In this document: positions 1-64,000 of the stretch, in pieces | Layout: each line of letters opens with the position of its first letter | Numbering within the stretch: position 1 is the first letter of the stretch | Origin: Opitutales bacterium | GTDB taxonomy: Bacteria; Verrucomicrobiota; Verrucomicrobiia; Opitutales; UBA2995 | DNA length: 64,000 bases | Direction of reading: 5' to 3' | Assembly: GCA_022824405.1 (NCBI GenBank) | Contig: JAJDZZ010000045.1 | Coordinates: forward strand, 124,001-188,000 | Position numbers and translations under genes: made by a program | The notes under the pieces: generated by a model | Told to the model about the DNA's origin: nothing | Databases searched by the model: none | The model's input: the letters and a program-made list of their open reading frames with translations, nothing else

Positions 1-1304
1 TCCTGGATTTTATTCATCTCCTGGGCGAACGATTCCCAGTTCCAATAACCCATGGAAAGGGCGATAGCCCGTTGGTCTTCTTTGTCCTCCGGGAGAAGGT
101 GGGTTTGCCGTTCCTCCCGCATTTGCAGGCGGTTTTCCACCGCGCGCAGGAAAAGGTAGGCTTTGCGCAGAAAGTTGACCTGGGAACTGTCCAGTATACC
201 GTATAGTTCCAATTTTTCCAGGGTCTCCAAGGTGTTATGCGATTGTAAAAATGGATTTTTCCCGGCGGAAAGAAATTGGTGCCCCTGCAGGAAAAACGCG
301 ATTTCGCGGATGCCCCCCCGTCCGTTTTTCACATGCAGATCCATTTGGGCGGATCCCACGATTTCCTTTTCCGTGCGGGCCTTCAGCGTGGAGATTTCCT
401 GAAGGATGAGCGGGGAGGGGGACCGGGGGTAACGAAAGGGGTTCAGGGCCTCCAGGAGTTCCTGGCCCAGTCCCTTGTCTCCGGCCACGGGTCTCGCCCG
501 CATCCAGGCCAGGCGTTCCCAAGTTTGTCCGGCCTGGTAATAGTAGTTTTCAATAGCTTGAAAGGAAGGCGCAATGGGACTTTTTTCTCCGTGGGGCCGC
601 AGGCGAAGATCCACGTTGAACAAAAACCCTTCCCTGGTCCTCTTGATGAGGAAAGAGGTGGCCGTTTGTGCCACCTTGCCGTAGAATTCGCCGATGCTTC
701 TGGAAGTGGTCCGGTTCCCTTTACGGCAATAGCCGTTGCCTTCGTAGAAATAAATGAGGTCGATATCGGAGCAAAAGTTGAGTTCATCCGCTCCCAGCTT
801 ACCCATGGCCAGGACGCACCCGGTCGCCTCGCGGTCGGTTTCCTCGTTCCAGGGGATACCCCAACGGTCTCGCCAGCGAGTAAGGGCCAGGTTATAGCAG
901 ATCTCGGTGCACATTTCTGCCAAAAGGGTCATTTCCTTGAAGGAATTTTCCGTTTTGGAGAAGCCGTGGATCTCCCTGTAGGCCACGCGCAAGCTGATTT
1001 TGCGGCGAAATTTCCGCAAGGCTTCGAGGTATGAGTTGGGTTCCTTCTCCCCGGCGGGCAGATTAAAGGAGGCCCATTCGGTTTTCAGGGCATGGCCCCC
1101 GAAATTCTCAAACAGGTTTTCTTCCTTTTCCAGCCAGGGGATGTAATCGGGATAAACCAGCAGGGTTTGCTTGTAAATCGGGCAAAAAGCGGTAAAAATT
1201 TCCAGGCGTTTCCAGGTTTCCCAGGACCACGAATCCGGATCTCCGCCTTCGAGCTTTTGAGCTTGGTCCCATTGGTGCAAAAGACTGTCTCTAAAACTGG
1301 GCAA
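1..1304 (-). CDS. glnE: Glutamine synthetase adenylyltransferase/deadenylylase GlnE, N-terminal part (truncated by window edge)
   Basis: GlnE adenylylates and deadenylylates glutamine synthetase in nitrogen control. On the minus strand an open frame of about 434 codons runs off the left edge. The first nucleotidyltransferase signature, GKLGADELNFCSDIDLIY, lies near residue 168, followed by NVDLRLRPHG near residue 230; both match the N-terminal (deadenylylating) domain, which usually sits in the first half of a protein of about 950 residues. The frame follows directly after the rhomboid stop codon (1317-1319, same frame), and no ATG occurs before the catalytic motif, so the start must be non-ATG. 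TTG at 1302-1304 is my choice; TTG at 1278-1280 is the alternative. No strong Shine-Dalgarno sequence is seen for either. Confidence 0.85.
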   Translation of the reverse strand, partial: MPSFRDSLLHQWDQAQKLEGGDPDSWSWETWKRLEIFTAFCPIYKQTLLVYPDYIPWLEKEENLFENFGGHALKTEWASFNLPAGEKEPNSYLEALRKFRRKISLRVAYREIHGFSKTENSFKEMTLLAEMCTEICYNLALTRWRDRWGIPWNEETDREATGCVLAMGKLGADELNFCSDIDLIYFYEGNGYCRKGNRTTSRSIGEFYGKVAQTATSFLIKRTREGFLFNVDLRLRPHGEKSPIAPSFQAIENYYYQAGQTWERLAWMRARPVAGDKGLGQELLEALNPFRYPRSPSPLILQEISTLKARTEKEIVGSAQMDLHVKNGRGGIREIAFFLQGHQFLSAGKNPFLQSHNTLETLEKLELYGILDSSQVNFLRKAYLFLRAVENRLQMREERQTHLLPEDKEDQRAIALSMGYWNWESFAQEMNKIQ

Positions 1305-1316
1305 AGGGAAACAGGG

Positions 1317-2210
1317 TTAGCGGTTAAGGAGTTCTTTAGCCTTATCCAACGTTTTCTTCTCCTCTTCCGAAAGCGATGCGAATCCCTGGGCGTTTATTTT
1401 GTCCAGGATGCGGTCCACTTCACTTTGCAACTCCTTTCGGTCGGAAAATTTGATGCGAAAGCGGCCGCTTCCGGCTCGTTTGGTTTTTTTATCGGTGATC
1501 CATTTGGGAGGAGATGCATCAACTGACGGCAGCCCGAAGTTGAAGTTTCGGGGCAGGACATATTTGAAAAACAACCAACCTCCCAACATTCCGCCAAGGT
1601 GCGCTGAATGAGCTATGGGGCTGGTGGTTTGTCGGAAGAGGGGAAGTTCGCCGAAGAGCAGGCCGATGGCATCGATGGCCAACACGATCAAAACCAGATT
1701 TCTGGGAGTGATCCGTACGGGCAGGAAGAAATACAAGAGGAACTGCAAGGGTTGATTGGGGTAGAGCAGGGCAAAGGTGACCAGAAGGCCGGAAACCCCT
1801 GCCGAAGCTCCCATGAGCAAGGCAGCATCCCCCCGCCAGCTATTGACCGCCAGCCAGGTTACCCCCCCAAGCAGAACCGAAATCCCGTAAAGGGTGAAAA
1901 ACCGGCTGGCCCCGAGTTGGTCATGCAAGACCTTCCCGAGCCAGTAAAGCATCAGGCAATTGAAGAGAATGTGAAAAAAGTTGGCGTGGAGAAAGCCGTA
2001 GGTGAGCAAGGGCCAAACACGGCCATCGGAAAGGGCGGAGGAAGACAGGCTGAAGACAAGGTCGAAATGGGGCTTGGCCCAAGGTTGTCGGAAAATAATT
2101 TGCAGGAGGTAGACCCCGGCAATACTTCCCAGCAGGAAGTAGAGCGGCTTGTAGGGATTGGGGCGGGAGACGGGCTCTTGCTCTCGCATGTATGGCCGAT
2201 CGTATAACAT
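1317..2210 (-). CDS. Rhomboid family intramembrane serine protease
   Basis: A 297-residue multi-spanning membrane protein of the rhomboid family, which cleaves transmembrane substrates inside the lipid bilayer. The nucleophile motif GASAGVSG (Ser about 136) and the paired HSAHLGG histidine (about 204) are both present, so it should be catalytic. Hydrophobic segments cover roughly residues 22-40, 80-95, 105-123, 130-150, 170-188 and 205-217. A soluble C-terminal tail (about 245-297) ends in a charged helical segment, LSEEEKKTLDKAKELL, which I associate with Verrucomicrobial rhomboids. ATG 2210 is used; ATG 2189 is also possible. It lies just upstream of glnE on the same strand and is probably co-transcribed with it. 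The substrate is unknown. Confidence 0.85.
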   Translation of the reverse strand: MLYDRPYMREQEPVSRPNPYKPLYFLLGSIAGVYLLQIIFRQPWAKPHFDLVFSLSSSALSDGRVWPLLTYGFLHANFFHILFNCLMLYWLGKVLHDQLGASRFFTLYGISVLLGGVTWLAVNSWRGDAALLMGASAGVSGLLVTFALLYPNQPLQFLLYFFLPVRITPRNLVLIVLAIDAIGLLFGELPLFRQTTSPIAHSAHLGGMLGGWLFFKYVLPRNFNFGLPSVDASPPKWITDKKTKRAGSGRFRIKFSDRKELQSEVDRILDKINAQGFASLSEEEKKTLDKAKELLNR

Positions 2211-2317
2211 GATTTCTCAGCGGGATGCGGCTCCCATTCATCAGGGGGAATGCCAGCCCGATTCAGGCAAAGCTACCGTTGTACTTTGTAAAGCAAAGCG
2301 CAATCTTTTCGGCAGCT

Positions 2318-2387
2318 CAATTTTGAAATTGCCCGAACCCCGACCCGGATTGGGGTCCATATCGCACTTGACAGCAATTTGTAATTG
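2318..2387. promoter_or_regulatory. Two short palindromes in the divergent promoter region (CAATTTTGAAATTG and CAATTTGTAATTG)
   Basis: The 195-base gap between the rhomboid gene (minus) and the ferredoxin gene (plus) must hold two divergent promoters. It contains two similar inverted repeats: CAATTT/AAATTG at 2318-2331 and CAATT/AATTG at 2375-2387. A TTGACA box at 2368-2373 touches the second one. No convincing -10 box follows at the usual spacing. The pair could be operator half-sites for one dimeric regulator; this is inference. Confidence 0.3.
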
Positions 2388-2405
2388 GTAAGGGTGGCTT
2401 TGATT

Positions 2406-2636
2406 ATGCCTGATCCAGACGCCAAGTGGCCGGAAAACGTCGGAGGCAAATTCTACGTGGATGACCAGTGCATCGACTGTGATTTATGTCGAGAAATCGC
2501 GCCCGCCTTCTTCATGCGCAACGAAGACGGCGGCTATTCCTACGTTTACAAGCAGCCCGAGGATCAGGATGGAAAGGATGAGTGCCTGGAGGCCCTGGAA
2601 GGATGCCCCGTTGAAGCCATAGGGGACGACGGTTAG
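2406..2636 (+). CDS. Small [4Fe-4S] ferredoxin
   Basis: A small acidic single-cluster ferredoxin of 76 residues, a soluble one-electron carrier. Three closely spaced cysteines (CIDCDLC, about residues 22-28) and a distal CPVEAI cysteine ligate one [4Fe-4S] cluster, as in Bacillus/Pyrococcus-type ferredoxins; a further cysteine (CLEALEGC) precedes the last ligand. An in-frame upstream start at 2385 would add seven residues, but AAGGGTGG spaced about 8 bases ahead of ATG 2406 favours the shorter form. It is first in a tight run with two exbD genes and argH (8-base gap to the next gene). The electron partners are not evident. Confidence 0.88.
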   Translation: MPDPDAKWPENVGGKFYVDDQCIDCDLCREIAPAFFMRNEDGGYSYVYKQPEDQDGKDECLEALEGCPVEAIGDDG

Positions 2637-2644
2637 TACTTGGG

Positions 2645-3061
2645 ATGGTAAAGCGGAGAAAAAGACCCCAACCGGAGGAAGCATTTCAAATGGCGCCCAT
2701 GATCGACATGGTCTTTTTGCTGTTGGTTTTTTTCATGTGCGTGAGTTCTTTGGCCCGATTGGATAAGGGCGTCGAGGTCGAACTTCCCCAGTCTCACGAA
2801 AGTGAAGTGCCCTCTGAGGTATCGGACAGGGGCATCGTTTCGGTGGAGGGAGACGGTTCCGTTTACCTCGGCGGGGAGCGGGTGGAGTTGGAGGTGTTGA
2901 AAACCCGTTTAGGAGGGGCCATCGAGACCAACCCCCGATTGCAAATTGTGGTGCGGGCGGATGGGACCGCTCCCTTCCTCGAAATCAGGAAAGTCCTGAA
3001 AGCCTGTGCCGAAGTCGGCGCCTATGAGGTCATTTACGCAACCTATGAGGCAAGTGGCTGA
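2645..3061 (+). CDS. exbD: ExbD/TolR-family biopolymer transport protein (first copy)
   Basis: A 138-residue inner-membrane protein with the ExbD plan: a short basic cytoplasmic N-terminus, one transmembrane helix (about residues 20-38), and a periplasmic domain of about 95 residues. The helix starts with MIDMVFLLLVFF, which carries the conserved membrane aspartate used for proton-motive-force coupling in ExbB/ExbD and TolQ/TolR complexes. It is followed after three bases by a second, different exbD. No exbB/tolQ or tonB is in the window, so the channel partner must be encoded elsewhere. The gene is clear; whether it serves a TonB-like or Tol-like system is unknown. Confidence 0.88.
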   Translation: MVKRRKRPQPEEAFQMAPMIDMVFLLLVFFMCVSSLARLDKGVEVELPQSHESEVPSEVSDRGIVSVEGDGSVYLGGERVELEVLKTRLGGAIETNPRLQIVVRADGTAPFLEIRKVLKACAEVGAYEVIYATYEASG

Positions 3062-3064
3062 TAT

Positions 3065-3505
3065 ATGATCCGGCGAAAAAAGAAACCGGAGACCAACCCA
3101 TCGATCCCCATCGCACCGATGATAGACGTGGTCTTTCTCTTGCTCCTCTATTACTTGGTGACCTCCACCCTGGAAAAACAGGAGGCGGACATTTCCTTTC
3201 AATTGCCCGGTGTGGTTGAACAATCCGATCCGTTGGAGATGCCGGATGAGCAAATTGTGGAGATTGACAACGAGGGCCAGGTGGTGGTCAATGAATACGC
3301 CTACGATTCGCCGGGTTCCCCTCGGTTCCTCGAACTTACGGCTATGCTCACCCGCTTCAAGCAGGCCAGCGATGCTAACAAGGTCGAAGCCTTGGTGACC
3401 CTGGCGCCCAGTGACGAAACGTCGCACCAGATTATCGTGCGGGTAATGGACGCCTGTTCGAAAGCGGGTATCAAGGGCATCAATTTCTCCGTAACCGATG
3501 AGTGA
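3065..3505 (+). CDS. exbD: ExbD/TolR-family biopolymer transport protein (second copy)
   Basis: A 146-residue ExbD homologue with basic N-terminus MIRRKKKPE, one transmembrane helix containing the conserved aspartate in [14 protein letters not shown], and a periplasmic C-terminal domain. It is diverged from the preceding copy, so the pair may form a hetero-dimer, as proposed for other systems with two tandem exbD genes. Its last eight bases overlap the start of argH, which indicates translational coupling with an enzyme of unrelated function; this probably reflects operon packing only. Confidence 0.88.
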
Positions 3506-4913
3506 AACTTCCAAACAGCCCACTTGGGGAGGCCGGTTTTCCGAGGAACAGGCCGAGGTGATGTTGCGTTTCAGCGAATCGGTTTCCTTCGACAGGCGGC
3601 TCGCCCCCTACGATCTGGAATGCAGCCGGGCTCATGCTGCCATGCTTTGTCATGTCGGGTTGATTTCCCAGGATGAAAAAACGGCCATCCACGGTGGGCT
3701 CGATACCCTGGCCGAGGAGATGCGGAAGGGTCGTTTTACCTGGTCCGAATCCTTGGAGGACGTCCACATGAATATCGAACGGGCCCTCATCGAGCGGGTT
3801 CCCGAAGCGGCGAAACTTCACGCCGGAAGGTCGCGCAACGATCAGGTGGCCACCGATGTCCGGTTATTTGTCAAAGCTCAGTCCCGTGAGATAACGGCCG
3901 CCCTCCGGGCCGTCATGAAGGTCCTTTTGGATCGAGCGGAAAGGGATGGGCAGGTATTCCTCCCCGGTTACACCCATTTGCAGCGGGCCCAGCCCGTGAG
4001 TTTGGGTCATCACCTGTTGGCCTACGTCGAGATGCTGGGACGGGACCTGAGTCGAATGAATTTCGTGGCGGACCAAGCCAACCGGTGCCCCTTGGGATCG
4101 GGAGCGTTGGCTGGAACCACCTTGCCCATCGACCGGGAATTTACGGCGAGGTTTCTGGGCTTCGTCGATGCCGGGGGCGAGCCGAGGTTGACACGGAACA
4201 GTATGGATGCGGTAAGCGACCGCGATTGGATACTGGATACGGTTTACGCCTGCACCATGATCGGGCTTCATTTGTCGCGTTTGGCGGAAGATTTGATTTT
4301 GTGGTGCAGCAGCGAATTCGGATTCGTCAAACTGCCCCAATCCTTTTCTACGGGGTCTTCCCTGATGCCGCAGAAAATGAACCCGGATGCGATGGAACTG
4401 GTGCGGGGCAAGTCCGGGCGGATGGTGGGAGATTTGCAAACCCTGTTGACCCTGGTAAAGGGCTTGCCCCTAACCTATAATCGCGATCTTCAGGAAGATA
4501 AACTCCCTCTGTTTGACGCCTGCGACCAGGCGGTCCTTTCCCTGCAGGTGGTGCAAGGGGTGTTGCGGGGGATGGAGGTTAACGCGGAGAGGTGCGCTTC
4601 GGCCGTGTCCGATCCCGTCCTGCTCGCCACGGACGTGGTCGATTACCTGGTGGGCAAGGGTGTCCCTTTCCGCAAGGCCCACCAAGCCGTCGGGGCCTTG
4701 GTGGCCCGGTGCGAGGAATTGGGGGTAGGGCTGAACGAAATATCCCTGGGGGAGGCAAAGAAAATAGAGGCCGGTTTCGGTGAAGACTGGGTCGAAGTAT
4801 TGGATATCGGAAAGGCCATGGCGGCCCGGGAACGCCCGGGTATGCCGGGACCGAAACAAGTGGGGAAGCAAATCCGGTTCTGGCGGGCTTTCCTCGGCCA
4901 GGGAACGGCTTAA
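3498..4913 (+). CDS. argH: Argininosuccinate lyase
   Basis: Cleaves argininosuccinate to arginine and fumarate, the last step of arginine synthesis, in the cytoplasm. The 471-residue length is normal for the fumarase/aspartase superfamily. The signature loop [12 protein letters not shown] (about residues 288-299) is intact and carries the catalytic serine region. [13 protein letters not shown] (about 110-122) and [11 protein letters not shown] (about 158-168) match the other two conserved substrate-binding regions. The start overlaps the upstream exbD by eight bases. It converges with the DUF255 gene, leaving only 12 bases between stops and no visible terminator hairpin. Confidence 0.97.
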
Positions 4914-4925
4914 GGGATCATCGTC

Positions 4926-6932
4926 TTATTGAAACATGACTTCCGGTTTGTCCACCGGGAGGAGGCACACGGGGCCGATGCAACGCTGGTAGCCAGGCGG
5001 TTGCCCCGGCTCATTTGAAAGCAGGCAAAACCGTTTTACCCAGGGTTGTTGGCGAAGAACGGCGGCCAGGTCGTCCAGGTTGGCCACGTCTTTGGCTTTG
5101 AGGACCTCGATACCGTTACTCTCTGCCACGAGCCCTCCCAAGGCGTGAGGAATCCCGTTCGGGTTTCTTGCTATGGAACCCGAATAAGCTTGGCGATGTT
5201 CCTGAAAGGCTTCCCGGTAAGCGGGTTCCAGTGTCAAAAAATAGAGGCTGCCGAGCACGTGAAGCATGGATGCGTTGCCCGAGGGAATGGCTCCATCCCA
5301 CCACTCCTTTTTGCGGGTGATCAGGCTTTCATGATCGTGGGAGGTAAAAAAGAAGCCCACCGCCTCGGGGTCTTTGAAATGGGTCATCGTCGCCTTGGTT
5401 ATGGCCTCGCAACGCTTCAGGTAGCGTTTGGACCGGCCCGGTTGGAAGATATCCGCGTAGGCTGCGATGGCGAGCAGGGCCTCTGCGAAAAAGGCGTAAT
5501 CGTCCAGGTAAGCATTGACGGACCCCGCATTGTAATAGACCGAGTAAAGCCGGTTGTCGGGGGTGCGCGCGTTGTTCCAAATGAAATCTGCCGCGGTGCA
5601 GGCGGCGTCGAAAAGATCGGGCCGGTCCAGGGCGAATCCCGCTTCCGCCAAGCCGCGAATCATCAGGCTGTTCCAGGAGGTAAGTTGCTTTTTGTCCAAA
5701 CCGGGAGGGATGCGGCCCTTTCGATGCCGGAACAGTTTGGCCCGGGCCGGAGCCAGGGATTGGCGGATGCCAAAATCGCTTTCGGTCAGGGCGGGATTGG
5801 AAAACCCGTGTTCAAAGTTGCCGGCCTGGGTGATGTTGTAGGCTTGGCAAAAACGCTTGCCTTCCTCTTCGCCCAGAACTTCCACAATTTCTTCCGGTTT
5901 CCAGACGTAAAATTTGCCTTCCTCCCCTTCGCTGTCCGCGTCAAAAGCGGAGTAGAAACCCCCATTTTCGGAACGCATCTCGCGCAAGGCCCAGGCCGCC
6001 GTTTCCTCTACCACGGCCCGGTAAAGGGGTTTTTTATAGGTCAGCCAGGCCCGGCTGTAGGTATCCAGGAGGAGTCCGTTGTCGTAAAGCATCTTTTCGA
6101 AATGCGGAATGAGCCAATAGCGGTCCACGCTGTAGCGGGCGAAACCGCCCCCGATCTGATCGAACAGACCGCCTTGGGCCATGCCCGTGAGGGTGGTTTC
6201 CATAATGGCGTCGATTCGGTCTATGGCGGGATTGACGGAGGTGTCCTTTTTGGAAATTTCCCGCCAACCCTGACGCACCTGGATCAGGTAGTTGAGGGCC
6301 ATGGAGGGGGGGAATTTAGGGGCCGCGCCGAAGCCGCCGAAGGCGTCGTCGTGACGCCGCGTAAACTCGCGGCTGGTATTCAGCAACACATTGCCGTCGA
6401 TGGGGCCCTCGGCGGAGGTGAGGGGGGCGTTGGATGCATCCAGGTTCCTGACGATATTTTCGGCATTCTCTTCCAGTTGGTCGCGGTTGCGTTTAAAAAA
6501 TTCGGATACCCGGATGAGAACCTGGGGCCAGGGAACCATTCCATTTCCCCGATCTTCCGGGGGAAAGTAGGTTCCGCCGAAGAAAGGGCGTCCATCGGGC
6601 AGGCAAAATACGTTGAGGGGCCACCCGCCCCGCTGGGTAATCATCTGAACGGCTTCCATGTAGATCTGGTCCACATCGGGGCGTTCCTCGCGGTCCACTT
6701 TGATGCAGACGAAGTGTTCGTTCATGAGTTGGGCGATGTAGGGGTCTTCAAAGGATTCGTGCTCCATGACGTGGCACCAGTGACAGGAGGAGTATCCGAT
6801 GCTCACCAGTATGGGCTTGTCTTCCGCTTTGGCCTTGGCCAGGGCCTCCTCGCCCCAAGGATACCAATTTACCGGGTTTTCGGCGTGTTGCCGCAGGTAT
6901 AAGCTCTTTTCGTTTGCGAGTTGATTGGGCAT
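4926..6932 (-). CDS. Thioredoxin-domain protein of the DUF255 / YyaL (SSP411, spermatogenesis-associated 20) family
   Basis: A 668-residue protein typical of this family: an N-terminal thioredoxin-like domain followed by an alpha/alpha-barrel that resembles N-acylglucosamine 2-epimerase or unsaturated glucuronyl hydrolase folds. The redox motif CHWCHVM lies near residue 50 inside the family hallmark [34 protein letters not shown] (about 105-121) is equally typical. The barrel region includes [20 protein letters not shown] near residue 325. No signal peptide is seen. The biochemical role of the family is not established. The gene stands alone on the minus strand between convergent argH and divergent mutL. 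Confidence 0.92.
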
Positions 6933-7146
6933 GACGACAGGGGTTCGCCCGCGCTGTCCCAGGGGGAGAGGGCGATGGGGCCGGTGGGCAGGGTTTCGGT
7001 TTAAGTGATTCCGGGAAGTGTTATGACTATTCGCTTCGACCTCAACCCGTTCTTGCCGTTTTGAAGGGGTATTTTTTGCTGGAACAGGAGGCTGGCGGAA
7101 AAAATGCTATAGATCCAGATGACGCACCTTAACCTCTAGTCTCCTC

Positions 7147-8937
7147 ATGGCGCAGATCCGAGTTCTTCCCGACCGCGTAGCCAATCAAATCGCCGCTGGC
7201 GAGGTGATTGAAAGGCCGGTTGCGGTCGTCAAGGAGTTGCTGGAAAACAGCCTCGATGCCGGCGCCACCCGCGTGGAAATAGAATTTTCCAAAGGGGGCC
7301 GTTCTCTAATCAGGATCGAAGACAACGGTTCCGGAATGCAGCCGGACGAAGCTCTGTTGGCTATTGAAAGGCATGCCACCAGTAAGGTGAGGGAGGCGGC
7401 GGATCTCCTCAACATAACCACCTTCGGATTCCGCGGAGAGGCGCTCCCTTCCATTGCCAGTGTTTCCAGGTTTCAGTTGAAAACCAGGCCGCCGCTGTCC
7501 CAAAGCGGAACCGAGTTGTTGATCAACGGAGGGAAACTGATTCACGTGCGCGAATGTGGAATGCCCCAAGGTACCCGAGTGGAAGTCGCCCATCTGTTCA
7601 ACGCGGTTCCGGCCCGCCGAAAATTCCTCAAGACGGATAACACGGAAGCGGCCCACATTATCCACTTGGCCAAAGTTTACGCCATCGCCCATCCCCGGAC
7701 CGGGTTCAGCCTCATGGAAAATGGGCGGATGGTTTTTGATTCCCCTTCCTGCCCATCCCTGAAGGAACGGGTCAGGGAAATTTTCGGTCCCGTGGCGGTG
7801 GAGGATTTGATGGCGGTGGACGCGAAGGACGGGGATTACCGGCTGCGCGGTTTGATCAGCCGGCCGGGGAAGGGCCGGTCCTCGCGGCATGACATGATAA
7901 CCATCGTCAATCGGCGGCCCGTGACCAGCTCCACCCTCAATCAGGCCTTGATAGAATCCTATCACAGCTTTCTTCCGCGCGGGAGGTATCCGCAAGCATT
8001 CCTCTTTCTCGAGCTCGACCCCAAAACGGTGGACGTGAACGTGCATCCATCCAAGCGGGAGGTTCGCTTCCGGGAGGCCGCCCGATTGCGAGGATTTGTC
8101 ATCCGGAGTCTATTGCAAAGCATCCGGCCGGCTGCGGCCCCCGAAGTAGCCGGGTCCAGGGGCACTGCCGCAGCAGCGTTCCCAGAGGCCGGGGATGAGG
8201 GGAAAGCCGCCCGACTTCCCCCCCCTTCTGCGCCGGAAAAAGGAGGAAGGGGTGGGGGAGAACCCGATCCGGCCAGCTACCGGAGGGACGCCCGTGATCC
8301 CACTCCGGCAGGAGCGGCGCCCGATCCGGATTGGAAGGTGAAGTGGCGGTTTTTAGGGCACGCTCAGAAGGGGTTGGCCATTTTTGACTCCCCCAGCGGC
8401 ATCGTCCTCTTGGACCGCCGCGCCGCCCATCAAAGGATCCTGTTCGAGCAATTGGAAAAGCAGTACCGGGACAGCAATGTTCCGGCCCAGCAATTGTTGA
8501 TACCGGTCCCCTTCGAATTGGATGCGCTGGGGTCGGCCGCCTTGCTCGAAAATTTGGATTTCCTGAACGCGAACGGCTTCGAAATAGCGGAGTTCGGGCG
8601 CAATTTCTTCCGGCTCGAAGCCACTCCGGTCTGGACCTCCCCGGAGGAAGGGGAAACGCTGATCAATGACCTTGTCGGGTTGATGAAAGCGGGGACCTTT
8701 AGAAAAAACAAGCCTTTGCAAGCCTTTACGCAACTGGCCCGTCTGGCCTGCCAGCGTTCCGTGCGGCTGGACGATTCCGTCTCGGAAAAAGAGGTGATCG
8801 AACTGGCTAACCGACTAATGCGTTGTAACAACCCGCTTTTGAGCCCCCTGGGCAGACCCACCTACATCGAATTGGGCCGCAATGAATTGGATCGCAGGTT
8901 TTATCGGAATTTGGCCCCTTCCGGCAACCTCTGGTGA
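7147..8937 (+). CDS. mutL: DNA mismatch repair protein MutL (endonuclease motif degraded)
   Basis: Couples MutS mismatch recognition to downstream repair. The N-terminal GHKL ATPase is intact: ENSLDAGAT (about residue 35), DNGSGM (about 59), TFGFRGEALPS (about 94) and GTRVEV. A proline/glycine-rich linker (about 330-400) precedes the C-terminal dimerisation domain. In the C-terminal domain the usual DQHAAxE metal motif reads DRRAAHQR and the CPHGRP motif reads SPLGRP, so the nicking endonuclease found in most non-gamma-proteobacterial MutL proteins appears lost. Length, 596 residues, is normal. glgP follows after only three bases, so the two are probably co-transcribed. Confidence 0.95.
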   Translation: MAQIRVLPDRVANQIAAGEVIERPVAVVKELLENSLDAGATRVEIEFSKGGRSLIRIEDNGSGMQPDEALLAIERHATSKVREAADLLNITTFGFRGEALPSIASVSRFQLKTRPPLSQSGTELLINGGKLIHVRECGMPQGTRVEVAHLFNAVPARRKFLKTDNTEAAHIIHLAKVYAIAHPRTGFSLMENGRMVFDSPSCPSLKERVREIFGPVAVEDLMAVDAKDGDYRLRGLISRPGKGRSSRHDMITIVNRRPVTSSTLNQALIESYHSFLPRGRYPQAFLFLELDPKTVDVNVHPSKREVRFREAARLRGFVIRSLLQSIRPAAAPEVAGSRGTAAAAFPEAGDEGKAARLPPPSAPEKGGRGGGEPDPASYRRDARDPTPAGAAPDPDWKVKWRFLGHAQKGLAIFDSPSGIVLLDRRAAHQRILFEQLEKQYRDSNVPAQQLLIPVPFELDALGSAALLENLDFLNANGFEIAEFGRNFFRLEATPVWTSPEEGETLINDLVGLMKAGTFRKNKPLQAFTQLARLACQRSVRLDDSVSEKEVIELANRLMRCNNPLLSPLGRPTYIELGRNELDRRFYRNLAPSGNLW

Positions 8938-8940
8938 GAT

Positions 8941-11427
8941 ATGACGGTTGAAGGACAGAAAGCAATAAGTGGATTCCACTTTAATACCGAGGACACGGTG
9001 GAGGGAATGAAAGCCTCCATCCTGAATCATTTGAAGTACACCCTGGCACGGCACCCCGGGTTTGCCGGAAAACGGGATTTATGGACGTCGACCTGTATGG
9101 CGGTTCGGGACCGGATTCTGGAGCGCTTGATGGCCACTCAGGAAGCGCATCGCGAAAACGACGTCCGCCGGGTCTACTACTTGTCTTTGGAATACATGAT
9201 GGGCCGGCTCCTCATCAACAACCTGTTCAATGCCGGGCTGGAGGAAAAAGCGAGGCTGGCCCTGGAAGAATTGGGGTTCAGTCTGGATGAAATCCGGGAG
9301 GAGGAACCGGATATGGGGTTGGGGAACGGAGGCCTGGGCCGCCTGGCCGCTTGTTATCTGGATTCATTGGCCACCCTGGATTACCCGGCCATCGGATACG
9401 GCATACACTATGAATACGGCCTCTTTCGTCAGGAATTTGTCAATGGCCATCAGGTCGAACACCCTGACAACTGGCTGCAGTACGCCAATCCGTGGGAGGT
9501 GGTGCGCCCCGAATATTCCATGGAGGTCCGCCTCTACGGGCAGGTGGAAAGGCGCTTTGATTCTTTCGGAAATCAGAGCCCGGCCTGGGTGAATACCCAG
9601 ACCCTGGTAGGCGTTCCCTTCGACATTCCCATTTGTGGATTTGGAGGGGGAACGGTAAATTTTCTTCGATTGTGGGCTTCCAAGTCGTCGGAGGAGTTCG
9701 ACTTCGACACCTTTAACCGGGGGGGGTACGTCGAGGCGGTGCAGGAGAAAGCGGAAAGCGAAACCATTTCCAAGGTGTTGTATCCGAACGACGAGACGGA
9801 AAGCGGCAAGGAGCTTCGGTTGGTTCAACAATACTTTTTCGTTTGTTGTTCCCTTCAGGATATCATTCGCCGCTATAAGAGAACCCATTCCGGCTGGGAT
9901 GCTTTTGTCGATAATGCGGCTATTCAGCTCAACGATACCCATCCCGCCGTGGCCATCGTGGAACTCATGCGGATCCTCCTCGACGAGGAAAACCTGGAAT
10001 GGGAACAAGCCTGGGCCATGGTGAAAAAGATCTTTGGCTACACCAACCACACCCTGCTGCCGGAAGCCCTTGAAAAATGGAGTGTGGACCTATGGAGGAA
10101 GGTGTTGCCCCGCCATTTGCAAATCGTTTTTGAAATCAACCAATGGTTTCTGGACAACGAAGTCGAAAGGCGATGGCCTGGGGACAACCTCATGAAAGAG
10201 CGGGTATCGCTGATCGAAGAGACGGATGGCAAAATGATACGAATGGCATACCTCTCCGTGGTGGGCAGCCATAGCACAAACGGCGTTGCCGCCCTGCACA
10301 CCGAGTTGTTGAAAAAACACCTTTTCAGGGATTTCTACGCCCTCTATCCGGAACGGTTGAAAAACATAACCAACGGCATCACACCGCGGCGGTGGCTATT
10401 GGCCTGCAATCCGCAATTGTCCGAGCTGATAACCGAACATATCGGAGACGAGTGGCCCATCGACCTGAATATTTTGCGCAAGCTCGAGCCCTTGGCCCGC
10501 CAGGCGGCCTTCCGGAGGCGGTTCATGGACATAAAATTGGAGAACAAGAAGCGGCTGGCCGGGATAATCCGAGACCATTGCCGAATCGAAGTAAATCCGG
10601 AAGCATTGTTCGACGTGCAGATAAAGCGGTTGCACGAATACAAGCGGCAACACCTCAATTTGTTGCACATTCTCACCTTGTATCACCGGATTCTGCACGA
10701 CCCGGGCTTCGAGATGGTCCCCCGGGTGTTCATTTTCGGAGCCAAGGCGGCTCCAGGGTATTATCTGGCCAAAACCATTATCAAGGCCATCAATGCCGTG
10801 GGAGAGGCCATCAATAACGATCCCCGCGTAAACGGCCGGATCAAAGTAGCTTTTCTTCCCAACTACGGGGTGTCGTTGTGCGAGAAGATCATCCCGGCCG
10901 CCGATTTATCCGAACAGATATCGACGGCTGGCAAGGAGGCCTCGGGAACGGGAAATATGAAGTTGGCCCTGAACGGAGCCCTTACCATCGGAACCCTCGA
11001 TGGGGCCAACGTGGAGATCCTGGAGGAGGTCGGCCCGGAAAATATCTTCATATTCGGGTTGACCGTAAAGCAGGTGGAAGCGCTGAGAGCCAAGGGCTAC
11101 AACCCCTACCGTTACTATTACCGCAATAACGAACTGAGGAACATCGTGGATTGGTTGGGCAGCGATGCCTTTACCCCTGATGAACCGGGGGTATTGGCGC
11201 CGTTGAGGCACAGCCTTCTCGATGGCGGCGATCCCTTTCTCGTATTGGCCGATTACGAAGCCTACCTGAAGACGCAGAAAGTCGTGGAAAATGCCTTCCG
11301 CGATAAGGAGGAATGGACGCGCAAAGCCATTATCAATACGGCTCGCGTGGGCAAATTTTCCTCCGACCGCGCCATCCTGCAATACGCCGAGGAGGTTTGG
11401 AATTTAAAACCTGTTCCGGTTTCCTGA
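8941..11427 (+). CDS. glgP: Glycogen/starch/alpha-glucan phosphorylase
   Basis: Releases glucose 1-phosphate from alpha-1,4-glucans; pyridoxal-phosphate enzyme of the cytoplasm. The 828-residue length matches the GT35 family. The N-terminal half carries [13 protein letters not shown] and [17 protein letters not shown]; the cofactor-binding segment [20 protein letters not shown] (about residues 660-680) includes the lysine that forms the Schiff base. It directly follows mutL by three bases. No glycogen synthase or branching enzyme is nearby, so this is an isolated glycogen-turnover gene. Confidence 0.96.
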
Positions 11428-11486
11428 ATTATTGGCTCGATTTTCTCCGTTGGAAGCGAAATTTTGCCTGACCATCCGAATCTCCC

Positions 11487-12296
11487 ATGCCACATCGCCG
11501 GTCGCATTTTTTCCTTCCCTTCCCCCTGGACAAGGGAAGCATTCTCCCTCTCCTGCTAGTTATGCTTAATTTGCTGCCAGGTCGGTTGGATGCCAAAGAA
11601 TCGTACGGCCGGCCCTTCAACCCCGGGGATCATTTCTTTTACGATGTCAAATGGGGGATAATGAAAGTCGGGGAAGCGGAAATGCTCGTGGAAAGAGCGG
11701 AGGAAAGCGAGGTCGGAGAATTGAAATTCATCCTGCTGCTGCGAACCACCCCTTGGGCCGACCTCATCTACAGGGTGCGCAACCGCATTGAAAGTTTTAC
11801 GGATGGGGAGGTAACCCAAACCCTGCATTATCGCAAGGACCAGAGTGAAGGCCGGTTGCACCGGGAAATTGTAATCGACGTCGATTGGGACAAGCAGTCC
11901 GCCCGCTACTCCAACTTTGGCGAACCGCTCGATCCCATTCCCATCGAACCGGGGTGCCAGGACCCCTATTCCATATTGTTCGCCTATCGGCTCAAGGATA
12001 AAAAAATCGGTCAACGCATCCGGATCCCGGTTACGGACGGCAAAAAGACCATAATGACGGAAATCGAGATCCTCCGGGAGGAAAGGGTCAAAGTCAGGGC
12101 GGGGAAGTTCAATTGCGTAAGTGTCTCGGCGGACGTAAAAGGCTTGGGCGGAGTGTTCAGCAAAAGCGAGAATGCCGCCATCGACCTTTGGTTTTCCAAC
12201 GATGAGCACAGGATCATCGTAAAAATGATCAGCTCGGTGCACGTGGGGCAATTCAGGGTGGAATTGCGCAAGTACGTCCTGGGCAAATCGGCTTGA
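11487..12296 (+). CDS. Exported DUF3108-type protein
   Basis: A 269-residue protein with an N-terminal signal-like hydrophobic segment (about residues 8-30, after a basic start) and a beta-rich body. NPGDHFFYDVKWGIMKVGEA (about 47-66) and the following pattern of an envelope protein with YRVRNRIESF and LHYRKDQSEG match the DUF3108 family, whose members are periplasmic or outer-membrane-associated proteins of unknown function. The gene follows glgP after 59 bases. Function cannot be inferred further. Confidence 0.7.
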   Translation: MPHRRSHFFLPFPLDKGSILPLLLVMLNLLPGRLDAKESYGRPFNPGDHFFYDVKWGIMKVGEAEMLVERAEESEVGELKFILLLRTTPWADLIYRVRNRIESFTDGEVTQTLHYRKDQSEGRLHREIVIDVDWDKQSARYSNFGEPLDPIPIEPGCQDPYSILFAYRLKDKKIGQRIRIPVTDGKKTIMTEIEILREERVKVRAGKFNCVSVSADVKGLGGVFSKSENAAIDLWFSNDEHRIIVKMISSVHVGQFRVELRKYVLGKSA

Positions 12297-12418
12297 CTCC
12301 AACTGCCCGCATCTTGGCCCGGATGTTCCCCTCGTTCGGAAGAAGGAAATCCCGGCCGGTCATTATACATTGAATCGAAAATTAAAACCCTCTATGCAAG
12401 CCTCAGCCTATTTTTAAA

Positions 12419-13522
12419 ATGTCCCGGCGATTGGAGAATGAATTTGACGCGGTTGAGACGGCCATCGAGGCCGTTGCCGACGGCCGCATTGTCATCGTTA
12501 CCGACGACGTGGACCGGGAAAACGAGGGGGATCTGATTTTTGCGGCGGAGAAAGCCACCGCCGGACTGGTCAACATGATGATTCGCCACTGCAGCGGGGT
12601 GGTCTGCGTTCCCTGTGCCGAGCCGCAACTGAAACGGCTGGGACTCACCCCCATGGTTCCGCACAATCGCGAGTCCTATCGCACGGACTACACCGTGTCC
12701 GTCGATGCGGCCGAGGGCATTACTACGGGGATCAGCGCCTTTGACCGGGCGGAAACCATTCGCAGGATCGCTTCGCCGCAAACCACCCCGGAGGACCTGA
12801 TCCAACCCGGCCACGTTTTTCCTCTGCGGGCCAAACCGGGTGGGGTATTGGAGCGAAGCGGGCACACCGAGGCCGCGGTGGATTTGGCCCAATTGGCCGG
12901 TTTGTTCCCCGCCGGTGTCCTGTGCGAAGTGGTGAACCAGGACGGCACCATGGCCCGTCTTCCCCAGTTGGTGGACTTCAAACATCGCTTCAACCTGCCC
13001 TTGATATCCATCGCCTCCCTCATCGAATACCGCCATAAACGGGAGAAACTGGTGGAGCAGGTTGCCCGTCAACCTTTTCGCTCCGCCTTTGGGGATTTCG
13101 AGATGTTTATTTTCAGCAGCAAGGTCGACGGCCGCCAGCACATTGCCTTTGTCAAAGGGGAGGTGTCGGGTGAACCCACCCTCGTCCGCGTGCAGAGGGA
13201 AAACGTGTTGCAGGATGTTTTTCGGGACAAGCAGGGCGGCGGTTTTTTGAATTTGCGGGCCGCTTTCGAGAAAATTTCCCGGGAGGGTTGTGGGGTGGTG
13301 CTTTATATGGAGCAGGCCAAGAGAGGGTTGGTCCTGGAGAGTCGGGGTGACCGGGCCGCCGTCGGAGGGTCGGACATGGATTTCAGGGATTACGGGATCG
13401 GCGCTCAAATCCTGGTGGCTCTGGGGCTCAGGAAAATCCGGCTTCTCTACAGCACCATGCGAAATGTGGTGGCTCTCGATGGATACAACCTTGAAATTGT
13501 CGAGCAAGTGGCTTTGAACTGA
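12419..13522 (+). CDS. ribB: 3,4-dihydroxy-2-butanone 4-phosphate synthase fused to a degenerate GTP cyclohydrolase II-like domain (RibBA/RibBX type)
   Basis: Makes the four-carbon precursor of riboflavin from ribulose 5-phosphate. The RibB half (about residues 1-205) is intact: TDDVDRENEGDLIFAAE, ITTGISAFDRAETIR, PGHVFPLRAKPGGVLERSGH and the closing HRFNLPLISIASLIEYR. The RibA-like half (about 215-367) keeps the fold signature FRDYGIGAQIL and a matching C-terminus, but the zinc cysteines of RVHSEC...LRCDCG are gone (RVQRENVLQDVFRDK here) and RQEGRGIGL reads EQAKRGLVL. GTP cyclohydrolase activity is therefore unlikely. The layout resembles RibBX proteins described in Proteobacteria. No FMN riboswitch is visible in the 120-base leader. 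ribH follows after 31 bases. Confidence 0.92.
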   Translation: MSRRLENEFDAVETAIEAVADGRIVIVTDDVDRENEGDLIFAAEKATAGLVNMMIRHCSGVVCVPCAEPQLKRLGLTPMVPHNRESYRTDYTVSVDAAEGITTGISAFDRAETIRRIASPQTTPEDLIQPGHVFPLRAKPGGVLERSGHTEAAVDLAQLAGLFPAGVLCEVVNQDGTMARLPQLVDFKHRFNLPLISIASLIEYRHKREKLVEQVARQPFRSAFGDFEMFIFSSKVDGRQHIAFVKGEVSGEPTLVRVQRENVLQDVFRDKQGGGFLNLRAAFEKISREGCGVVLYMEQAKRGLVLESRGDRAAVGGSDMDFRDYGIGAQILVALGLRKIRLLYSTMRNVVALDGYNLEIVEQVALN

Positions 13523-13553
13523 TCTCCGGTAATTTCCCGTTCTTTGTATTCGC

Positions 13554-14036
13554 ATGAGCACGCTGTACCCCAAGTACGAATCGATCGATGGCAGCTCGTT
13601 TGCCTTTGCGATCGTTTGTGCGCGGTTTAATCCCCCTGCCGTGGAACCGCTTTTGCAGAGAACTTTGGCCGTCCTTCGCGAGGCCGGAGTGCGGGAGGAA
13701 AATATCGAGGTGATGCGGGTTCCCGGATCCAACGAAGTGCCTTGGGGAATCCAGGTGTTGGCCGAAAGTGGCCGGTTCGACTGCTGTTTGGGCCTCGGGG
13801 TTGTTCTGCGGGGAGGAACCGTCCACTTTGAAATTGTCGCCCAAACCGCCTCCCATGCCCTTCAGTTGGTAGCCCTTAAGGAGTCCGTCCCGGTCATCAA
13901 CGGTATCCTGGTGGCCGATACCCTGGAACAGGCCCTCGACCGGACCGAGGGTCGGCTGGACCGCGGACGGGAATTTGCCGAAGCGGCCCTGCAGATGGCT
14001 CAAATTCGCAAGACAATCACAGTCAGCCATGCCTAG
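13554..14036 (+). CDS. ribH: 6,7-dimethyl-8-ribityllumazine synthase
   Basis: Condenses the butanone phosphate made by RibB with the pyrimidine intermediate to give lumazine, the penultimate step of riboflavin synthesis. The 160-residue length is standard. RFNPPAVEPLL, RVPGSNEVPWGIQVLAE, the GVVLRGGTVHFEIVAQ segment with its catalytic histidine, and NGILVADTLEQALDRTEG all line up with the family, though several usually invariant positions are altered. It sits between ribB and nusB, a classic ribH-nusB pair, and overlaps nusB by eight bases. Confidence 0.94.
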   Translation: MSTLYPKYESIDGSSFAFAIVCARFNPPAVEPLLQRTLAVLREAGVREENIEVMRVPGSNEVPWGIQVLAESGRFDCCLGLGVVLRGGTVHFEIVAQTASHALQLVALKESVPVINGILVADTLEQALDRTEGRLDRGREFAEAALQMAQIRKTITVSHA

Positions 14037-14472
14037 AATCTCGAAAAGGCGCAAAAACCGTGTCACTGCGCTGCAGTTTCTTTATGCCTGTGAATTAAAT
14101 CCGCCGGACGACTTGGAACTGCATTTGCGATTATTTTTTGCCGGAAAGGAGCGGGAGCGGAGTTATTACGGATTTGCCGAGGAGTTGATTTACGGGGTGC
14201 TGGAGAACCAGGAATCCATCGACGGCCAAATCAAAACCTATGCGGAAAATTGGGATTTCGACCGCATCGCCAAAATGGACCTTACCATCTTGAGGTTGGC
14301 CATCCACGAATTGGTGAACCGCCTGGACATTCCGCCCATCGTGTCGATCAATGAAGCCATCGATTTGAGCAAACAGTTTTCCAGTCCGGATTCCAAACGC
14401 TTTATCAACGGAATACTGGACAAAATGAAGGGAACCATTCACCGGCCGCTTCGGGAAGCCGTGGAACGGTGA
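14029..14472 (+). CDS. nusB: Transcription antitermination protein NusB
   Basis: RNA-binding partner of NusE/S10 in rRNA antitermination. The 147-residue all-helical protein starts MPRISKRRKNRVTALQFLYA, the expected basic N-terminal helix with ALQ. The C-terminal part has DRIAKMDLTILRLAIHEL and PPIVSINEAIDLSKQFS...FINGILDK, which are diagnostic. An earlier in-frame ATG at 13975 would embed the start far inside ribH; ATG 14029, overlapping the ribH stop, gives the canonical N-terminus. ftsY follows after 15 bases. Confidence 0.94.
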   Translation: MPRISKRRKNRVTALQFLYACELNPPDDLELHLRLFFAGKERERSYYGFAEELIYGVLENQESIDGQIKTYAENWDFDRIAKMDLTILRLAIHELVNRLDIPPIVSINEAIDLSKQFSSPDSKRFINGILDKMKGTIHRPLREAVER

Positions 14473-14487
14473 TGCCAATCTGAAAAC

Positions 14488-15417
14488 ATGTTTGGTCTGT
14501 TTGACAAATTCAGGTCCGGATTGGCCGGGACGACCCAATCCCTGTTCGGCGCCGCAGGTAGTATTTTCCGGGGGAAGAAGCTCGATTCAGGTTCCCTGGA
14601 TGCGCTGGAGGAGGCCTTCTACGGGGCCGACTTCGGCGTGGCCACTACGGATGAAATCATGGAGGAGATCAAGCGGGCTTACGGGGAGGATAACGGATTG
14701 CGCGGCCGGGACGTGGCCGAAATCGGTTCCCACGTCCTCAAACGGATACTGGACGGAGCCGAAGGAAGCCTCGATGCTCCGAAAGGATCGCCCGAGGTGG
14801 TAATGCTGTTGGGGGTAAACGGGTGTGGCAAAACGACCACCGCCGCCAAGCTGGGTTACTTCTACCGAGAGGCCGGAAATTCTGTCCTTATGGCGGCATG
14901 CGACACCTTCCGCGCCGCCGCCAACGAGCAGTTGAAATCCTGGTCGGATCGGTTGGGGATTGCCCTGGTCTCGAGCAGGCCCGGGGCAGACTCCGCCGCA
15001 GTCGCTTTTGACGCGCACGAGGCGGCCCGGACCCGAAAGCACGACCTTCTCCTCCTGGATACTGCGGGCCGCTTGCACAATAAAGCCCACCTGATGGAAG
15101 AATTGAAAAAAATGGTTCGGGTTCTCAGAAAAAAGGACGCCGCCGCGCCCCATCACCGCTGGCTCGTGATCGATGGCAGCCTGGGGACTAATTCCATCGA
15201 GCAAGCGAGGAAATTTCATGAGGCGATTGAACTGACCGGGATAATCGTCACAAAACTGGACGGTACCAGCCGGGGAGGCGCCCTGGCCGGGATCTATCGG
15301 GAATTGGGGTTGCCGGTCCACTTTGTGGGCTTGGGCGAGAAGCCGGAGGATTTGCAGCGATTTACCGTGGAAAATTACGTCAATGCCGTGTTTGGCCTTG
15401 AAACTGAGTCCGTGTAA
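14488..15417 (+). CDS. ftsY: Signal recognition particle receptor FtsY
   Basis: Membrane-associated SRP GTPase that docks ribosome-nascent chain complexes at the translocon. The 309-residue protein has the N domain (about 1-95) and the G domain: GVNGCGKTTTAAKLGYFY (G1, about 110), ACDTFRAAANEQL (about 137), DTAGRLHNK (G3, about 190) and TKLDGTSRGGA (G4, about 252). There is almost no acidic A domain, so this is the short form. The stop TAA overlaps the aroB start (TAATG), indicating translational coupling. Confidence 0.96.
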   Translation: MFGLFDKFRSGLAGTTQSLFGAAGSIFRGKKLDSGSLDALEEAFYGADFGVATTDEIMEEIKRAYGEDNGLRGRDVAEIGSHVLKRILDGAEGSLDAPKGSPEVVMLLGVNGCGKTTTAAKLGYFYREAGNSVLMAACDTFRAAANEQLKSWSDRLGIALVSSRPGADSAAVAFDAHEAARTRKHDLLLLDTAGRLHNKAHLMEELKKMVRVLRKKDAAAPHHRWLVIDGSLGTNSIEQARKFHEAIELTGIIVTKLDGTSRGGALAGIYRELGLPVHFVGLGEKPEDLQRFTVENYVNAVFGLETESV

Positions 15418-16517
15418 TGGCGGGCCGGGACATTCTTGTAGAGGTGGATTTGGGCCTTCGGCGCTATCCCATCAGGATTGGTCCGGACGCGGCCATGGGG
15501 GTGCTTGAAACGGCCGGGAACCTGGCCCGGGCGAACAAAAGATCGGCCTTTATCGTCGATAACGGTTTCGCCGCCGCCCATCCTGAATTTTTGCGATCGC
15601 TACGAGCGGTGGGGCAGGTTTTGCTGCTGCCAGCCGGAGAGAAGACCAAAAGCCTTACCCGCTTATCGGAGATTTACGATTTTTTGGCGGGACTCAAATT
15701 TGACCGCAGTTGTTGTATATTTGCCGTGGGAGGAGGGGTCATCGGGGATATTGCCGGATTTGCCGCGGCCAGTTATTTGCGGGGGATCGATTATTACCAG
15801 GTTCCGACAACTTTGCTGTCGATGGTGGACAGTTCGGTTGGCGGGAAAACGGGTATCAACTTGCCGGCGGGGAAAAACCTGGTCGGCGCTTTCTTGCAAC
15901 CCAAAGCGGTATTCTCCAGCACCCGGTTTTTGGAGACCCTCCCCCGGAGGGTATTCAACTGTGGTATGGCGGAAATCATAAAACATGGCTTGCTGGGGGA
16001 CGCCGCTTTGTTCGAGCGGCTGGAAAACCTGGATAACCTGCATGCCGGCCACGCGGAATTGCCCTCCATCATCAGGCGTAATTGTGAAATAAAAGCGGCT
16101 GTGGTACGAGCCGACGAGAGGGAAAGAGCCGATAGGGGAGGGCGCGCCCTGCTCAATCTGGGCCACACCTTCGCCCATGCCGTTGAAAATGCGGCGGGGT
16201 ACGGGGACTATGAACACGGTGAAGCGGTAGGGCTTGGCCTGGTCTTGGCCGGGGAACTGTCCAATAGGTTGGGAATCATCGATAGAGCCGTTCTGGACCG
16301 GATTCGTTCCCTGGTCGGTCGCTACCGATTGCCGGCGCGGTTGCGCAAACCCGTCGCCGTCGGGAAATTGGTCGAAGCCATGCTGCGGGACAAGAAGATA
16401 AGGCGGGGACAGTTGCGTTTCGTGGTATTGAAACGCATCGGCGAAGCCGCTACGAAAGGGCGGATCGATCCAGCCCTGGTCAAGGAAATCCTGGTCCAAT
16501 ACGGCGCCCGGGGCTGA
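15417..16517 (+). CDS. aroB: 3-dehydroquinate synthase
   Basis: Second step of the shikimate pathway, NAD- and metal-dependent. The 366-residue length is typical. GGGVIGDIAGFAAASYLRGI (about 102-121), the substrate loop VPTTLLSMVDSSVGGKTGIN, NCGMAEIIKHGLL and the metal-binding LNLGHTFAHAVEN and HGEAVGLGL are all present. Start overlaps the ftsY stop by one base. A perfect long-range inverted repeat followed by a T-run lies 23 bases downstream and probably closes this transcription unit. Confidence 0.96.
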   Translation: MAGRDILVEVDLGLRRYPIRIGPDAAMGVLETAGNLARANKRSAFIVDNGFAAAHPEFLRSLRAVGQVLLLPAGEKTKSLTRLSEIYDFLAGLKFDRSCCIFAVGGGVIGDIAGFAAASYLRGIDYYQVPTTLLSMVDSSVGGKTGINLPAGKNLVGAFLQPKAVFSSTRFLETLPRRVFNCGMAEIIKHGLLGDAALFERLENLDNLHAGHAELPSIIRRNCEIKAAVVRADERERADRGGRALLNLGHTFAHAVENAAGYGDYEHGEAVGLGLVLAGELSNRLGIIDRAVLDRIRSLVGRYRLPARLRKPVAVGKLVEAMLRDKKIRRGQLRFVVLKRIGEAATKGRIDPALVKEILVQYGARG

Positions 16518-16539
16518 TGGGCTGCGGTTGAACCAGGTG

Positions 16540-16596
16540 AACTCCTCCCCTGGACGGGCTGAATTTTTAAGTGGTCATTGCGGCCCGGGAGGAGTT
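16540..16596 (+). terminator. Perfect 10-bp inverted repeat with T-run downstream of aroB
   Basis: AACTCCTCCC (16540-16549) pairs exactly with GGGAGGAGTT (16587-16596) across a 37-base loop, and ATTTTT follows directly. The loop is longer than in a classical intrinsic terminator, but CCC/GGG pairs inside it could shorten it. It may end the rib-nusB-ftsY-aroB unit or act as a leader structure for the next gene. Confidence 0.45.
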
Positions 16597-16625
16597 ATTT
16601 TTCCGGTAATGAGGTATTGAGCGCG

Positions 16626-17225
16626 ATGTCGTCCGTTGATGAAAAAATAGTGCGGGAGTATTTTGAGCAAAATGGTTTTTTGGTGCGTCAATTGCGCAAA
16701 TACCAGGTTCAATCGCGCAAGAAGAGAAGAGATGAGGAGATTGACTTGCTGGTCTTCAATCCGTCCTATTCCCAACGTTCCCGGCGGCCGGATTTCATGT
16801 TGTTTTCCAGTGAGTTGCGTTACATTCACAAAGCGGTAGTAGTGGTGAAAGGTTGGCATTCCCTCAGGTTTACACCCTCCATGTTGAGGAGCAGTCCGGA
16901 GATTTTCCGCTTCCTGGAGAAGCAGGTCGTAAAACAAGTCAGCGCCCTTTTCGGCAAGACCGCGGAGGGAGCGGAGGAGGACAATCTTCTCAAGGTCCTG
17001 GTATTGCCCGGATTGCCCACGGAAAACCCCTATCGGGAACAGAGCATGGAACTTCTCAAAGAAAAAGGGGTAGACGGTATTATTTCCTTTCGTTCCATGT
17101 TGTTGGATATTTTGGCCCGGGTTGAGATCAACCGGAATTATCAGAAATCGGATATTTTGCAGGTCCTGCGCATCATGAAAAACTACGATTTGCTGAATGA
17201 CCCGCAATTGGAGTTGTTCAAGTGA
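16626..17225 (+). CDS. Conserved-looking protein of unknown function (possible nuclease-like fold)
   Basis: A 199-residue soluble protein I do not recognise. The N-terminal part has basic QSRKKRRDEEIDLLVFNP (about residues 32-49), followed by a beta-strand region FMLFSSELRYI and KAVVVVKGW (about 76-84). The order acidic ExD, then hydrophobic strand ending in a lysine followed by W, recalls PD-(D/E)XK enzymes, but the acidic residue before the lysine is absent, so any such activity is doubtful. The C-terminal half is helical. ATG 16626 is preferred over the upstream frame, which would start inside the inverted repeat region. pdxA follows after 16 bases. Confidence 0.65.
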   Translation: MSSVDEKIVREYFEQNGFLVRQLRKYQVQSRKKRRDEEIDLLVFNPSYSQRSRRPDFMLFSSELRYIHKAVVVVKGWHSLRFTPSMLRSSPEIFRFLEKQVVKQVSALFGKTAEGAEEDNLLKVLVLPGLPTENPYREQSMELLKEKGVDGIISFRSMLLDILARVEINRNYQKSDILQVLRIMKNYDLLNDPQLELFK

Positions 17226-17241
17226 ACTGCCCCGCCTATTC

Positions 17242-18180
17242 ATGCCTGCACAGGGGGAAGATTCCAAACCAATTGCCATAACCTCGGGGGACCCGGCTGG
17301 GGTGGGACCGGAAGTTATTTTCAAATGGGCCGCCTCCTACCGGGGAGACCGGAGAGGATTCGTCTTTTACGGTAGCGAGCCTTGGGTGGCATCCCTGCGC
17401 TCATTGGGTTATACCGGACGGGGACTGGGGAGGGTCGACTACCACGCCGTACCGGGCAACCCGAAAAAGGCGGACAGCCTGATTGCCCGCGAAGCGCTGA
17501 TCGAGGTTGCCCGTGGTTGCCGGGCCGGTCTTTACGCGGCTGCCGTAACCGGTCCGGTGAGCAAGGAAAATTTGCGGGCCGCCGGCTTCCGGCATCCCGG
17601 TCAAACCGAATTTTTCGCGGACGAGTGGGGAGGTTCCCCGGTGATGGGATTTGTGGGCCGTCGGCTGAAGGTTGTTCTGGCCACTTGGCATATTCCCTTG
17701 CACCAAGTTACCCACGAATTGTCCCCGGTAAAATTGATTCGGGCCGTCACCCAGGCAGACCTGCTGTCGCGGGTTTATGGCGCCGCCGAACCCAGGATCG
17801 GGGTTTGCGGGCTCAATCCCCATGCCGGTGAAAAGGGACTTCTCGGTGTGGAGGAAAGCGAGTGGATCGACCCCCTGCTGGATGATTTGAGGAGGAAATA
17901 CCCCGGACTTTCCTCTACCCAAGCGGCCGATTCCCTGTTTTGGCGAGCCTTGAAGGGCCAATTCGATGTTATTGTGGCCCTCTACCACGACCAGGGGTTG
18001 ATACCGGTTAAGACCCTTGAATTCGAACATGCCGTAAACGTAACCCTCGGTTTGCCCTTTATCCGTACCAGCCCGGACCACGGCACCGCTTACTCCATCG
18101 CGGGCAGAGATAGGGCCGATCGCTCCAGTTTTGCCGCCGCAATGGAGGTGGCGCGAAGGTTGATCCGCTTTAAGAATTGA
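17242..18180 (+). CDS. pdxA: 4-hydroxythreonine-4-phosphate dehydrogenase
   Basis: NAD-dependent step of the DXP-dependent pyridoxal phosphate pathway. Family signatures are complete: ITSGDPAGVGPE at the N-terminus, GPVSKENLRAAGFRHPGQTE (metal/substrate), GLNPHAGEKGLLG, ALYHDQGLIPVKTL and LPFIRTSPDHGTAY. The 312-residue form starting at ATG 17242 places the first motif about ten residues from the start, as usual; a longer in-frame start at 17197 would lie inside the upstream gene. The A-type Fe-S carrier gene follows after 37 bases. Confidence 0.95.
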   Translation: MPAQGEDSKPIAITSGDPAGVGPEVIFKWAASYRGDRRGFVFYGSEPWVASLRSLGYTGRGLGRVDYHAVPGNPKKADSLIAREALIEVARGCRAGLYAAAVTGPVSKENLRAAGFRHPGQTEFFADEWGGSPVMGFVGRRLKVVLATWHIPLHQVTHELSPVKLIRAVTQADLLSRVYGAAEPRIGVCGLNPHAGEKGLLGVEESEWIDPLLDDLRRKYPGLSSTQAADSLFWRALKGQFDVIVALYHDQGLIPVKTLEFEHAVNVTLGLPFIRTSPDHGTAYSIAGRDRADRSSFAAAMEVARRLIRFKN

Positions 18181-18217
18181 CCCTTTCTTCCCCGGCATTT
18201 TTCATCCCCGTTACAGA

Positions 18218-18580
18218 ATGAAAACTCTGCCCCAAGGCGTTCGATTAGGTAACGAACAATTGATCCAGCTCACCGAATCCGCCGGTGACAAGTTAGGCGA
18301 ATTACTTGCCGTTGAACCGGAGGACGCGGTTTTGCGCGTCAGGATATCAGGCGGCGGCTGCAATGGGCTCTCCTACAAATTGGATTTTGTGCGGGATTAC
18401 AGGCGGGGCGATATTCTGGTGGAATCGGCCGGTTCCCAGGTAGTGGTGGATTGCAAAAGCGCCCTTTATCTGAAGGGAACGACCCTGGATTACTCCCATG
18501 CCCTTGTAGGCGGAGGATTCAGGTTTGCCAATCCCAACGCCAAGTCCAGTTGCTCCTGTGGAGAAAGTTTCAACGTGTAA
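18218..18580 (+). CDS. A-type iron-sulfur carrier protein (IscA/ErpA/HesB family)
   Basis: Delivers iron-sulfur clusters to target enzymes. The 120-residue protein has the three conserved cysteines of the family: GGGCNGLSYKL (about residue 47) and the C-terminal CSCGESFNV. The family usually has about 105-120 residues. It is separate from the suf operon at 20.5-25.8 kb on the other strand, and could be the ErpA or SufA counterpart; the sequence alone does not decide between these. Confidence 0.93.
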   Translation: MKTLPQGVRLGNEQLIQLTESAGDKLGELLAVEPEDAVLRVRISGGGCNGLSYKLDFVRDYRRGDILVESAGSQVVVDCKSALYLKGTTLDYSHALVGGGFRFANPNAKSSCSCGESFNV

Positions 18581-18822
18581 ATTCCCCATCAAATGGGCAC
18601 CCTTACGGAATTGGGCTTGCCATCCTCAATTCTAATCTACATGGAACAAGGTAACAATTTCCCATCCAGCCACCAATAAATGGAATTCGAAAACGCAGTA
18701 ATGCCTTTGATCGGGATCACTCAAACGGATTGCCGATTGGTAAAGTGGGGATTTATGGCTCCTATTAAAATTCCGCAAGATGGCGCGGAGTGCATCCCTA
18801 ACCCGGCAGAGGGCAACTGTTA

Positions 18823-19410
18823 ATGCCCAGGAGAGGTGGCCGGCCCAGGCGGAAATGGGTTCCAAGAATCCGAAAGAATGAAAGAATTCGGGCTCGACAG
18901 ATCAGGGTCATTGGTCCCGATAGCAAGCAAATCGGGATAATGCACCCCAAGGAAGCCTTGTCCATGGCCAAGCGGCTCGGCCTTGATTTGGTGGAAATTT
19001 CCGCTTCGGCCAAACCTCCCGTTTGCCGAATACTGGACTTCGGAAAATACCGCTACCAACAATCTAAAAAAGGCAAGGACGCCAAGACGCAACGGACGAA
19101 AAACAAGGTCAAGGAAGTCAAGTTCCGGGTGCGGATCGAGGACCATGATTATTTTACCAAAATCAAGCGTGCCGAGGAATTTTTGGGCCGGGGGAACAAG
19201 GTGAAGTTGACCCTCATGTTTCGCGGCAGGGAGATAGAACACAAGGATTTGGGATTCGATACCATAGCCCGGGCCGTCAGGGACCTCAACCACATCGGTC
19301 ATCAAGATATGGAGGCGCGTCTGGCTGGGCGCTTTATCAACACCATGGTATCGCCCCTTCCGGAGAATCAGCGGTCATTCAAGTACAACGACCAAGAACC
19401 GGAGGATTGA
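18823..19410 (+). CDS. infC: Translation initiation factor IF-3
   Basis: Binds the 30S subunit and proofreads initiator tRNA and start codon choice. The 195-residue protein has the N-domain (NERIRARQIRVIGPDSKQIG, GLDLVEISASAKPPVCRILD, FGKYRYQQSKK) and the C-domain (KEVKFRVRIEDHDY, KVKLTLMFRGREIEHKDLG). An ATG is used rather than the rare AUU found in many infC genes; AGAGGG sits about 12 bases upstream. The expected neighbours rpmI and rplT are absent: an amidase gene follows after seven bases. The 242-base gap before infC holds no gene and no structure I can name. Confidence 0.95.
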   Translation: MPRRGGRPRRKWVPRIRKNERIRARQIRVIGPDSKQIGIMHPKEALSMAKRLGLDLVEISASAKPPVCRILDFGKYRYQQSKKGKDAKTQRTKNKVKEVKFRVRIEDHDYFTKIKRAEEFLGRGNKVKLTLMFRGREIEHKDLGFDTIARAVRDLNHIGHQDMEARLAGRFINTMVSPLPENQRSFKYNDQEPED

Positions 19411-19417
19411 GTTTCCA

Positions 19418-20473
19418 GTGATCGGTGATAGGCATATTCTAATGGCAAGGCCGCACTTCCAGTGGGGGTCCATACTCCTTCTCTGCCTGGGTTTGGAGAT
19501 GGGCTTGGTGTCATCCGGATCGGGGGCGGGGTTCCCGCTCACCCAGACGGATGCCATCTTGTACAACAGGCCCTATACGGAGCTGAAAACCGTAGCCGGC
19601 AAGATGGGGATGCGTTACCAACAATCCCGCGACATGAAGACCGGCACCCTTTCCAGCCGGTGGACCTCCCTCAAATTCAGTCAAAACAGCCGCGTGATGC
19701 TGTTGAACAATTTCAAGATTTACCTGGGGTTTGCCGTGGCCGGCAGCAAGGGGAGGCTATACCTCTCCTCCCAGGATATGAACAATATCATTCGACCCCT
19801 GCTCACACCACAGGTTTTCAGCCACAAGCCTGTATTGAAAAAAATTGTCATCGACCCCGGTCATGGCGGAAGAGACCCCGGGTGTTCCAACGATTCGCTT
19901 GGTATGTTGGAGAAGGATCTGGTCCTGGCCTGGGCCAAGCAGTTGAAAGATGCGCTGCAAAAGAGGGGCTATCAGGTTCTGCTGACCCGGCACTCCGACC
20001 GGTACGTGGAAAACACCAATAGGTTCAAATATGCCAACGATGTGAATGCGGATTTGTTCTTGTCGCTGCACTTCAATTCGGTCCAGCGGCCTTCCGTGCA
20101 TGGCATTGAGACTTACGTCTACACCCCGTTGGGTCAGCCCTCCTCCTCCCGGAGCAAAGTCGAGGAAATCGACCTGAAACCGCGCCCCGCCAACCAATAC
20201 GATCCCTGGAGCACTCTGGCTGGATTTAACATTCAACGCCATTTGATCCAATCCATCGGGGGGGTTGATCGAGGATTGAAACGGGCCCGATTTTCCATGT
20301 TGAGCGGTCTGAATTGTCCAGGAGTTCTGCTCGAGGGAGGATTCTTCAGCAACCGTACCGAGGCTAAAAAAATCAAATCCGCCTGGCATCGCAAAAAACT
20401 GGCCGAGGCTGTCGCGTTGGGAGTAGACGCCTACCACGACACCCTGAAAAAAATATCCGGCAAGGACGCCTGA
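19418..20473 (+). CDS. N-acetylmuramoyl-L-alanine amidase (Amidase_3 family)
   Basis: Zinc amidase that cleaves the amide bond between muramic acid and the peptide stem during cell separation. A signal segment covers about residues 12-37. A region of about 100 residues, perhaps envelope-anchoring, comes next, and the catalytic domain starts at [15 protein letters not shown] (about 146). Zinc ligands are visible in DPGHGG, LEKDL and SLHFNS, and the catalytic glutamate in LLEGGFFSN (about 307-315). Length is 351 residues. It follows infC by seven bases, an unusual pairing. ATG 19442, eight codons on, is an alternative start. Confidence 0.9.
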   Translation: MIGDRHILMARPHFQWGSILLLCLGLEMGLVSSGSGAGFPLTQTDAILYNRPYTELKTVAGKMGMRYQQSRDMKTGTLSSRWTSLKFSQNSRVMLLNNFKIYLGFAVAGSKGRLYLSSQDMNNIIRPLLTPQVFSHKPVLKKIVIDPGHGGRDPGCSNDSLGMLEKDLVLAWAKQLKDALQKRGYQVLLTRHSDRYVENTNRFKYANDVNADLFLSLHFNSVQRPSVHGIETYVYTPLGQPSSSRSKVEEIDLKPRPANQYDPWSTLAGFNIQRHLIQSIGGVDRGLKRARFSMLSGLNCPGVLLEGGFFSNRTEAKKIKSAWHRKKLAEAVALGVDAYHDTLKKISGKDA

Positions 20474-20522
20474 ACCCGGGATTTGGCACAACCCGGGCTG
20501 AAGATAGGGCAAGCCATCCGGA

Positions 20523-21101
20523 CTAGATGCTTTCCACAATGGCGTCGGCCAACCCGTAATCGATGGCCTCGACGGCGTTCATGTAAAAGTCCCGGTCCGT
20601 ATCCTCAGTAACCTTTTCGATACTCTGGCCGGAGGACTCGGCCAGGATCTTGTTCAACTCTTCCCGGGTGCGCTCCATTTCCTGGGCCTGGATATTGATA
20701 TCGATAGCCGGCCCTTGGAAACGGCCGTGGATCAATGGTTGGTGTATGAGCACCCTGGCGTAGGGGAAAAGCAGGCGTTTGCCCGGGGCTGCGGCGCAAA
20801 GCAGGATCGAACCCATGCTGGCTGCCATACCCGTTACGGTTACCGAAATAGGCGAGGAAATGAGCTTCATGGTGTCGTAGATTGCCATTCCTGCGGTGAT
20901 GCTTCCCCCTGGGGTGTTGAGATAGAAAGAGATCTCCTTGCCCGGATCGGTCCACTCCAGGTAAAGCAGCTTTTCCGTGATTTCCTTGGCCGACTTGTCG
21001 TTTACCTCCCCCCAAAGGAAGATCTTCCTTTCCTGGAGAAATTTTTTCTGCACCAATTCTCCCAGAGGAGAGGGGCTCTTTGAATCCGGTTTTTCAGACA
21101 T
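20523..21101 (-). CDS. clpP: ATP-dependent Clp protease proteolytic subunit
   Basis: Serine peptidase that forms the barrel degraded by ClpA/ClpX. The catalytic triad is present: Ser in GMAASMGSILL, His in LIHQPLIHG and Asp in EDTDRDFYM. The 192-residue form from ATG 21099-21101 is the normal size; an upstream in-frame start would add a non-homologous leader. It is the last gene of the minus-strand fur-suf run, 55 bases behind sufT. No clpX follows; amiC converges from the other side. Confidence 0.94.
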   Translation of the reverse strand: MSEKPDSKSPSPLGELVQKKFLQERKIFLWGEVNDKSAKEITEKLLYLEWTDPGKEISFYLNTPGGSITAGMAIYDTMKLISSPISVTVTGMAASMGSILLCAAAPGKRLLFPYARVLIHQPLIHGRFQGPAIDINIQAQEMERTREELNKILAESSGQSIEKVTEDTDRDFYMNAVEAIDYGLADAIVESI

Positions 21102-21156
21102 AGAACGCAATGAAAAGGGGTATGGGCAAAAATTCCAGCGCAATTCGAGGTAGAAT

Positions 21157-21705
21157 TCAAACCAGTCCCAGGACCATTTTTCCTTCTTCTGAGATCATGT
21201 CCTGGTTCCAGGGCGGATCCCAGACAACCTCGACCTTGGCGTTTGACACCCCGGGCAAGGTCATGATTTTTGAGCGGGCATCCTCGGCGATAACCGGCCC
21301 CATGCCACAACCGGGAGCGGTCAAAGTCATTTTCACGTCCACGTGATGGGTCCCGTCCTTCTGCGCCTCGCTTTCGCAAGAGTAAACCAATCCCAGATCT
21401 ACTATATTCACCGGTATCTCCGGATCGTAAACCGATTTCAGTTGTTCCCAAATGGCGGATTCCTGCAAGGGGCCGGAGGCAACGGCTTCCCGTATTTTCT
21501 CCTGGGCCGCCTCCGGTATGTCCATCCCCAGAGCATCCGCGTCGGAACCGGCTATCCGGCTCATTCCATATCGGGAAACCACCGTAAAGGTTCCCCCGAG
21601 CTTTTGCGTTATCGTAACGGAGGTTCCACCGGGGATAACCAACTGGTTGCCCTCCGGTATGATCCGGGCTTCGACGTCGCGGTTGAGGACAATTTGTTCA
21701 GGCAT
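21157..21705 (-). CDS. sufT: Iron-sulfur assembly protein SufT (MIP18/DUF59 family)
   Basis: Accessory factor for Fe-S cluster assembly. The 182-residue protein carries an N-terminal extension of about 80 residues typical of SufT, then the MIP18 core: [20 protein letters not shown] (about 92-111), [19 protein letters not shown] with the conserved cysteine, and [17 protein letters not shown]. It lies between sufD and clpP in the suf operon, which supports the assignment. Confidence 0.93.
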
Positions 21706-21749
21706 GGAGACTTGGGGCGAAGGGGATCGGGCTCGGGGTTTGAACGGGT

Positions 21750-23084
21750 TCAGGAATTCCTGAATTTTTCATGCACCAGCCGGCGATGGTATTCTGCCAA
21801 TTCCGGGTTATCTATTTTTTCCAGAACCTCCTCGAAGAACCCGAAGACCAGCAGTTGTTGCGCGGCGCGTTTCCCGATCCCGCGAGCCAGGAAGTAGAAA
21901 AGCTGGTTTTCATCCAGTTGGCCGGTGGTAGCGCCATGACTGCACTTCACGTCGTTGGCGAGAATTTCCAGGCCGGGCAGTGAATTCGCCTCCGCCTTCG
22001 GACTGAGCAGCAGGTTTCGGTTGGTTTGGTAGGCATCGGTTTGCTGGGCCGATTTGTCGACTTTGATGAGACCTGAAAAAATGGTTTTGGAGGAATCGAG
22101 AAGGGCGTTTTTAAAGAGAAGGTTGGAACGGGCATGGGGGGCCCGGTGAGTTTGCCGGGTACGTTGGTCCATTTCCTGATCCAGATGGGAAAGGGACAGG
22201 GAGTAGAGTTCCGCGTTGCAGCCGGGTCCTTCGATTATGGAATGGCCTTCATTCCGGGAAAATTTACTGCCGAGGTTCATGCCAAAGGCGCGTATCCGTG
22301 AATCCCGATGGGCTATGGCGGTGAGGGTGTTGAAACTGAGGGAGCGCTCGCTCCAGTTCTGGACATGGTGATATTCCACCTCGGCGCCAGCGCCGGCATA
22401 CAAGGTGCTCACTGCACAGGCGAATTGACGGGAGGAGGCCTCGCTCGAGCTGTAAACATCCACGAAAACCACCCGCGCCCGGTCCCGGGCAATGACGAGG
22501 GTATGGGGGAAAACCGCCGCGTTTTCCGAAATAGCCCAATGTCGACTGACCAGGGGGAGCCTGATTTCCACATTTTCCGGCACATACAACAGGGTGCCAT
22601 TGCGATTCAGAGCGGTATGGAGAGCGGCGAATTTCTCCGATCCCAGGTCCGATTTCTGGGCCATGTAAAATTCTTCCAGAATTCCGGAATGCTTGGAAAA
22701 CGCAGTTTGCAATGGTTCGAAAATTACCCCTTTTTCCGTCAGTTCGCGGGAAAGAGGGGAGTTTTCGAGCAAGTCGTCGTTGCCAAAAACCAGCCTTCCG
22801 GCATAAGAACCGGGATCCTGCGACCGGGCTGCCAAGGCTGCCCTCGAACGACCGTTGATCGCATTGGCCAAACCGAAGGGACCTACTCCCAACCCCCTGA
22901 CATTGGAGAAACGCCAGGATTCCATCTTTCGGTTGGGCAAGGGCAGAGACCGGTATTCCATCCAGCTTTGCCGCTTTTGCTGCAGCAACCAAGGCGGAAG
23001 ATCGGGGTGGCGGCCTTGAAATTGTTCGAAAACCGATTCGGTCAGGAGCTCGGATTCGCGGTTCACTGTTGTGACAGGGGACAT
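21750..23084 (-). CDS. sufD: Fe-S cluster assembly protein SufD
   Basis: Partner of SufB in the SufBC2D scaffold that builds iron-sulfur clusters. The 444-residue protein has the SufD pattern: an N-terminal helical part with [18 protein letters not shown], a central beta-helix with [20 protein letters not shown], and the C-terminal core [23 protein letters not shown], here ending before residue 430. The order sufC-sufB-sufD is conserved in many bacteria. It starts 25 bases after the sufB stop. Confidence 0.94.
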
Positions 23085-23109
23085 GGTGCGGAAAATTCCA
23101 TTCTACCGG

Positions 23110-24516
23110 TTAACCCACGGAACCCTCCATCTCGAGGTCGATCAAGCGCTTGAGTTCTACGCTGTATTCCATGGGAAATTGTTTAACCAGGTCGTTGACA
23201 AATCCGTTTACGGCCAAACTCATGGCTTCACCTTCGCTCATGCCGCGTTGCATCAAATAAAAAATTTGTTCGGCGCTGACCTTGGAAACGCTGGCCTCGT
23301 GCTGGACCGAGTTGTGGTTCCCCCGAACCGTTATGGCCGGATAGGTGTCGGTGCGGCTGTTGGCGTTGATGAGCAAGGCATCGCATTCGGTGTTGTTTCT
23401 GCAACCGCGCAGACGCCTGGGGATGTGGACCTGGCCGCGATAGGTGGAACGTCCCTCCCCAACCGAGATACTCTTGGCAATAATGTTGCTGGTGGTCTCA
23501 TCGGCCGCGTGGATCATCTTCGCCCCCGTGTCCTGATGTTGCCCGTCTCCAGCCAGGGCTATGGAAAGAACTTCACCGCGGGCACGCCGACCCTTGAGGA
23601 TGACTCCCGGGTATTTCATGGTAAGGCGAGACCCGATATTGCAATCGATCCACTTCACTTCGGCCTCCTCCTCCGCCCTTGCCCGCTTGGTAACCAGGTT
23701 GAACACATTGGAACTCCAGTTTTGCACGGTAATGTATTGGATTTTCGCTCCCTTGAGAGCGACCAACTCGACCACGGCGGAGTGCAGGGTGGTGGTTTCG
23801 AATTTTGGAGCGGTACACCCTTCCATATAGGTAACTTCCGCTCCCTCGTCCGCGATGATCAAGGTGCGCTCGAACTGGCCGAAACTTTCCGCATTGATCC
23901 GGAAGTAGGCCTGCAATGGCTGTTTAACTTTTACCCCGGGCGGAACATAAATAAAACTGCCTCCGGAGAAAACCGCGCTGTTCAAAGCGCTGAATTTGTT
24001 GTCCGCAACGGGAATGACTTTGGCGAAAAATTTCCGAAAAATTTCCGGGTGCCGTTTCAGCCCTTCGGTCGAGCCTACGAAGATGACGCCGTCTTTGGCC
24101 AAGTCTTCCTTCATGCGGGAGTAGGCGGCTTCGCTGTCAAATTGAGCCTCCACCCCGGCCAGGAAAGCGCGCTCCTGTTCCGGTATGCCCAGGCGTTCGA
24201 AGGTCTCCTTCACGTCGTCCGGAACCTCGTCCCAGGTTCGGCTGGGTTGTTGGCCCTTTGACAGGTAATAACGGAATTTGTCGAAGTGGATATTTTCCAG
24301 GTCCTTCGTGGCCCAGTGAGTGGGGAGGGGTTTTCCCTTGAAGATGTCCAGGGCCTTCAGACGAAAGGCGCGTACCCAATCGTCTTCCTCCTTCACGTCC
24401 GCAATGTAGTTGACCACCCTTTCGTTCAGGCCGATCCCCGCGTCGAATTCATAGGTGGTATCGTAGTGGAAATTTCCTTTTTCCCGATCTATGTCGATGG
24501 CGTTTTCGTTTTTCAT
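23110..24516 (-). CDS. sufB: Fe-S cluster assembly protein SufB
   Basis: Main scaffold subunit of the SUF system. The 468-residue protein shows FEFDAG-like [19 protein letters not shown] at the N-terminus, [27 protein letters not shown] with the cysteine region, CNTECDALL-type [20 protein letters not shown], and the C-terminal [22 protein letters not shown] 24514-24516 gives the expected N-terminus; the longer in-frame start at 24573 would run into the sufC stop region. Gap to sufC is 23 bases. Confidence 0.96.
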
Positions 24517-24539
24517 GGTAATTTGCTCTTGTGGTTGGT

Positions 24540-25298
24540 CTACACGCCGGCAGCCATTTCCTCCTTGATCCAATCGTAGCCGCGTTCTTCCACTTCGACC
24601 GCCAGCGACTTGTCACCGCTTTTTACTATGCGACCGTCCACAATGACGTGCACGTAATCGGGAACGATGTGGTTCAACAACCTTTGGTAGTGGGTGATGA
24701 CCAGGATCCCCCGATCTTCCCCGCGCATGTGATTGACCCCCGCGGCAACGATTTTCAAAGCATCGATATCCAAGCCGGAATCGGTCTCGTCCAAAACACA
24801 ATATTTGGGTTCGAGCATGGCCATCTGGAGAATTTCACAGCGCTTTTTCTCTCCGCCGGAAAATCCCTCATTGACCGAACGACCGGTGAATTTGCGGTCG
24901 ATTCCAAGGCGGTCCATCTCCGCGTACAAACGCCGGTAGTAGGCAAGGGCATCGAAGGAATCCTCCTCCCCCTGCCGGGCCTTCAGGGCGGCGCGGATAA
25001 AATTGGCAATGCTCACCCCCGGAATTTCCACCGGATACTGAAAGGCCATGAACAGTCCCGCGCGGGCACGCTGGTCCACTTCCAAATCCAAAAGGTTTTC
25101 CCCGTCCATCAGCACCGCACCGGAGGAAACGGTGTAATGTTCATGGCCGGCCAATGCTTTGGCCAAAGTGGACTTGCCCGATCCATTGGGGCCCATGATG
25201 GCATGGACCTCACCCTTGGGCAGGTTGAGGGACAGGTTGTTGAGGATCGTTTTGCCCTCGACCGAAACGGTCAGGTTTTCGACTTCTAATGAACGCAT
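24540..25298 (-). CDS. sufC: Fe-S assembly ATPase SufC
   Basis: ABC-type ATPase that drives the SufB-SufD scaffold; cytoplasmic and not a transporter. The 252-residue protein has Walker [18 protein letters not shown] (about 37-53), the SufC-specific signature [20 protein letters not shown] (about 146-165), and Walker [16 protein letters not shown]. It is preceded by the Fur-family regulator gene with a 19-base gap. Confidence 0.97.
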
Positions 25299-25317
25299 GC
25301 CATTCTAGTGATTCAGG

Positions 25318-25764
25318 TTATTTCGCGGCCACGCCAGGGGGCTGTTTCGACCGGGTTCCTCTAAAATTCAGCTCTACTTCAGACACGAAAAAGGGCTCAG
25401 GAACCAAACGCTTCAAGGCTTCCAGCACCGTTTTAGGCAATTCCACGTCGGTCACCAGACCCGTTTCATCGCAGAAAAAATGGGCGTGGGGAACGAGGGC
25501 CGGTTCGTAGCGAGTTGACTCGCGTTCGAAATTGACCTGCCGAATGAGACCGCAATGCACCAGCGTCTCCAGGCAATTGTAGACCGTGGCGATGGAAATG
25601 GTGGGCATGGCTTCCCTGCATCTGGTGAAAATCTCCTCTGCCGTGGGATGGTCCCCGGCCATGGAAACAACCCGGTAGACCACCTCCCGTTGCCGGGTGG
25701 AACGCAGGCCCTTGCGGGCCAGGGCTTCGTGTAGATCTTGTAATATTTGGCGCCTTCCCTCCAT
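25318..25764 (-). CDS. Fur-family transcriptional regulator heading the suf operon
   Basis: A 148-residue metal- or peroxide-sensing repressor. The winged-helix domain has GLRSTRQREVVYRVV, HPTAEEIFTRCREA and SIATVYNCLETLVHCGLIRQ. The dimerisation half contains HAHFFCDETGLVTDVELP: the first cysteine of the structural CXXC zinc site is kept but the second is replaced, and no C-terminal CXXC follows. It may therefore act like Irr, Mur or other CXXC-less Fur proteins. ATG 25762-25764 is preferred; GTG 25806 would add a hydrophobic 14-residue leader unlike the family. Being first in the suf run, it probably controls it and itself; the 103-base upstream gap is AT-rich. Confidence 0.92.
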   Translation of the reverse strand: MEGRRQILQDLHEALARKGLRSTRQREVVYRVVSMAGDHPTAEEIFTRCREAMPTISIATVYNCLETLVHCGLIRQVNFERESTRYEPALVPHAHFFCDETGLVTDVELPKTVLEALKRLVPEPFFVSEVELNFRGTRSKQPPGVAAK

Positions 25765-25867
25765 AATAATGAGACTAATTAACAATAAGAAAGGGGTATA
25801 ATTCACAAAAGCAACTTCTTTAGGAGAAAAAGTCTCCCCTTTTCATCAAAGCGTCCCTTTGGATTCC

Positions 25868-26797
25868 TTATTGGCGTTCGGCCAACCAGCGTTCCGCCTC
25901 CATGGCGGCCTGACAACCCATGCCGGCTGCCGTTATGGCCTGCCGGTAGACGTGATCCACGCAATCCCCCGCCACGTAGACTCCTTCCACATTGCTGCAT
26001 ACCTGACTGCCGTTCAAGGGAACGAAGTAGCCATTTTCGTCGGTATCGAGGTGAGAAGCGAAGGCCTGGGTATTGGGGATGTGCCCGATGGCAATAAAGG
26101 CTCCCTTGCAGGGAATGCTCTTTTCCTCACCGTTTATGACGTTCCTGACCCGGACCCCGGATACGGCTTTTTCCTCTGCTCCCTCGAATTCGATGACTAC
26201 GGAGTTCCAGCAAAGCTCGATTTTTTCGTTGGCCAGGGTACGTTGCGCCATGATTTTCGATGCCCTGAGTCGGTCGCGACGGTGGATCAGGGTGACTTTT
26301 GGAGAAAACCGAGTCAGGAAGAGCGCCTCTTCACAGGCGGAATCGCCTCCGCCGACCACAACCACATCCATGCCCCGGTAAAACGGACCGTCGCAGGTGG
26401 CGCAGGTGGAAACGCCCCCGGTGCCAAACAACTTTTTCTCGGAATCCAGGCCCAGTAACCGCGGGGAAGCGCCGGTGGAAACAATGACCGTCTTGGCCCG
26501 GTAGGTTTTTTCCCCTGCTTTGAGGACCTTGATATCCCCGGAAAAATCCACCGATTCTATCCAGTTGAGTTCGTAACGCGCCCCGAACCTGGCCGCCTGT
26601 TGCCGAAGTTTCTCCATCAAGGTGTAACCGTCGATTCCGTCGGGCCATCCCGGGAAGTTTTCCACGTCCGAGGTGGTGGTGAGCTGTCCCCCGGGCAAGT
26701 CGCCTTCGATAACGAGGGGATGCAAATTGGCTCGGGCCGCGTAAATTGCGGCGGTGAGGCCGGCACAGCCGGTACCCAAAATGATAATATTTTCCAT
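25868..26797 (-). CDS. trxB: Thioredoxin-disulfide reductase
   Basis: NADPH-dependent flavoenzyme that reduces thioredoxin. The 309-residue protein has the FAD motif [20 protein letters not shown], the NADPH motif [17 protein letters not shown], and the redox centre [11 protein letters not shown] (about residues 134-144). [25 protein letters not shown] near the C-terminus closes the FAD site. Size is normal for the low-molecular-weight class. It lies upstream of the fur-suf run on the same strand, 103 bases away. Confidence 0.96.
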
Positions 26798-26914
26798 AAC
26801 TGATTCCGGTATTGGGAATGGGCGGTTATTAGATGGGTTCTGTCGTCGAGGTCAAAATATAATCGCCGCCACCCGACCATCTTCATCATCCTCCTTCAGG
26901 GTTGATATTTGGAA

Positions 26915-27751
26915 ATGAGGTTGGCACTTTGGCCCAGCATGGGAGGACCGGTTTCCATTATAGATAGTCATTGCCACCTCGACCGTTTCCACAAAAGAGG
27001 CGCCTTGGAGGAGGCTTTGCAGTCGGCTGGAGATGCTGGAGTGGACCGGATGATTGCGGTGGGCACAAACGAGGCCGATTGGGAAATTTCCCAAATGCTC
27101 GCCCGACAATATTCAGGCGCCATTTTTTACACGGTGGGTCTTCATCCTTCCGAAGTGGGAGAGGATTGGGAACGGCAAGTCATAAAGGTGGCCGGATTCT
27201 TCCAGTTACGGCGGAATCGTCCCGTGGCCCTGGGGGAAATTGGGCTGGATTTCTTTCGCCTGCCTTCCGGGGACCCCGAAAAAGCCGCTTCGATAAAGGA
27301 CCTCCAGCTTCGGGCCTTTCGCAGCCAGTTGGAGCATGCCCGCCGCTTGGACTGTCCCGTTGTAATCCACTCCAGAGGCGCTTATTGGGAATGTATCGAG
27401 GAACTCGATGCTTCCGGAGTAAATTGGGAACGGGTCGTTTTCCATTGTTTCGTTGAGGACGGCGAGGCCATCCGGCAAATAAACAGGAGGGGAGGTCGCG
27501 GATCTTTTACCGGAATCGTGACCTTTAATTCTGCCGAGCAGGTGCGGGAAGCGGTCAAAGTTCAGGGGTTGGAAAAGATCATGGTAGAGACCGATGCCCC
27601 TTATCTCGCTCCCGTCCCCCATCGGGGGAAGCCCTGCCAACCCGCCTTTGCGGCCATCACTGCGCGCTACTGCGGTCGTCTTCTGGGGGTGGAGGAAACC
27701 GCGTTTGCCGCCATCAGCCGGGAGAATACGGAAGCGTTTTTCGGCCTGTGA
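26915..27751 (+). CDS. TatD-family metal-dependent hydrolase (3'-5' exonuclease)
   Basis: Member of the amidohydrolase superfamily; TatD proteins act as DNases. IIDSHCHLDRF (first metal histidines), LGEIGLDFFR, CPVVIHSRGAYWECIEEL, VVFHCFVEDGEAI and the final VETDAPYLAPVPHRGKPCQP are all present. Length is about 278 residues. The start is uncertain: TTG 26909, ATG 26915 and ATG 26939 are in frame, all upstream of the first motif. It is divergent from trxB and converges on the HPr gene. Confidence 0.93.
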   Translation: MRLALWPSMGGPVSIIDSHCHLDRFHKRGALEEALQSAGDAGVDRMIAVGTNEADWEISQMLARQYSGAIFYTVGLHPSEVGEDWERQVIKVAGFFQLRRNRPVALGEIGLDFFRLPSGDPEKAASIKDLQLRAFRSQLEHARRLDCPVVIHSRGAYWECIEELDASGVNWERVVFHCFVEDGEAIRQINRRGGRGSFTGIVTFNSAEQVREAVKVQGLEKIMVETDAPYLAPVPHRGKPCQPAFAAITARYCGRLLGVEETAFAAISRENTEAFFGL

Positions 27752-27806
27752 TCTCGCCTCGCCCTTTTATTTAATCCCTCTTTTCGATCTCCGTGCCGGA
27801 GCGCTC

Positions 27807-28106
27807 TCAGGCTTCGTCGAACTTCCTCTGGAAAAGGGAATTCATTTCGGAAAGCAACTCGGCTCCATCTTCCCCGCTGGCTATGAATTTCAATCGGGAA
27901 CCTTTTCCTGCCGCCAGCATCATAAGGCCCATTATGCTTTTACCGTTTATCAGATCTTTGTCCCGTTCCACATAGACTTCGCTTTTGTACTTATTGGCCA
28001 AACGAACAATCCTGGCGGCGGGACGGGCATGGATACCCATTTTATTGATGACCTCAATAATCATGGTATGCGTATTTTCGTCGCTGGTCTGTTTGGTGGG
28101 TTCCAT
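27807..28106 (-). CDS. HPr-family phosphocarrier protein
   Basis: Small phosphoryl carrier. The active-site histidine lies in MGIHARPAARIVRLANKYKS and the regulatory serine in NGKSIMGLMMLAAGKG, so it has both the EI-dependent histidine and the Ser46-type site recognised by HPr kinase. The form given (99 residues) starts at ATG 28106 with a short polar extension before the fold; ATG 28064 would give a standard 85-residue HPr. No ptsI, PTS transporter or HPr kinase is in the window, so sugar transport or a purely regulatory role cannot be decided. Confidence 0.88.
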   Translation of the reverse strand: MEPTKQTSDENTHTMIIEVINKMGIHARPAARIVRLANKYKSEVYVERDKDLINGKSIMGLMMLAAGKGSRLKFIASGEDGAELLSEMNSLFQRKFDEA

Positions 28107-28271
28107 GGGTTGGGGCAGGCCTGTCCGGCGCGATATTTCGTCTTGAGTTTCACTGTGTAAAGGTCGATTGAACCAATCGTCAAGGGATAATCTTAGAATG
28201 GGAATCCGCAAAAAATATCCCCATATTGAACGAAGTTATCAAACAAACCCGTTCATGGGAAAGGACGCCTC

Positions 28272-30743
28272 CTGAAAACATCCCTGCATACCGATTTCAT
28301 AATTCCCGACCTATGGCAGCAGAAGGCGGTGCGGCATTTGGTTGAAGGGAAAGACGTGGTTTTGCACGCGCCCACCGGCGCCGGCAAAACCTATATCTTC
28401 GAGTTGCTGATCGAGCAGGGGTTGCGAAAACGGGCTATCTTCACGGTTCCCACCAGGGCTTTGGCCAATGACAAGTTGATGGAGTGGCGGGCCCGCGGTT
28501 GGGATGTGGGAATTTGCACTGGAGACATCGTGGAAAATGAAGGGGCCCCGGTTGTGGTCGCCACTCTCGAAACCCAAAAACGGCAATTTCTGCAGGGCAA
28601 GGGCCCGGGCCTGTTGGTCATAGACGAGTACCAGATGTTGGCCGATCCGGTTCGCGGAGTTAATTACGAGTTGGCCGTTGCCATGTCGCCGAGGGCTTGC
28701 CAGATCCTGCTCATGAGCGGGAGCGTTTCCAATCCACAGGATGTGGTGGCTTGGCTCAATCGACTGGGACGGGACGCGGCGCTGGTTCGGCAACTGCATC
28801 GACCTGTGCCCCAGGAGGAAGTCCTTATCGAGGGCCTGAAGATCAGGGTGCCGGCCCAGGTGCGGGGCTTTTGGCCTCGCATCGTGAGCAAAGCCCTGGT
28901 GGCCAACCTGGGACCTTTAATCATATTCGCCCCCCATCGCAATGAAGCCGAAAGCATCGCCCGGCAGCTATCCCGGGAAATTCCGGTCGATGAGGAACTC
29001 CTGCTCACTCCGGAGCAACGTCGGCTGGCCGGGAGGAAATTGTCGCGTTTATTGAAGAGCCGCATATCCTACCATCACAGTGGGCTGAACTACCTGCAAC
29101 GCGCCGGTGTAATCGAGCCCCTGGCCAAGGCCGGCCAATTGAGGGTGGTGGTAGCCACCATGGGATTGGCCTCGGGCATCAATTTCTCCATGCGGTCGGT
29201 GTTGGTGGCGGAAACCCTCTATCGGGTTGGACATCGTCTGATGCGCGTCCGGTCGGATGAATTGCTCCAGATGTTCGGTCGAGCCGGCCGTCGCGGTCGG
29301 GACAGGCAGGGCTACATCCTGGTGGTGCCCGACAGGCCGCGCATCCACATGGCGAGCCCCTTGAAGTTGCATCGGGTCACCCAAGTCGATTGGCCCAGCT
29401 TGATAGGGGTGATGCAGGCGGCCCATCGACAGGGCAATGACCCTCTCAAGACGGTGCGACAGTTGACCCACCGTTTGTTCAGCCGGGAGCGCATCCCCCT
29501 CGGCTTGGAAAAATTTATGCGGAATCGGGAGAAAAACCTGGCCTGGGAGGCGAGCAGAATGGACGTTAAAAAGAGCCGCCCGATTGAGGAGATCCGAAAC
29601 AGTGAAGGAATCTGGGAGCGCAAAAAACCCGCTGTAAAAGCTCGTCTGGGGGATATTCTGTTCTATCGGAAGGGCAATTGGGTCTCGGCTCTTTCAGATT
29701 CGAGGACCTTGAAAATGGCGGGTACGGGGGTGGTTTGCCTGTTACAGAGGAGTCCCGGGAAGATCTATGGCCGAGAGATCGCCTTGGCCGTTTGGTCCAA
29801 GGAAGAGGGCCAGAAAGACATCGTTTTGACAAAGTGGTTGCGCAAGAAGATGACGTTGCTGAAACCGAAGGTAAGGGGCAGAAATCCAGTCTCTCGCTTC
29901 TGGTATTACGATCCCTTTGAAAAGGTGGTCCTCCCCAGGATTCCCGAAATGACCGGAGGGGGGAAGCTCGTCGAGGTCATCGACCGGAAGGGAACCCTTT
30001 ACGGACGCATTGATTTTTCCGACACCGAGGTGTTCGCGATTAGGGATTCCGCTGGCAGATTCTTACTTGGAGCTCCCAAGCGCCGCCGCGCCATAGAGGA
30101 TATCGGCTCCTTTGCAGCCCTCGTGCGCGAGCAGGAATCCGGGGACATGGGTGGTTTATCGCCGACCCAGGCCTGGTTTCGTCTCGGACTGATAGACGGG
30201 GAAGGTCGACCGACTCGGAGGGGAGCTATTTTCAGCTTTTTTCATTACGGCGAAGGCTTGGCCGTTGCCGCGGCATTGGAGGAGCCTTCCTATGAAGTGC
30301 ACGAATTGGTTTACGATCTGGCAAACCTGCGCGCGGGACACCGGTTTGAAGATTTTGAGAGTTTCAGCAGCCGATTGGGCAATTGCTGTCGCCTCGTCTA
30401 TGGAAATGCCACTTTCGAGGGCTATCTGGAAAAAGGGTTGCCGCTCGATTATGGCGACGGGGCAGCCGAGGTTATCGCGCGTTATGAAGCCTACGACGAG
30501 TCGGGAATAAAAAGGAGAGCAGGATCCCTGCAGGATGGGGATATCGAGCGGGTGCGCTTGGAGTGGGTGAGTCTTCTGCGGAACATCGCCCTGGCTCCCG
30601 ACTACCCCTGGGGGCGGTGGCGTTCCCTGCAGTCCGAAGCGGAAAAGCTTCTCCGGAGCCGGGAGGCGGACCCCGTTCTTCATCGGGTGCCCGACCTCTC
30701 CCCCGCCCAACGAAAACGCAGGGAGCACCGCCTGCGCTTTTGA
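28272..30743 (+). CDS. Superfamily 2 DEAD/DEAH-box helicase, Ski2/Brr2-like
   Basis: A helicase of about 820 residues. Motif I HAPTGAGKT, Ia PTRALANDKL, Ib VATLETQK, II DEYQM, III MSGSVSN, then V ATMGLASGINFSM and VI QMFGRAGRRGRD are all visible, with the order and GRAGRRG typical of Ski2-like and related helicases. The first ATG-like start in frame is GTG 28329, but homology-like sequence DLWQQKAVRHL (the Q-motif region) lies upstream of it. The frame is open to 28230 and CTG 28272 has AAAGGA six bases ahead, so I extend the gene to there. The C-terminal 450 residues show no domain I can name. The substrate, RNA or DNA, is unknown. Confidence 0.85.
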   Translation: MKTSLHTDFIIPDLWQQKAVRHLVEGKDVVLHAPTGAGKTYIFELLIEQGLRKRAIFTVPTRALANDKLMEWRARGWDVGICTGDIVENEGAPVVVATLETQKRQFLQGKGPGLLVIDEYQMLADPVRGVNYELAVAMSPRACQILLMSGSVSNPQDVVAWLNRLGRDAALVRQLHRPVPQEEVLIEGLKIRVPAQVRGFWPRIVSKALVANLGPLIIFAPHRNEAESIARQLSREIPVDEELLLTPEQRRLAGRKLSRLLKSRISYHHSGLNYLQRAGVIEPLAKAGQLRVVVATMGLASGINFSMRSVLVAETLYRVGHRLMRVRSDELLQMFGRAGRRGRDRQGYILVVPDRPRIHMASPLKLHRVTQVDWPSLIGVMQAAHRQGNDPLKTVRQLTHRLFSRERIPLGLEKFMRNREKNLAWEASRMDVKKSRPIEEIRNSEGIWERKKPAVKARLGDILFYRKGNWVSALSDSRTLKMAGTGVVCLLQRSPGKIYGREIALAVWSKEEGQKDIVLTKWLRKKMTLLKPKVRGRNPVSRFWYYDPFEKVVLPRIPEMTGGGKLVEVIDRKGTLYGRIDFSDTEVFAIRDSAGRFLLGAPKRRRAIEDIGSFAALVREQESGDMGGLSPTQAWFRLGLIDGEGRPTRRGAIFSFFHYGEGLAVAAALEEPSYEVHELVYDLANLRAGHRFEDFESFSSRLGNCCRLVYGNATFEGYLEKGLPLDYGDGAAEVIARYEAYDESGIKRRAGSLQDGDIERVRLEWVSLLRNIALAPDYPWGRWRSLQSEAEKLLRSREADPVLHRVPDLSPAQRKRREHRLRF

Positions 30744-30876
30744 ACGGTCCGTCCCGCAGTTATCGTTGCCACCGCATGTGGAGAGTCGGTCCTACCCGGT
30801 CGCAGGGGCGGGGAAATGAGACCGGATTGTGTGGACGAACGGAGTCGCATTCCCCAGATTGGGTTACCTCCCATCC

Positions 30877-33216
30877 ATGTTTTCTCTGTTAAAAAAATAT
30901 ACCCGCTGGCTCCATACGCGTTGGCCGGCCGGGGTGGTTGAAAAACTCCCGGTGGTCGGCGAGGACGGCAGGACCAACATTCCCGGTGTCAGAATTGTGG
31001 GGGATTTGACCGGTATCCCCCTGCTCAAGTTTGCCGCCCACACCGGAGCCAGGGCGGTGCATGCCCTGATGAAGGAGCCGGATTTTCAGCCCGAGCGCGG
31101 AAAGGAAGGCGTGAAGGACCTGGTCATTGTGGGAGGAGGGGTATCGGGCTTTTCCGCCGCCGTAGCGGCCCGGAAGGCCGGATTGGATTTTCAGCTCTTC
31201 GAAGCAGTCGAGGATTTTTCCACCATCGAGAATTTTCCCAAAGGAAAACCCATTTTCACCTATCCGACGGAGATGACTCCCGCGGGAGATTTCCAATTAA
31301 AGGCGAAAATCAAAGAGGACCTGTTGGAGGAATTGGATCGTCAGGGGAAAGGGGCTGGAGTTTCCTCCCAAAGAAAAACGGTCGACCGGATCGAACGTGG
31401 CAAAGGGGTGATTCTGGTTCATGGCGGGGATGACGAACCCATTCGGGCCCTGCGAGTCATTATCGCTATCGGGCGAAGCGGTAATTTCCGCAAGCTCGAT
31501 GTTCCAGGTGAAGCGCTGCCCAAAGTGACCAATCGATTGCACGATCCCCAGGATTTCATGGGAAAAAACGTGGTCGTGGTGGGAGGCGGTGACGCGGCCC
31601 TCGAGACAGCGGTCGCTTTGGTGTGTTGCGGGGCCAAGGTCACATTGAGTTACCGGAAAGGCGAATTTACCCGCCCCAAGCCGGAAAATGTGAAGAAGAT
31701 CCTGGCCTTGGCCGCCGATCCCAACTTTCCAACCGGGGTGGCAGAACCTTCCTCCGACCGGGTTAATCCCGCGGCCGACTTCGCCATGCGGGGCCATCGT
31801 CCGCCCGGCTCGCTTCGGATAGAATTCGGTAGCCGGGTCCGCGAGATCCAACCGGATTCGGTGACCTTGGAAAAGCGTGGCAGGGGAAACGAGTTGCTGC
31901 CTAACGATGCGGTTTTCGTCATGACAGGCCGGGAAGCTCCCTTGGATTTTTTCAGAAAGTCCGGTATTTCCGTCGTGGGGGAGTGGGGGTTGAAGGCCTG
32001 GGCTGGCTTGGCCTTTTTTTTCGCTTTCTTTACCTTTATCTTTCACTGGAAAAGCTGGGGGCCGATCAACGGGCTGTTGCAGCACGGGGAGAGAGGTCCT
32101 TTCGGCCTGCTATGGGCGGGCCCCGCCTCTTTGGTCGGAACCGTCCTCGAAGCGGCGCGGGATCCCGGGTTTTTGTATTCCCTGGCATTCTCCGCCTGCG
32201 TCGTAGCCTTCGGCATCAGGCGGATTCGCCGCCGACGTACCCCCTATGTCACCCGGCAGACCTTATCCCTGATGGCTTTTCAGGTCATTCCGCTTTTTCT
32301 GCTTCCTTATGTCCTGCTTCCCTGGATGGGCAACAACGGCCTGTTCGACGCCGGTTTGGGAAAGTGGTTGGGGGACACTTTTTTCCCGGGGGAAAGTTAT
32401 TGGAGGGCCTTTGGTTTAATTCTGGCCTGGCCCCTTTTCGTATGGAACGTATTCACCGAGCAGCCCATATGGGGATGGCTTGGGCTTTCCCTGATTCAGA
32501 CCTTTGTCATCATCCCCTGGATAGTGCGTCGCTGGGGCAAAGGAGCCTATTGCGGTTGGGTATGCAGTTGCGGCGCCCTGGCCGAGACCCTGGGTGACGC
32601 CCACCGGCATAAAATGCCACATGGGGTATGGTGGAACCGGTTGAACATGGTGGGGCAAATCGTGTTGGCCGTGGCCGTGGCGTTGTTTCTGTTGCGGGTT
32701 GTCGGATGGTTCTTCCCTTCCGGTGTTGCCGGAAAATGGTTCGGAGGCCTGGCGGACGGTTACCCGGTATTCAATTACAAATACCTGGTCGATCTATGGT
32801 TGGCCGGTGTCCTCGGTTTGGCATTTTATTTTCATTTTTCAGGCAGGATCTGGTGCCGTTTTGCCTGTCCTCTGGCCGCCCTGATGCACATTTACGCCCG
32901 GTTTAGCAGGTTCCGTATTTTTTCCGAAAAACGGAAATGCATTTCCTGCAATGTTTGCACCTCCGTATGCCATCAGGGAATCGATATAATGAATTTTGCC
33001 AACAAGGGCCTGCCCATGGAGGACCCGCAGTGCGTGCGCTGTTCGGCCTGTGTGCAAAGTTGTCCAACCGGTGTTTTGCATTTCGGCAGATGGGATGGAA
33101 AGGGCGGTATCGTATTGGACAAACTGGCTGCCTCCCCGGTGCAAATGCGGGAAAGAAAGGATCGATCCGCCCAATCGTTTATGAAGGATTTAAACAAGGC
33201 CCGCCTCGGGGCTTGA
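30877..33216 (+). CDS. Membrane flavoprotein fused to NapH/NosR-like polyferredoxin (FAD/NAD(P)-binding plus 4Fe-4S)
   Basis: A 779-residue fusion. Residues 1-370 form a thioredoxin-reductase-like flavoprotein: FAD Rossmann motif DLVIVGGGVSGFSAA (81-95) and NAD(P) motif [15 protein letters not shown] (231-245). There is no CXXC disulfide, and the FAD-closing motif IPGVRIVGDLTGIPLLKFA (35-53) is placed before the Rossmann fold instead of after it. Residues 372-660 carry about seven transmembrane helices with two CX3C-type motifs, CGWVCSCGAL (559-568) and CRFACPLAAL (660-669). Two ferredoxin clusters follow: CISCNVCTSVC (688-698) and CVRCSACVQSCP (719-730). It probably moves electrons between NAD(P)H and a quinone or periplasmic acceptor. 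ATG 30877 is chosen; an upstream GTG 30829 adds no homology. Confidence 0.88.
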   Translation: MFSLLKKYTRWLHTRWPAGVVEKLPVVGEDGRTNIPGVRIVGDLTGIPLLKFAAHTGARAVHALMKEPDFQPERGKEGVKDLVIVGGGVSGFSAAVAARKAGLDFQLFEAVEDFSTIENFPKGKPIFTYPTEMTPAGDFQLKAKIKEDLLEELDRQGKGAGVSSQRKTVDRIERGKGVILVHGGDDEPIRALRVIIAIGRSGNFRKLDVPGEALPKVTNRLHDPQDFMGKNVVVVGGGDAALETAVALVCCGAKVTLSYRKGEFTRPKPENVKKILALAADPNFPTGVAEPSSDRVNPAADFAMRGHRPPGSLRIEFGSRVREIQPDSVTLEKRGRGNELLPNDAVFVMTGREAPLDFFRKSGISVVGEWGLKAWAGLAFFFAFFTFIFHWKSWGPINGLLQHGERGPFGLLWAGPASLVGTVLEAARDPGFLYSLAFSACVVAFGIRRIRRRRTPYVTRQTLSLMAFQVIPLFLLPYVLLPWMGNNGLFDAGLGKWLGDTFFPGESYWRAFGLILAWPLFVWNVFTEQPIWGWLGLSLIQTFVIIPWIVRRWGKGAYCGWVCSCGALAETLGDAHRHKMPHGVWWNRLNMVGQIVLAVAVALFLLRVVGWFFPSGVAGKWFGGLADGYPVFNYKYLVDLWLAGVLGLAFYFHFSGRIWCRFACPLAALMHIYARFSRFRIFSEKRKCISCNVCTSVCHQGIDIMNFANKGLPMEDPQCVRCSACVQSCPTGVLHFGRWDGKGGIVLDKLAASPVQMRERKDRSAQSFMKDLNKARLGA

Positions 33217-33224
33217 ATACAAAT

Positions 33225-33268
33225 CCTGCCGTTCTTTCAACTTCTTTACGGATTATTGAAAGGGCAGG
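33225..33268. terminator. 13-bp hairpin just after the flavoprotein gene
   Basis: CCTGCC and CTTTCAA (33225-33230 and 33234-33240, split by a three-base GTT bulge) pair with TTGAAAGGGCAGG (33256-33268) around a 15-base loop. It begins nine bases after the stop codon, where a terminator or a 3'-end stabilising stem would sit. There is no T-run directly after it, so an intrinsic terminator is not certain. The rest of the 240-base gap is very AT-rich and holds two TATAAT boxes near 33430-33448 ahead of the next gene. Confidence 0.4.
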
Positions 33269-33456
33269 TGATAAAAGCATTCGTTAAAAGCTTCTTAAAA
33301 TAATTAAAATATTGTATTGCTTCTTTTTTTTAATGCCATGAAATGCTGCATCTTCCATTGCATATCCCGGAGAATTTAATCCTATTGCTTCCCTGTAATT
33401 TCGGCAATGGGCCGGATTTTAAAAAAAGTATAATTATTCACTGATATAATAACACC

Positions 33457-33843
33457 ATGACTATCCCTGATCAAATTAAAGAATTAGAACAATTGCGGAA
33501 CCAGGCCGCCGCCTTGAAAAATAAAATTGAAGAAGAGAGGGCGACAAAGTTGGCTTCCATGCACCAGGAAGTCGGTCTGGAATCCACCGAAGACCTGATC
33601 AATGCCCTCCAGGGCTTGGCCAAGGCGCCGGCAAAGAAAACGAAGCGGATCAAAGCGCCGGCAAAGAAAAAGAAACGAACCCGGCTTACACCTGCCCAGA
33701 AAGAGAAAATCGCCGATGCTGTAAAGGAAGGTTTGAAGGGAACGGAAGCTGCCAGAAAATTTGGCGTATCCCTCGCCACGGTTCAAAATATCAAAAAGAA
33801 CTTCGGCCTGGTAAAAAGCAGGGGCAAAAAAAGCGCACAATAA
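33457..33843 (+). CDS. Lysine-rich coiled-coil protein with C-terminal helix-turn-helix
   Basis: A 128-residue, very basic protein. Residues 5-35 form a predicted coiled coil (IKELEQLRNQAAALKNKIEE). Residues 54-77 are a lysine/alanine/proline linker made of a 10-residue tandem repeat (APAKKTKRIK, then APAKKKKRTR), like histone H1 or bacterial nucleoid-protein tails. Residues 78-118 form a helix-turn-helix similar to Hin/resolvase-type domains: LTPAQKEKIADAVKEGLKGT, then EAARKFGVSLATVQNIKKNF. It could be a nucleoid-associated or architectural regulator of H-NS-like plan; I do not recognise a named family. It has its own AT-rich promoter region with TATAAT-like boxes. Confidence 0.75.
   Translation: MTIPDQIKELEQLRNQAAALKNKIEEERATKLASMHQEVGLESTEDLINALQGLAKAPAKKTKRIKAPAKKKKRTRLTPAQKEKIADAVKEGLKGTEAARKFGVSLATVQNIKKNFGLVKSRGKKSAQ
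33621..33680 (+). repeat. Two tandem 30-bp repeats inside the lysine-rich HTH gene
   Basis: The units 33621-33650 and 33651-33680 are head-to-tail and nearly identical over CGCCGGCAAAGAAAA; they encode the KAPAKKxKRx linker. The remaining positions differ by a few bases. Such a repeat can change copy number by slippage and so change linker length. Confidence 0.75.
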
Positions 33844-34031
33844 CAGGCGGGGACTAACCCCCCATTTCTCCCAAATTTTCTACTGCGCTCCTGAATATCG
33901 GCACGGGTGCGGACTTCGTTGGATTCGCGTCTTTGCGGGGTGTCAACCCAGCTTCACCCGCGGATCTGCTCGAAACCCGCACCAGCACTCGATCTTTGTT
34001 CGCTCGCTCCGAATTTTGTGAGTAATGCGGG

Positions 34032-35792
34032 CTAATAGCTCATGGCCGGGGGGTGTTCCTCGACCACGTCGTACTGGATTCTCCAGAATTTATAATATTC
34101 GCCCCTTTGCCGCATCAGGGCTGCATGGGTGCCGGTTTCCACTATCCGGCCGCTTCCCAGAACCACTATATTATCGGCTTTCCTCACGGTGGACAGGCGG
34201 TGTGCTATGATGAGAACGGTGCGGTTGGCAGTCAGGTTTTCCAGCGCTTCCTGAATCTTGCTTTCGGTGGCGCTGTCGACGCTGGAGGTCGCCTCGTCCA
34301 GAATGACCAAGGGAGGGTTTTTCAAGAGGGCCCGGGCGATGGCAATTCTTTGTTTTTCTCCCAAACTTAGCCGGATTCCGCGCTCCCCTATCATGGTATT
34401 CAACCGGTCGGGAAGGCTTTTTACGAACCCCTGCACGTGTGCTCCCCGCAACACCTGCCACAATTCCTCCTCGCTGGCGGATTCCTTGGCCAGCAGCAGG
34501 TTTTCTCTTATCGTGCCATCGAATAGAAACGGTTCCTGGGCCACCAGGCCGATAGAACTTCGCAGGGAAGTCAGGTCGATATTGCGGACATCCACCCCGT
34601 TTATCAGGACCGCGCCTTGGTCCACGTCGTAATAGCGGAGCAAGAGGTTGGCCACTGTGGACTTGCCCGCTCCGGTGCGACCGACCAGGGCGGTGACTTT
34701 GCCTTCATGAAGTTCGAGGTCGAAATTGCGCATTATGGCCGGCCGGGTCTCATAGGCGAAGGAAACATCCTTGAAGGCGACGGAAATGGGCGAGCGGGGA
34801 AAGGGGACCGCCTCGGCCGGATTTTTAATTTTTATTTCGTGGTCCAGAATTTCGAATACCCGGTCGCCGGAAGGTTTGGCTGCGCTGAGAAGGTTGTTTA
34901 ACCCGTTGAGCCGGCTTATGGGGTCCAAAATTCGGCCACTGTAGAGAAGGAACATGGCGAGTTCTCCGATGGTCAAACTTCCATGCACGTATTGGTAGCC
35001 GCCGATACCCAGCACCGCGACCAGGCTCAGGCTACCGATAAAACGGGTGGTGGAACTGTAGTAAGCCCAGCGATACATGGCGGTGAGCGTTTTCTTCTTG
35101 AGGTCTTCCGCCTTGCCCAGGAAGCGTGCCCTCTCGCGTTCCTGCAGGGCGAAGGAGCTGACCAGTCGATGGCCGGAAATGTCTTCGACCAACAATGCAT
35201 GCATGTCCCCTGCACTCCGGCGCACGCGCTTCCAGTTTCGGCGGCTGATCTTGTAATGTCCCTTGGCCAGGAGGAGGAGCAAAGGAATGGGCAGCGTGGC
35301 AAAGGTGGCTAACAGTGGATTGGCAATGAACAGAAAGGTTGCTATTCCCAGTAAGGTAAAAACAGAAGTCAGTCCTTGTTCGGTGCCATCCAAAATGGCG
35401 CCTTCGACATTGAGAACATCTTCGGTCACGCGTGAGGTGATATCCCCTGTCTTGCGCTGGTCGAAGAAGCCCACGGGCAAATGCATTAATTTCCTGTGCA
35501 GGGCTGCGCGCAGGTCGATCAGGACCCGCTGTTCTATGACGTTGTTCAAACGGATGCGCAGGTAGTTCAAAACGTCTCGCAAAAAGTATGCGGTCACTAT
35601 GGCGGCCAAGCCCAACCATAACCAACGGATCTGTTTGACCACTATGATCTCATCAATGACAAATTGAATGATTTTTGGGATGGAGATCTCGAAGGCGGTG
35701 CTGGCCAAGGCCAGGAACATATTGAGCACAAAAAGAAACCGATAGCGCATAAAGTAGGCTGCTACTCGGGCGATGCTGTTTTTCCGTTCCAT
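34032..35792 (-). CDS. ABC exporter, fused permease and ATPase (MsbA/LmrA type)
   Basis: A 586-residue half-transporter that works as a homodimer in the inner membrane. The N-terminal membrane domain spans about residues 1-310 with six helices (for example FLFVLNMFLALASTAFEISI). The ATPase domain has Walker A VGRTGAGKSTVANLLLRYY (about 374), signature LSLGEKQRIAIARALL, Walker B LVILDEATSSVD and the switch histidine in IIAHRLSTV. The substrate, lipid or drug, cannot be read from the sequence. The gene stands alone; about 190 bases of featureless sequence separate it from the HTH gene. Confidence 0.93.
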   Translation of the reverse strand: MERKNSIARVAAYFMRYRFLFVLNMFLALASTAFEISIPKIIQFVIDEIIVVKQIRWLWLGLAAIVTAYFLRDVLNYLRIRLNNVIEQRVLIDLRAALHRKLMHLPVGFFDQRKTGDITSRVTEDVLNVEGAILDGTEQGLTSVFTLLGIATFLFIANPLLATFATLPIPLLLLLAKGHYKISRRNWKRVRRSAGDMHALLVEDISGHRLVSSFALQERERARFLGKAEDLKKKTLTAMYRWAYYSSTTRFIGSLSLVAVLGIGGYQYVHGSLTIGELAMFLLYSGRILDPISRLNGLNNLLSAAKPSGDRVFEILDHEIKIKNPAEAVPFPRSPISVAFKDVSFAYETRPAIMRNFDLELHEGKVTALVGRTGAGKSTVANLLLRYYDVDQGAVLINGVDVRNIDLTSLRSSIGLVAQEPFLFDGTIRENLLLAKESASEEELWQVLRGAHVQGFVKSLPDRLNTMIGERGIRLSLGEKQRIAIARALLKNPPLVILDEATSSVDSATESKIQEALENLTANRTVLIIAHRLSTVRKADNIVVLGSGRIVETGTHAALMRQRGEYYKFWRIQYDVVEEHPPAMSY

Positions 35793-35841
35793 TGAATTTC
35801 TGCTCTGTTCAAGGACAGGCCGGACGCTTTTTCAACCTGTA

Positions 35842-35873
35842 AAAAAAGCCGCCTCTGTGAAGGCGGCTTTTTT
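35842..35873. terminator. Rho-independent terminator, bidirectional
   Basis: A 13-bp perfect stem, AAAAAAGCCGCCT (35842-35854) with AGGCGGCTTTTTT (35861-35873), and a six-base loop CTGTGA. The arms end in A and T runs on both strands, so it can stop transcription in either direction. It lies between the lipoprotein gene (minus, ends 35890) and the ABC exporter start, and mainly ends the lipoprotein transcript. Confidence 0.88.
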
Positions 35874-35889
35874 GCAAAATTTTTGGGAA

Positions 35890-36801
35890 TCAATTGAGCA
35901 CTTCTACTGGAATCTCCAGGGTCGAATAACCATCCGCTTCGATGGCTAGCACTCCAATTCCAGGAATTCCACCCTCCAGAGCGACACTGGTGGATTTGCT
36001 GCCTTCCGGAATAACAACCTCCGGAAGAATAATACTCTCCGGGATGTCCGTTGTTATGTAAATGGTCAAGCCACCCGCCGGAGCCTCTGTTGGAATGGAA
36101 AATATGAGGGTTGAGCGTTCACCGGAAAGCACCGATACGGAAGCGGGCAATACTTGCATCTCGGCCGGATCGACCCGGAAGGAGCCCACCGAAATATCCC
36201 CGCGTACTCCGCGCAGGACCACCTCGTAATTTTGTGAGGCGGCGAGATGGGGAACGTAGAAGCCCAAAGCATTAGGGGAATAGTAGACCGAGGTGGCCAA
36301 TACGTTTCCGACGAAAATTTGGTCGGATGGCCGGAACCCGCTTCCATTCAATCCTATTCTGGACCCAACTATGCCGCGGTTGGCCGCCAGGGAAACCACA
36401 TAGCGGTTGATCAGGGAAAACTTCAACAGGCCGTCACTCGGAATGGTCATCGATCGCGAGGTGTTCACTCCGAGAACATATTTTTCGTAATCGATCTGAT
36501 AATAATAAACCGCATTCGTCCTGTCCGGAGGCATGGTGAATTCGTACTCCCAGATTTGTCCCTGTGGGCTGCGGCTCATGGGGCGGGCCCGTCCGTCGAT
36601 GACCACTTGGGGGTTGAGGGTCCCTTCCACTATCCCCTCCTCAAACTCCGGGATCTGAAGGCTGAGGGTATAGATATTGGAAGGATTCATTGGAATTTCC
36701 GTCGGAGTCAGGTTTCGGATCGCCTGGCCGCAACCGGACATGAGAAGGACAATGGTAGAGAGTACTGGGATTAGGATAAGGGAGGGTGCTTTCACTTTCA
36801 T
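35890..36801 (-). CDS. Lipoprotein with IPT/TIG-like domain
   Basis: A 303-residue exported protein. The signal peptide (residues 1-22) ends in a lipobox, LLMSGCG, so the mature N-terminus is probably a lipidated cysteine in the envelope. An N-terminal beta region with VVIDGRARPMSRSPQGQIWE suggests an Ig-like or CBM-like fold; a middle segment NRGIVGSRIGLNGSGF...IFVGNVLATSVYY fits an IPT/TIG domain; the last 90 residues are again beta-rich. The start at ATG 36799-36801 is set by the signal peptide; the frame is open further upstream without homology. No enzymatic motif is seen. Confidence 0.78.
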   Translation of the reverse strand: MKVKAPSLILIPVLSTIVLLMSGCGQAIRNLTPTEIPMNPSNIYTLSLQIPEFEEGIVEGTLNPQVVIDGRARPMSRSPQGQIWEYEFTMPPDRTNAVYYYQIDYEKYVLGVNTSRSMTIPSDGLLKFSLINRYVVSLAANRGIVGSRIGLNGSGFRPSDQIFVGNVLATSVYYSPNALGFYVPHLAASQNYEVVLRGVRGDISVGSFRVDPAEMQVLPASVSVLSGERSTLIFSIPTEAPAGGLTIYITTDIPESIILPEVVIPEGSKSTSVALEGGIPGIGVLAIEADGYSTLEIPVEVLN

Positions 36802-37012
36802 AATTGGGTTAAAGGATTTCTCATAGGATGGGCCAAATGGTACTGCAAGCTTTTTCCAAAGGCGAGACCCAATTGCCCATTCCCTCAAGTTTTTTCCGGA
36901 AATTTCGCTCCGAACGGCGGCTGCCCCGCTTTGGGCGCCCTTTTCCGGTTCGGGTTCCAAAATGGTTTTGCTCCCTGGCCGCATTCCCCCCCACAATCGC
37001 GCCCGGAAAATC

Positions 37013-38101
37013 ATGAAATCGCGGTATATCGTTATCATGGCAGGCGGTCGGGGGGAGCGTTTCTGGCCCCAAAGCCGGTTGTCCCGCCCCAAGCATCTTC
37101 AGGCCATAGTGGGCCGCAACACCCTGTTTTCTCAAACCGTTCGGCGGGTGGAAAGCCTGGTGCCGGCGGAAAATCTGTTGATTATTACCCATGAGGAACA
37201 GCGCCCTAATATTTTGCGAGATTGTCCCCGCCTCCACCCCGACCGCGTCATTGCCGAACCGATGGGACGCGATACCGCCGCCGCGGTGGGATTGGCCACC
37301 GCCCTGGTGCAGGCGAGGAACCCCGAGGCCACTTATGCCATTTTGCCGGCGGACCACGTGATTCGCGATAACGAGGGCTATGGCGAGGCTCTCCTTCGGG
37401 CTTTTGAGGCGGCGGAAGCCAATGACTTGCTCATTGCCATGGGCATAATGCCCTCGGAACCCGCTACGGGTTATGGCTACATCCGGGCGGGTGAAGCGGT
37501 CGGCGAGGTGGATGGCGTCCCGTTTTATCGGGTTGAGAAATTTGTGGAGAAACCCGATCGGGCTACGGCCCAATCGTTTTTGGATTCCGGGAACTTTTTC
37601 TGGAATGCGGGAATGTTCATCTGGAAGGCTTCCGTCATCGAAAGGGCTTTTGGCCGGTTCAAACCGACTCTGCATAATGGTCTGCGAGCCATGCGCGCCG
37701 GGCTCGAATCGGGGAAGAGCCCCCGGGAAGCCATGGCGGAAATTTATCCTCGATTAGAGCGGATTTCGGTGGACTACGCCATTTTGGAACGGGCTCCCAA
37801 TGTGGCCATGGTGAAAGCGGATTTCGACTGGGACGATGTTGGTTCCTGGCCGGCCTTGGCCAGGCATAGTGAGCGGGATGAATGGGGCAATGCCGGAAAG
37901 GGCAGCTTCGTGGCGGAACAGTCCGCCAACAATATCGTCGTTTCGGAGGATGGCCACCTCACCGCATTAATCGGGGTGGAAAATCTGATCGTGGTGCATA
38001 CTCCCGATGCCAGCTTGGTTTGCCACCGGGATAAAGCCCAGGACCTCAAGAAGGTGGTCGAAACGATAGGCCGCAACCCCGATTTTCAGCACCTGGTTTG
38101 A
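37013..38101 (+). CDS. manC: Mannose-1-phosphate guanylyltransferase
   Basis: Makes GDP-mannose for polysaccharides and glycolipids. The 362-residue protein has the nucleotidyltransferase start IVIMAGGRGERFWPQSR, the RPKHLQAIVG loop, ILPADHVI (metal/nucleotide), YGYIRAGE, VEKFVEKPDRATA and FFWNAGMFIWKA. It lacks the C-terminal phosphomannose isomerase domain of the bifunctional form. It starts at ATG 37013; an earlier in-frame start at 36962 would add no motif. ruvX follows after 11 bases. Confidence 0.94.
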   Translation: MKSRYIVIMAGGRGERFWPQSRLSRPKHLQAIVGRNTLFSQTVRRVESLVPAENLLIITHEEQRPNILRDCPRLHPDRVIAEPMGRDTAAAVGLATALVQARNPEATYAILPADHVIRDNEGYGEALLRAFEAAEANDLLIAMGIMPSEPATGYGYIRAGEAVGEVDGVPFYRVEKFVEKPDRATAQSFLDSGNFFWNAGMFIWKASVIERAFGRFKPTLHNGLRAMRAGLESGKSPREAMAEIYPRLERISVDYAILERAPNVAMVKADFDWDDVGSWPALARHSERDEWGNAGKGSFVAEQSANNIVVSEDGHLTALIGVENLIVVHTPDASLVCHRDKAQDLKKVVETIGRNPDFQHLV

Positions 38102-38112
38102 GGAATTTTGCC

Positions 38113-38559
38113 GTGACGGTTTTAGGTATCGACTACGGTGAGAAGCGCATCGGTTTGAGTTTGGGAGACGAGTTGGGCCTGGCCTTGCCGCTCCCCGCCG
38201 CCGTGGGGAGGACCGAGTCGGACCGCCTGCGACACCTTATGCGGGTATTGGAATCTCGCAAGGTAGTCCGGATTGTAGTTGGAATGCCCTATAACATGGA
38301 TGGGTCAATGGGGTTCAAGGCCAAGGAAGTGGGTCGATTCATTGAGAGGCTGAGGAATCTGACTCAACTGCCCGTGGTGGCTGTGGACGAACGTTTGACC
38401 ACCCATCAAGCCAAGGAGAACTTCAGGTCCCAGAATCGAAAGTGGGACCGCAAAAGTGGGGAAATCGATTCCCATGCCGCCACTCTGATTTTGCAGGACT
38501 ACCTCGACCAATCCCTGGGACAAACTCTCCTTCCCCCCCAAGAGGAATTACCCGGGTGA
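38113..38559 (+). CDS. ruvX: Putative Holliday junction resolvase RuvX (YqgF)
   Basis: A RNase H-fold nuclease of the YqgF family, implicated in 16S rRNA 5' maturation and in Holliday junction resolution. The 148-residue protein has VLGIDYGEKRIGLSLGD, IVVGMPYNMDGSMG, VDERLTTHQAKENF and the C-terminal DSHAATLILQDYLD. GTG 38113 is chosen because GAGGA stands nine bases ahead. Its stop overlaps the truA start by four bases (GTGA). Confidence 0.92.
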   Translation: MTVLGIDYGEKRIGLSLGDELGLALPLPAAVGRTESDRLRHLMRVLESRKVVRIVVGMPYNMDGSMGFKAKEVGRFIERLRNLTQLPVVAVDERLTTHQAKENFRSQNRKWDRKSGEIDSHAATLILQDYLDQSLGQTLLPPQEELPG

Positions 38560-39296
38560 AGCGGTGGAAATGCCTTTGCGCCTACGATGGCACTGACTTT
38601 GCCGGCTGGCAAAGCCAACCGAGCGGGGACGCGGTGCAGGATCGTCTGGAAGCTGCTCTGGCAGCGGTGTGCAATGTTCCGGTCCGCATTCACGGGAGTG
38701 GTCGAACCGATGCGGGGGTGCACGCGCTCGGCCAGGTCTTTCATTTCGATGCCTCCTGGAACCACGGTCCCGCGAAACTCCTCGCCGCCATGGGCTCCCA
38801 CCTTCCCGCATCCATACAAATGAAGTCGGCGCGCCCCGTTTCGGGCGATTTCCATGCCCGATACTCGGCCAGGGCCAAGCGCTACCATTACCGCCTTTAT
38901 CTCGGACGGGCCGATCCCTTCGAAACCGACTACGTCCTTTCCATCCCTTACCCCTTGGACGTGGACGCGGTGGAACGGGCCGGCCAATGTCTCATCGGAA
39001 AATTCGATTTTTCCGCTTTCGGCGCGGTTGGGCGTGGCTCTTCCTCAAAGGAAAACCCGGTCAAGGACTTCATGGCCTTTCGTATTCGCAAGCGGGGTAA
39101 GCGAATCCGCATGACGTTTGAAGCCAGCGGCTTTCTCTACAAAATGGCCCGTTCCCTTACCGGAGCCCTCCTGCGGGTGGGACGGGGCAAACTCTCGCCG
39201 GAAGATTTCGAGCGGATTTTGCTCAATGAGGTGCGGACGGCCGACGTCGTGACCGCCCCGCCCAGAGGGTTATTTCTGGAAAAGGTGTTCTATTAG
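38556..39296 (+). CDS. truA: tRNA pseudouridine(38-40) synthase TruA
   Basis: Isomerises uridines 38-40 in the anticodon stem-loop of tRNA. The 246-residue protein has AYDGTDFAGWQSQP, the catalytic aspartate in GSGRTDAGVHALGQ (about residue 50), ARYSARAKRYHYRLY and FLYKMARSLTGALLRVG. It starts with GTG in the GTGA overlap with ruvX, preceded by AGAGGA; the longer ATG start at 38442 lies inside ruvX and is rejected. Confidence 0.95.
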   Translation: MKRWKCLCAYDGTDFAGWQSQPSGDAVQDRLEAALAAVCNVPVRIHGSGRTDAGVHALGQVFHFDASWNHGPAKLLAAMGSHLPASIQMKSARPVSGDFHARYSARAKRYHYRLYLGRADPFETDYVLSIPYPLDVDAVERAGQCLIGKFDFSAFGAVGRGSSSKENPVKDFMAFRIRKRGKRIRMTFEASGFLYKMARSLTGALLRVGRGKLSPEDFERILLNEVRTADVVTAPPRGLFLEKVFY

Positions 39297-39453
39297 CCTG
39301 AAAATTTCCCTTAACCCGGATTGCAGCAGAAGATTGGGCAGACATGCGGGATAATTCTTCTTCCGAAAACATTCGACCCTCCTCCCGCCTTCCACTGCGC
39401 TCTGGACCACCCGAATAATCCTGTCATTCTAGGGCCGGCCATTTTTTGCCGCA

Positions 39454-40446
39454 ATGTCACTGTTTTCCCGCGATCGTTTCCATATTCTCTTCTACGCCGA
39501 GGTCCATCGCTATGGCTGGAAAGGGCTGAAGGTTTTGTCGATATGGTTTTTCGGCAGCTTGGTTGCGGCGGCAATTTTGAGTCCCTTGGCCTATCAGTTC
39601 ACCCTTTGGTGGCACGCCCATTCTCCCAGCGACCTGACGGTCTATCTGACGGAAAAACCCCTCCCCAATTACTTTGATCGGCTGCGCTGGTTGATAGCCT
39701 TGGCTACCTTTCCCTGGGTAGTGCTTCAGTGCGGTCTGGCATCGTCTCGGAAATTGGGGCTCAAATCCCGTCTCCCTTTCTACCATTACTTTGGCTGGTA
39801 TTTTTTCTTGGGGGTGGCCAGCATTGCGGGATTGGTCGCCGTGCAACAATGGGTGGGAGCTTCGACTTTCCGGGACGGCCTCACCGCTGGCTTCGTATTG
39901 AACACGATCCTGATTTCCTTTCTGGCCGCCCTGTTGGTGGCCCTGGGGGAGGAGTTGGTTTTCCGCGCCGTGGTTTTGCGGATGTTTTATACGGCCTTCC
40001 TTCCGGTGGTGTCGGTTGTGTTGTCGGCCCTGTTTTTCGCCTATCTGCATTTTGATATGCCCGATCATTTGTGGGCTGCGCACAACCAAAGCCCGGAAGG
40101 CCCGGGTATGACAGACGGGTTTTACGTCGCCTTCTGGACGGTTTTCGGGATTATCCGATCTTTCAGCCCGCTGTTGTTTTTGAACCTCACCTTGGTGGGG
40201 TACATCCTGACCGTGGTGCTTATGAGAACGCGTTCCCTCTGGGCCAGCATCGGTTTGCACGCCGGCTGGGTTACCCTGATTTTGTCCTATTCCCATTTAG
40301 GAGAAACCCCCTTGGGCGACAGCTCGCCCTGGTGGGGTAGTCATCGGTTGGCCGACGGATTCCTCTGCCTGGCCTTTCTCTTGTCGACTGCCTGGGTTGT
40401 CACAGCCCTAAAGCATCCACGGGCCAGGCCCTGGTTGAAGTATTAG
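39454..40446 (+). CDS. CPBP-family intramembrane metalloprotease
   Basis: A 330-residue integral membrane protein with about eight transmembrane helices. The CPBP (CAAX protease / bacteriocin-processing) signature is present: the EExxxR motif as GEELVFRAVVLRMFY (about residues 170-184) and the following histidine motif as FAYLHFDMPD (about 197-206). A third histidine is in LHAGWVTLIL. The substrate is unknown. comF follows after 15 bases; the 157-base gap before the gene shows no clear feature. Confidence 0.85.
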   Translation: MSLFSRDRFHILFYAEVHRYGWKGLKVLSIWFFGSLVAAAILSPLAYQFTLWWHAHSPSDLTVYLTEKPLPNYFDRLRWLIALATFPWVVLQCGLASSRKLGLKSRLPFYHYFGWYFFLGVASIAGLVAVQQWVGASTFRDGLTAGFVLNTILISFLAALLVALGEELVFRAVVLRMFYTAFLPVVSVVLSALFFAYLHFDMPDHLWAAHNQSPEGPGMTDGFYVAFWTVFGIIRSFSPLLFLNLTLVGYILTVVLMRTRSLWASIGLHAGWVTLILSYSHLGETPLGDSSPWWGSHRLADGFLCLAFLLSTAWVVTALKHPRARPWLKY

Positions 40447-40461
40447 GCGAACGGAATCGTA

Positions 40462-41199
40462 GTGAAAGTGGAAATAGGGCGGTCCATGGTGGAGTTTCTG
40501 GATCTGGTATTTCCCAGAAACTGCGTCATAACCGGGGATGCGATCGGCCCCGATAGTCCCTTTCAATTTATCAGCGGGAAGGTTGCCCGGCAACTGGTCC
40601 GGGTCCAACCGCCATTTTGTCTTACCTGTGGTTATCCCTACTTTGGCGTCGTGATGGCCAGCGATCGCACCTGTCCCAAATGCCGGGAAATGGATCCGGT
40701 CTACCGGCAGGGAAGAACGGTCATGCTGGTGGAAGGGGCCGGTCGGCAACTGGTGCATTATTTCAAATACGAGGGGGCCCGCTACCTCTTGAAGGACTTT
40801 GCCAAACTTTTTCAGCTTTGCCCCGGCCTCAACCAATACCTTAAAGAGGCCATCCTGGTGCCGGTTCCCCTGCATCCCCGAAAAATGCGGGAACGCGGAT
40901 ATAATCAGAGCTCGGCTCTTTGTCAGGCCTTGGTAAGGCTGGAACCCTCCGCGGAATTGCGGGATATCCTTTGCAAACGGATCGATACCCCGAGCCAGAC
41001 CTTGTTGACCCGCCGGGAAAGAATGGACAATCAGCGCAACGCTTTTGCCGTTCGACCGGACAATGGGCTCAGGCCCGATCTTCGCCACGTCATCGTGGAT
41101 GACGTTTTTACCACCGGTTCCACCCTGAATTCCTGTGCCCGGGCCCTCAAGCGGGCGGGAATTCAGTGTATTGACATCCTTACCCTGGGACATGGATAA
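40462..41199 (+). CDS. ComF-family phosphoribosyltransferase-like protein
   Basis: A 245-residue homologue of ComF/GntX. A cysteine-rich N-terminal part ([11 protein letters not shown] and TCPKCREMD) is followed by a phosphoribosyltransferase fold with the PRPP loop [13 protein letters not shown] (about residues 212-224). In naturally transformable bacteria ComF takes part in DNA uptake, but homologues are widespread in other species, so competence is not implied. GTG 40462 is taken as start; ATG 40486 would remove eight residues. accD follows after 11 bases. Confidence 0.88.
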
Positions 41200-41210
41200 T
41201 AGAGGTTACC

Positions 41211-42065
41211 ATGCCACTCTTCAGCAAGCCCAAGTACTCTACCGTCACCGTAAAAAAGAAGGATATTCCTCAAGGTTTGTGGACCAGGGATCCCATTTCC
41301 GGGGATCTCATTTACAACAAGGAACTCGAGCAAAACCTGCTGGTAGCCCCGAAAAGCGGCTTCCACTTCCCCATGGATGCCCCCACCCGCATCAAATCCC
41401 TCGTCGATGAGGGCTCCTTCCGGGAATGGGATTCCGACCTGACCTCGCTCGATCCTCTCTCTTTCAAGGACAGCAAAACCTACCTGAAACGTCTGGAAAC
41501 TTATCGTGACAAGACCAAGTTGACCGACGCCATTATCAGCGGGTCGGGCCAATTGCACGGTATACCGCTTGAAATAAGTGTTATGGATTTTCGCTTTATC
41601 GGAGCCAGCATGGGTTCGGTGGTAGGCGAAAAAATAACCCGCAGCATCGAACGGGCATCCGAGAAGAATGTGCCATGTATCATGGTTTGCGCTTCCGGCG
41701 GAGCCCGTATGCAGGAGGGAATATTGAGCTTGATGCAAATGGCCAAAACAAGCGCGGCCCTGGCCCGACATTCCAAAAAGCGGTTGCCTTATATTTCCGT
41801 TTTGACCAACCCGACTTACGCCGGAGTCATGGCCAGCTTTGCCTCTCTGGGGGACTTGATTATCGCCGAACCGGGGGCGTTGATCGGCTTTGCCGGGGCC
41901 CGGGTAATCAAGGAAACGACCAATGAGAACCTGCCCGAGGGATTCCAGACGGCGGAATTCCTCCTGGAACGGGGCCTCATCGATCAGATCGTGCACCGAC
42001 GCGATTTAAAGGATCGGCTGAAGTCTTTTCTGTCGACGTTCTGGTCGGTCGGTCAATCCGCCTGA
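41211..42065 (+). CDS. accD: Acetyl-CoA carboxylase carboxyltransferase subunit beta, without zinc-ribbon cysteines
   Basis: Transfers carboxyl from biotin to acetyl-CoA, the committed step of fatty acid synthesis, together with AccA. The carboxyltransferase core is intact: [58 protein letters not shown] and [12 protein letters not shown]. The N-terminal region aligns well ([30 protein letters not shown]), but all four zinc-ribbon cysteines of the usual CxxC...CPKC are replaced by Asp, Ser, Ala and Ser. Length, 284 residues, is normal. accA is not in the window. Confidence 0.95.
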
Positions 42066-42089
42066 GTCTCGTCGAATTCCTGCGCATAG

Positions 42090-43382
42090 GTGAACTTTTC
42101 TCAGGCCAGGGAATTCCTCTTCAGCCTGCGCAACAAGGGGTCCGCCTACGGCATCGACCGCATGGACGCCTTCGTCCACGCCTTGGGCCGACCGGACAAG
42201 GACTATCCCATTATTCATATTGCGGGAACGAATGGGAAGGGGTCCACCGCCGCCATGCTGGAAAGCCAATTCCGCAGCGCCGGGTACCGGACCGGACTCT
42301 TTACATCGCCTCACCTGCTCTTCCTGGGCGAACGCATCCAGATCGATCGCGTCCCCTTGAGCGAAGACTCCATAACGGAGTTGACCGCCGAACTCACTCT
42401 GCAGGCCCGTGCCGTGGCCGGGGATGACGGGGAGAAACACCCCACCTTTTTTGAATTCATGACCGCCATGGCCATGGTCTGCTTCAGCAAACACGCAGTG
42501 GACATCGCCATTTTTGAGACCGGTCTGGGAGGAAGAAAGGACGCCACCAACGTGGTCGATCCTCTCCTTTCCGTCATTACTTCCATTGGGCTGGACCACA
42601 CCCACATTCTGGGGGAAACCGTGGAAAAAATTGCCGGGGAAAAAGCGGGAATAATCAAACCGGACCGCCCGGTGGTGCTGGGCCGGGTTCCTCGACCTGC
42701 CCGGGAGGTCATTTGCCGAATCGCCCGGGAGCGCGGAGCGGAGGTTTTTTCCGTTGAGGACCAATTTGGCGATGCCGTGGAGAATTATCCCACCACCAAT
42801 CTCCATGGCACTTTTCAACGTTGGAACGCGGCTACCGCCGTCACCGTTTGCCAAGTGGTGGAAAAGCGGTTTTCAGGGCTCGCAGCCAGTCGAGCCGAGG
42901 CTTTGCATCGGGTCGACTGGCCCGGCCGGTGGCAAAAGATAACCCTGCCCTGTGGAAGGGTTTTGATTTTGGATGCCACCCACAACTCGGAAGGATGCTA
43001 TTTTTTGGATGAGAATCTCACTCTTCTCAGGAGAGAATTAGGCAATAAACCCTGGATCGTGGCGGGCACCCTGGGCAATTTCAGGGCCCGGTTTCTTGTC
43101 CCCGTCGTACAGAGGCATGCCCGCGGGCTTTATCTGCTCGAGCCGCGACAACCCCGGGCCGCCACCTTTTCCATGATGAGAAACTGGCTCAAACCTCATC
43201 CCGAAATTTCCGTTGCGGATGCGGCCTTGGAAGAATTGTTTCCCGAGGAAAACACTTGTTCCGTCGGCCGTCCGGGAGAGACCATTGTCGTGACCGGTTC
43301 CATTTATCTGTTGGGGGAGGCGTTGGAAAGATTGGCCGGCCAGGAATCCAAAATTGGGGCCGCCTTGCAGGATTTGTTTTAG
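42090..43382 (+). CDS. folC: Folylpolyglutamate synthase / dihydrofolate synthase
   Basis: Adds glutamate to folates and, in many bacteria, makes dihydrofolate from dihydropteroate. The 430-residue Mur-ligase relative has the P-loop [17 protein letters not shown] (about residue 48), [51 protein letters not shown] and [12 protein letters not shown] 42090 is the start. Its stop codon overlaps the stop of convergent purA by a few bases, so the two transcripts end inside each other. Confidence 0.93.
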
Positions 43383-44935
43383 CCCGAGCGGGTCAGCAGC
43401 CCGATTAGATCATGGGTTTCCGGGACGTCCCGGATGATCTGGTCCGGGTCGGGACCGATCCCGATGTAACGGAGGTTGAAGGGTATGGAGGGGAATACCC
43501 TGTCGTAGGCCACATCCATGATCGCCTTGACCATGGCGGCCACGTATACCTGTGCTTCCAGGGGTAATCCCCCGAAATTGCGGATGGTGGAAATATCCTC
43601 GGTCCAACCCGGATATTCCCGGTAAACGGGCGAGAGTTGGGCCCGGAAAGCTTCATCGCGGGGGAGGTGATCGACCCGATTGCCCGCCTTGTCCCGGTAA
43701 GCCACACAAATCTTCAGTTTTCCTTTCCAGTCTCCCCGGTGGTTCAAGGCGTCGAGTTTGTTGATGGCCAGGTCCTGGAAACCTCCGTAACGAAGGGCAT
43801 CACCCTTTTCCACCGCGTCGAACCACCCCACCATGCGCTGACGACCGGTGGAGGTGCCGAATTCCAGTTTCTTGAGCAGGGTGCCAAGGGGGTGTCCCTC
43901 GGGGAATTGGGTGAGGAAGAGGTGGGTGCCGACCTTGGTGTCGTAAGCCTTGGCCACTCCCATGCTGTGAACCGGTTGAACCGGTATTCCGGCTGAATTG
44001 AATATCTCAGGAGTAACGCTATGGGAAGCGGTGACATTGGGAGAAAAACCTTGCCGCTTGTCCAACCAGTAAGACTGCCCGAATTCGCCCAGCACGTATT
44101 TACCCTCCTCCAAGGCGCCCAGGATGAGCTCGCGAAGGTCCACAACCTGGGAGACCAACCGTCGTCCTGCTTCCCAGTAAACGTCGACTAATCGATCGGT
44201 GTTCAAAGAGAACGGTTCCGCTCCCTTGAACGAAGCAAAATCAAATTCCTCCGTTGGGAAAATCCCCGAGGCGATACTCTCCTCGTTTGCCCGTATCTCC
44301 GCCGCGGTGAGGTCGTCGAACATTCCCTCCCAGGCTTCGGCCGGCACTCGACACAGGTGTTGTATGGTGCGGCAGGCGCGGTCGCATTTCTGGGACACCT
44401 TTTCGCGGAAAGCATCCTTGGAACCGCGGAAGGCGGCATAGTAAATTTGCCATTGTCCGGTTTCGTCCTGAAAGGAAGGTGAAATCCCTCTGCCGGTAGA
44501 CCCGCGGGGCGGTTCACCGAGAATGTTGGACCGGTAGTACTCGAAGGCCAGATCCAGCAAGCGGTGGGTCAGATCCGAAACCATGGCGCGCTCGTCGATG
44601 GCCAAGCGGTCGATCACGGTGTAACCCATCGATTCCAGGGGCAGGGCCTCCCAGAGAAATTTTCGCGGGTCCGCCACCACCCCGGCGCCTATTCCGAGGT
44701 GGGGTACCCATTGGGTGACGACCCCGGCCGGAAGCAGGTTGAGTTTGAGCCCATCCACCGTGTGTCCCGAGTTTGCGCCCCCGTTTACCTTGAGGACCAC
44801 CGCCACCGGGTCGGGCCGTCCGGTCGCTTCCTGTAATTCGGAAATGATCTCGTAGATCAGCCGTCCTTTGCCTTCATCCCCGAAACTGATTCCGGTGTCG
44901 GCGATAATCTTGCTTGTGAAAGGGGGAGTTGCCAT
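43379..44935 (-). CDS. purA: Adenylosuccinate synthetase, long divergent form
   Basis: Couples IMP and aspartate with GTP hydrolysis, first step from IMP to AMP. Most PurA signatures are recognisable: [11 protein letters not shown] (usual QWGDEGKGK), [36 protein letters not shown] (usual KVGGGPFPTE), [23 protein letters not shown] and [10 protein letters not shown]. The protein is 518 residues, about 85 longer than E. coli PurA, with extra sequence between about 180 and 260. Divergent, but the active-site motifs argue for a working enzyme. guaB lies three bases upstream, pairing both branches from IMP. Confidence 0.9.
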
Positions 44936-44938
44936 AGC

Positions 44939-46528
44939 TTATCTGCTCAATTCAAGGTTGTTGGAGTCCTGCGGCGTTTTCACCTCCAGGACGTCGTGGG
45001 CGCTGGATTCCTTTTGACCGGCTGGGGACAGGCGCATGAAACGGGCCCGCCGTTTGAGGGCGGAGAGAGTTTGCGCCCCCAGGTAACCCATGCCGGATTG
45101 TATGCCCCCAATGTATTCGGATAATACCTGGTCCAATGGCCCCGATAATTCCTTGAGGGCTTCGATTCCTTCAGCCGCTACTTTTCTTTCTGCATTCATT
45201 TTCATGTGGCCATAGCGTGCGGCCGATCCCGCTTTCATGGCGGCGTGGCTACCCATGCCGCGGTAACGTTTGTAGAGTTGGCCGCTGATTTCAATGATAT
45301 CGCCCGGGCTTTCCCGGCAACCCGCCAGCAAGCTTCCCAACATGACCGCGTCTGCCAATGTGAGCGCCTTGACCATGTCGCCGGACTTGGTGATGCCGCC
45401 ATCCGCAATTATGCTCACCCCGAGTTTGGCCGCTTCGCGACTGGCCACGTAGATTGCCGTCAGTTGAGGAATCCCTACCCCGGCCACAACGCGGGTCGTG
45501 CATATCGAACCCGGGCCTTGTCCGACTTTGATGGCATTGGCGCCGCAGGACGCGAGAAATTCCACTCCGGCGGCGCTGGTGACGTTTCCCGCGATTATGG
45601 TAAGCTCGGGAAATTCTTTTCGAATAAGTTTTACCGACCGCCCCATCCCCTCGGTATGAGCATGGGCCGAGGAAACCGCCACGGCGTCGACATTTTCATT
45701 CACCAGGTTGTGTATGTGTTCGAGGGTGGAATCGCGGTCGATGCTTCCATCGGGATTGCAGGCCGCCGCCACGGCCGCCCCGACCGTCAGGCGGAAGTTG
45801 CTGTCTCGGCTGGGTTTCAGCAAGGAGTTCTTCTCCGCCCCGATCCGTTCAATATCGCTCAATGTAAAAAGGCCTTTGAGCCGGTCATCGTCGTCGATAA
45901 CCAGAATTTTGTGAATGCCGATGTGTTCGTCGAAAAACCGGTCCGCCGCGGCGATGGGATCGTCGTCCAATTTCTTCTCATTCAAAGTGATCAATTTGCT
46001 CCGAGGGGTCATGGCCGTGGCCACGGGGATGGCTTTGTAGCGGTGGCGCACCACCGATCCCGATAACAGGCCGATGAGCTTTTTTGCTTCGTCCACCACG
46101 GGAAAAGTGCGGAATTTGTATCCCTTGCGCTCGATCAGTTCCAGGACGTCGCCGATCTTGAACCCGGGGGCGATAGTGACGGGTTCCTGAATGAGCCCGT
46201 GAATGTGGTGTTTTACGCGCGCCACCTCTTTGACTTGGCTCTTGTTGTCCAAATTGTAGTGGATTATTCCCATCCCGCCGTTCAAGGACATGGCCACGGC
46301 CATTTCCGCCTCGGTGACCGTATCCATGTCTGAGGAAAGGATGGGAATCTGAAGCGTCAGGGTAGGGGAGAGCCTGGTTTCCAAATTGGTTTGGCGAGGG
46401 AGGATTTCCGAGTAACGCGTAGCCAGCGTTACATCGTCGTAAGTCAGGCCGGTGGGGGCGTTGGACTGGAAGAAACGGTCTGCCGGCAGGTAATATTCCG
46501 CGTCCAAGGAATGTTTCATGGTTTCCAT
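44939..46528 (-). CDS. guaB: IMP dehydrogenase
   Basis: Oxidises IMP to XMP, first step to GMP. The 529-residue protein has [20 protein letters not shown], two CBS domains (about residues 120-245) between the halves of the TIM barrel, the catalytic cysteine loop [33 protein letters not shown], and the active-site flap [12 protein letters not shown] 46528 has a second ATG three codons downstream; the sequence does not decide. purA follows after three bases. Confidence 0.96.
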
Positions 46529-46549
46529 AGAGTTTTCTCGGAACTAAAA

Positions 46550-46562
46550 TTGACCCTGTCAA
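46550..46562. promoter_or_regulatory. Inverted repeat TTGACCCTGTCAA in the guaB-menC divergent gap
   Basis: A perfect TTGAC-N3-GTCAA palindrome 22 bases ahead of the guaB start. Read on the minus strand it contains TTGACA, a good -35 box for guaB, but no matching -10 hexamer follows at 16-18 bases. It may be an operator over the purine-operon promoter or only the -35 region. Only the palindrome itself is directly seen. Confidence 0.3.
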
Positions 46563-46630
46563 ACTTTTCGTTTTTTTGCACCATTCAGGGTTCAGCCCCA
46601 TCCCGGGGGTGGCGCTGAAAGGGTCCCGAG

Positions 46631-47584
46631 ATGAACTGCCATTTTGAATACATAACCTATGCCCGCCCCTTTCGGAGTCCTCTGGTGACAGCCCACGGCG
46701 TCTGGCGCCGCCGGCGCGGGATCATAATCAGGCTCGAGGACGGGGACGGCCGATTTGGATTCGGCGAAATTGCCCCCATGCCTCCGTTTGGAACCGAAAC
46801 CATGAGAGCGTCCCTGCAATGGTGCGAGAACAGGACGCCGGTGCTGGACACGGACCGGCCCGTTTCGGAAACGCTGCCTTGTTGTCAGGTGGCGGTGCAG
46901 GCCGCTCTGGGTCAGATGCTGGGAGAGGTGTCCCGGCATACCTTCCCGGTGGCAACGTTGATCTCGGGACGGGCGGATCTGGAGCAAAAACAGAATTTGG
47001 GCTTTCTCACTTTCAAGGTAAAGGTGGGGGTGTCCGATCGGGAAAGGGAGTTCGATCGGATCGACCGATTGACCGGAGCGTTGCAGAACACCCAACATCT
47101 GCGTTTGGATGCCAACGGGGGTTTGAACGAGGGAGGACTGGTCAGGTGGCTGGATTTCCTGGAAGGCAAACCGGTGGACTATTTCGAACAACCTTTGCCC
47201 AAGGGACGGGAATCCGGGATTCTCCAAGTATCCCGGGGTTACGGCACTCCCATAGCCTTGGATGAATCGGTGGCCCGGTCGAGGGATTTGCTGGTATGGT
47301 CGGATTGGCCTGGCCCGTTGGTAATCAAGCCAACCATTCTGGGGCATTTCAAGGGAGTCCTCCCCCCTGAAGCGGTCGGTTCTTCGGTGTTTGAAACTTC
47401 CTTCGGGTATGAGGCTGCTCTGCAGTTTTTGGCCCGTCACCAGACCTCGGAAAAACCGATCGGATTTTCCACCGACGAATTTTTCCGCGAAGATGGATGG
47501 TTCATACACGAGCGGGGCCCCCGGGTAACGGCCGGTGAGGTCACACCGGAAGATTTGCAGGCATTGTGGGAATCCAGGAAATGA
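46631..47584 (+). CDS. menC: o-Succinylbenzoate synthase
   Basis: Enolase-superfamily enzyme that dehydrates SHCHC to o-succinylbenzoate in menaquinone synthesis. The 317-residue protein has the superfamily catalytic set: KVKVG (general base lysine), LRLDANGG (metal Asp), FEQPL (metal Glu), ALDES (metal Asp) and VIKPT (second lysine). The N-terminal capping domain carries RSPLVTAHG and GFGEIAPMP. The menE start overlaps its stop (ATGA), which fixes the pathway assignment. Confidence 0.92.
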   Translation: MNCHFEYITYARPFRSPLVTAHGVWRRRRGIIIRLEDGDGRFGFGEIAPMPPFGTETMRASLQWCENRTPVLDTDRPVSETLPCCQVAVQAALGQMLGEVSRHTFPVATLISGRADLEQKQNLGFLTFKVKVGVSDREREFDRIDRLTGALQNTQHLRLDANGGLNEGGLVRWLDFLEGKPVDYFEQPLPKGRESGILQVSRGYGTPIALDESVARSRDLLVWSDWPGPLVIKPTILGHFKGVLPPEAVGSSVFETSFGYEAALQFLARHQTSEKPIGFSTDEFFREDGWFIHERGPRVTAGEVTPEDLQALWESRK

Positions 47585-48897
47585 GGCCCTTCCCAACCGA
47601 TCCGGACCAAATCCTGAGCGCTCCGTTCCTGCCTGAACCGGATTGGACGGGATTTACCCGGAAAATGCTGTCAGCAGGCGAGCAGATCGGCCAACCCCGT
47701 GAACGGATCCTGGTAGCTGAACGGGACCCGGTCGCGTTCGTCGCCGCTTTAATGGCCGGAATTTCGCGGGGATGCGACCTCTTTCTGGCCAGCCCGGATT
47801 GGAGGGACCTGGAGTGGGAACAGGTATCGGAGACGGCAAGTTTTCATCGGATTTTTGGAGACAGTCCCTTGTCGGCCGCGAGGGGTGCCCCTGTGGGGGA
47901 ATCGTGCCGCATCATGGTTCCCACCGGAGGATCGAGCGGGTCGTTGCGGTTTTGCGTCCATACCCCTGATACCCTGTCTTCAGCCGTGGGGTCCCTCTCC
48001 GCTGTTCTTGGGGATGCTCCCTTGAGCAGTTTGAATTGCCTCCCCTTATTTCACGTCAGCGGCTTGATGCAGGTGATTCGCGCCCTCCTGACCGGGGGGG
48101 TGGTGAACTTTGCCCCTTGGAAATCCCTGGAACGCGGCGACTTCGGGACGGAGGTGTCCGGGAAATTTTCCCTTTCCTTGGTTTCCACCCAGTTGGCGCG
48201 AATACTCGAGGTGGAGGGCGGTCCGGCATGGCTCAAACAATTCGGCCGTATTTTCCTGGGCGGAGGGGGGACCGGGCCAGGTTGGATTGAATCGATCCGG
48301 GAGCATGGGCTACCGGTGCAATTTGCCTATGGGATGACCGAGACGGCGGCCATGATCGCCCTTGGAAGGGTGGGGGAGGTCGATGAACGCTCCACGGTTT
48401 GGGCGCGGCCCCTTCCCGGAGTGAAAATCGGGCTCACCGGGGCGGGCGAGATCGAAGTCGAAACGGCTTCCCTCTTTCACGGTTATTATCCCGAGGATTC
48501 CGGGATGCGCCTTTTTCGGACGGGGGACCTGGGCCGCATGGACCGGAAGGGAAAATTGGCCGTTCTGGGGCGCAAGGACTTTGTCGTCAATACCGGCGGT
48601 GAAAAGGTGAATCCCGCCGAGGTGGAGGCGGCTATTTTACGTCATTCTCCAACATCGGTTCCCGTGGCGCTGGGCCTGCCCGACCATGAATGGGGTGAAC
48701 GGCTGGTCGTAGCGCTGGAGGGGTCGCCCGTTCAGATCGACGTGGCGAACCTCAAAGAGGAAATGGCAAAGACATTGGCTTCCCATAAGATTCCCAAGCA
48801 GTTCATTACCGGGATTGCCCTTCCGAGGACGCCTTCCGGAAAGGTGGATCGTGTCCGCTTGAAAATGGAGTTGGAAACCCGGATGTATTCCCACTAA
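47581..48897 (+). CDS. menE: o-Succinylbenzoate-CoA ligase
   Basis: Adenylate-forming ligase that activates o-succinylbenzoate for ring closure by MenB. The 438-residue protein is short for the family. Core motifs are kept: MVPTGGSSGSLR (A3), FAYGMTETAAMI (A5), RTGDLGRMDRKGKLAVLGRK (A7/A8), NTGGEKVNPAEVE and the C-terminal lysine motif PRTPSGKVDRVRLK (A10). It overlaps menC by four bases. Other men genes are not in the window, so the rest of the route lies elsewhere. Confidence 0.9.
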   Translation: MRPFPTDPDQILSAPFLPEPDWTGFTRKMLSAGEQIGQPRERILVAERDPVAFVAALMAGISRGCDLFLASPDWRDLEWEQVSETASFHRIFGDSPLSAARGAPVGESCRIMVPTGGSSGSLRFCVHTPDTLSSAVGSLSAVLGDAPLSSLNCLPLFHVSGLMQVIRALLTGGVVNFAPWKSLERGDFGTEVSGKFSLSLVSTQLARILEVEGGPAWLKQFGRIFLGGGGTGPGWIESIREHGLPVQFAYGMTETAAMIALGRVGEVDERSTVWARPLPGVKIGLTGAGEIEVETASLFHGYYPEDSGMRLFRTGDLGRMDRKGKLAVLGRKDFVVNTGGEKVNPAEVEAAILRHSPTSVPVALGLPDHEWGERLVVALEGSPVQIDVANLKEEMAKTLASHKIPKQFITGIALPRTPSGKVDRVRLKMELETRMYSH

Positions 48898-48909
48898 AGA
48901 ACAAGGATC

Positions 48910-50649
48910 ATGGATAAGGGGGAAATTTCGCAAGTTCTCGGAGAGATTGCCACTTTGTTGGAACTGAAAGGGGAAAACCCTTTCAAGATCCGGGCCTACC
49001 AATCGGGACAGCGCGCCCTGGATTTGCTGGAGGAGGATCTGGGAACCTTGATCGAGGAGGAGCGCCTTGGAGCCATCAAGGGCTTTGGCAAAGCGCTCAC
49101 GGAAAAGGTCACCGCCCTCTACCGCGACGAATCCCTCCCGTTTTACGACAACCTCAAGGCATCGGTTGGGCCGGGTTTGGTGGAGATGCTGGAAATTCCC
49201 GGGCTGGGGGCAAAGAAGATCAGAAAACTGCACCGGGCGTTGGGGGTGGATTCCATCGATGATCTGACCCGGGCCTGTCAATCGGGGGAAGCGGCAGGAT
49301 TGTCCGGGTTTGGCCCGAAATCAGTGGAGAAAATACTCTCCGGCATCCGGAATCGGGAGGCCTATTCCAAGCGACATCTCTGGTGGGTGGCCGAGGAGGC
49401 TTCCCGACCCATATTGGAAGGATTGCGCGCCCTGCCCGAGGTGGATCGTGCCGAAGTGGCGGGAAGTCTGCGGCGGCGGGTTGAAACGGTGGGAGATCTG
49501 GATTTCCTGGCAGCTTCCGACCGGCCCGATCCCATTATGGATTGGTTCGTCTCTCAACCCGGGGTGAAGGAAGTCACTGCTCAAGGAAGCAGCAAAAGCA
49601 GCGTGCGGTTCGAAGATGGGTTGCAAGCCGATCTGCGAGTGGTTCCCCCGGATCAGTTCGTTTTTGCCCTGCATCATTTTACCGGCTCCAAGGATCACAA
49701 TGTGGCCATGCGGGGCAGAGCGCTTTCCCTGGGCTACAGCTTGAGTGAATGGGGATTACGCCGGGATGACCGCAAATCCATGTCTGTGGCTTCGGTCCGG
49801 GACGAGTCGGACCTGTTTTCTCTGTTGGGATTATCCTACATCCCACCCGAACTGCGGGAGGGACGCGGTGAGCTGGAAACTGCCGAGTGCGGGCAACTGC
49901 CCGATCTGGTAAAGGGGGGGGATTTGCGCGGGGCATTTCACAATCACACCCATGCCTCGGACGGGGAGAATTCCCTGGAAGAAATGACCCGGGCGGCCCA
50001 GGACCTGGGTTGGGATTACTTTGGGGTGGCCGATCACTCCAAAGCCAGTTTCCAGGCCAACGGACTGAATGAAGCCCGCGTGCGGGGGCAACTCGAGCAG
50101 ATTCGTAACCTCAACGACTCGGGAAGGTTTTCCTGCCATGTTTTCGCCGGGATCGAGTGCGACATTTTGAGGGATGGTTCCTTGGACTTGGATGATTCAA
50201 CCCTGCAAATGCTGGATTACGTGGTGGTCTCGGTGCATTCCAGCTTCACCCTGGATGAGGAGGCGATGACGCGTCGTATTATTCGGGCCGTGGAGCATCC
50301 CAGCGCCACCATGCTGGGGCATCTGACCGGGAGGCTCCTATTGCGCAGGGAACCCTACACGGTAAACGTGGAAAAGGTGATCGATGCCGCCATCGCCAAC
50401 CAAGTCATCATTGAGATAAATGCCCATCCGCAACGTTTGGACATGGACTGGCGTCACTGGAGAAAGGCCGCTGCCAAAGGGCTCCTGACCAGTGTCAATC
50501 CCGATGCCCACAGGGTATCCGGATTGGCCTACGTGGCCGCCGGAATCAATGCCTGCCGCAAGGGTTGGCTCACGGCCGAATCGGTTTTCAACACCTGGCC
50601 TCTGCAACGGGTCCAAGCCTATCTCGAAACCATGAAAGCCAAGCGTTGA
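48910..50649 (+). CDS. polX: DNA polymerase/3'-5' exonuclease PolX
   Basis: Bacterial family X polymerase for gap filling in base-excision repair. The 579-residue protein has the 8-kDa domain and HhH motifs (about 1-120; [26 protein letters not shown]), the polymerase palm with [25 protein letters not shown] and [12 protein letters not shown], and a C-terminal PHP exonuclease with [28 protein letters not shown] and [12 protein letters not shown]. Metal residues of both active sites appear present. AAGGA stands six bases ahead of ATG 48910. It follows menE by 12 bases. Confidence 0.95.
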
Positions 50650-50653
50650 CCCC

Positions 50654-51625
50654 TTAGAACCCGTCCATTTGCCTGAGCCAATCCCTCTCCGCCAAGTACC
50701 AGTTCACCAGGTTTCCGGCGCCTTCTTCGAAAGTCGTTTCAGGCTCCCATCCCAGGAGAGACTTTGCTTTGGCAATATCGGCCCAGGTATGGAGCATGTC
50801 CACCTTGTGAAAGGGCTTTCGATCGATGACGGCCTTCTTGCCCAGGTGGTTTTCCAACTGGCCGATCAGGTCGTTGATGGAAATGGGGGCCCGTCCTCCT
50901 CCCAGATTGACGATTTCAAAACCGACCTTTTTCAAGGCCAGAAACGTTCCTTCCGCGATATCGTCGATGTAAGTGAAATCGCGGCTCTGGGAGCCGTCCC
51001 CGTAAAGGGTTATGGGGATTCCCCGGTCGATACGATGAACAAAGCGCAGGGGCGCCATATCGGGCCTCCCCGCCGGGCCGTAGACGGTAAAGTAGCGCAG
51101 TACGGATACATCGATTCCGTAAAGGTGGTGATAGGAAAAGGCCATTGCTTCCGCCGCTTTCTTGCTCGCCGCGTAAGGGGAAATCGGTTCGTTGACGGGA
51201 AGGGATTCCCGGAACGGCATGTCCTGGCCGGAATAGAGGGAGGAGGTGGATGAAAGAACATATTTCTTTACCCCGTGGCGCCGCATGCATTCCAGCAGAT
51301 TGAGGTTGCCCGCCGCATTCGTGCCCAAATACGCCTGGGGGTTCTCCACGCTGGCGCGCACCCCGCCTCGCGCGGCCAGGTTGATCACCGCGTCAAATGC
51401 GTTATCCGGAAAGAGTCGTTCCATGGCGGGACCATCTTCGATGTCGCGTCTTTGAAAGGTAAATCCCTGCCGGGGCTCCAGTTGACGCAGGCGCCAGGTC
51501 TTGAGACGGCCATCGTATTGGTCGTTCAAATTGTCGATCCCGGTGATTCGATGCCCTCGATCCAGCAACAATTCCCCTGTTTTCCAACCGACAAACCCGG
51601 CACAGCCTGTAAGCAGGATATGCAT
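50654..51625 (-). CDS. NAD-dependent sugar-nucleotide epimerase (UDP-glucuronate/UDP-glucose 4-epimerase type)
   Basis: A 323-residue extended short-chain dehydrogenase. The NAD motif TGCAGFVGWKTGELLLDRGH, then GIDNLNDQYDGRLKTWRL, is typical of UDP-glucuronate epimerases; the catalytic YxxxK is YAASKKA (about residue 152) with SSTSSLY before it, and YGPAGRPDMAP follows. YxxxK and Ser are both present, so it should be active. The exact substrate cannot be fixed. It converges with polX (four-base gap); rfbA and manC nearby suggest a role in surface polysaccharide. Confidence 0.9.
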   Translation of the reverse strand: MHILLTGCAGFVGWKTGELLLDRGHRITGIDNLNDQYDGRLKTWRLRQLEPRQGFTFQRRDIEDGPAMERLFPDNAFDAVINLAARGGVRASVENPQAYLGTNAAGNLNLLECMRRHGVKKYVLSSTSSLYSGQDMPFRESLPVNEPISPYAASKKAAEAMAFSYHHLYGIDVSVLRYFTVYGPAGRPDMAPLRFVHRIDRGIPITLYGDGSQSRDFTYIDDIAEGTFLALKKVGFEIVNLGGGRAPISINDLIGQLENHLGKKAVIDRKPFHKVDMLHTWADIAKAKSLLGWEPETTFEEGAGNLVNWYLAERDWLRQMDGF

Positions 51626-51742
51626 GGAGGGAAAGCTAGGAGCAGTTGTTACCGATTGGCAACCTGTGATTTAGGCCCCTCTCGGCACGAGCGATCGCGA
51701 ATTCTTATTTCATCGAATTATAATTCCTCCGACGAAGTAGTT

Positions 51743-51762
51743 GACTATTGGCAAAAATAGTC
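51743..51762. promoter_or_regulatory. Perfect inverted repeat GACTATT-N6-AATAGTC, likely operator of the toxin-antitoxin pair
   Basis: The 7-bp arms are exact with a six-base spacer GGCAAA, 12 bases ahead of the antitoxin ATG. A TATAAT box lies at 51719-51724, so the repeat would fall between transcription start and start codon, where a ribbon-helix-helix antitoxin could repress its own operon. The role is inferred from position and symmetry. Confidence 0.55.
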
Positions 51763-51774
51763 TACCGAAAACCC

Positions 51775-52023
51775 ATGAAAACCACCCTATCCATCAAAGT
51801 GAGTAATCAGGAAAAACTGAAGTTGAAGAGGGTTGCAAAAAGCCGAAACAAGACTCCGTCCGATTTGATTCGGGAAGCCTTGGGTTTGGTTTTATCCAAT
51901 CCCGAACTCGCCAACGAAGGGTCGTGTTATGCGGTGGCGGAAGATCTGTTTCAATACCGATCCGGAAATTTGCCCTCGGATCTATCGTCCCGGAAGGATC
52001 ATCTGAAAGGTTTTGGAAAATGA
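51775..52023 (+). CDS. Ribbon-helix-helix antitoxin (VapB-like)
   Basis: An 82-residue protein whose N-terminal MKTTLSIKVSNQEKLKLKRV fits a CopG/Arc-type ribbon, followed by helices KSRNKTPSDLIREALGLVL. The C-terminal tail (about 50-82) would bind the toxin. It precedes a PIN-domain gene with a four-base overlap (ATGA), the standard arrangement of type II modules. A longer TTG start at 51748 would place the start inside the operator-like repeat and is rejected. Confidence 0.85.
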   Translation: MKTTLSIKVSNQEKLKLKRVAKSRNKTPSDLIREALGLVLSNPELANEGSCYAVAEDLFQYRSGNLPSDLSSRKDHLKGFGK

Positions 52024-52436
52024 AGTCCACAGTCTTGGTGGATACAGGGCCGCTGATAGCTCTTTTTAATAGAAATGACAAACATCACTCGTGGTCTTTC
52101 CGACATTTCAGGGAGTTTAAGCCTCCCCTGATAACCTGTGATGCTGTTTTGGCTGAGGCGCTTTATATACTCCGCAGGGACCCGGCGGCTGTTCCCTTCA
52201 TTTTGGGCCTTGTTGAAAAGGATGTAATCGTTTCGTCCTTTTCCATTTCAAAAAATGCCTTTGCCGTGAGAAAGTTGATGACCAAATACAAGGATACGCC
52301 CATGGACTTCGCCGATGCATGTGTCGTGCGAATGACTGAATTGATGGGCGATTGCCGGGTTTGGACGGTGGATTCGGATTTCAAGGTTTATCGCAGAAAC
52401 GGCAGGGCGATTATCCCTCTTATTTTTCCCGATTAG
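52020..52436 (+). CDS. PIN-domain toxin (VapC-like ribonuclease)
   Basis: A 138-residue PIN-domain protein. The acidic metal-binding residues are visible in order: VLVDTGPLIAL (Asp 8), AVLAEALYIL (Glu), PMDFADACVV (Asp) and WTVDSDFKVY (Asp). VapC toxins cleave tRNA or rRNA and are held inactive by VapB. It overlaps its antitoxin by four bases. The reading frame is complete and not degraded. The 150-base gap after it shows nothing. Confidence 0.88.
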   Translation: MKSTVLVDTGPLIALFNRNDKHHSWSFRHFREFKPPLITCDAVLAEALYILRRDPAAVPFILGLVEKDVIVSSFSISKNAFAVRKLMTKYKDTPMDFADACVVRMTELMGDCRVWTVDSDFKVYRRNGRAIIPLIFPD

Positions 52437-52586
52437 CCCCAAAGCGATCGAGGCGTCGATGGACCCGTTTTTCATTTTCATGATGAAGGCATGCTGTTTC
52501 CGCGTGCCTCTGTTTTCCCCGCTTCCGGCCTCGGGCGCCTCCCTTATGCCTTGCAACCCCTGTGGGCATAGCTAAAGCATCCCCCT

Positions 52587-53459
52587 ATGTCTGACCGCAA
52601 AGGCATTATTCTGGCCGGAGGATCGGGAACCCGGCTCTTTCCCCTCACCCTGGTCATGAGCAAGCAACTCATGCCGGTTTATGACAAACCCATGATATAT
52701 TATCCGTTGTGGGCCCTGATGCTGGCCAATGTCAGGGAAATCCTGGTAATTTCCACACCTCACGATTTGCCCCATTTCAGAAATCTGTTGGGAGACGGGT
52801 CGCAATGGGGCCTGTCTTTCGATTACGCCGAGCAGCCCTTTCCCGGTGGGTTGGCCCAGGCCTTCCACATCGGCGATGACTTTCTGGATAATTCACCGGC
52901 AGTCCTGGTTTTGGGTGACAACTTGTTTTACGGGCAGGAATTTGCCCTTACCATGGCCACGGCGGCAGAACGCCACCACCTTGCCACCATCTTCGGGTAT
53001 CATGTATCCAATCCGGAGGCTTATGGCGTGGTGGAACTCGATGAGACGGGAAAAGCGGTCTCTTTGCAGGAAAAACCCACCCAGCCCAAGTCCTCCTTTG
53101 CCGTTCCCGGCATCTACTTTTTCCCGGCGGACGTCTGTCGACGGGCCAAAACCCTTCAACCCTCCAAGCGCGGAGAACTCGAGATCACCGACCTCAATCG
53201 TTTATACCTGGAAAGCGGAGAACTGTTCGTGGAATTGCTGGGACGCGGCACCGCGTGGCTCGACGCCGGTACCATGGACTCCCTCCTGGACGCCGGCAAT
53301 TTCGTGCACATCATCGAAAAACGCCAGGGCCAGAAGATCGGCTGCCCGGAGGAACTGGCCTTGAACAAGGGGTGGATCTCTCCCCGGGAATTGAAAATGA
53401 GCATCGAGAAGCTGGGAAATTCCTCCTACGGCCAATACCTGGAAAGCTTGTTGCCCTGA
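52587..53459 (+). CDS. rfbA: Glucose-1-phosphate thymidylyltransferase
   Basis: Makes dTDP-glucose, first step to dTDP-rhamnose. The 290-residue protein has GIILAGGSGTRLFPLT, SKQLMPVYDKPMIYYP, LGDNLFYGQ, YGVVELDETGKAVSLQEKP and TAWLDAGTMDSLLDAGNFV. The rfbBCD genes that normally accompany it are absent, so the remaining steps are elsewhere. The next gene, an SLC13 transporter, follows after 24 bases but differs in base composition. Confidence 0.95.
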   Translation: MSDRKGIILAGGSGTRLFPLTLVMSKQLMPVYDKPMIYYPLWALMLANVREILVISTPHDLPHFRNLLGDGSQWGLSFDYAEQPFPGGLAQAFHIGDDFLDNSPAVLVLGDNLFYGQEFALTMATAAERHHLATIFGYHVSNPEAYGVVELDETGKAVSLQEKPTQPKSSFAVPGIYFFPADVCRRAKTLQPSKRGELEITDLNRLYLESGELFVELLGRGTAWLDAGTMDSLLDAGNFVHIIEKRQGQKIGCPEELALNKGWISPRELKMSIEKLGNSSYGQYLESLLP

Positions 53460-53483
53460 CCCTGCCCGCGTAGAGAAAACCTC

Positions 53484-55043
53484 ATGACCACCCCGGAAAA
53501 TCATCCGTCTCCGACTTCGGCGGGGACCCGGTCGCGGGGCCAGCTCATCGGCCTGTGGCTTGGCCCTCTCCTTTTTGCGCTTACCCTGCTGCTCGACCTG
53601 GAGCCGGGCAAACCGGAGGTCACCCGCATGGCCGCCCTGGCCCTTCTCATGGCCGCGTGGTGGATCACCGACGCCATTCCCCTATTTGCCACCGCCCTGC
53701 TCCCCCTTGTCCTCTTTCCCATTCTGGGCATCGAACGCACCGGCGCCACCGCCCCCATTTACTTCAACAGCACCATCGTCCTCTTCCTGGGCGGCTTCAT
53801 GATCGCCCTGACCATGGAGAAATGGAACGTCCACCGCCGCATCGCCCTCCGGGTGATTCGCACCGTTGGCGGAGGACCGGCCCGCCTCGTGCTGGGGTTC
53901 ATGCTCGCCGCCGCCCTGCTCTCCATGTGGATTTCCAACACTGCGACCGCGATCATGATGGTCCCGGTGGGTCTGGCGGTCATCCTGAGGCTGGAGGAAC
54001 AGTTCGGCAAAGAGCGCACACGCCCGTTTTCCGTGGCCGTAATGCTGGGGATCGCCTACGCCTGCTCGGCCGGTGGCATCGCCACCTTGGTGGGCACTCC
54101 GCCCAATCTTTCCATGGAGCGCATCTTCCAGATCACTTTTCCCGAGGCGCCGCCCCTGACTTTCGGGGTGTGGTTCGTCATGGCGGCGCCCGTCTCGATT
54201 ATTCTGCTCGCCTGCGCCTGGACCCTGATCACCCAGGTCTTCTTCCGCATACCAAGCGAGATTGGCATCGACCGGGACGTGGTTGAGTCGGAAATGCGCA
54301 AGCTCGGCCCCATCGGTTTCGAGGAAAAAGCGATTCTCGCGGTGTTCGGCCTGACCGCGTTGCTCTGGGTCTTCCGCGCGCCCATCGCCATCGGCGGACT
54401 CACCATTCCAGGCTGGTCCTCCCTCCTGCCCTTCGGCCATCTTATCGACGACGGAACCGTGGCCATCGCCATGGCCGCCATCCTCTTCCTGGTCCCGACC
54501 CGGTCCCCCGGCGCCGAATCCAGGTCGGTGATGGGGCCCGAGGTGGTGCGTCGGCTGCCTTGGAACATCGTGCTGCTCTTCGGGGGAGGCTTCGCCCTGG
54601 CTCACGGCTTCCAGATAACCGGTCTGGCCCGCTTCATCGGTGAAGCATTCGACGGGCTGGGCGCTGTTCCTCCCATCCTCCTCGTCCTGCTCATTTGCCT
54701 GACCATCACCTTTCTCACCGAACTCACCTCCAACACCGCCACCACCGAGATGGTGCTGCCCATCTTCGCCGCCGTCGCCGTGTCCACCGGTATTCACCCC
54801 CTTTTGCTCATGATCCCCGCCACTCTTTCCGCCTCCTGCGCCTTCATGATGCCCGTGGCCACGCCGCCCAACGCGGTGGTTTTCGGCAGCCGCCGCGTCA
54901 GGATCTCAGAGATGGCCCGGGTCGGCATCGTCCTCAACATCGTGGGAGGCGTGGTGATCACCCTGGTCTTCCACGCCCTGGGTCAGCTTCTTTTCGGAAT
55001 CGAACCGGGGATCCTGCCGGACTGGGCCCGGCCGGGAGGGTGA
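53484..55043 (+). CDS. SLC13/DASS-family anion:sodium symporter
   Basis: A 519-residue transporter of the divalent anion:Na+ symporter family (sulfate, C4-dicarboxylate or similar). The two inverted-repeat SNT signatures are present: MWISNTATAIMMVPV (about residues 150-164) and ELTSNTATTEMVLPI (about 415-429). About 11-12 hydrophobic segments are seen. The substrate cannot be told. Third codon positions are almost all G or C, clearly more than in upstream genes, which fits later acquisition or a different expression class. Confidence 0.9.
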   Translation: MTTPENHPSPTSAGTRSRGQLIGLWLGPLLFALTLLLDLEPGKPEVTRMAALALLMAAWWITDAIPLFATALLPLVLFPILGIERTGATAPIYFNSTIVLFLGGFMIALTMEKWNVHRRIALRVIRTVGGGPARLVLGFMLAAALLSMWISNTATAIMMVPVGLAVILRLEEQFGKERTRPFSVAVMLGIAYACSAGGIATLVGTPPNLSMERIFQITFPEAPPLTFGVWFVMAAPVSIILLACAWTLITQVFFRIPSEIGIDRDVVESEMRKLGPIGFEEKAILAVFGLTALLWVFRAPIAIGGLTIPGWSSLLPFGHLIDDGTVAIAMAAILFLVPTRSPGAESRSVMGPEVVRRLPWNIVLLFGGGFALAHGFQITGLARFIGEAFDGLGAVPPILLVLLICLTITFLTELTSNTATTEMVLPIFAAVAVSTGIHPLLLMIPATLSASCAFMMPVATPPNAVVFGSRRVRISEMARVGIVLNIVGGVVITLVFHALGQLLFGIEPGILPDWARPGG

Positions 55044-55098
55044 GAACCGCGGAGGCCCATCGTTGCGCCAACCCCACAAACCCCATGAACATGGTCCG

Positions 55099-55245
55099 GT
55101 TAGAGTCGGAAAAGACCTCAATCTCAAAGTGTCTTTTCCCTCCACGACGGGCACCTACTACTACGGCGCGTGCGTGGACGCGGTGCCCGAGGAATCCGAA
55201 ACGACCAACAACTGCTCGGCTTCAGTGCAGGTCGTTATCGAGTAG
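55099..55245 (+). pseudogene. Orphan C-terminal remnant of a CARDB-type repeat protein
   Basis: A 48-residue stretch in frame to the stop at 55243-55245. TGTYYYGACVDAVPEES, then TTNNCSASVQVVIE, is the typical end of CARDB/APHP-type adhesion domains found in large secreted surface proteins, where two cysteines and the YYYGACVD core recur. No start, signal peptide or upstream repeats exist; the frame begins next to the SLC13 stop. It looks like debris of a deleted large gene. Confidence 0.5.
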
Positions 55246-55282
55246 CATGTGGTTGTATCTCCCAAAACCCCCGTAGACTAGT

Positions 55283-56710
55283 CTATTCTGGGCCGGCGCC
55301 ATCGAAAGAGGCGAGATCCGGAGCCTTTCCATGGTCCCAAAGAAAAGCCCGGCCCGGGGTGTCCGCCTTTTCCCAACCGTAGAAGAGCAGCATATTCCGC
55401 ATTTTCGAGGTCATGTCGGCCGAGATGAACTGAATGCCCTGATACCGCAGACCCGGTTGCGGGGTCAGATCCCGGTCCCGTTCCCATTGGGCGCCTCCAT
55501 CCTTGGAAACCCATCGTTCCACCCGGTGTCCGAAGCCGTATTCGTCCATGCCTTCCGTTTTCATTACCTCCCCGCTTCCGGTAATCATGTAGGCGTGAAA
55601 GGCACCGTCATCCCCCACTTCCAGGTAGGAGGAATTAAAGGGATGCAAGGTGTCCGCAATGGGACTCTTGAGCCAACCGCCGTCGACGTGGGACACGAAA
55701 TAAAATGCGCCGGTATAAGGATCCTCCTTGGATACCGGCAACAGGAAATGGGGTTGGTCGTCTTTATCCAGGGCAATGGAAGGACCGACCGAGGCCGGCC
55801 GTTCCTCCGTGTTCCAAACCAGGCAATGTTCGTCGGCATCCAATTTTCTCAGGGGCAGGGCGACCTCCCGGCCGGCGATGTTGTGTCCCTTTCCCGATGG
55901 AAGATCTACCGAAAGGTAGTAGAGGTTGTAGCGTTGGAGGTGGTCGTTCAGGATCTGGCCGTATCGCTTATTGTAAAGCGGGTCCTCCACCTTCCAGATG
56001 AAGGCCACGTGCAGGCGTTTTCCATCCGCACTTATCGCTGTGGTGTGGTAGGAACCGGCGTGAGAGGCGTGGATTCCATCCTGCGGTTCGCCGTTCATAT
56101 CGACCACGACACGAGGCGGCTTCTCCCAGGTCCGGCCCCCGTCCGCGGAAATATGGTATTGCCAATGACCCAGGTGCCCTGACCAGCGTGAATACATCAA
56201 GGTCTGGTCGCGGTAAATGCGGTGGACCTGGGGATAGGAAATCGAATCCGAGATGTCCGGACCCCGCACCCAGACATCGGCCGAACGAGGATTTTGGGAA
56301 ATCATATGCAGCCCCGGGGTCCGGTGACAACCGTGCAGCACGTGCAGGTAGCCGTCCTTGTCCGACCAGATGACCGGAGCGTAATGGTGATCCCTGCGGT
56401 ATCTTTTTTGGTCGATTTGATCCTCGTACCCGATCATCAGATTCCGAGGCTCTGAAAACTTTCCTTTTTTCAGGTCGTAGGTAATTAAGCGGGGATACCC
56501 CTTTTCATAACCCCTCCAGACGATATGGACCTCATTTCCCAGCGCCACCGCTTGTGGATACATGCGGTTGTCGTAGAACATCTTCAATCCCCCGTTATCG
56601 GCAAAGGAAACCACCTTCGCCCCGGTCGGGATCATCCCGGCCGGCATAACCGCCACCATCAGGCAAAACCGGGATACCAGGGACAAATGAAAAATCGAGC
56701 GCCCCGCCAT
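55283..56710 (-). CDS. Secreted BNR_4-type beta-propeller protein (candidate polysaccharide lyase or hydrolase)
   Basis: A 475-residue exported protein with a signal segment over about residues 5-30. The rest has propeller-blade repeats with Asp-box-like turns such as SADGGRTWEKP and SKDGGAQWERD. The conserved region DHHYAPVIWSDKDGYLHVLH, then YSRWSGHLGHWQY, resembles BNR_4 proteins, a fold shared by PL24/PL25 ulvan lyases, in which His, Tyr and Arg act in catalysis. His and Tyr/Arg are available at matching places, but the substrate is not proved. It starts three bases after the cyclophilin gene on the same strand, so the two form an operon. Confidence 0.75.
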   Translation of the reverse strand: MAGRSIFHLSLVSRFCLMVAVMPAGMIPTGAKVVSFADNGGLKMFYDNRMYPQAVALGNEVHIVWRGYEKGYPRLITYDLKKGKFSEPRNLMIGYEDQIDQKRYRRDHHYAPVIWSDKDGYLHVLHGCHRTPGLHMISQNPRSADVWVRGPDISDSISYPQVHRIYRDQTLMYSRWSGHLGHWQYHISADGGRTWEKPPRVVVDMNGEPQDGIHASHAGSYHTTAISADGKRLHVAFIWKVEDPLYNKRYGQILNDHLQRYNLYYLSVDLPSGKGHNIAGREVALPLRKLDADEHCLVWNTEERPASVGPSIALDKDDQPHFLLPVSKEDPYTGAFYFVSHVDGGWLKSPIADTLHPFNSSYLEVGDDGAFHAYMITGSGEVMKTEGMDEYGFGHRVERWVSKDGGAQWERDRDLTPQPGLRYQGIQFISADMTSKMRNMLLFYGWEKADTPGRAFLWDHGKAPDLASFDGAGPE

Positions 56711-56713
56711 GGG

Positions 56714-57778
56714 CTAGATCCTTTCGATGCTGATCCGGAGGATTTTAACTTCTTCAATGGGCCTGTCGCCGGCCGAGGTGGCAACGTTCTGGATGGCTTC
56801 GGCTACGTCCATACCTTCGAGGACTTTTCCGAAAACGGTATGTTTTCCGTTCAACCAGCCGGCGCCGTCTTTATTGGTTACGATAAAAAACTGCGACCCA
56901 TTGGTGTTGGGGCCGGAGTTGGCCATGCAAAGGGTTCCGTAATCCACCGTTCCGAGAAGTTTGGGTTGCTGGAGGGCCGCTTCGCTTCCCACCAGAGCCT
57001 GCAGTTCCTCGATCGATTTGCCAACCAGGGGACGGAGTGAGTTTGTCGCTGTGATTTGCGCGTAGAGTTCCGCAATTTCCGCAACCGGACTGTTCCCCTG
57101 GTGTTCCTGCAAGTGAGGCGCCAGCAACCCTTGAAAAACAGTGTTGGCGGTGAAATCGTCTTCAATCAGCCCTGTGATGGGGATGAGATCTTTTTCAAAC
57201 GAAGTCAGTATTTCGGTCGATCCCAATAGGGCCTGAAGATCTTCCACTTTCTTGCCCACGAGCGGTTGATGGGATTGAGAGGACTGCATCTCCCCAAACA
57301 AGGCAGCTATTTCAGGGATGGGACTGGTTCCGCCATTATCCCTCAAGTGAGGGAGAATCAGTTGGTCGAACACTTGGCCGGCCTTTTCCCCATCCCCGAT
57401 CACACCTTCCAGCGGAGCAACCGAGCCGGCATAGCATTCATCTTGAAACTTGTATCCCGGCCCCCCCGTACCTGTTCCCTGAGGGCAACCGCCCTGGATC
57501 ATGAAATCCTTGATCACCCGGTGGAAAATGAGTCCGTCGTAAAAGGGTTCATTTCTTTCTTCCCCCGATGACGTCTTCCAGGTCTTGGTTCCCTCGGCCA
57601 AGCCGACGAAATTGTCCACCGTGATCGGAGTTTTTTCCTCGAAGAGTTGTATCACCATCGTCCCCATGCTCGTTTCCATGCGGGCCGCCAGGATTGTTGG
57701 CTTTTTACAGGAATTTGAAACCATAGGTAGCGAAAGGAGTAGGAGGAAGGTGGCAGGTTTGAGGAAATTTTCCTTCAT
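56714..57778 (-). CDS. Lipoprotein cyclophilin-type peptidyl-prolyl isomerase with a two-repeat insertion
   Basis: Accelerates proline isomerisation in the envelope. The signal peptide ends in MVSNSC (Cys 24), a lipobox-like site. The cyclophilin core is split: residues 35-115 ([33 protein letters not shown]) and 277-354 ([31 protein letters not shown]). In between, residues about 116-276 hold two diverged repeats: [11 protein letters not shown]...[16 protein letters not shown] and [11 protein letters not shown]...[16 protein letters not shown], period about 78 residues. Catalytic Arg, Phe and Gln-type positions (FHR, SQFFI) remain. The start is ATG 57776-57778; the open frame upstream lacks homology. 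The BNR_4 gene follows after three bases. Confidence 0.9.
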
Positions 57779-57945
57779 CGAGAGGTAGGAAAAGCCAGGA
57801 TCACTCCCTGGGCAACTGGAATTTACGGATTCCTTTTGCGAAGCCCTCGGTAGTAATTGAGGAATAGACCACGGATTACTTGGATTGCCATGGATAAGAT
57901 AATCAGCTTCAATAAGCACGAAAACACACCATTTCCCATTCTCCA

Positions 57946-59679
57946 ATGGCATCAGCCCAGGCAAACGAACACATCCGCTACGAACCGGACGAGCCATGCC
58001 CACCCATTTTGGCCATGGGGGTCGGGATCCAGGGCATCATAATCGGGCTGGCGCCGACGGTGTTGATCGTGGCCATTACCGCCCTTGCGGCCGGCCAGGA
58101 TGAAGCCTACCTGTCATGGGCCGTCTTCGCAGCGCTCATAATCACCGGGGTGGCCACTGCGCTGCAGGCGGCCAAGATCGGGCGGCTGGGAGGAGGCCAC
58201 ATGCTCATTATGGGATCCACCCCCAATTTTATCGCCGTCTCGGTACTGGCCTTAGACGAGGGCGGGCCCGCCATGTTGGCGAGCCTGATTGTCCTGTCGT
58301 CGCTTTTTTACCTGGCATTTGCGGCCTGGCTGCCGGTGTTGCGGCGCATCATAACCCCGGTTGTCTCCGGCACGGTCCTCATGCTTATTGCGGCGATGAT
58401 CCTGCCCATCTCATTCGATCGGCTGCAGGAGGTTCCCGAGAGCGCTTCCGTGACGGCGGGTCCCTGCGTGGCGGGGGTGACGCTGGTTGCGGCCACGATG
58501 TTTATGCTGCGGGGTTCCCGAACTTTGCGGCCTTGGTCGCTCCTGCTTGGAATCGCGGCGGGGTGCGCCGCGGCGGCGCCATTCGGACTGTACGACTTCG
58601 AGCGGGTGAGCGCAGCGACCTGGATCGGAATCCCCCACAGCGGTTTTCCGGGACTGGATCTGACACCGAGCACCGGGTTCTGGGCGTTGTTGCCGATGTT
58701 CCTGATTGTGACCCTCGTGCAAGCGATCAAGGGCATTGGCGACGGCGTGGTCATTCAACAGGTGTCGCGGCGCCGTCCCCGCACGACCGACTTTCGCCTG
58801 ATACAAGGCTCAGCCTACGCCAACGGGATAGGGGTTCTGTTATCGGGTCTGGCCGGAACCCCACCCACGACCTCCTACTCATCGTCCACTGTCTCGCTCA
58901 TCAACCTCACGGGAGTCTCCGCTCGAAGCGCAGGATATGCCGTGGGAGCCCTGCTCGTGGCGTTGGCGTTCTTTCCCAAGATAACGAGCCTGCTGCTGAC
59001 CATTCCCAGCCCGGTCATGGGGGGCTTCCTGCTGGTCGCGGTCGGGATGCTCTTCGTCGAGGGGATACAGACCCTTGCCCGGGCCGGCCTCGACCCGCAA
59101 AAGGCCATCGTGGTAGGACTGGCCTTCTCCATCGGCCTCGGTATGCAGCATCAGAATGTTCTCGAGGACCTTTTTGGCAGTCCCTGGGGCGCGTTGCTCG
59201 GCAACGGCATGACCATCGGCACGGCCACCGCGATTGCGCTAACCGCGTTCCTGGAACTGACCAGCCCGCGAAGCCGACGCCTGGAGGTCCGGCTGGATAT
59301 CTCCGAACATCCCCGTGTTGACGCTTTCCTCAAGGAGATTGGGGCCAAGATGAAATGGGACGCCGCCTCAACCGAGCGGTTGCGTTCCGCCGGGGAGGAG
59401 ACCCTGGCGAGTTTGTTGCAGCCGGACGACGCCTACCCCGAGGGGGAGGCCCCGCGCTTGATCGTGGTGGCACGCGCCGGGAAAGGAGCGGTGGAAATGG
59501 AATTTCTGGCCGTTTTCGAGGAGGAGAATCTGGAAGACCGACTGGCCTATCTGGACGAACAGACCGAAACCTTCGATGAACGGGAGCTGTCGTTTCGCCT
59601 GTTACGGCATTACGCGTCCTCGGTGCGCCACCAGAAATATCACGGACTGGACATCGTTACGGTAAAAGTGACGCGGTAG
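57946..59679 (+). CDS. SLC23/NCS2-family nucleobase permease with C-terminal regulatory-like domain
   Basis: A 577-residue protein. Residues 15-440 form a uracil/xanthine permease-type membrane domain of about 12-14 helices, with [19 protein letters not shown] and the nucleobase-binding-like [20 protein letters not shown]. The last 130 residues are soluble and acidic; [30 protein letters not shown] and [20 protein letters not shown] suggest an anti-sigma/histidine-kinase-ATPase-like fold, with ligand role unknown. Usual family members stop soon after the last helix. GC-rich throughout, like the neighbouring accessory genes. Confidence 0.85.
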
Positions 59680-59694
59680 AGGAACGGAAATGGG

Positions 59695-60606
59695 TCAAAC
59701 CCGTGTAGTCCGCTCAATAAAATCGCGCGTTACCTCAACGCATTCCCCTGGTTGTTCCAGTTGCAGCAGGTGCGTTGCCTCGGGCAAAAAATCGTAGTCC
59801 ACGGTCATTACGTCACTAAGATCCAGCGTGGGAAGATAGGAGTATGGCAAGGTAGGATCGGCGCCGATGACCTTGATGGGGCATCGTAGTTTTTCAAAAT
59901 CAACCAAAACGGCAAAGGTGCGGGCGTAATCTACGAGTTGTGCTTCGTATTCCCGGGGGCATCGCAATTCATAACCTTGCCCGTTCGCACATCTGCGCAG
60001 CGTTGTCTTTGCCACGAGATCGCAAACTCCGGGCACGGCACGCTGATAGACGGGAAAATAGGGAAGAACATCCGCCAACTCCTCCCTGGACCGGAACCGA
60101 GGTGTGCGCCGCCGGGTCATGGCGGCCGTACGTGTAACCGCGGCATCGAATTCTTCGTAATTGTCATCGGGCTTACACAGGGGCGGATCAAACAGAACAT
60201 ACCCCGCGAACCTGCTGCCTTGGGTTGGCGATAAAAGCGTGATCAGAGCCGAAACCGAATGAAATACGCCTATCATCGGTTTCTTTCCGTAGTGGCGGTC
60301 GATCGCTTCCAGAATACAGTCGTGGTCCTGAACCAAGGTTGGGATATTATGATTTTTCAGGGTACCGACCGTGTTCCAACCATGATTTCTGAGGTCGTAA
60401 ATCATCAGGTCGAAATCGTCTGCCAGTTGTGACCAGAAAGGATAATAGAGATCGACTGCCAGACCATTGCCATGGCTCAGAACGAGCCGTGGCCCCGCCG
60501 GATTCCCATGGCGGCGCAAAATGATGACCGTGTCATCGTCCACGCGAACCTCGCTGGTGGAAAGCGGCTCAGGTATCTCCCATGCGGTTTCTGAATTCGT
60601 GGTCAA
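59695..60606 (-). CDS. Alpha/beta-hydrolase fold protein
   Basis: A 303-residue hydrolase of the epoxide-hydrolase/esterase-like superfamily. The oxyanion region LSHGNGLAVDLYYPFWSQL, DLRNHGWN (typical strand-4 motif) and the nucleophile elbow GVFHSVSALITL with serine are visible; the usual GxSxG is FHSVSA here. The final histidine probably lies in PEATHLLQLEQP. It is the last gene of the polyketide-like set and overlaps the PPTase by four bases, so it may release or edit a thioester product. Function is inferred from context only. Confidence 0.85.
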   Translation of the reverse strand: MTTNSETAWEIPEPLSTSEVRVDDDTVIILRRHGNPAGPRLVLSHGNGLAVDLYYPFWSQLADDFDLMIYDLRNHGWNTVGTLKNHNIPTLVQDHDCILEAIDRHYGKKPMIGVFHSVSALITLLSPTQGSRFAGYVLFDPPLCKPDDNYEEFDAAVTRTAAMTRRRTPRFRSREELADVLPYFPVYQRAVPGVCDLVAKTTLRRCANGQGYELRCPREYEAQLVDYARTFAVLVDFEKLRCPIKVIGADPTLPYSYLPTLDLSDVMTVDYDFLPEATHLLQLEQPGECVEVTRDFIERTTRV

Positions 60607-61319
60607 TTGGAATCCAGGTCTAGTTCATGGGCAATTGCAGCCGCGAAGCGCTCGTTGCCAAGGTCTACCAGCCGCCATCTGATTGCGGGCGCTTGCGGGA
60701 ATTGAAATGTGCACGTTGTCCCTCCTTGGCGCATGGCCGGTGGGATTTCGAATCGGGACATATCCAAGGAAAGCCCCAGGCCAAGCGCCTTGACCAATGC
60801 TTCCTTAAGGGTCCAGAAATCATAAAACAGGTGAAGTTTTCGGTATCCACGAGCCGAGGCAAGCTGGGCTTGTTCCTCCTGACCCAGCACGGTCCGGATC
60901 AGTCCATCGAGATCGCGCCGAACCCGGCGTTCCTCCACGTCCACCCCCAGTCGTCCTTCCTCGGCCAAGGCGATCAAGCCATGTTCGCCGCTGTGACTTA
61001 CGTTGAAGCTGATGGGAGCCGGTTCTCCCTGCACTAAGGCATAGGGCTTGCCGTGGTCGGAGGCGCCAAAGGCAAGCCGTTCATTTCTGCAACCGAGTCG
61101 CCGGCAGAGTAGGGCGCGGAGCGCAGTGCGACACAAGGCAAACCGGCGTCGAGGGCCTCGATGCAAGTATCGTTGCCGATGCGCCCGTTCTTTTTCATCG
61201 AGCCATGTCAAGGCAGCCGCTTCGCGGGCCGCATGAGGCGCCAAATCGACGTGTACGACCTCGGCACGGCCGACTTTTCTGAAGGGTCGCCACCAACACT
61301 CGACAACGGAAGTAGGCAT
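60603..61319 (-). CDS. 4'-phosphopantetheinyl transferase, Sfp type
   Basis: Activates carrier proteins by attaching phosphopantetheine from CoA. The 238-residue size is that of the Sfp/AcpT class, not the short AcpS. GKPYALVQ, ISFNVSHSGEHGLIALAEE, the metal motif GVDVEERRVR and FYDFWTLKEALVKALGLGL (the F/W-(S/C/T)-xKE-(A/S) signature) are present. It stands between a free acyl carrier protein gene (80 bases upstream) and a hydrolase gene, so its likely substrate is that ACP and/or the partner of the adjacent KS-AT protein. Confidence 0.93.
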   Translation of the reverse strand: MPTSVVECWWRPFRKVGRAEVVHVDLAPHAAREAAALTWLDEKERAHRQRYLHRGPRRRFALCRTALRALLCRRLGCRNERLAFGASDHGKPYALVQGEPAPISFNVSHSGEHGLIALAEEGRLGVDVEERRVRRDLDGLIRTVLGQEEQAQLASARGYRKLHLFYDFWTLKEALVKALGLGLSLDMSRFEIPPAMRQGGTTCTFQFPQAPAIRWRLVDLGNERFAAAIAHELDLDSN

Positions 61320-61399
61320 ATTATCTCGGGTAGGCTATGCCAATTCCGCATTAAAAGCCACCGGCCTTCGCAGTAATAGCGAATGACCTCTTGGGGCGA

Positions 61400-61642
61400 T
61401 TAACTTTGGGAATCGATGAAATCGACCAATTCCTGTACGCTCTTGAACTGCGTACAATGTTCGATGGTAAACGTAATGTTAAACTCTTTTGAGACCAATT
61501 TCGCGAATGCAACGAGATCCATAGAAGGAACGCCGGCCTCAACGAGGCTGATATTCAGATCCTGTGGTAGATCTATGGATTGCCCATCTACTTCGAGGTT
61601 TTCGTTGATGAGCGTTCTAATGCGTGCTGATGTCGAAGCCAT
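61400..61642 (-). CDS. Free-standing acyl carrier protein
   Basis: An 80-residue carrier protein. The phosphopantetheine serine lies in GVPSMDLVAFAKLV, replacing the more common GxDSLxxVEL, and helix III matches the fold (TIEHCTQFKSVQELVDFIDS). AAGGA sits about 10 bases ahead of ATG 61642. Located between the KS-AT gene and the PPTase, it is probably the carrier for this set. The Pro-Ser-Met instead of Asp-Ser-Leu at the attachment site is unusual but occurs in some standalone ACPs. Confidence 0.85.
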   Translation of the reverse strand: MASTSARIRTLINENLEVDGQSIDLPQDLNISLVEAGVPSMDLVAFAKLVSKEFNITFTIEHCTQFKSVQELVDFIDSQS

Positions 61643-61787
61643 GAAATAAATCCTTTCTTAGGGGTGAATGGTTTGAGAAAAGAGGCAATGATGTGTCCGA
61701 ATTGCTTGGCAATGTCAAGTATTCTGGCCGGATTATATCACTGTTTGGGTTGTTTTCGCTATTCCACCCTTCCCCTTATCGGTCAAA

Positions 61788-61840
61788 TAAAAAAGTGATT
61801 CCGGCCTTACGCCAGTCGTGGTAGTGCCGTAAAAAAGTGA
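61788..61840. repeat. Direct repeat TAAAAAAGTGA, two copies 42 bases apart
   Basis: Identical 11-base copies at 61788-61798 and 61830-61840 in the 255-base gap between the KS-AT gene and the ACP gene. On the minus strand each reads TCACTTTTTTA, so they could be terminator T-runs for the KS-AT transcript or binding sites before the ACP gene. No stable hairpin is seen next to them. Confidence 0.35.
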
Positions 61841-61897
61841 CTTGCCGACCCTGTAAGGATTCAGTTTTACCGGCTTGAGGCTGGCCGTTGCCGCGGG

Positions 61898-64000
61898 TTA
61901 GATCCAGTGGCGGCGGCGCTGGAACGGATACCCCGGCAGGGAGATCCGGCGCCGCGTCTCCCCGGCGAACAACCCCGCAAAGGAAACCGCCAACCCCGCC
62001 TCATAGGCTCCCGCAACCGACGCCACGAAGGTATGGTCCCCCGTCGAATCCTGCCGCGGACAGGACAATACGAGCGGTTTCCCTCTACTGTTGGCCGACT
62101 CAGGCCAGGACGAGCCTGCCATCGGACCTGACACCGAGTTCGGTCCAATTTCCACTACGACCTGCACATCCAGATCAGCCAGTGCCTCCAAGCATCTGTC
62201 GAACGCTACGGGCCCACCCGCCTGCCCGTTCCGGAAAGCCTTGTCGATGGAATCACCTGGCTTCACCACTCGCCCTGACATACTGCTCACAAAGGGGATG
62301 GATGGGGACGCAATACCGCTTGCGTCCAAGGCGCCTCGCGCTGCCGCCAACCGCAAACCTTCTTCAAGGCTGACCACTCCCGCGACCTGCGCTGCCACCA
62401 GTTCCCCGACGCCTTGTCCGGCCACCGCTCCGGGCAGGATCCCCACGCTCGACCAGAGCGCCGCCAGTGCGCTCTCCAGCGCGTAAAGGGCGGGCCTCGT
62501 CCACGCCGGATCGTCCAAAGCTCCTTCCGCATCGGCCCGACCGAACATCACCTCCAACAAGGATGCGCCCCGTTCTTCCCTCAGCAGCGCGTCGCAGCGA
62601 TCCAGGACCGCTCGCGCCACCGGCTCGCTTTGGTAGATCGCTTGGCCCATTCCGACCCGCTCCCTTCCCTCGCCGGTGAAGGCGAACGCCACTTTAGTCG
62701 CAGGCACCGGCTCCGTCCGCCCGTCCGTCTCTCTGAGGGTCTTCAGCCCATGCCGCAACGAGGCGGCATCACGGAATACCACGCCGGCCCGGTAATCGAA
62801 ATGACTCCTCCCCACTCCTGCGGTCCAGGCCATGTCGGCAAGGATGTCTTCCAAAGATGGCTCCCCTTCCTGCCTGTCGAGCCACGACAAATAGAGCCTC
62901 GCCAGATCCCGAAGGGCGCCGTCCGACTTCCCCGACAGAGGCAGGAATCGCGTCTCGCGCCCCCGCAACTTATCTTCTGACAGTGACAGGTCTGCCACCG
63001 GTTCCGGTAGCGAAATGGCTACGGGTTGCGCGGGACCAGCCGATAAATGCATCCCACCGTTCGAGTCGGAAGGATACCCTTCCACCACAACGTGAGAGTT
63101 CGTCCCCGAGATCCCAAAGGCACTCACCCCCGCTCGGGGCGGTCGTTCGGGATAGCTCGGCCAGTCCGTCTTGGCCGACACCACCTGCACCGGAAGCTTG
63201 TCCCAGTCCAAGTGCGGGTTCGGTTCCTGAAAGTGTAGATTCTTGGGAATTACCCCCCTCTTCATGGCCAGCACGGTTTTGATAAGGCTGGCAACCCCGG
63301 CAGCCGGTTCCAAGTGGCCGATGTTGGTCTTCACCGAGCCGATCAGCAACGGACGGTCGGCTTCCCTGCCCTTGCCGTAGACCGCCGCCGCTGCCTGTAC
63401 CTCGATTGGATCGCCAAACCCCGATCCGGACCCATGAGCCTCCAAATAGTCCACTTCCGACGGGCTGACACTCCCCCGCGCCAGCGCTTCTTGAATTACC
63501 CTTTCCTGTGCTGGTCCGTTCGGCACCGTCGGTCCGGCGCTCGCCCCATTCTGGTTGACGGCCGAACCGCGGATGACACCCCAGATGCGGTCGCCGTCGG
63601 CCTCCGCCTCGCTCAACCGCTTCAGGAGGACCATTCCGCAGCCTTCTGCCCGCGCAAAGCCGTCGGCCGCGGCATCGAAGGCCCTGCACCGCCCGCTCGC
63701 GGACAACATCCCCAACTCCGCCATCTCCCTGGTTAATTCAGGCGACAAAACGGCGTGTGCCCCTCCAACCAAAGCCATGTCCACTTCGCCCTCACGCAAA
63801 CCCATCACCGCCTGATGCACCGCCACCAGGGACGAAGCGCAGTTGAGTTCCACCGGTATGGTCGGCCCCTCCAAACCGAGAACGAAAGAAATTCGCCCGA
63901 CCGTCATGCTCGCGGCGGTACCCAGATAACTGATGCCATAGTCGCCGCCTGTCATCAGGTCTCGGTATTCACTGGTGGAAATCCCGGCATATAGCCCGGT
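61898..64000 (-). CDS. Polyketide synthase-like protein, ketosynthase plus vestigial acyltransferase (5' end beyond window)
   Basis: A 700-codon C-terminal part, running off the right edge at the 5' end; the frame is open to 64000. The ketosynthase has the active cysteine in VELNCASSLVAVH (about 63840), the histidines in EAHGSGSGFGDPIE and KTNIGHLEPAAG, and FGISGTNSHVVVEG. The AT region starts at AFAFTGEGRERVGMGQAIY but the GHSxG serine motif is GQGVG (62405-62419), and after RLAAARGAL it jumps to SIPFVSSMSG, losing about 100 residues of the small subdomain. It ends normally at LPGYPFQRRRHWI. It therefore needs an acyl donor loaded by another enzyme, or does not act as a standard module. Confidence 0.9.
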   Translation of the reverse strand, partial: TGLYAGISTSEYRDLMTGGDYGISYLGTAASMTVGRISFVLGLEGPTIPVELNCASSLVAVHQAVMGLREGEVDMALVGGAHAVLSPELTREMAELGMLSASGRCRAFDAAADGFARAEGCGMVLLKRLSEAEADGDRIWGVIRGSAVNQNGASAGPTVPNGPAQERVIQEALARGSVSPSEVDYLEAHGSGSGFGDPIEVQAAAAVYGKGREADRPLLIGSVKTNIGHLEPAAGVASLIKTVLAMKRGVIPKNLHFQEPNPHLDWDKLPVQVVSAKTDWPSYPERPPRAGVSAFGISGTNSHVVVEGYPSDSNGGMHLSAGPAQPVAISLPEPVADLSLSEDKLRGRETRFLPLSGKSDGALRDLARLYLSWLDRQEGEPSLEDILADMAWTAGVGRSHFDYRAGVVFRDAASLRHGLKTLRETDGRTEPVPATKVAFAFTGEGRERVGMGQAIYQSEPVARAVLDRCDALLREERGASLLEVMFGRADAEGALDDPAWTRPALYALESALAALWSSVGILPGAVAGQGVGELVAAQVAGVVSLEEGLRLAAARGALDASGIASPSIPFVSSMSGRVVKPGDSIDKAFRNGQAGGPVAFDRCLEALADLDVQVVVEIGPNSVSGPMAGSSWPESANSRGKPLVLSCPRQDSTGDHTFVASVAGAYEAGLAVSFAGLFAGETRRRISLPGYPFQRRRHWI

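Follow-up and report, generated by a model that had tools for sequence, protein, structure and literature searches.

Organization of the PKS locus

Near the end of the window (the whole analyzed stretch, 64,000 nucleotides in length), a minus-strand reading frame is open, with no stops, from position 61898 to the window edge, and it runs on in the contig beyond the window as a single open reading frame of 3405 amino acids. The initial annotation had taken this stretch for a separate KS-AT protein, which is wrong because the frame extends outside the window in one piece; extraction of the full gene places it at the C-terminus of a polyketide synthase (PKS) of 3405 residues. The Pfam domains of the PKS follow the order KS1-AT1-DH-MT-ER-KR-ACP1-KS2-ΔAT2, in which KS-AT-DH-MT-ER-KR-ACP make up one complete module with MT, and the protein, as predicted from these domains, consists of this module plus a C-terminal KS-AT (Table 1). 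The motifs are intact in AT1, DH, MT, ER, and ACP1. At residue 2364 (L004, G000:C51), the KR motif reads GQANHAAAN, with His in place of the usual catalytic Tyr, a substitution found in all 21 sequences that cover this region. The chemistry of module 1 is uncertain because this Tyr reads His in the relatives. No second type I PKS was found in the genome.

Identity between the two KS-AT units of the protein is 57–65% over most segments and drops to 49% toward the C-terminal end of the AT, and KS1 and KS2 form sister clades in the KS tree, each supported at 100/99. The KS-AT pair underwent an ancestral duplication within the family, with the second copy set after ACP1. When about 85,000 species genomes were scanned with KS2 as the query, 23 loci were identified that encode the same protein end, 58–92% identical at the best segment.

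Just downstream of the PKS lie, in this order, a discrete acyl carrier protein (ACP) that was absent from the initial annotation, a 4′-phosphopantetheinyl transferase (PPTase), and an alpha/beta hydrolase, the latter two genes overlapping by 4 bp. At 18 loci a discrete ACP lies close to the PKS, and its carrier Ser is present in 19/19 sequences, the window included. About 13 relatives have the PPTase next to the PKS, and the hydrolase, whose Ser, Asp, and His are invariant in 19 aligned sequences, adjoins the PKS in most of them; several absences of these neighbors reflect loci cut by short contigs. Overall, the discrete ACP and the hydrolase accompany the PKS across phyla. The convergent permease is likewise found near the PKS across phyla (17/23 loci) and has no obvious link to polyketide synthesis.

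Table 1. Features of the PKS locus in the window, and PKSs at other loci with a deleted AT small subdomain.
Feature	Position	Strand	Support
Second ketosynthase (KS2), portion inside the window (C-terminal)	62960..64000	-	Pfam ketoacyl-synt x2
KS2 start	residue 2594 of the 3405-aa PKS, outside the window		
KS-AT linker domain LD2	62696..62959	-	Pfam RhiE-like_linker / CurL-like_PKS_C
AT2 remnant, large subdomain only; without Ser, His, and small subdomain	62105..62695	-	
GQGVG replacing GHSxG, residues 3233-3237	about 62405..62419	-	alignment to AT1
In-frame deletion junction, small subdomain, about 93 aa net	62312..62335	-	
Post-AT tail, ending in YPFQRRRHWI, then stop	61901..62104	-	
Discrete acyl carrier protein, 80 aa	61400..61642	-	PF00550, E 1.9e-8, over cut-off
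4′-Phosphopantetheinyl transferase	60603..61319	-	PF01648
Alpha/beta hydrolase, candidate release enzyme	59695..60606	-	PF12697
NCS2-type permease, convergent, with C-terminal extension	57946..59679	+	PF00860
Other PKSs with AT small-subdomain deletion	L006:11482-23607, L031:16309-21900, L028:16276-19506		
Other PKSs with AT small-subdomain deletion	L029:9036-12266, L030:16276-19506, L062:8902-15246		

Truncation and loss of the second acyltransferase

The initial annotation described an acyltransferase that had lost its catalytic Ser and about 100 residues in a frame without stops or frameshifts, and the full-length gene bears this out. AT2 reads GQGVG for GHSxG (GHSIG in AT1 of the same protein), and residues 704–802 of AT1 (99 aa, including the catalytic H783) correspond to only 6–8 residues in AT2, the frame of which is open. 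The glutamine of the GQG motif is also lost (TGEG). AT2 therefore has neither the nucleophilic Ser nor, with its small-subdomain region deleted, the catalytic His (xAFH) of a functional malonyl-type acyltransferase (FabD / PKS AT). In family members with a readable nucleophile column, this position holds Gly (16/17) or Asp (1/17), and of 14 AT2 sequences only 2 retain the GQG glutamine and 7 the arginine of the active site. A search of the AT2 alignment for a substitute Ser/His pair yielded no conserved one: the conserved serines are S3185 and S3223, and no His column is shared by as many as half of the alignment rows. AT2 is thus predicted to be catalytically dead. AT1 has a complete active site and is the sole such AT in the protein. 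The AT matches in the genome are three, namely AT1 at full length, AT2 at profile positions 2–119 only, and FabD, encoded elsewhere, with GLSLG and AYHS.

The probability that the lesion is an assembly artefact or a frameshift is negligible, as the frame is open throughout and homologs with the same AT2 deletion, when sought, were found in many independent assemblies. The same lesion, or complete loss of AT2, in relatives assembled independently excludes chance and artefact for practical purposes. In six relatives (L081–L086), AT2 is wholly absent, and both the linker domain and the tail with YPFQRR are retained; this post-AT tail is conserved in the relatives with a readable 3′ end, those without AT2 included. 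The AT2-less relatives sit at three positions in the KS2 tree (L081/L083/L084, L082, and L085/L086), suggesting that complete loss of AT2 probably happened three times.

The dN/dS ratio of AT2 is 0.21–0.33 in most close pairs and 0.69 in one, about twice that of KS2 (0.03–0.18); it resembles that of the linker domain, and AT1 gives 0.05–0.22. A structure model of LD2, AT2, and the tail from the window (pLDDT 77, pTM 0.84, from a shallow alignment) matches PKS LD-AT structures across about 330 residues at a Z of about 32, which is consistent with a large subdomain and linker that fold as in an AT, a fold that says nothing of function. An AlphaFold model of the KS2 region of one AT2-less relative (L083) reached a pLDDT of 39 and was set aside.

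It was proposed in the initial annotation that AT2 is a maintained structural domain that has lost its activity. A scaffold of this kind that is required for function might be, for example, an ACP docking platform. Purifying selection similar to that on the linker domain and the predicted fold of the large AT subdomain would fit such a role; however, the six relatives at three KS2-tree positions keep KS2, linker, and tail without any AT2, and we consider a required scaffold distinctly improbable. The twofold dN/dS relative to KS2, together with the three separate losses, argues that AT2 is not a required domain. The remnant is under relaxed constraint and is dispensable; selection has maintained KS2 together with its linker domain and the post-AT tail. 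The best reading of AT2 is therefore that of a tolerated relic rather than a required scaffold, although the relic may help KS2 and its linker domain to fold.

Truncated ATs are also found in unrelated PKSs. Within the order, a single genome out of 373 (G134) carries a comparable truncation, in an unrelated PKS. The AT small subdomain is deleted and the Ser lost in G134 (GAGAG) and in Nostoc sp. C052 (GDGIG; one more such truncated AT occurs there), and the subdomain is deleted with GHSVG kept in PKSs on Calothrix, Aulosira, and Tolypothrix plasmids. Common ancestry of these truncated ATs with AT2 was rejected because their KSs are placed elsewhere in the tree; a tree group count of one change for them omits ungrouped rows and was discounted. 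The loss of the small subdomain in these unrelated PKSs indicates that AT gutting recurs.

The second ketosynthase and the discrete carrier protein

As the initial annotation had noted, the KS active site is retained. The Cys and both His (and the Lys) of KS2 are invariant in 23–24 sequences, giving KS2 the Cys-His-His(-Lys) set of a type I PKS ketosynthase and setting it apart from KS0 domains, in which a catalytic His is typically lost. Mean identity among KS2 sequences (0.745) is slightly above that among KS1 sequences (0.705). Compared with 51 other KSs, most or all of which have a different residue there, KS2 is fixed or nearly fixed at five positions; three of them surround the active-site Cys (T to L, A to N, and S to A), and one lies in the HGTGT motif (T to S), so that KS2 reads L-N-C-A and HG[A/S]GS where other KSs read T-A-C-S and HGTGT. 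These KS2-specific residues are present in 22–23 of the 23 KS2 sequences and almost absent from the 51 others. KS2, with its low dN/dS, invariant catalytic residues, high identity, and fixed clade-specific residues, is under strong purifying selection and probably specialized. The Asn before the KS2 Cys may be a marker for branched substrates; a literature search found no paper on these KS2 Cys motifs as such a marker.

It is conceivable that KS2-ΔAT2 is a decaying leftover of a lost second module, as AT2 is eroding, by both its dN/dS and its complete losses, and no ACP is fused after KS2. However, KS2 is as conserved as KS1, with catalytic residues invariant across several phyla, the discrete ACP is retained alongside it, and KS2 is present in every relative found (KS2 being the query, a relative without it would have escaped). 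A module on its way out is therefore very unlikely.

We propose instead, with a probability of about 0.6, that KS2-ΔAT2 is the C-terminal part of a highly reducing, C-methylating type I PKS/FAS in which KS2 works with the discrete ACP. Module 1, with AT1, would build a methyl-branched acyl chain on ACP1, from which the chain would pass to the KS2 cysteine, and KS2 would then condense it with an extender carried by the discrete ACP or, less likely, only transfer it. The extender would be loaded onto the discrete ACP in trans by AT1 or FabD, which is an assumption because the conserved neighbors of the PKS encode no discrete AT. The PPTase would activate both carriers, and the alpha/beta hydrolase would free the product. 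The route from ACP1 through KS2 to the discrete ACP is inferred from gene order and domain order, and the reliance on carrier-bound acyl groups already suggested in the initial annotation fits the discrete ACP just downstream. Condensation is favored because the KS2 histidines are retained, whereas simple transfer has to be considered because the surroundings of the KS2 Cys are altered. Since KS2 and the discrete ACP have been kept across many phyla while AT2 lost its active site and in some relatives disappeared, the pair probably carries out a distinct last chain-building step.

KS2 might alternatively act as a transacylase or gate that takes the chain from ACP1 once it is finished and hands it to the discrete ACP, and this would require no AT because no carbon-carbon bond is formed. 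The loss of AT2 tolerated everywhere, the L-N-C-A and HG[A/S]GS motifs fixed in KS2, and the conserved discrete ACP would all suit this role, and the changed residues around the KS2 Cys could mean that condensation has been lost. Yet both His required for decarboxylative condensation are invariant in KS2, whereas in trans-AT PKSs a non-elongating KS0 domain has typically lost one catalytic His. A pure transacylase thus seems unlikely. It is also possible that the discrete ACP could serve something else.

If KS2 does work with the discrete ACP as proposed, it may be a neofunctionalized KS with a re-tuned active site that no longer needs an AT of its own and that forms, with the discrete ACP and the hydrolase, an off-loading or last-condensation station in a widespread fatty-acid-like PKS of sponge symbionts. 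The stages of AT removal would then be preserved within the PKS family, which contains ATs that are intact (module 1), gutted, and gone; we advance this wider interpretation tentatively.

Relation to known PKS systems and distribution

The Sup (sponge symbiont ubiquitous) PKSs form a sponge-associated KS clade that spans several phyla and is distinct from characterized PKSs; they have been described as monomodular, and methyl-branched fatty acids have been suggested as their product (PMC4245539, PMC3908369, PMC10308959). Sup-type PKSs have been reported as the dominant PKS genes in sponge metagenomes. The PKS family described here, compared with them by published descriptions, is probably the sponge Sup PKS: it has one complete module with MT, and the MT, DH, and ER of module 1 fit methyl-branched fatty acids. 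It differs from the monomodular description in the extra C-terminal KS2-ΔAT2, which is unmentioned in the Sup literature searched, the original domain map of 2007 lying outside that search. A literature search on dead or vestigial cis-ATs likewise found no matching description.

In the AT-less modules of trans-AT PKSs, a KS and its KS-AT linker stand without a working AT, and the carrier is loaded by another protein (PMC11907408). KS2 and its linker are similarly without a working AT, which is either dead or absent. By contrast, KS2 arose within the family as a duplicate of the cis-AT KS1 that precedes it in the protein, being sister to KS1 in a tree built without trans-AT reference KSs; in addition, what is left of AT2 is its large subdomain, and the neighborhood encodes no dedicated discrete AT, the sole discrete one of the genome, FabD, lying elsewhere. 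In algal PKSs, evolution from cis-AT to trans-AT was proposed to proceed via loss of integrated ATs and module duplications (PMC4661987). The present case is a bacterial parallel to that AT displacement, with one complete module only and with intermediate stages still visible. The cis-AT KS-AT didomain of CurL (4mz0) is among the best sequence and structure matches of KS2-ΔAT2, although the AT of CurL is complete and AT2 is gutted. Overall, the arrangement is real and well conserved, and its interest lies in KS2 and the discrete ACP, not in the dead AT. A conserved AT-less KS2 with a discrete ACP and a hydrolase offers a concrete, testable model of chain exit from a synthase, and the graded natural loss of an AT beside a selected KS, with linker and post-AT tail retained, bears directly on the question of which KS-AT didomain parts are needed by the KS.

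The relatives come from MAGs of Latescibacterota, Acidobacteriota, Gemmatimonadota, Binatota, Alpha- and Gammaproteobacteria, and Nitrospirota. MAG prefixes, among them APA, RHO, and COS, agree with sponges treated in PMC8163846, namely Aplysina, Rhopaloeides, and Coscinoderma, and, as judged from these prefixes (the records name no host), the bacteria carrying the PKS are apparently marine-sponge symbionts. No orthologs were found in the same genus or family; a genus mate (G001) lacks the PKS gene and has FabF-like matches only. The nearest relatives differ between the KS1 and KS2 halves of the gene, and between the window and one relative (L065) identity is 86% in KS2 and 64% in KS1. The differing nearest relatives suggest horizontal transfer and recombination between symbionts of different phyla.

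In one relative (L081), about 160 residues of AT1, including GHSxG, are gone, and its near twin L083 has AT1 intact; the gap could reflect either genuine loss or a fault of assembly. At the contig end (L005), roughly 7–10 kb upstream of the PKS start, a Rieske/KshA-like oxygenase and a 5-alpha-steroid reductase family protein are encoded, and an NAD-dependent epimerase-like ORF lies close to them, a group of genes that suggests steroid modification.
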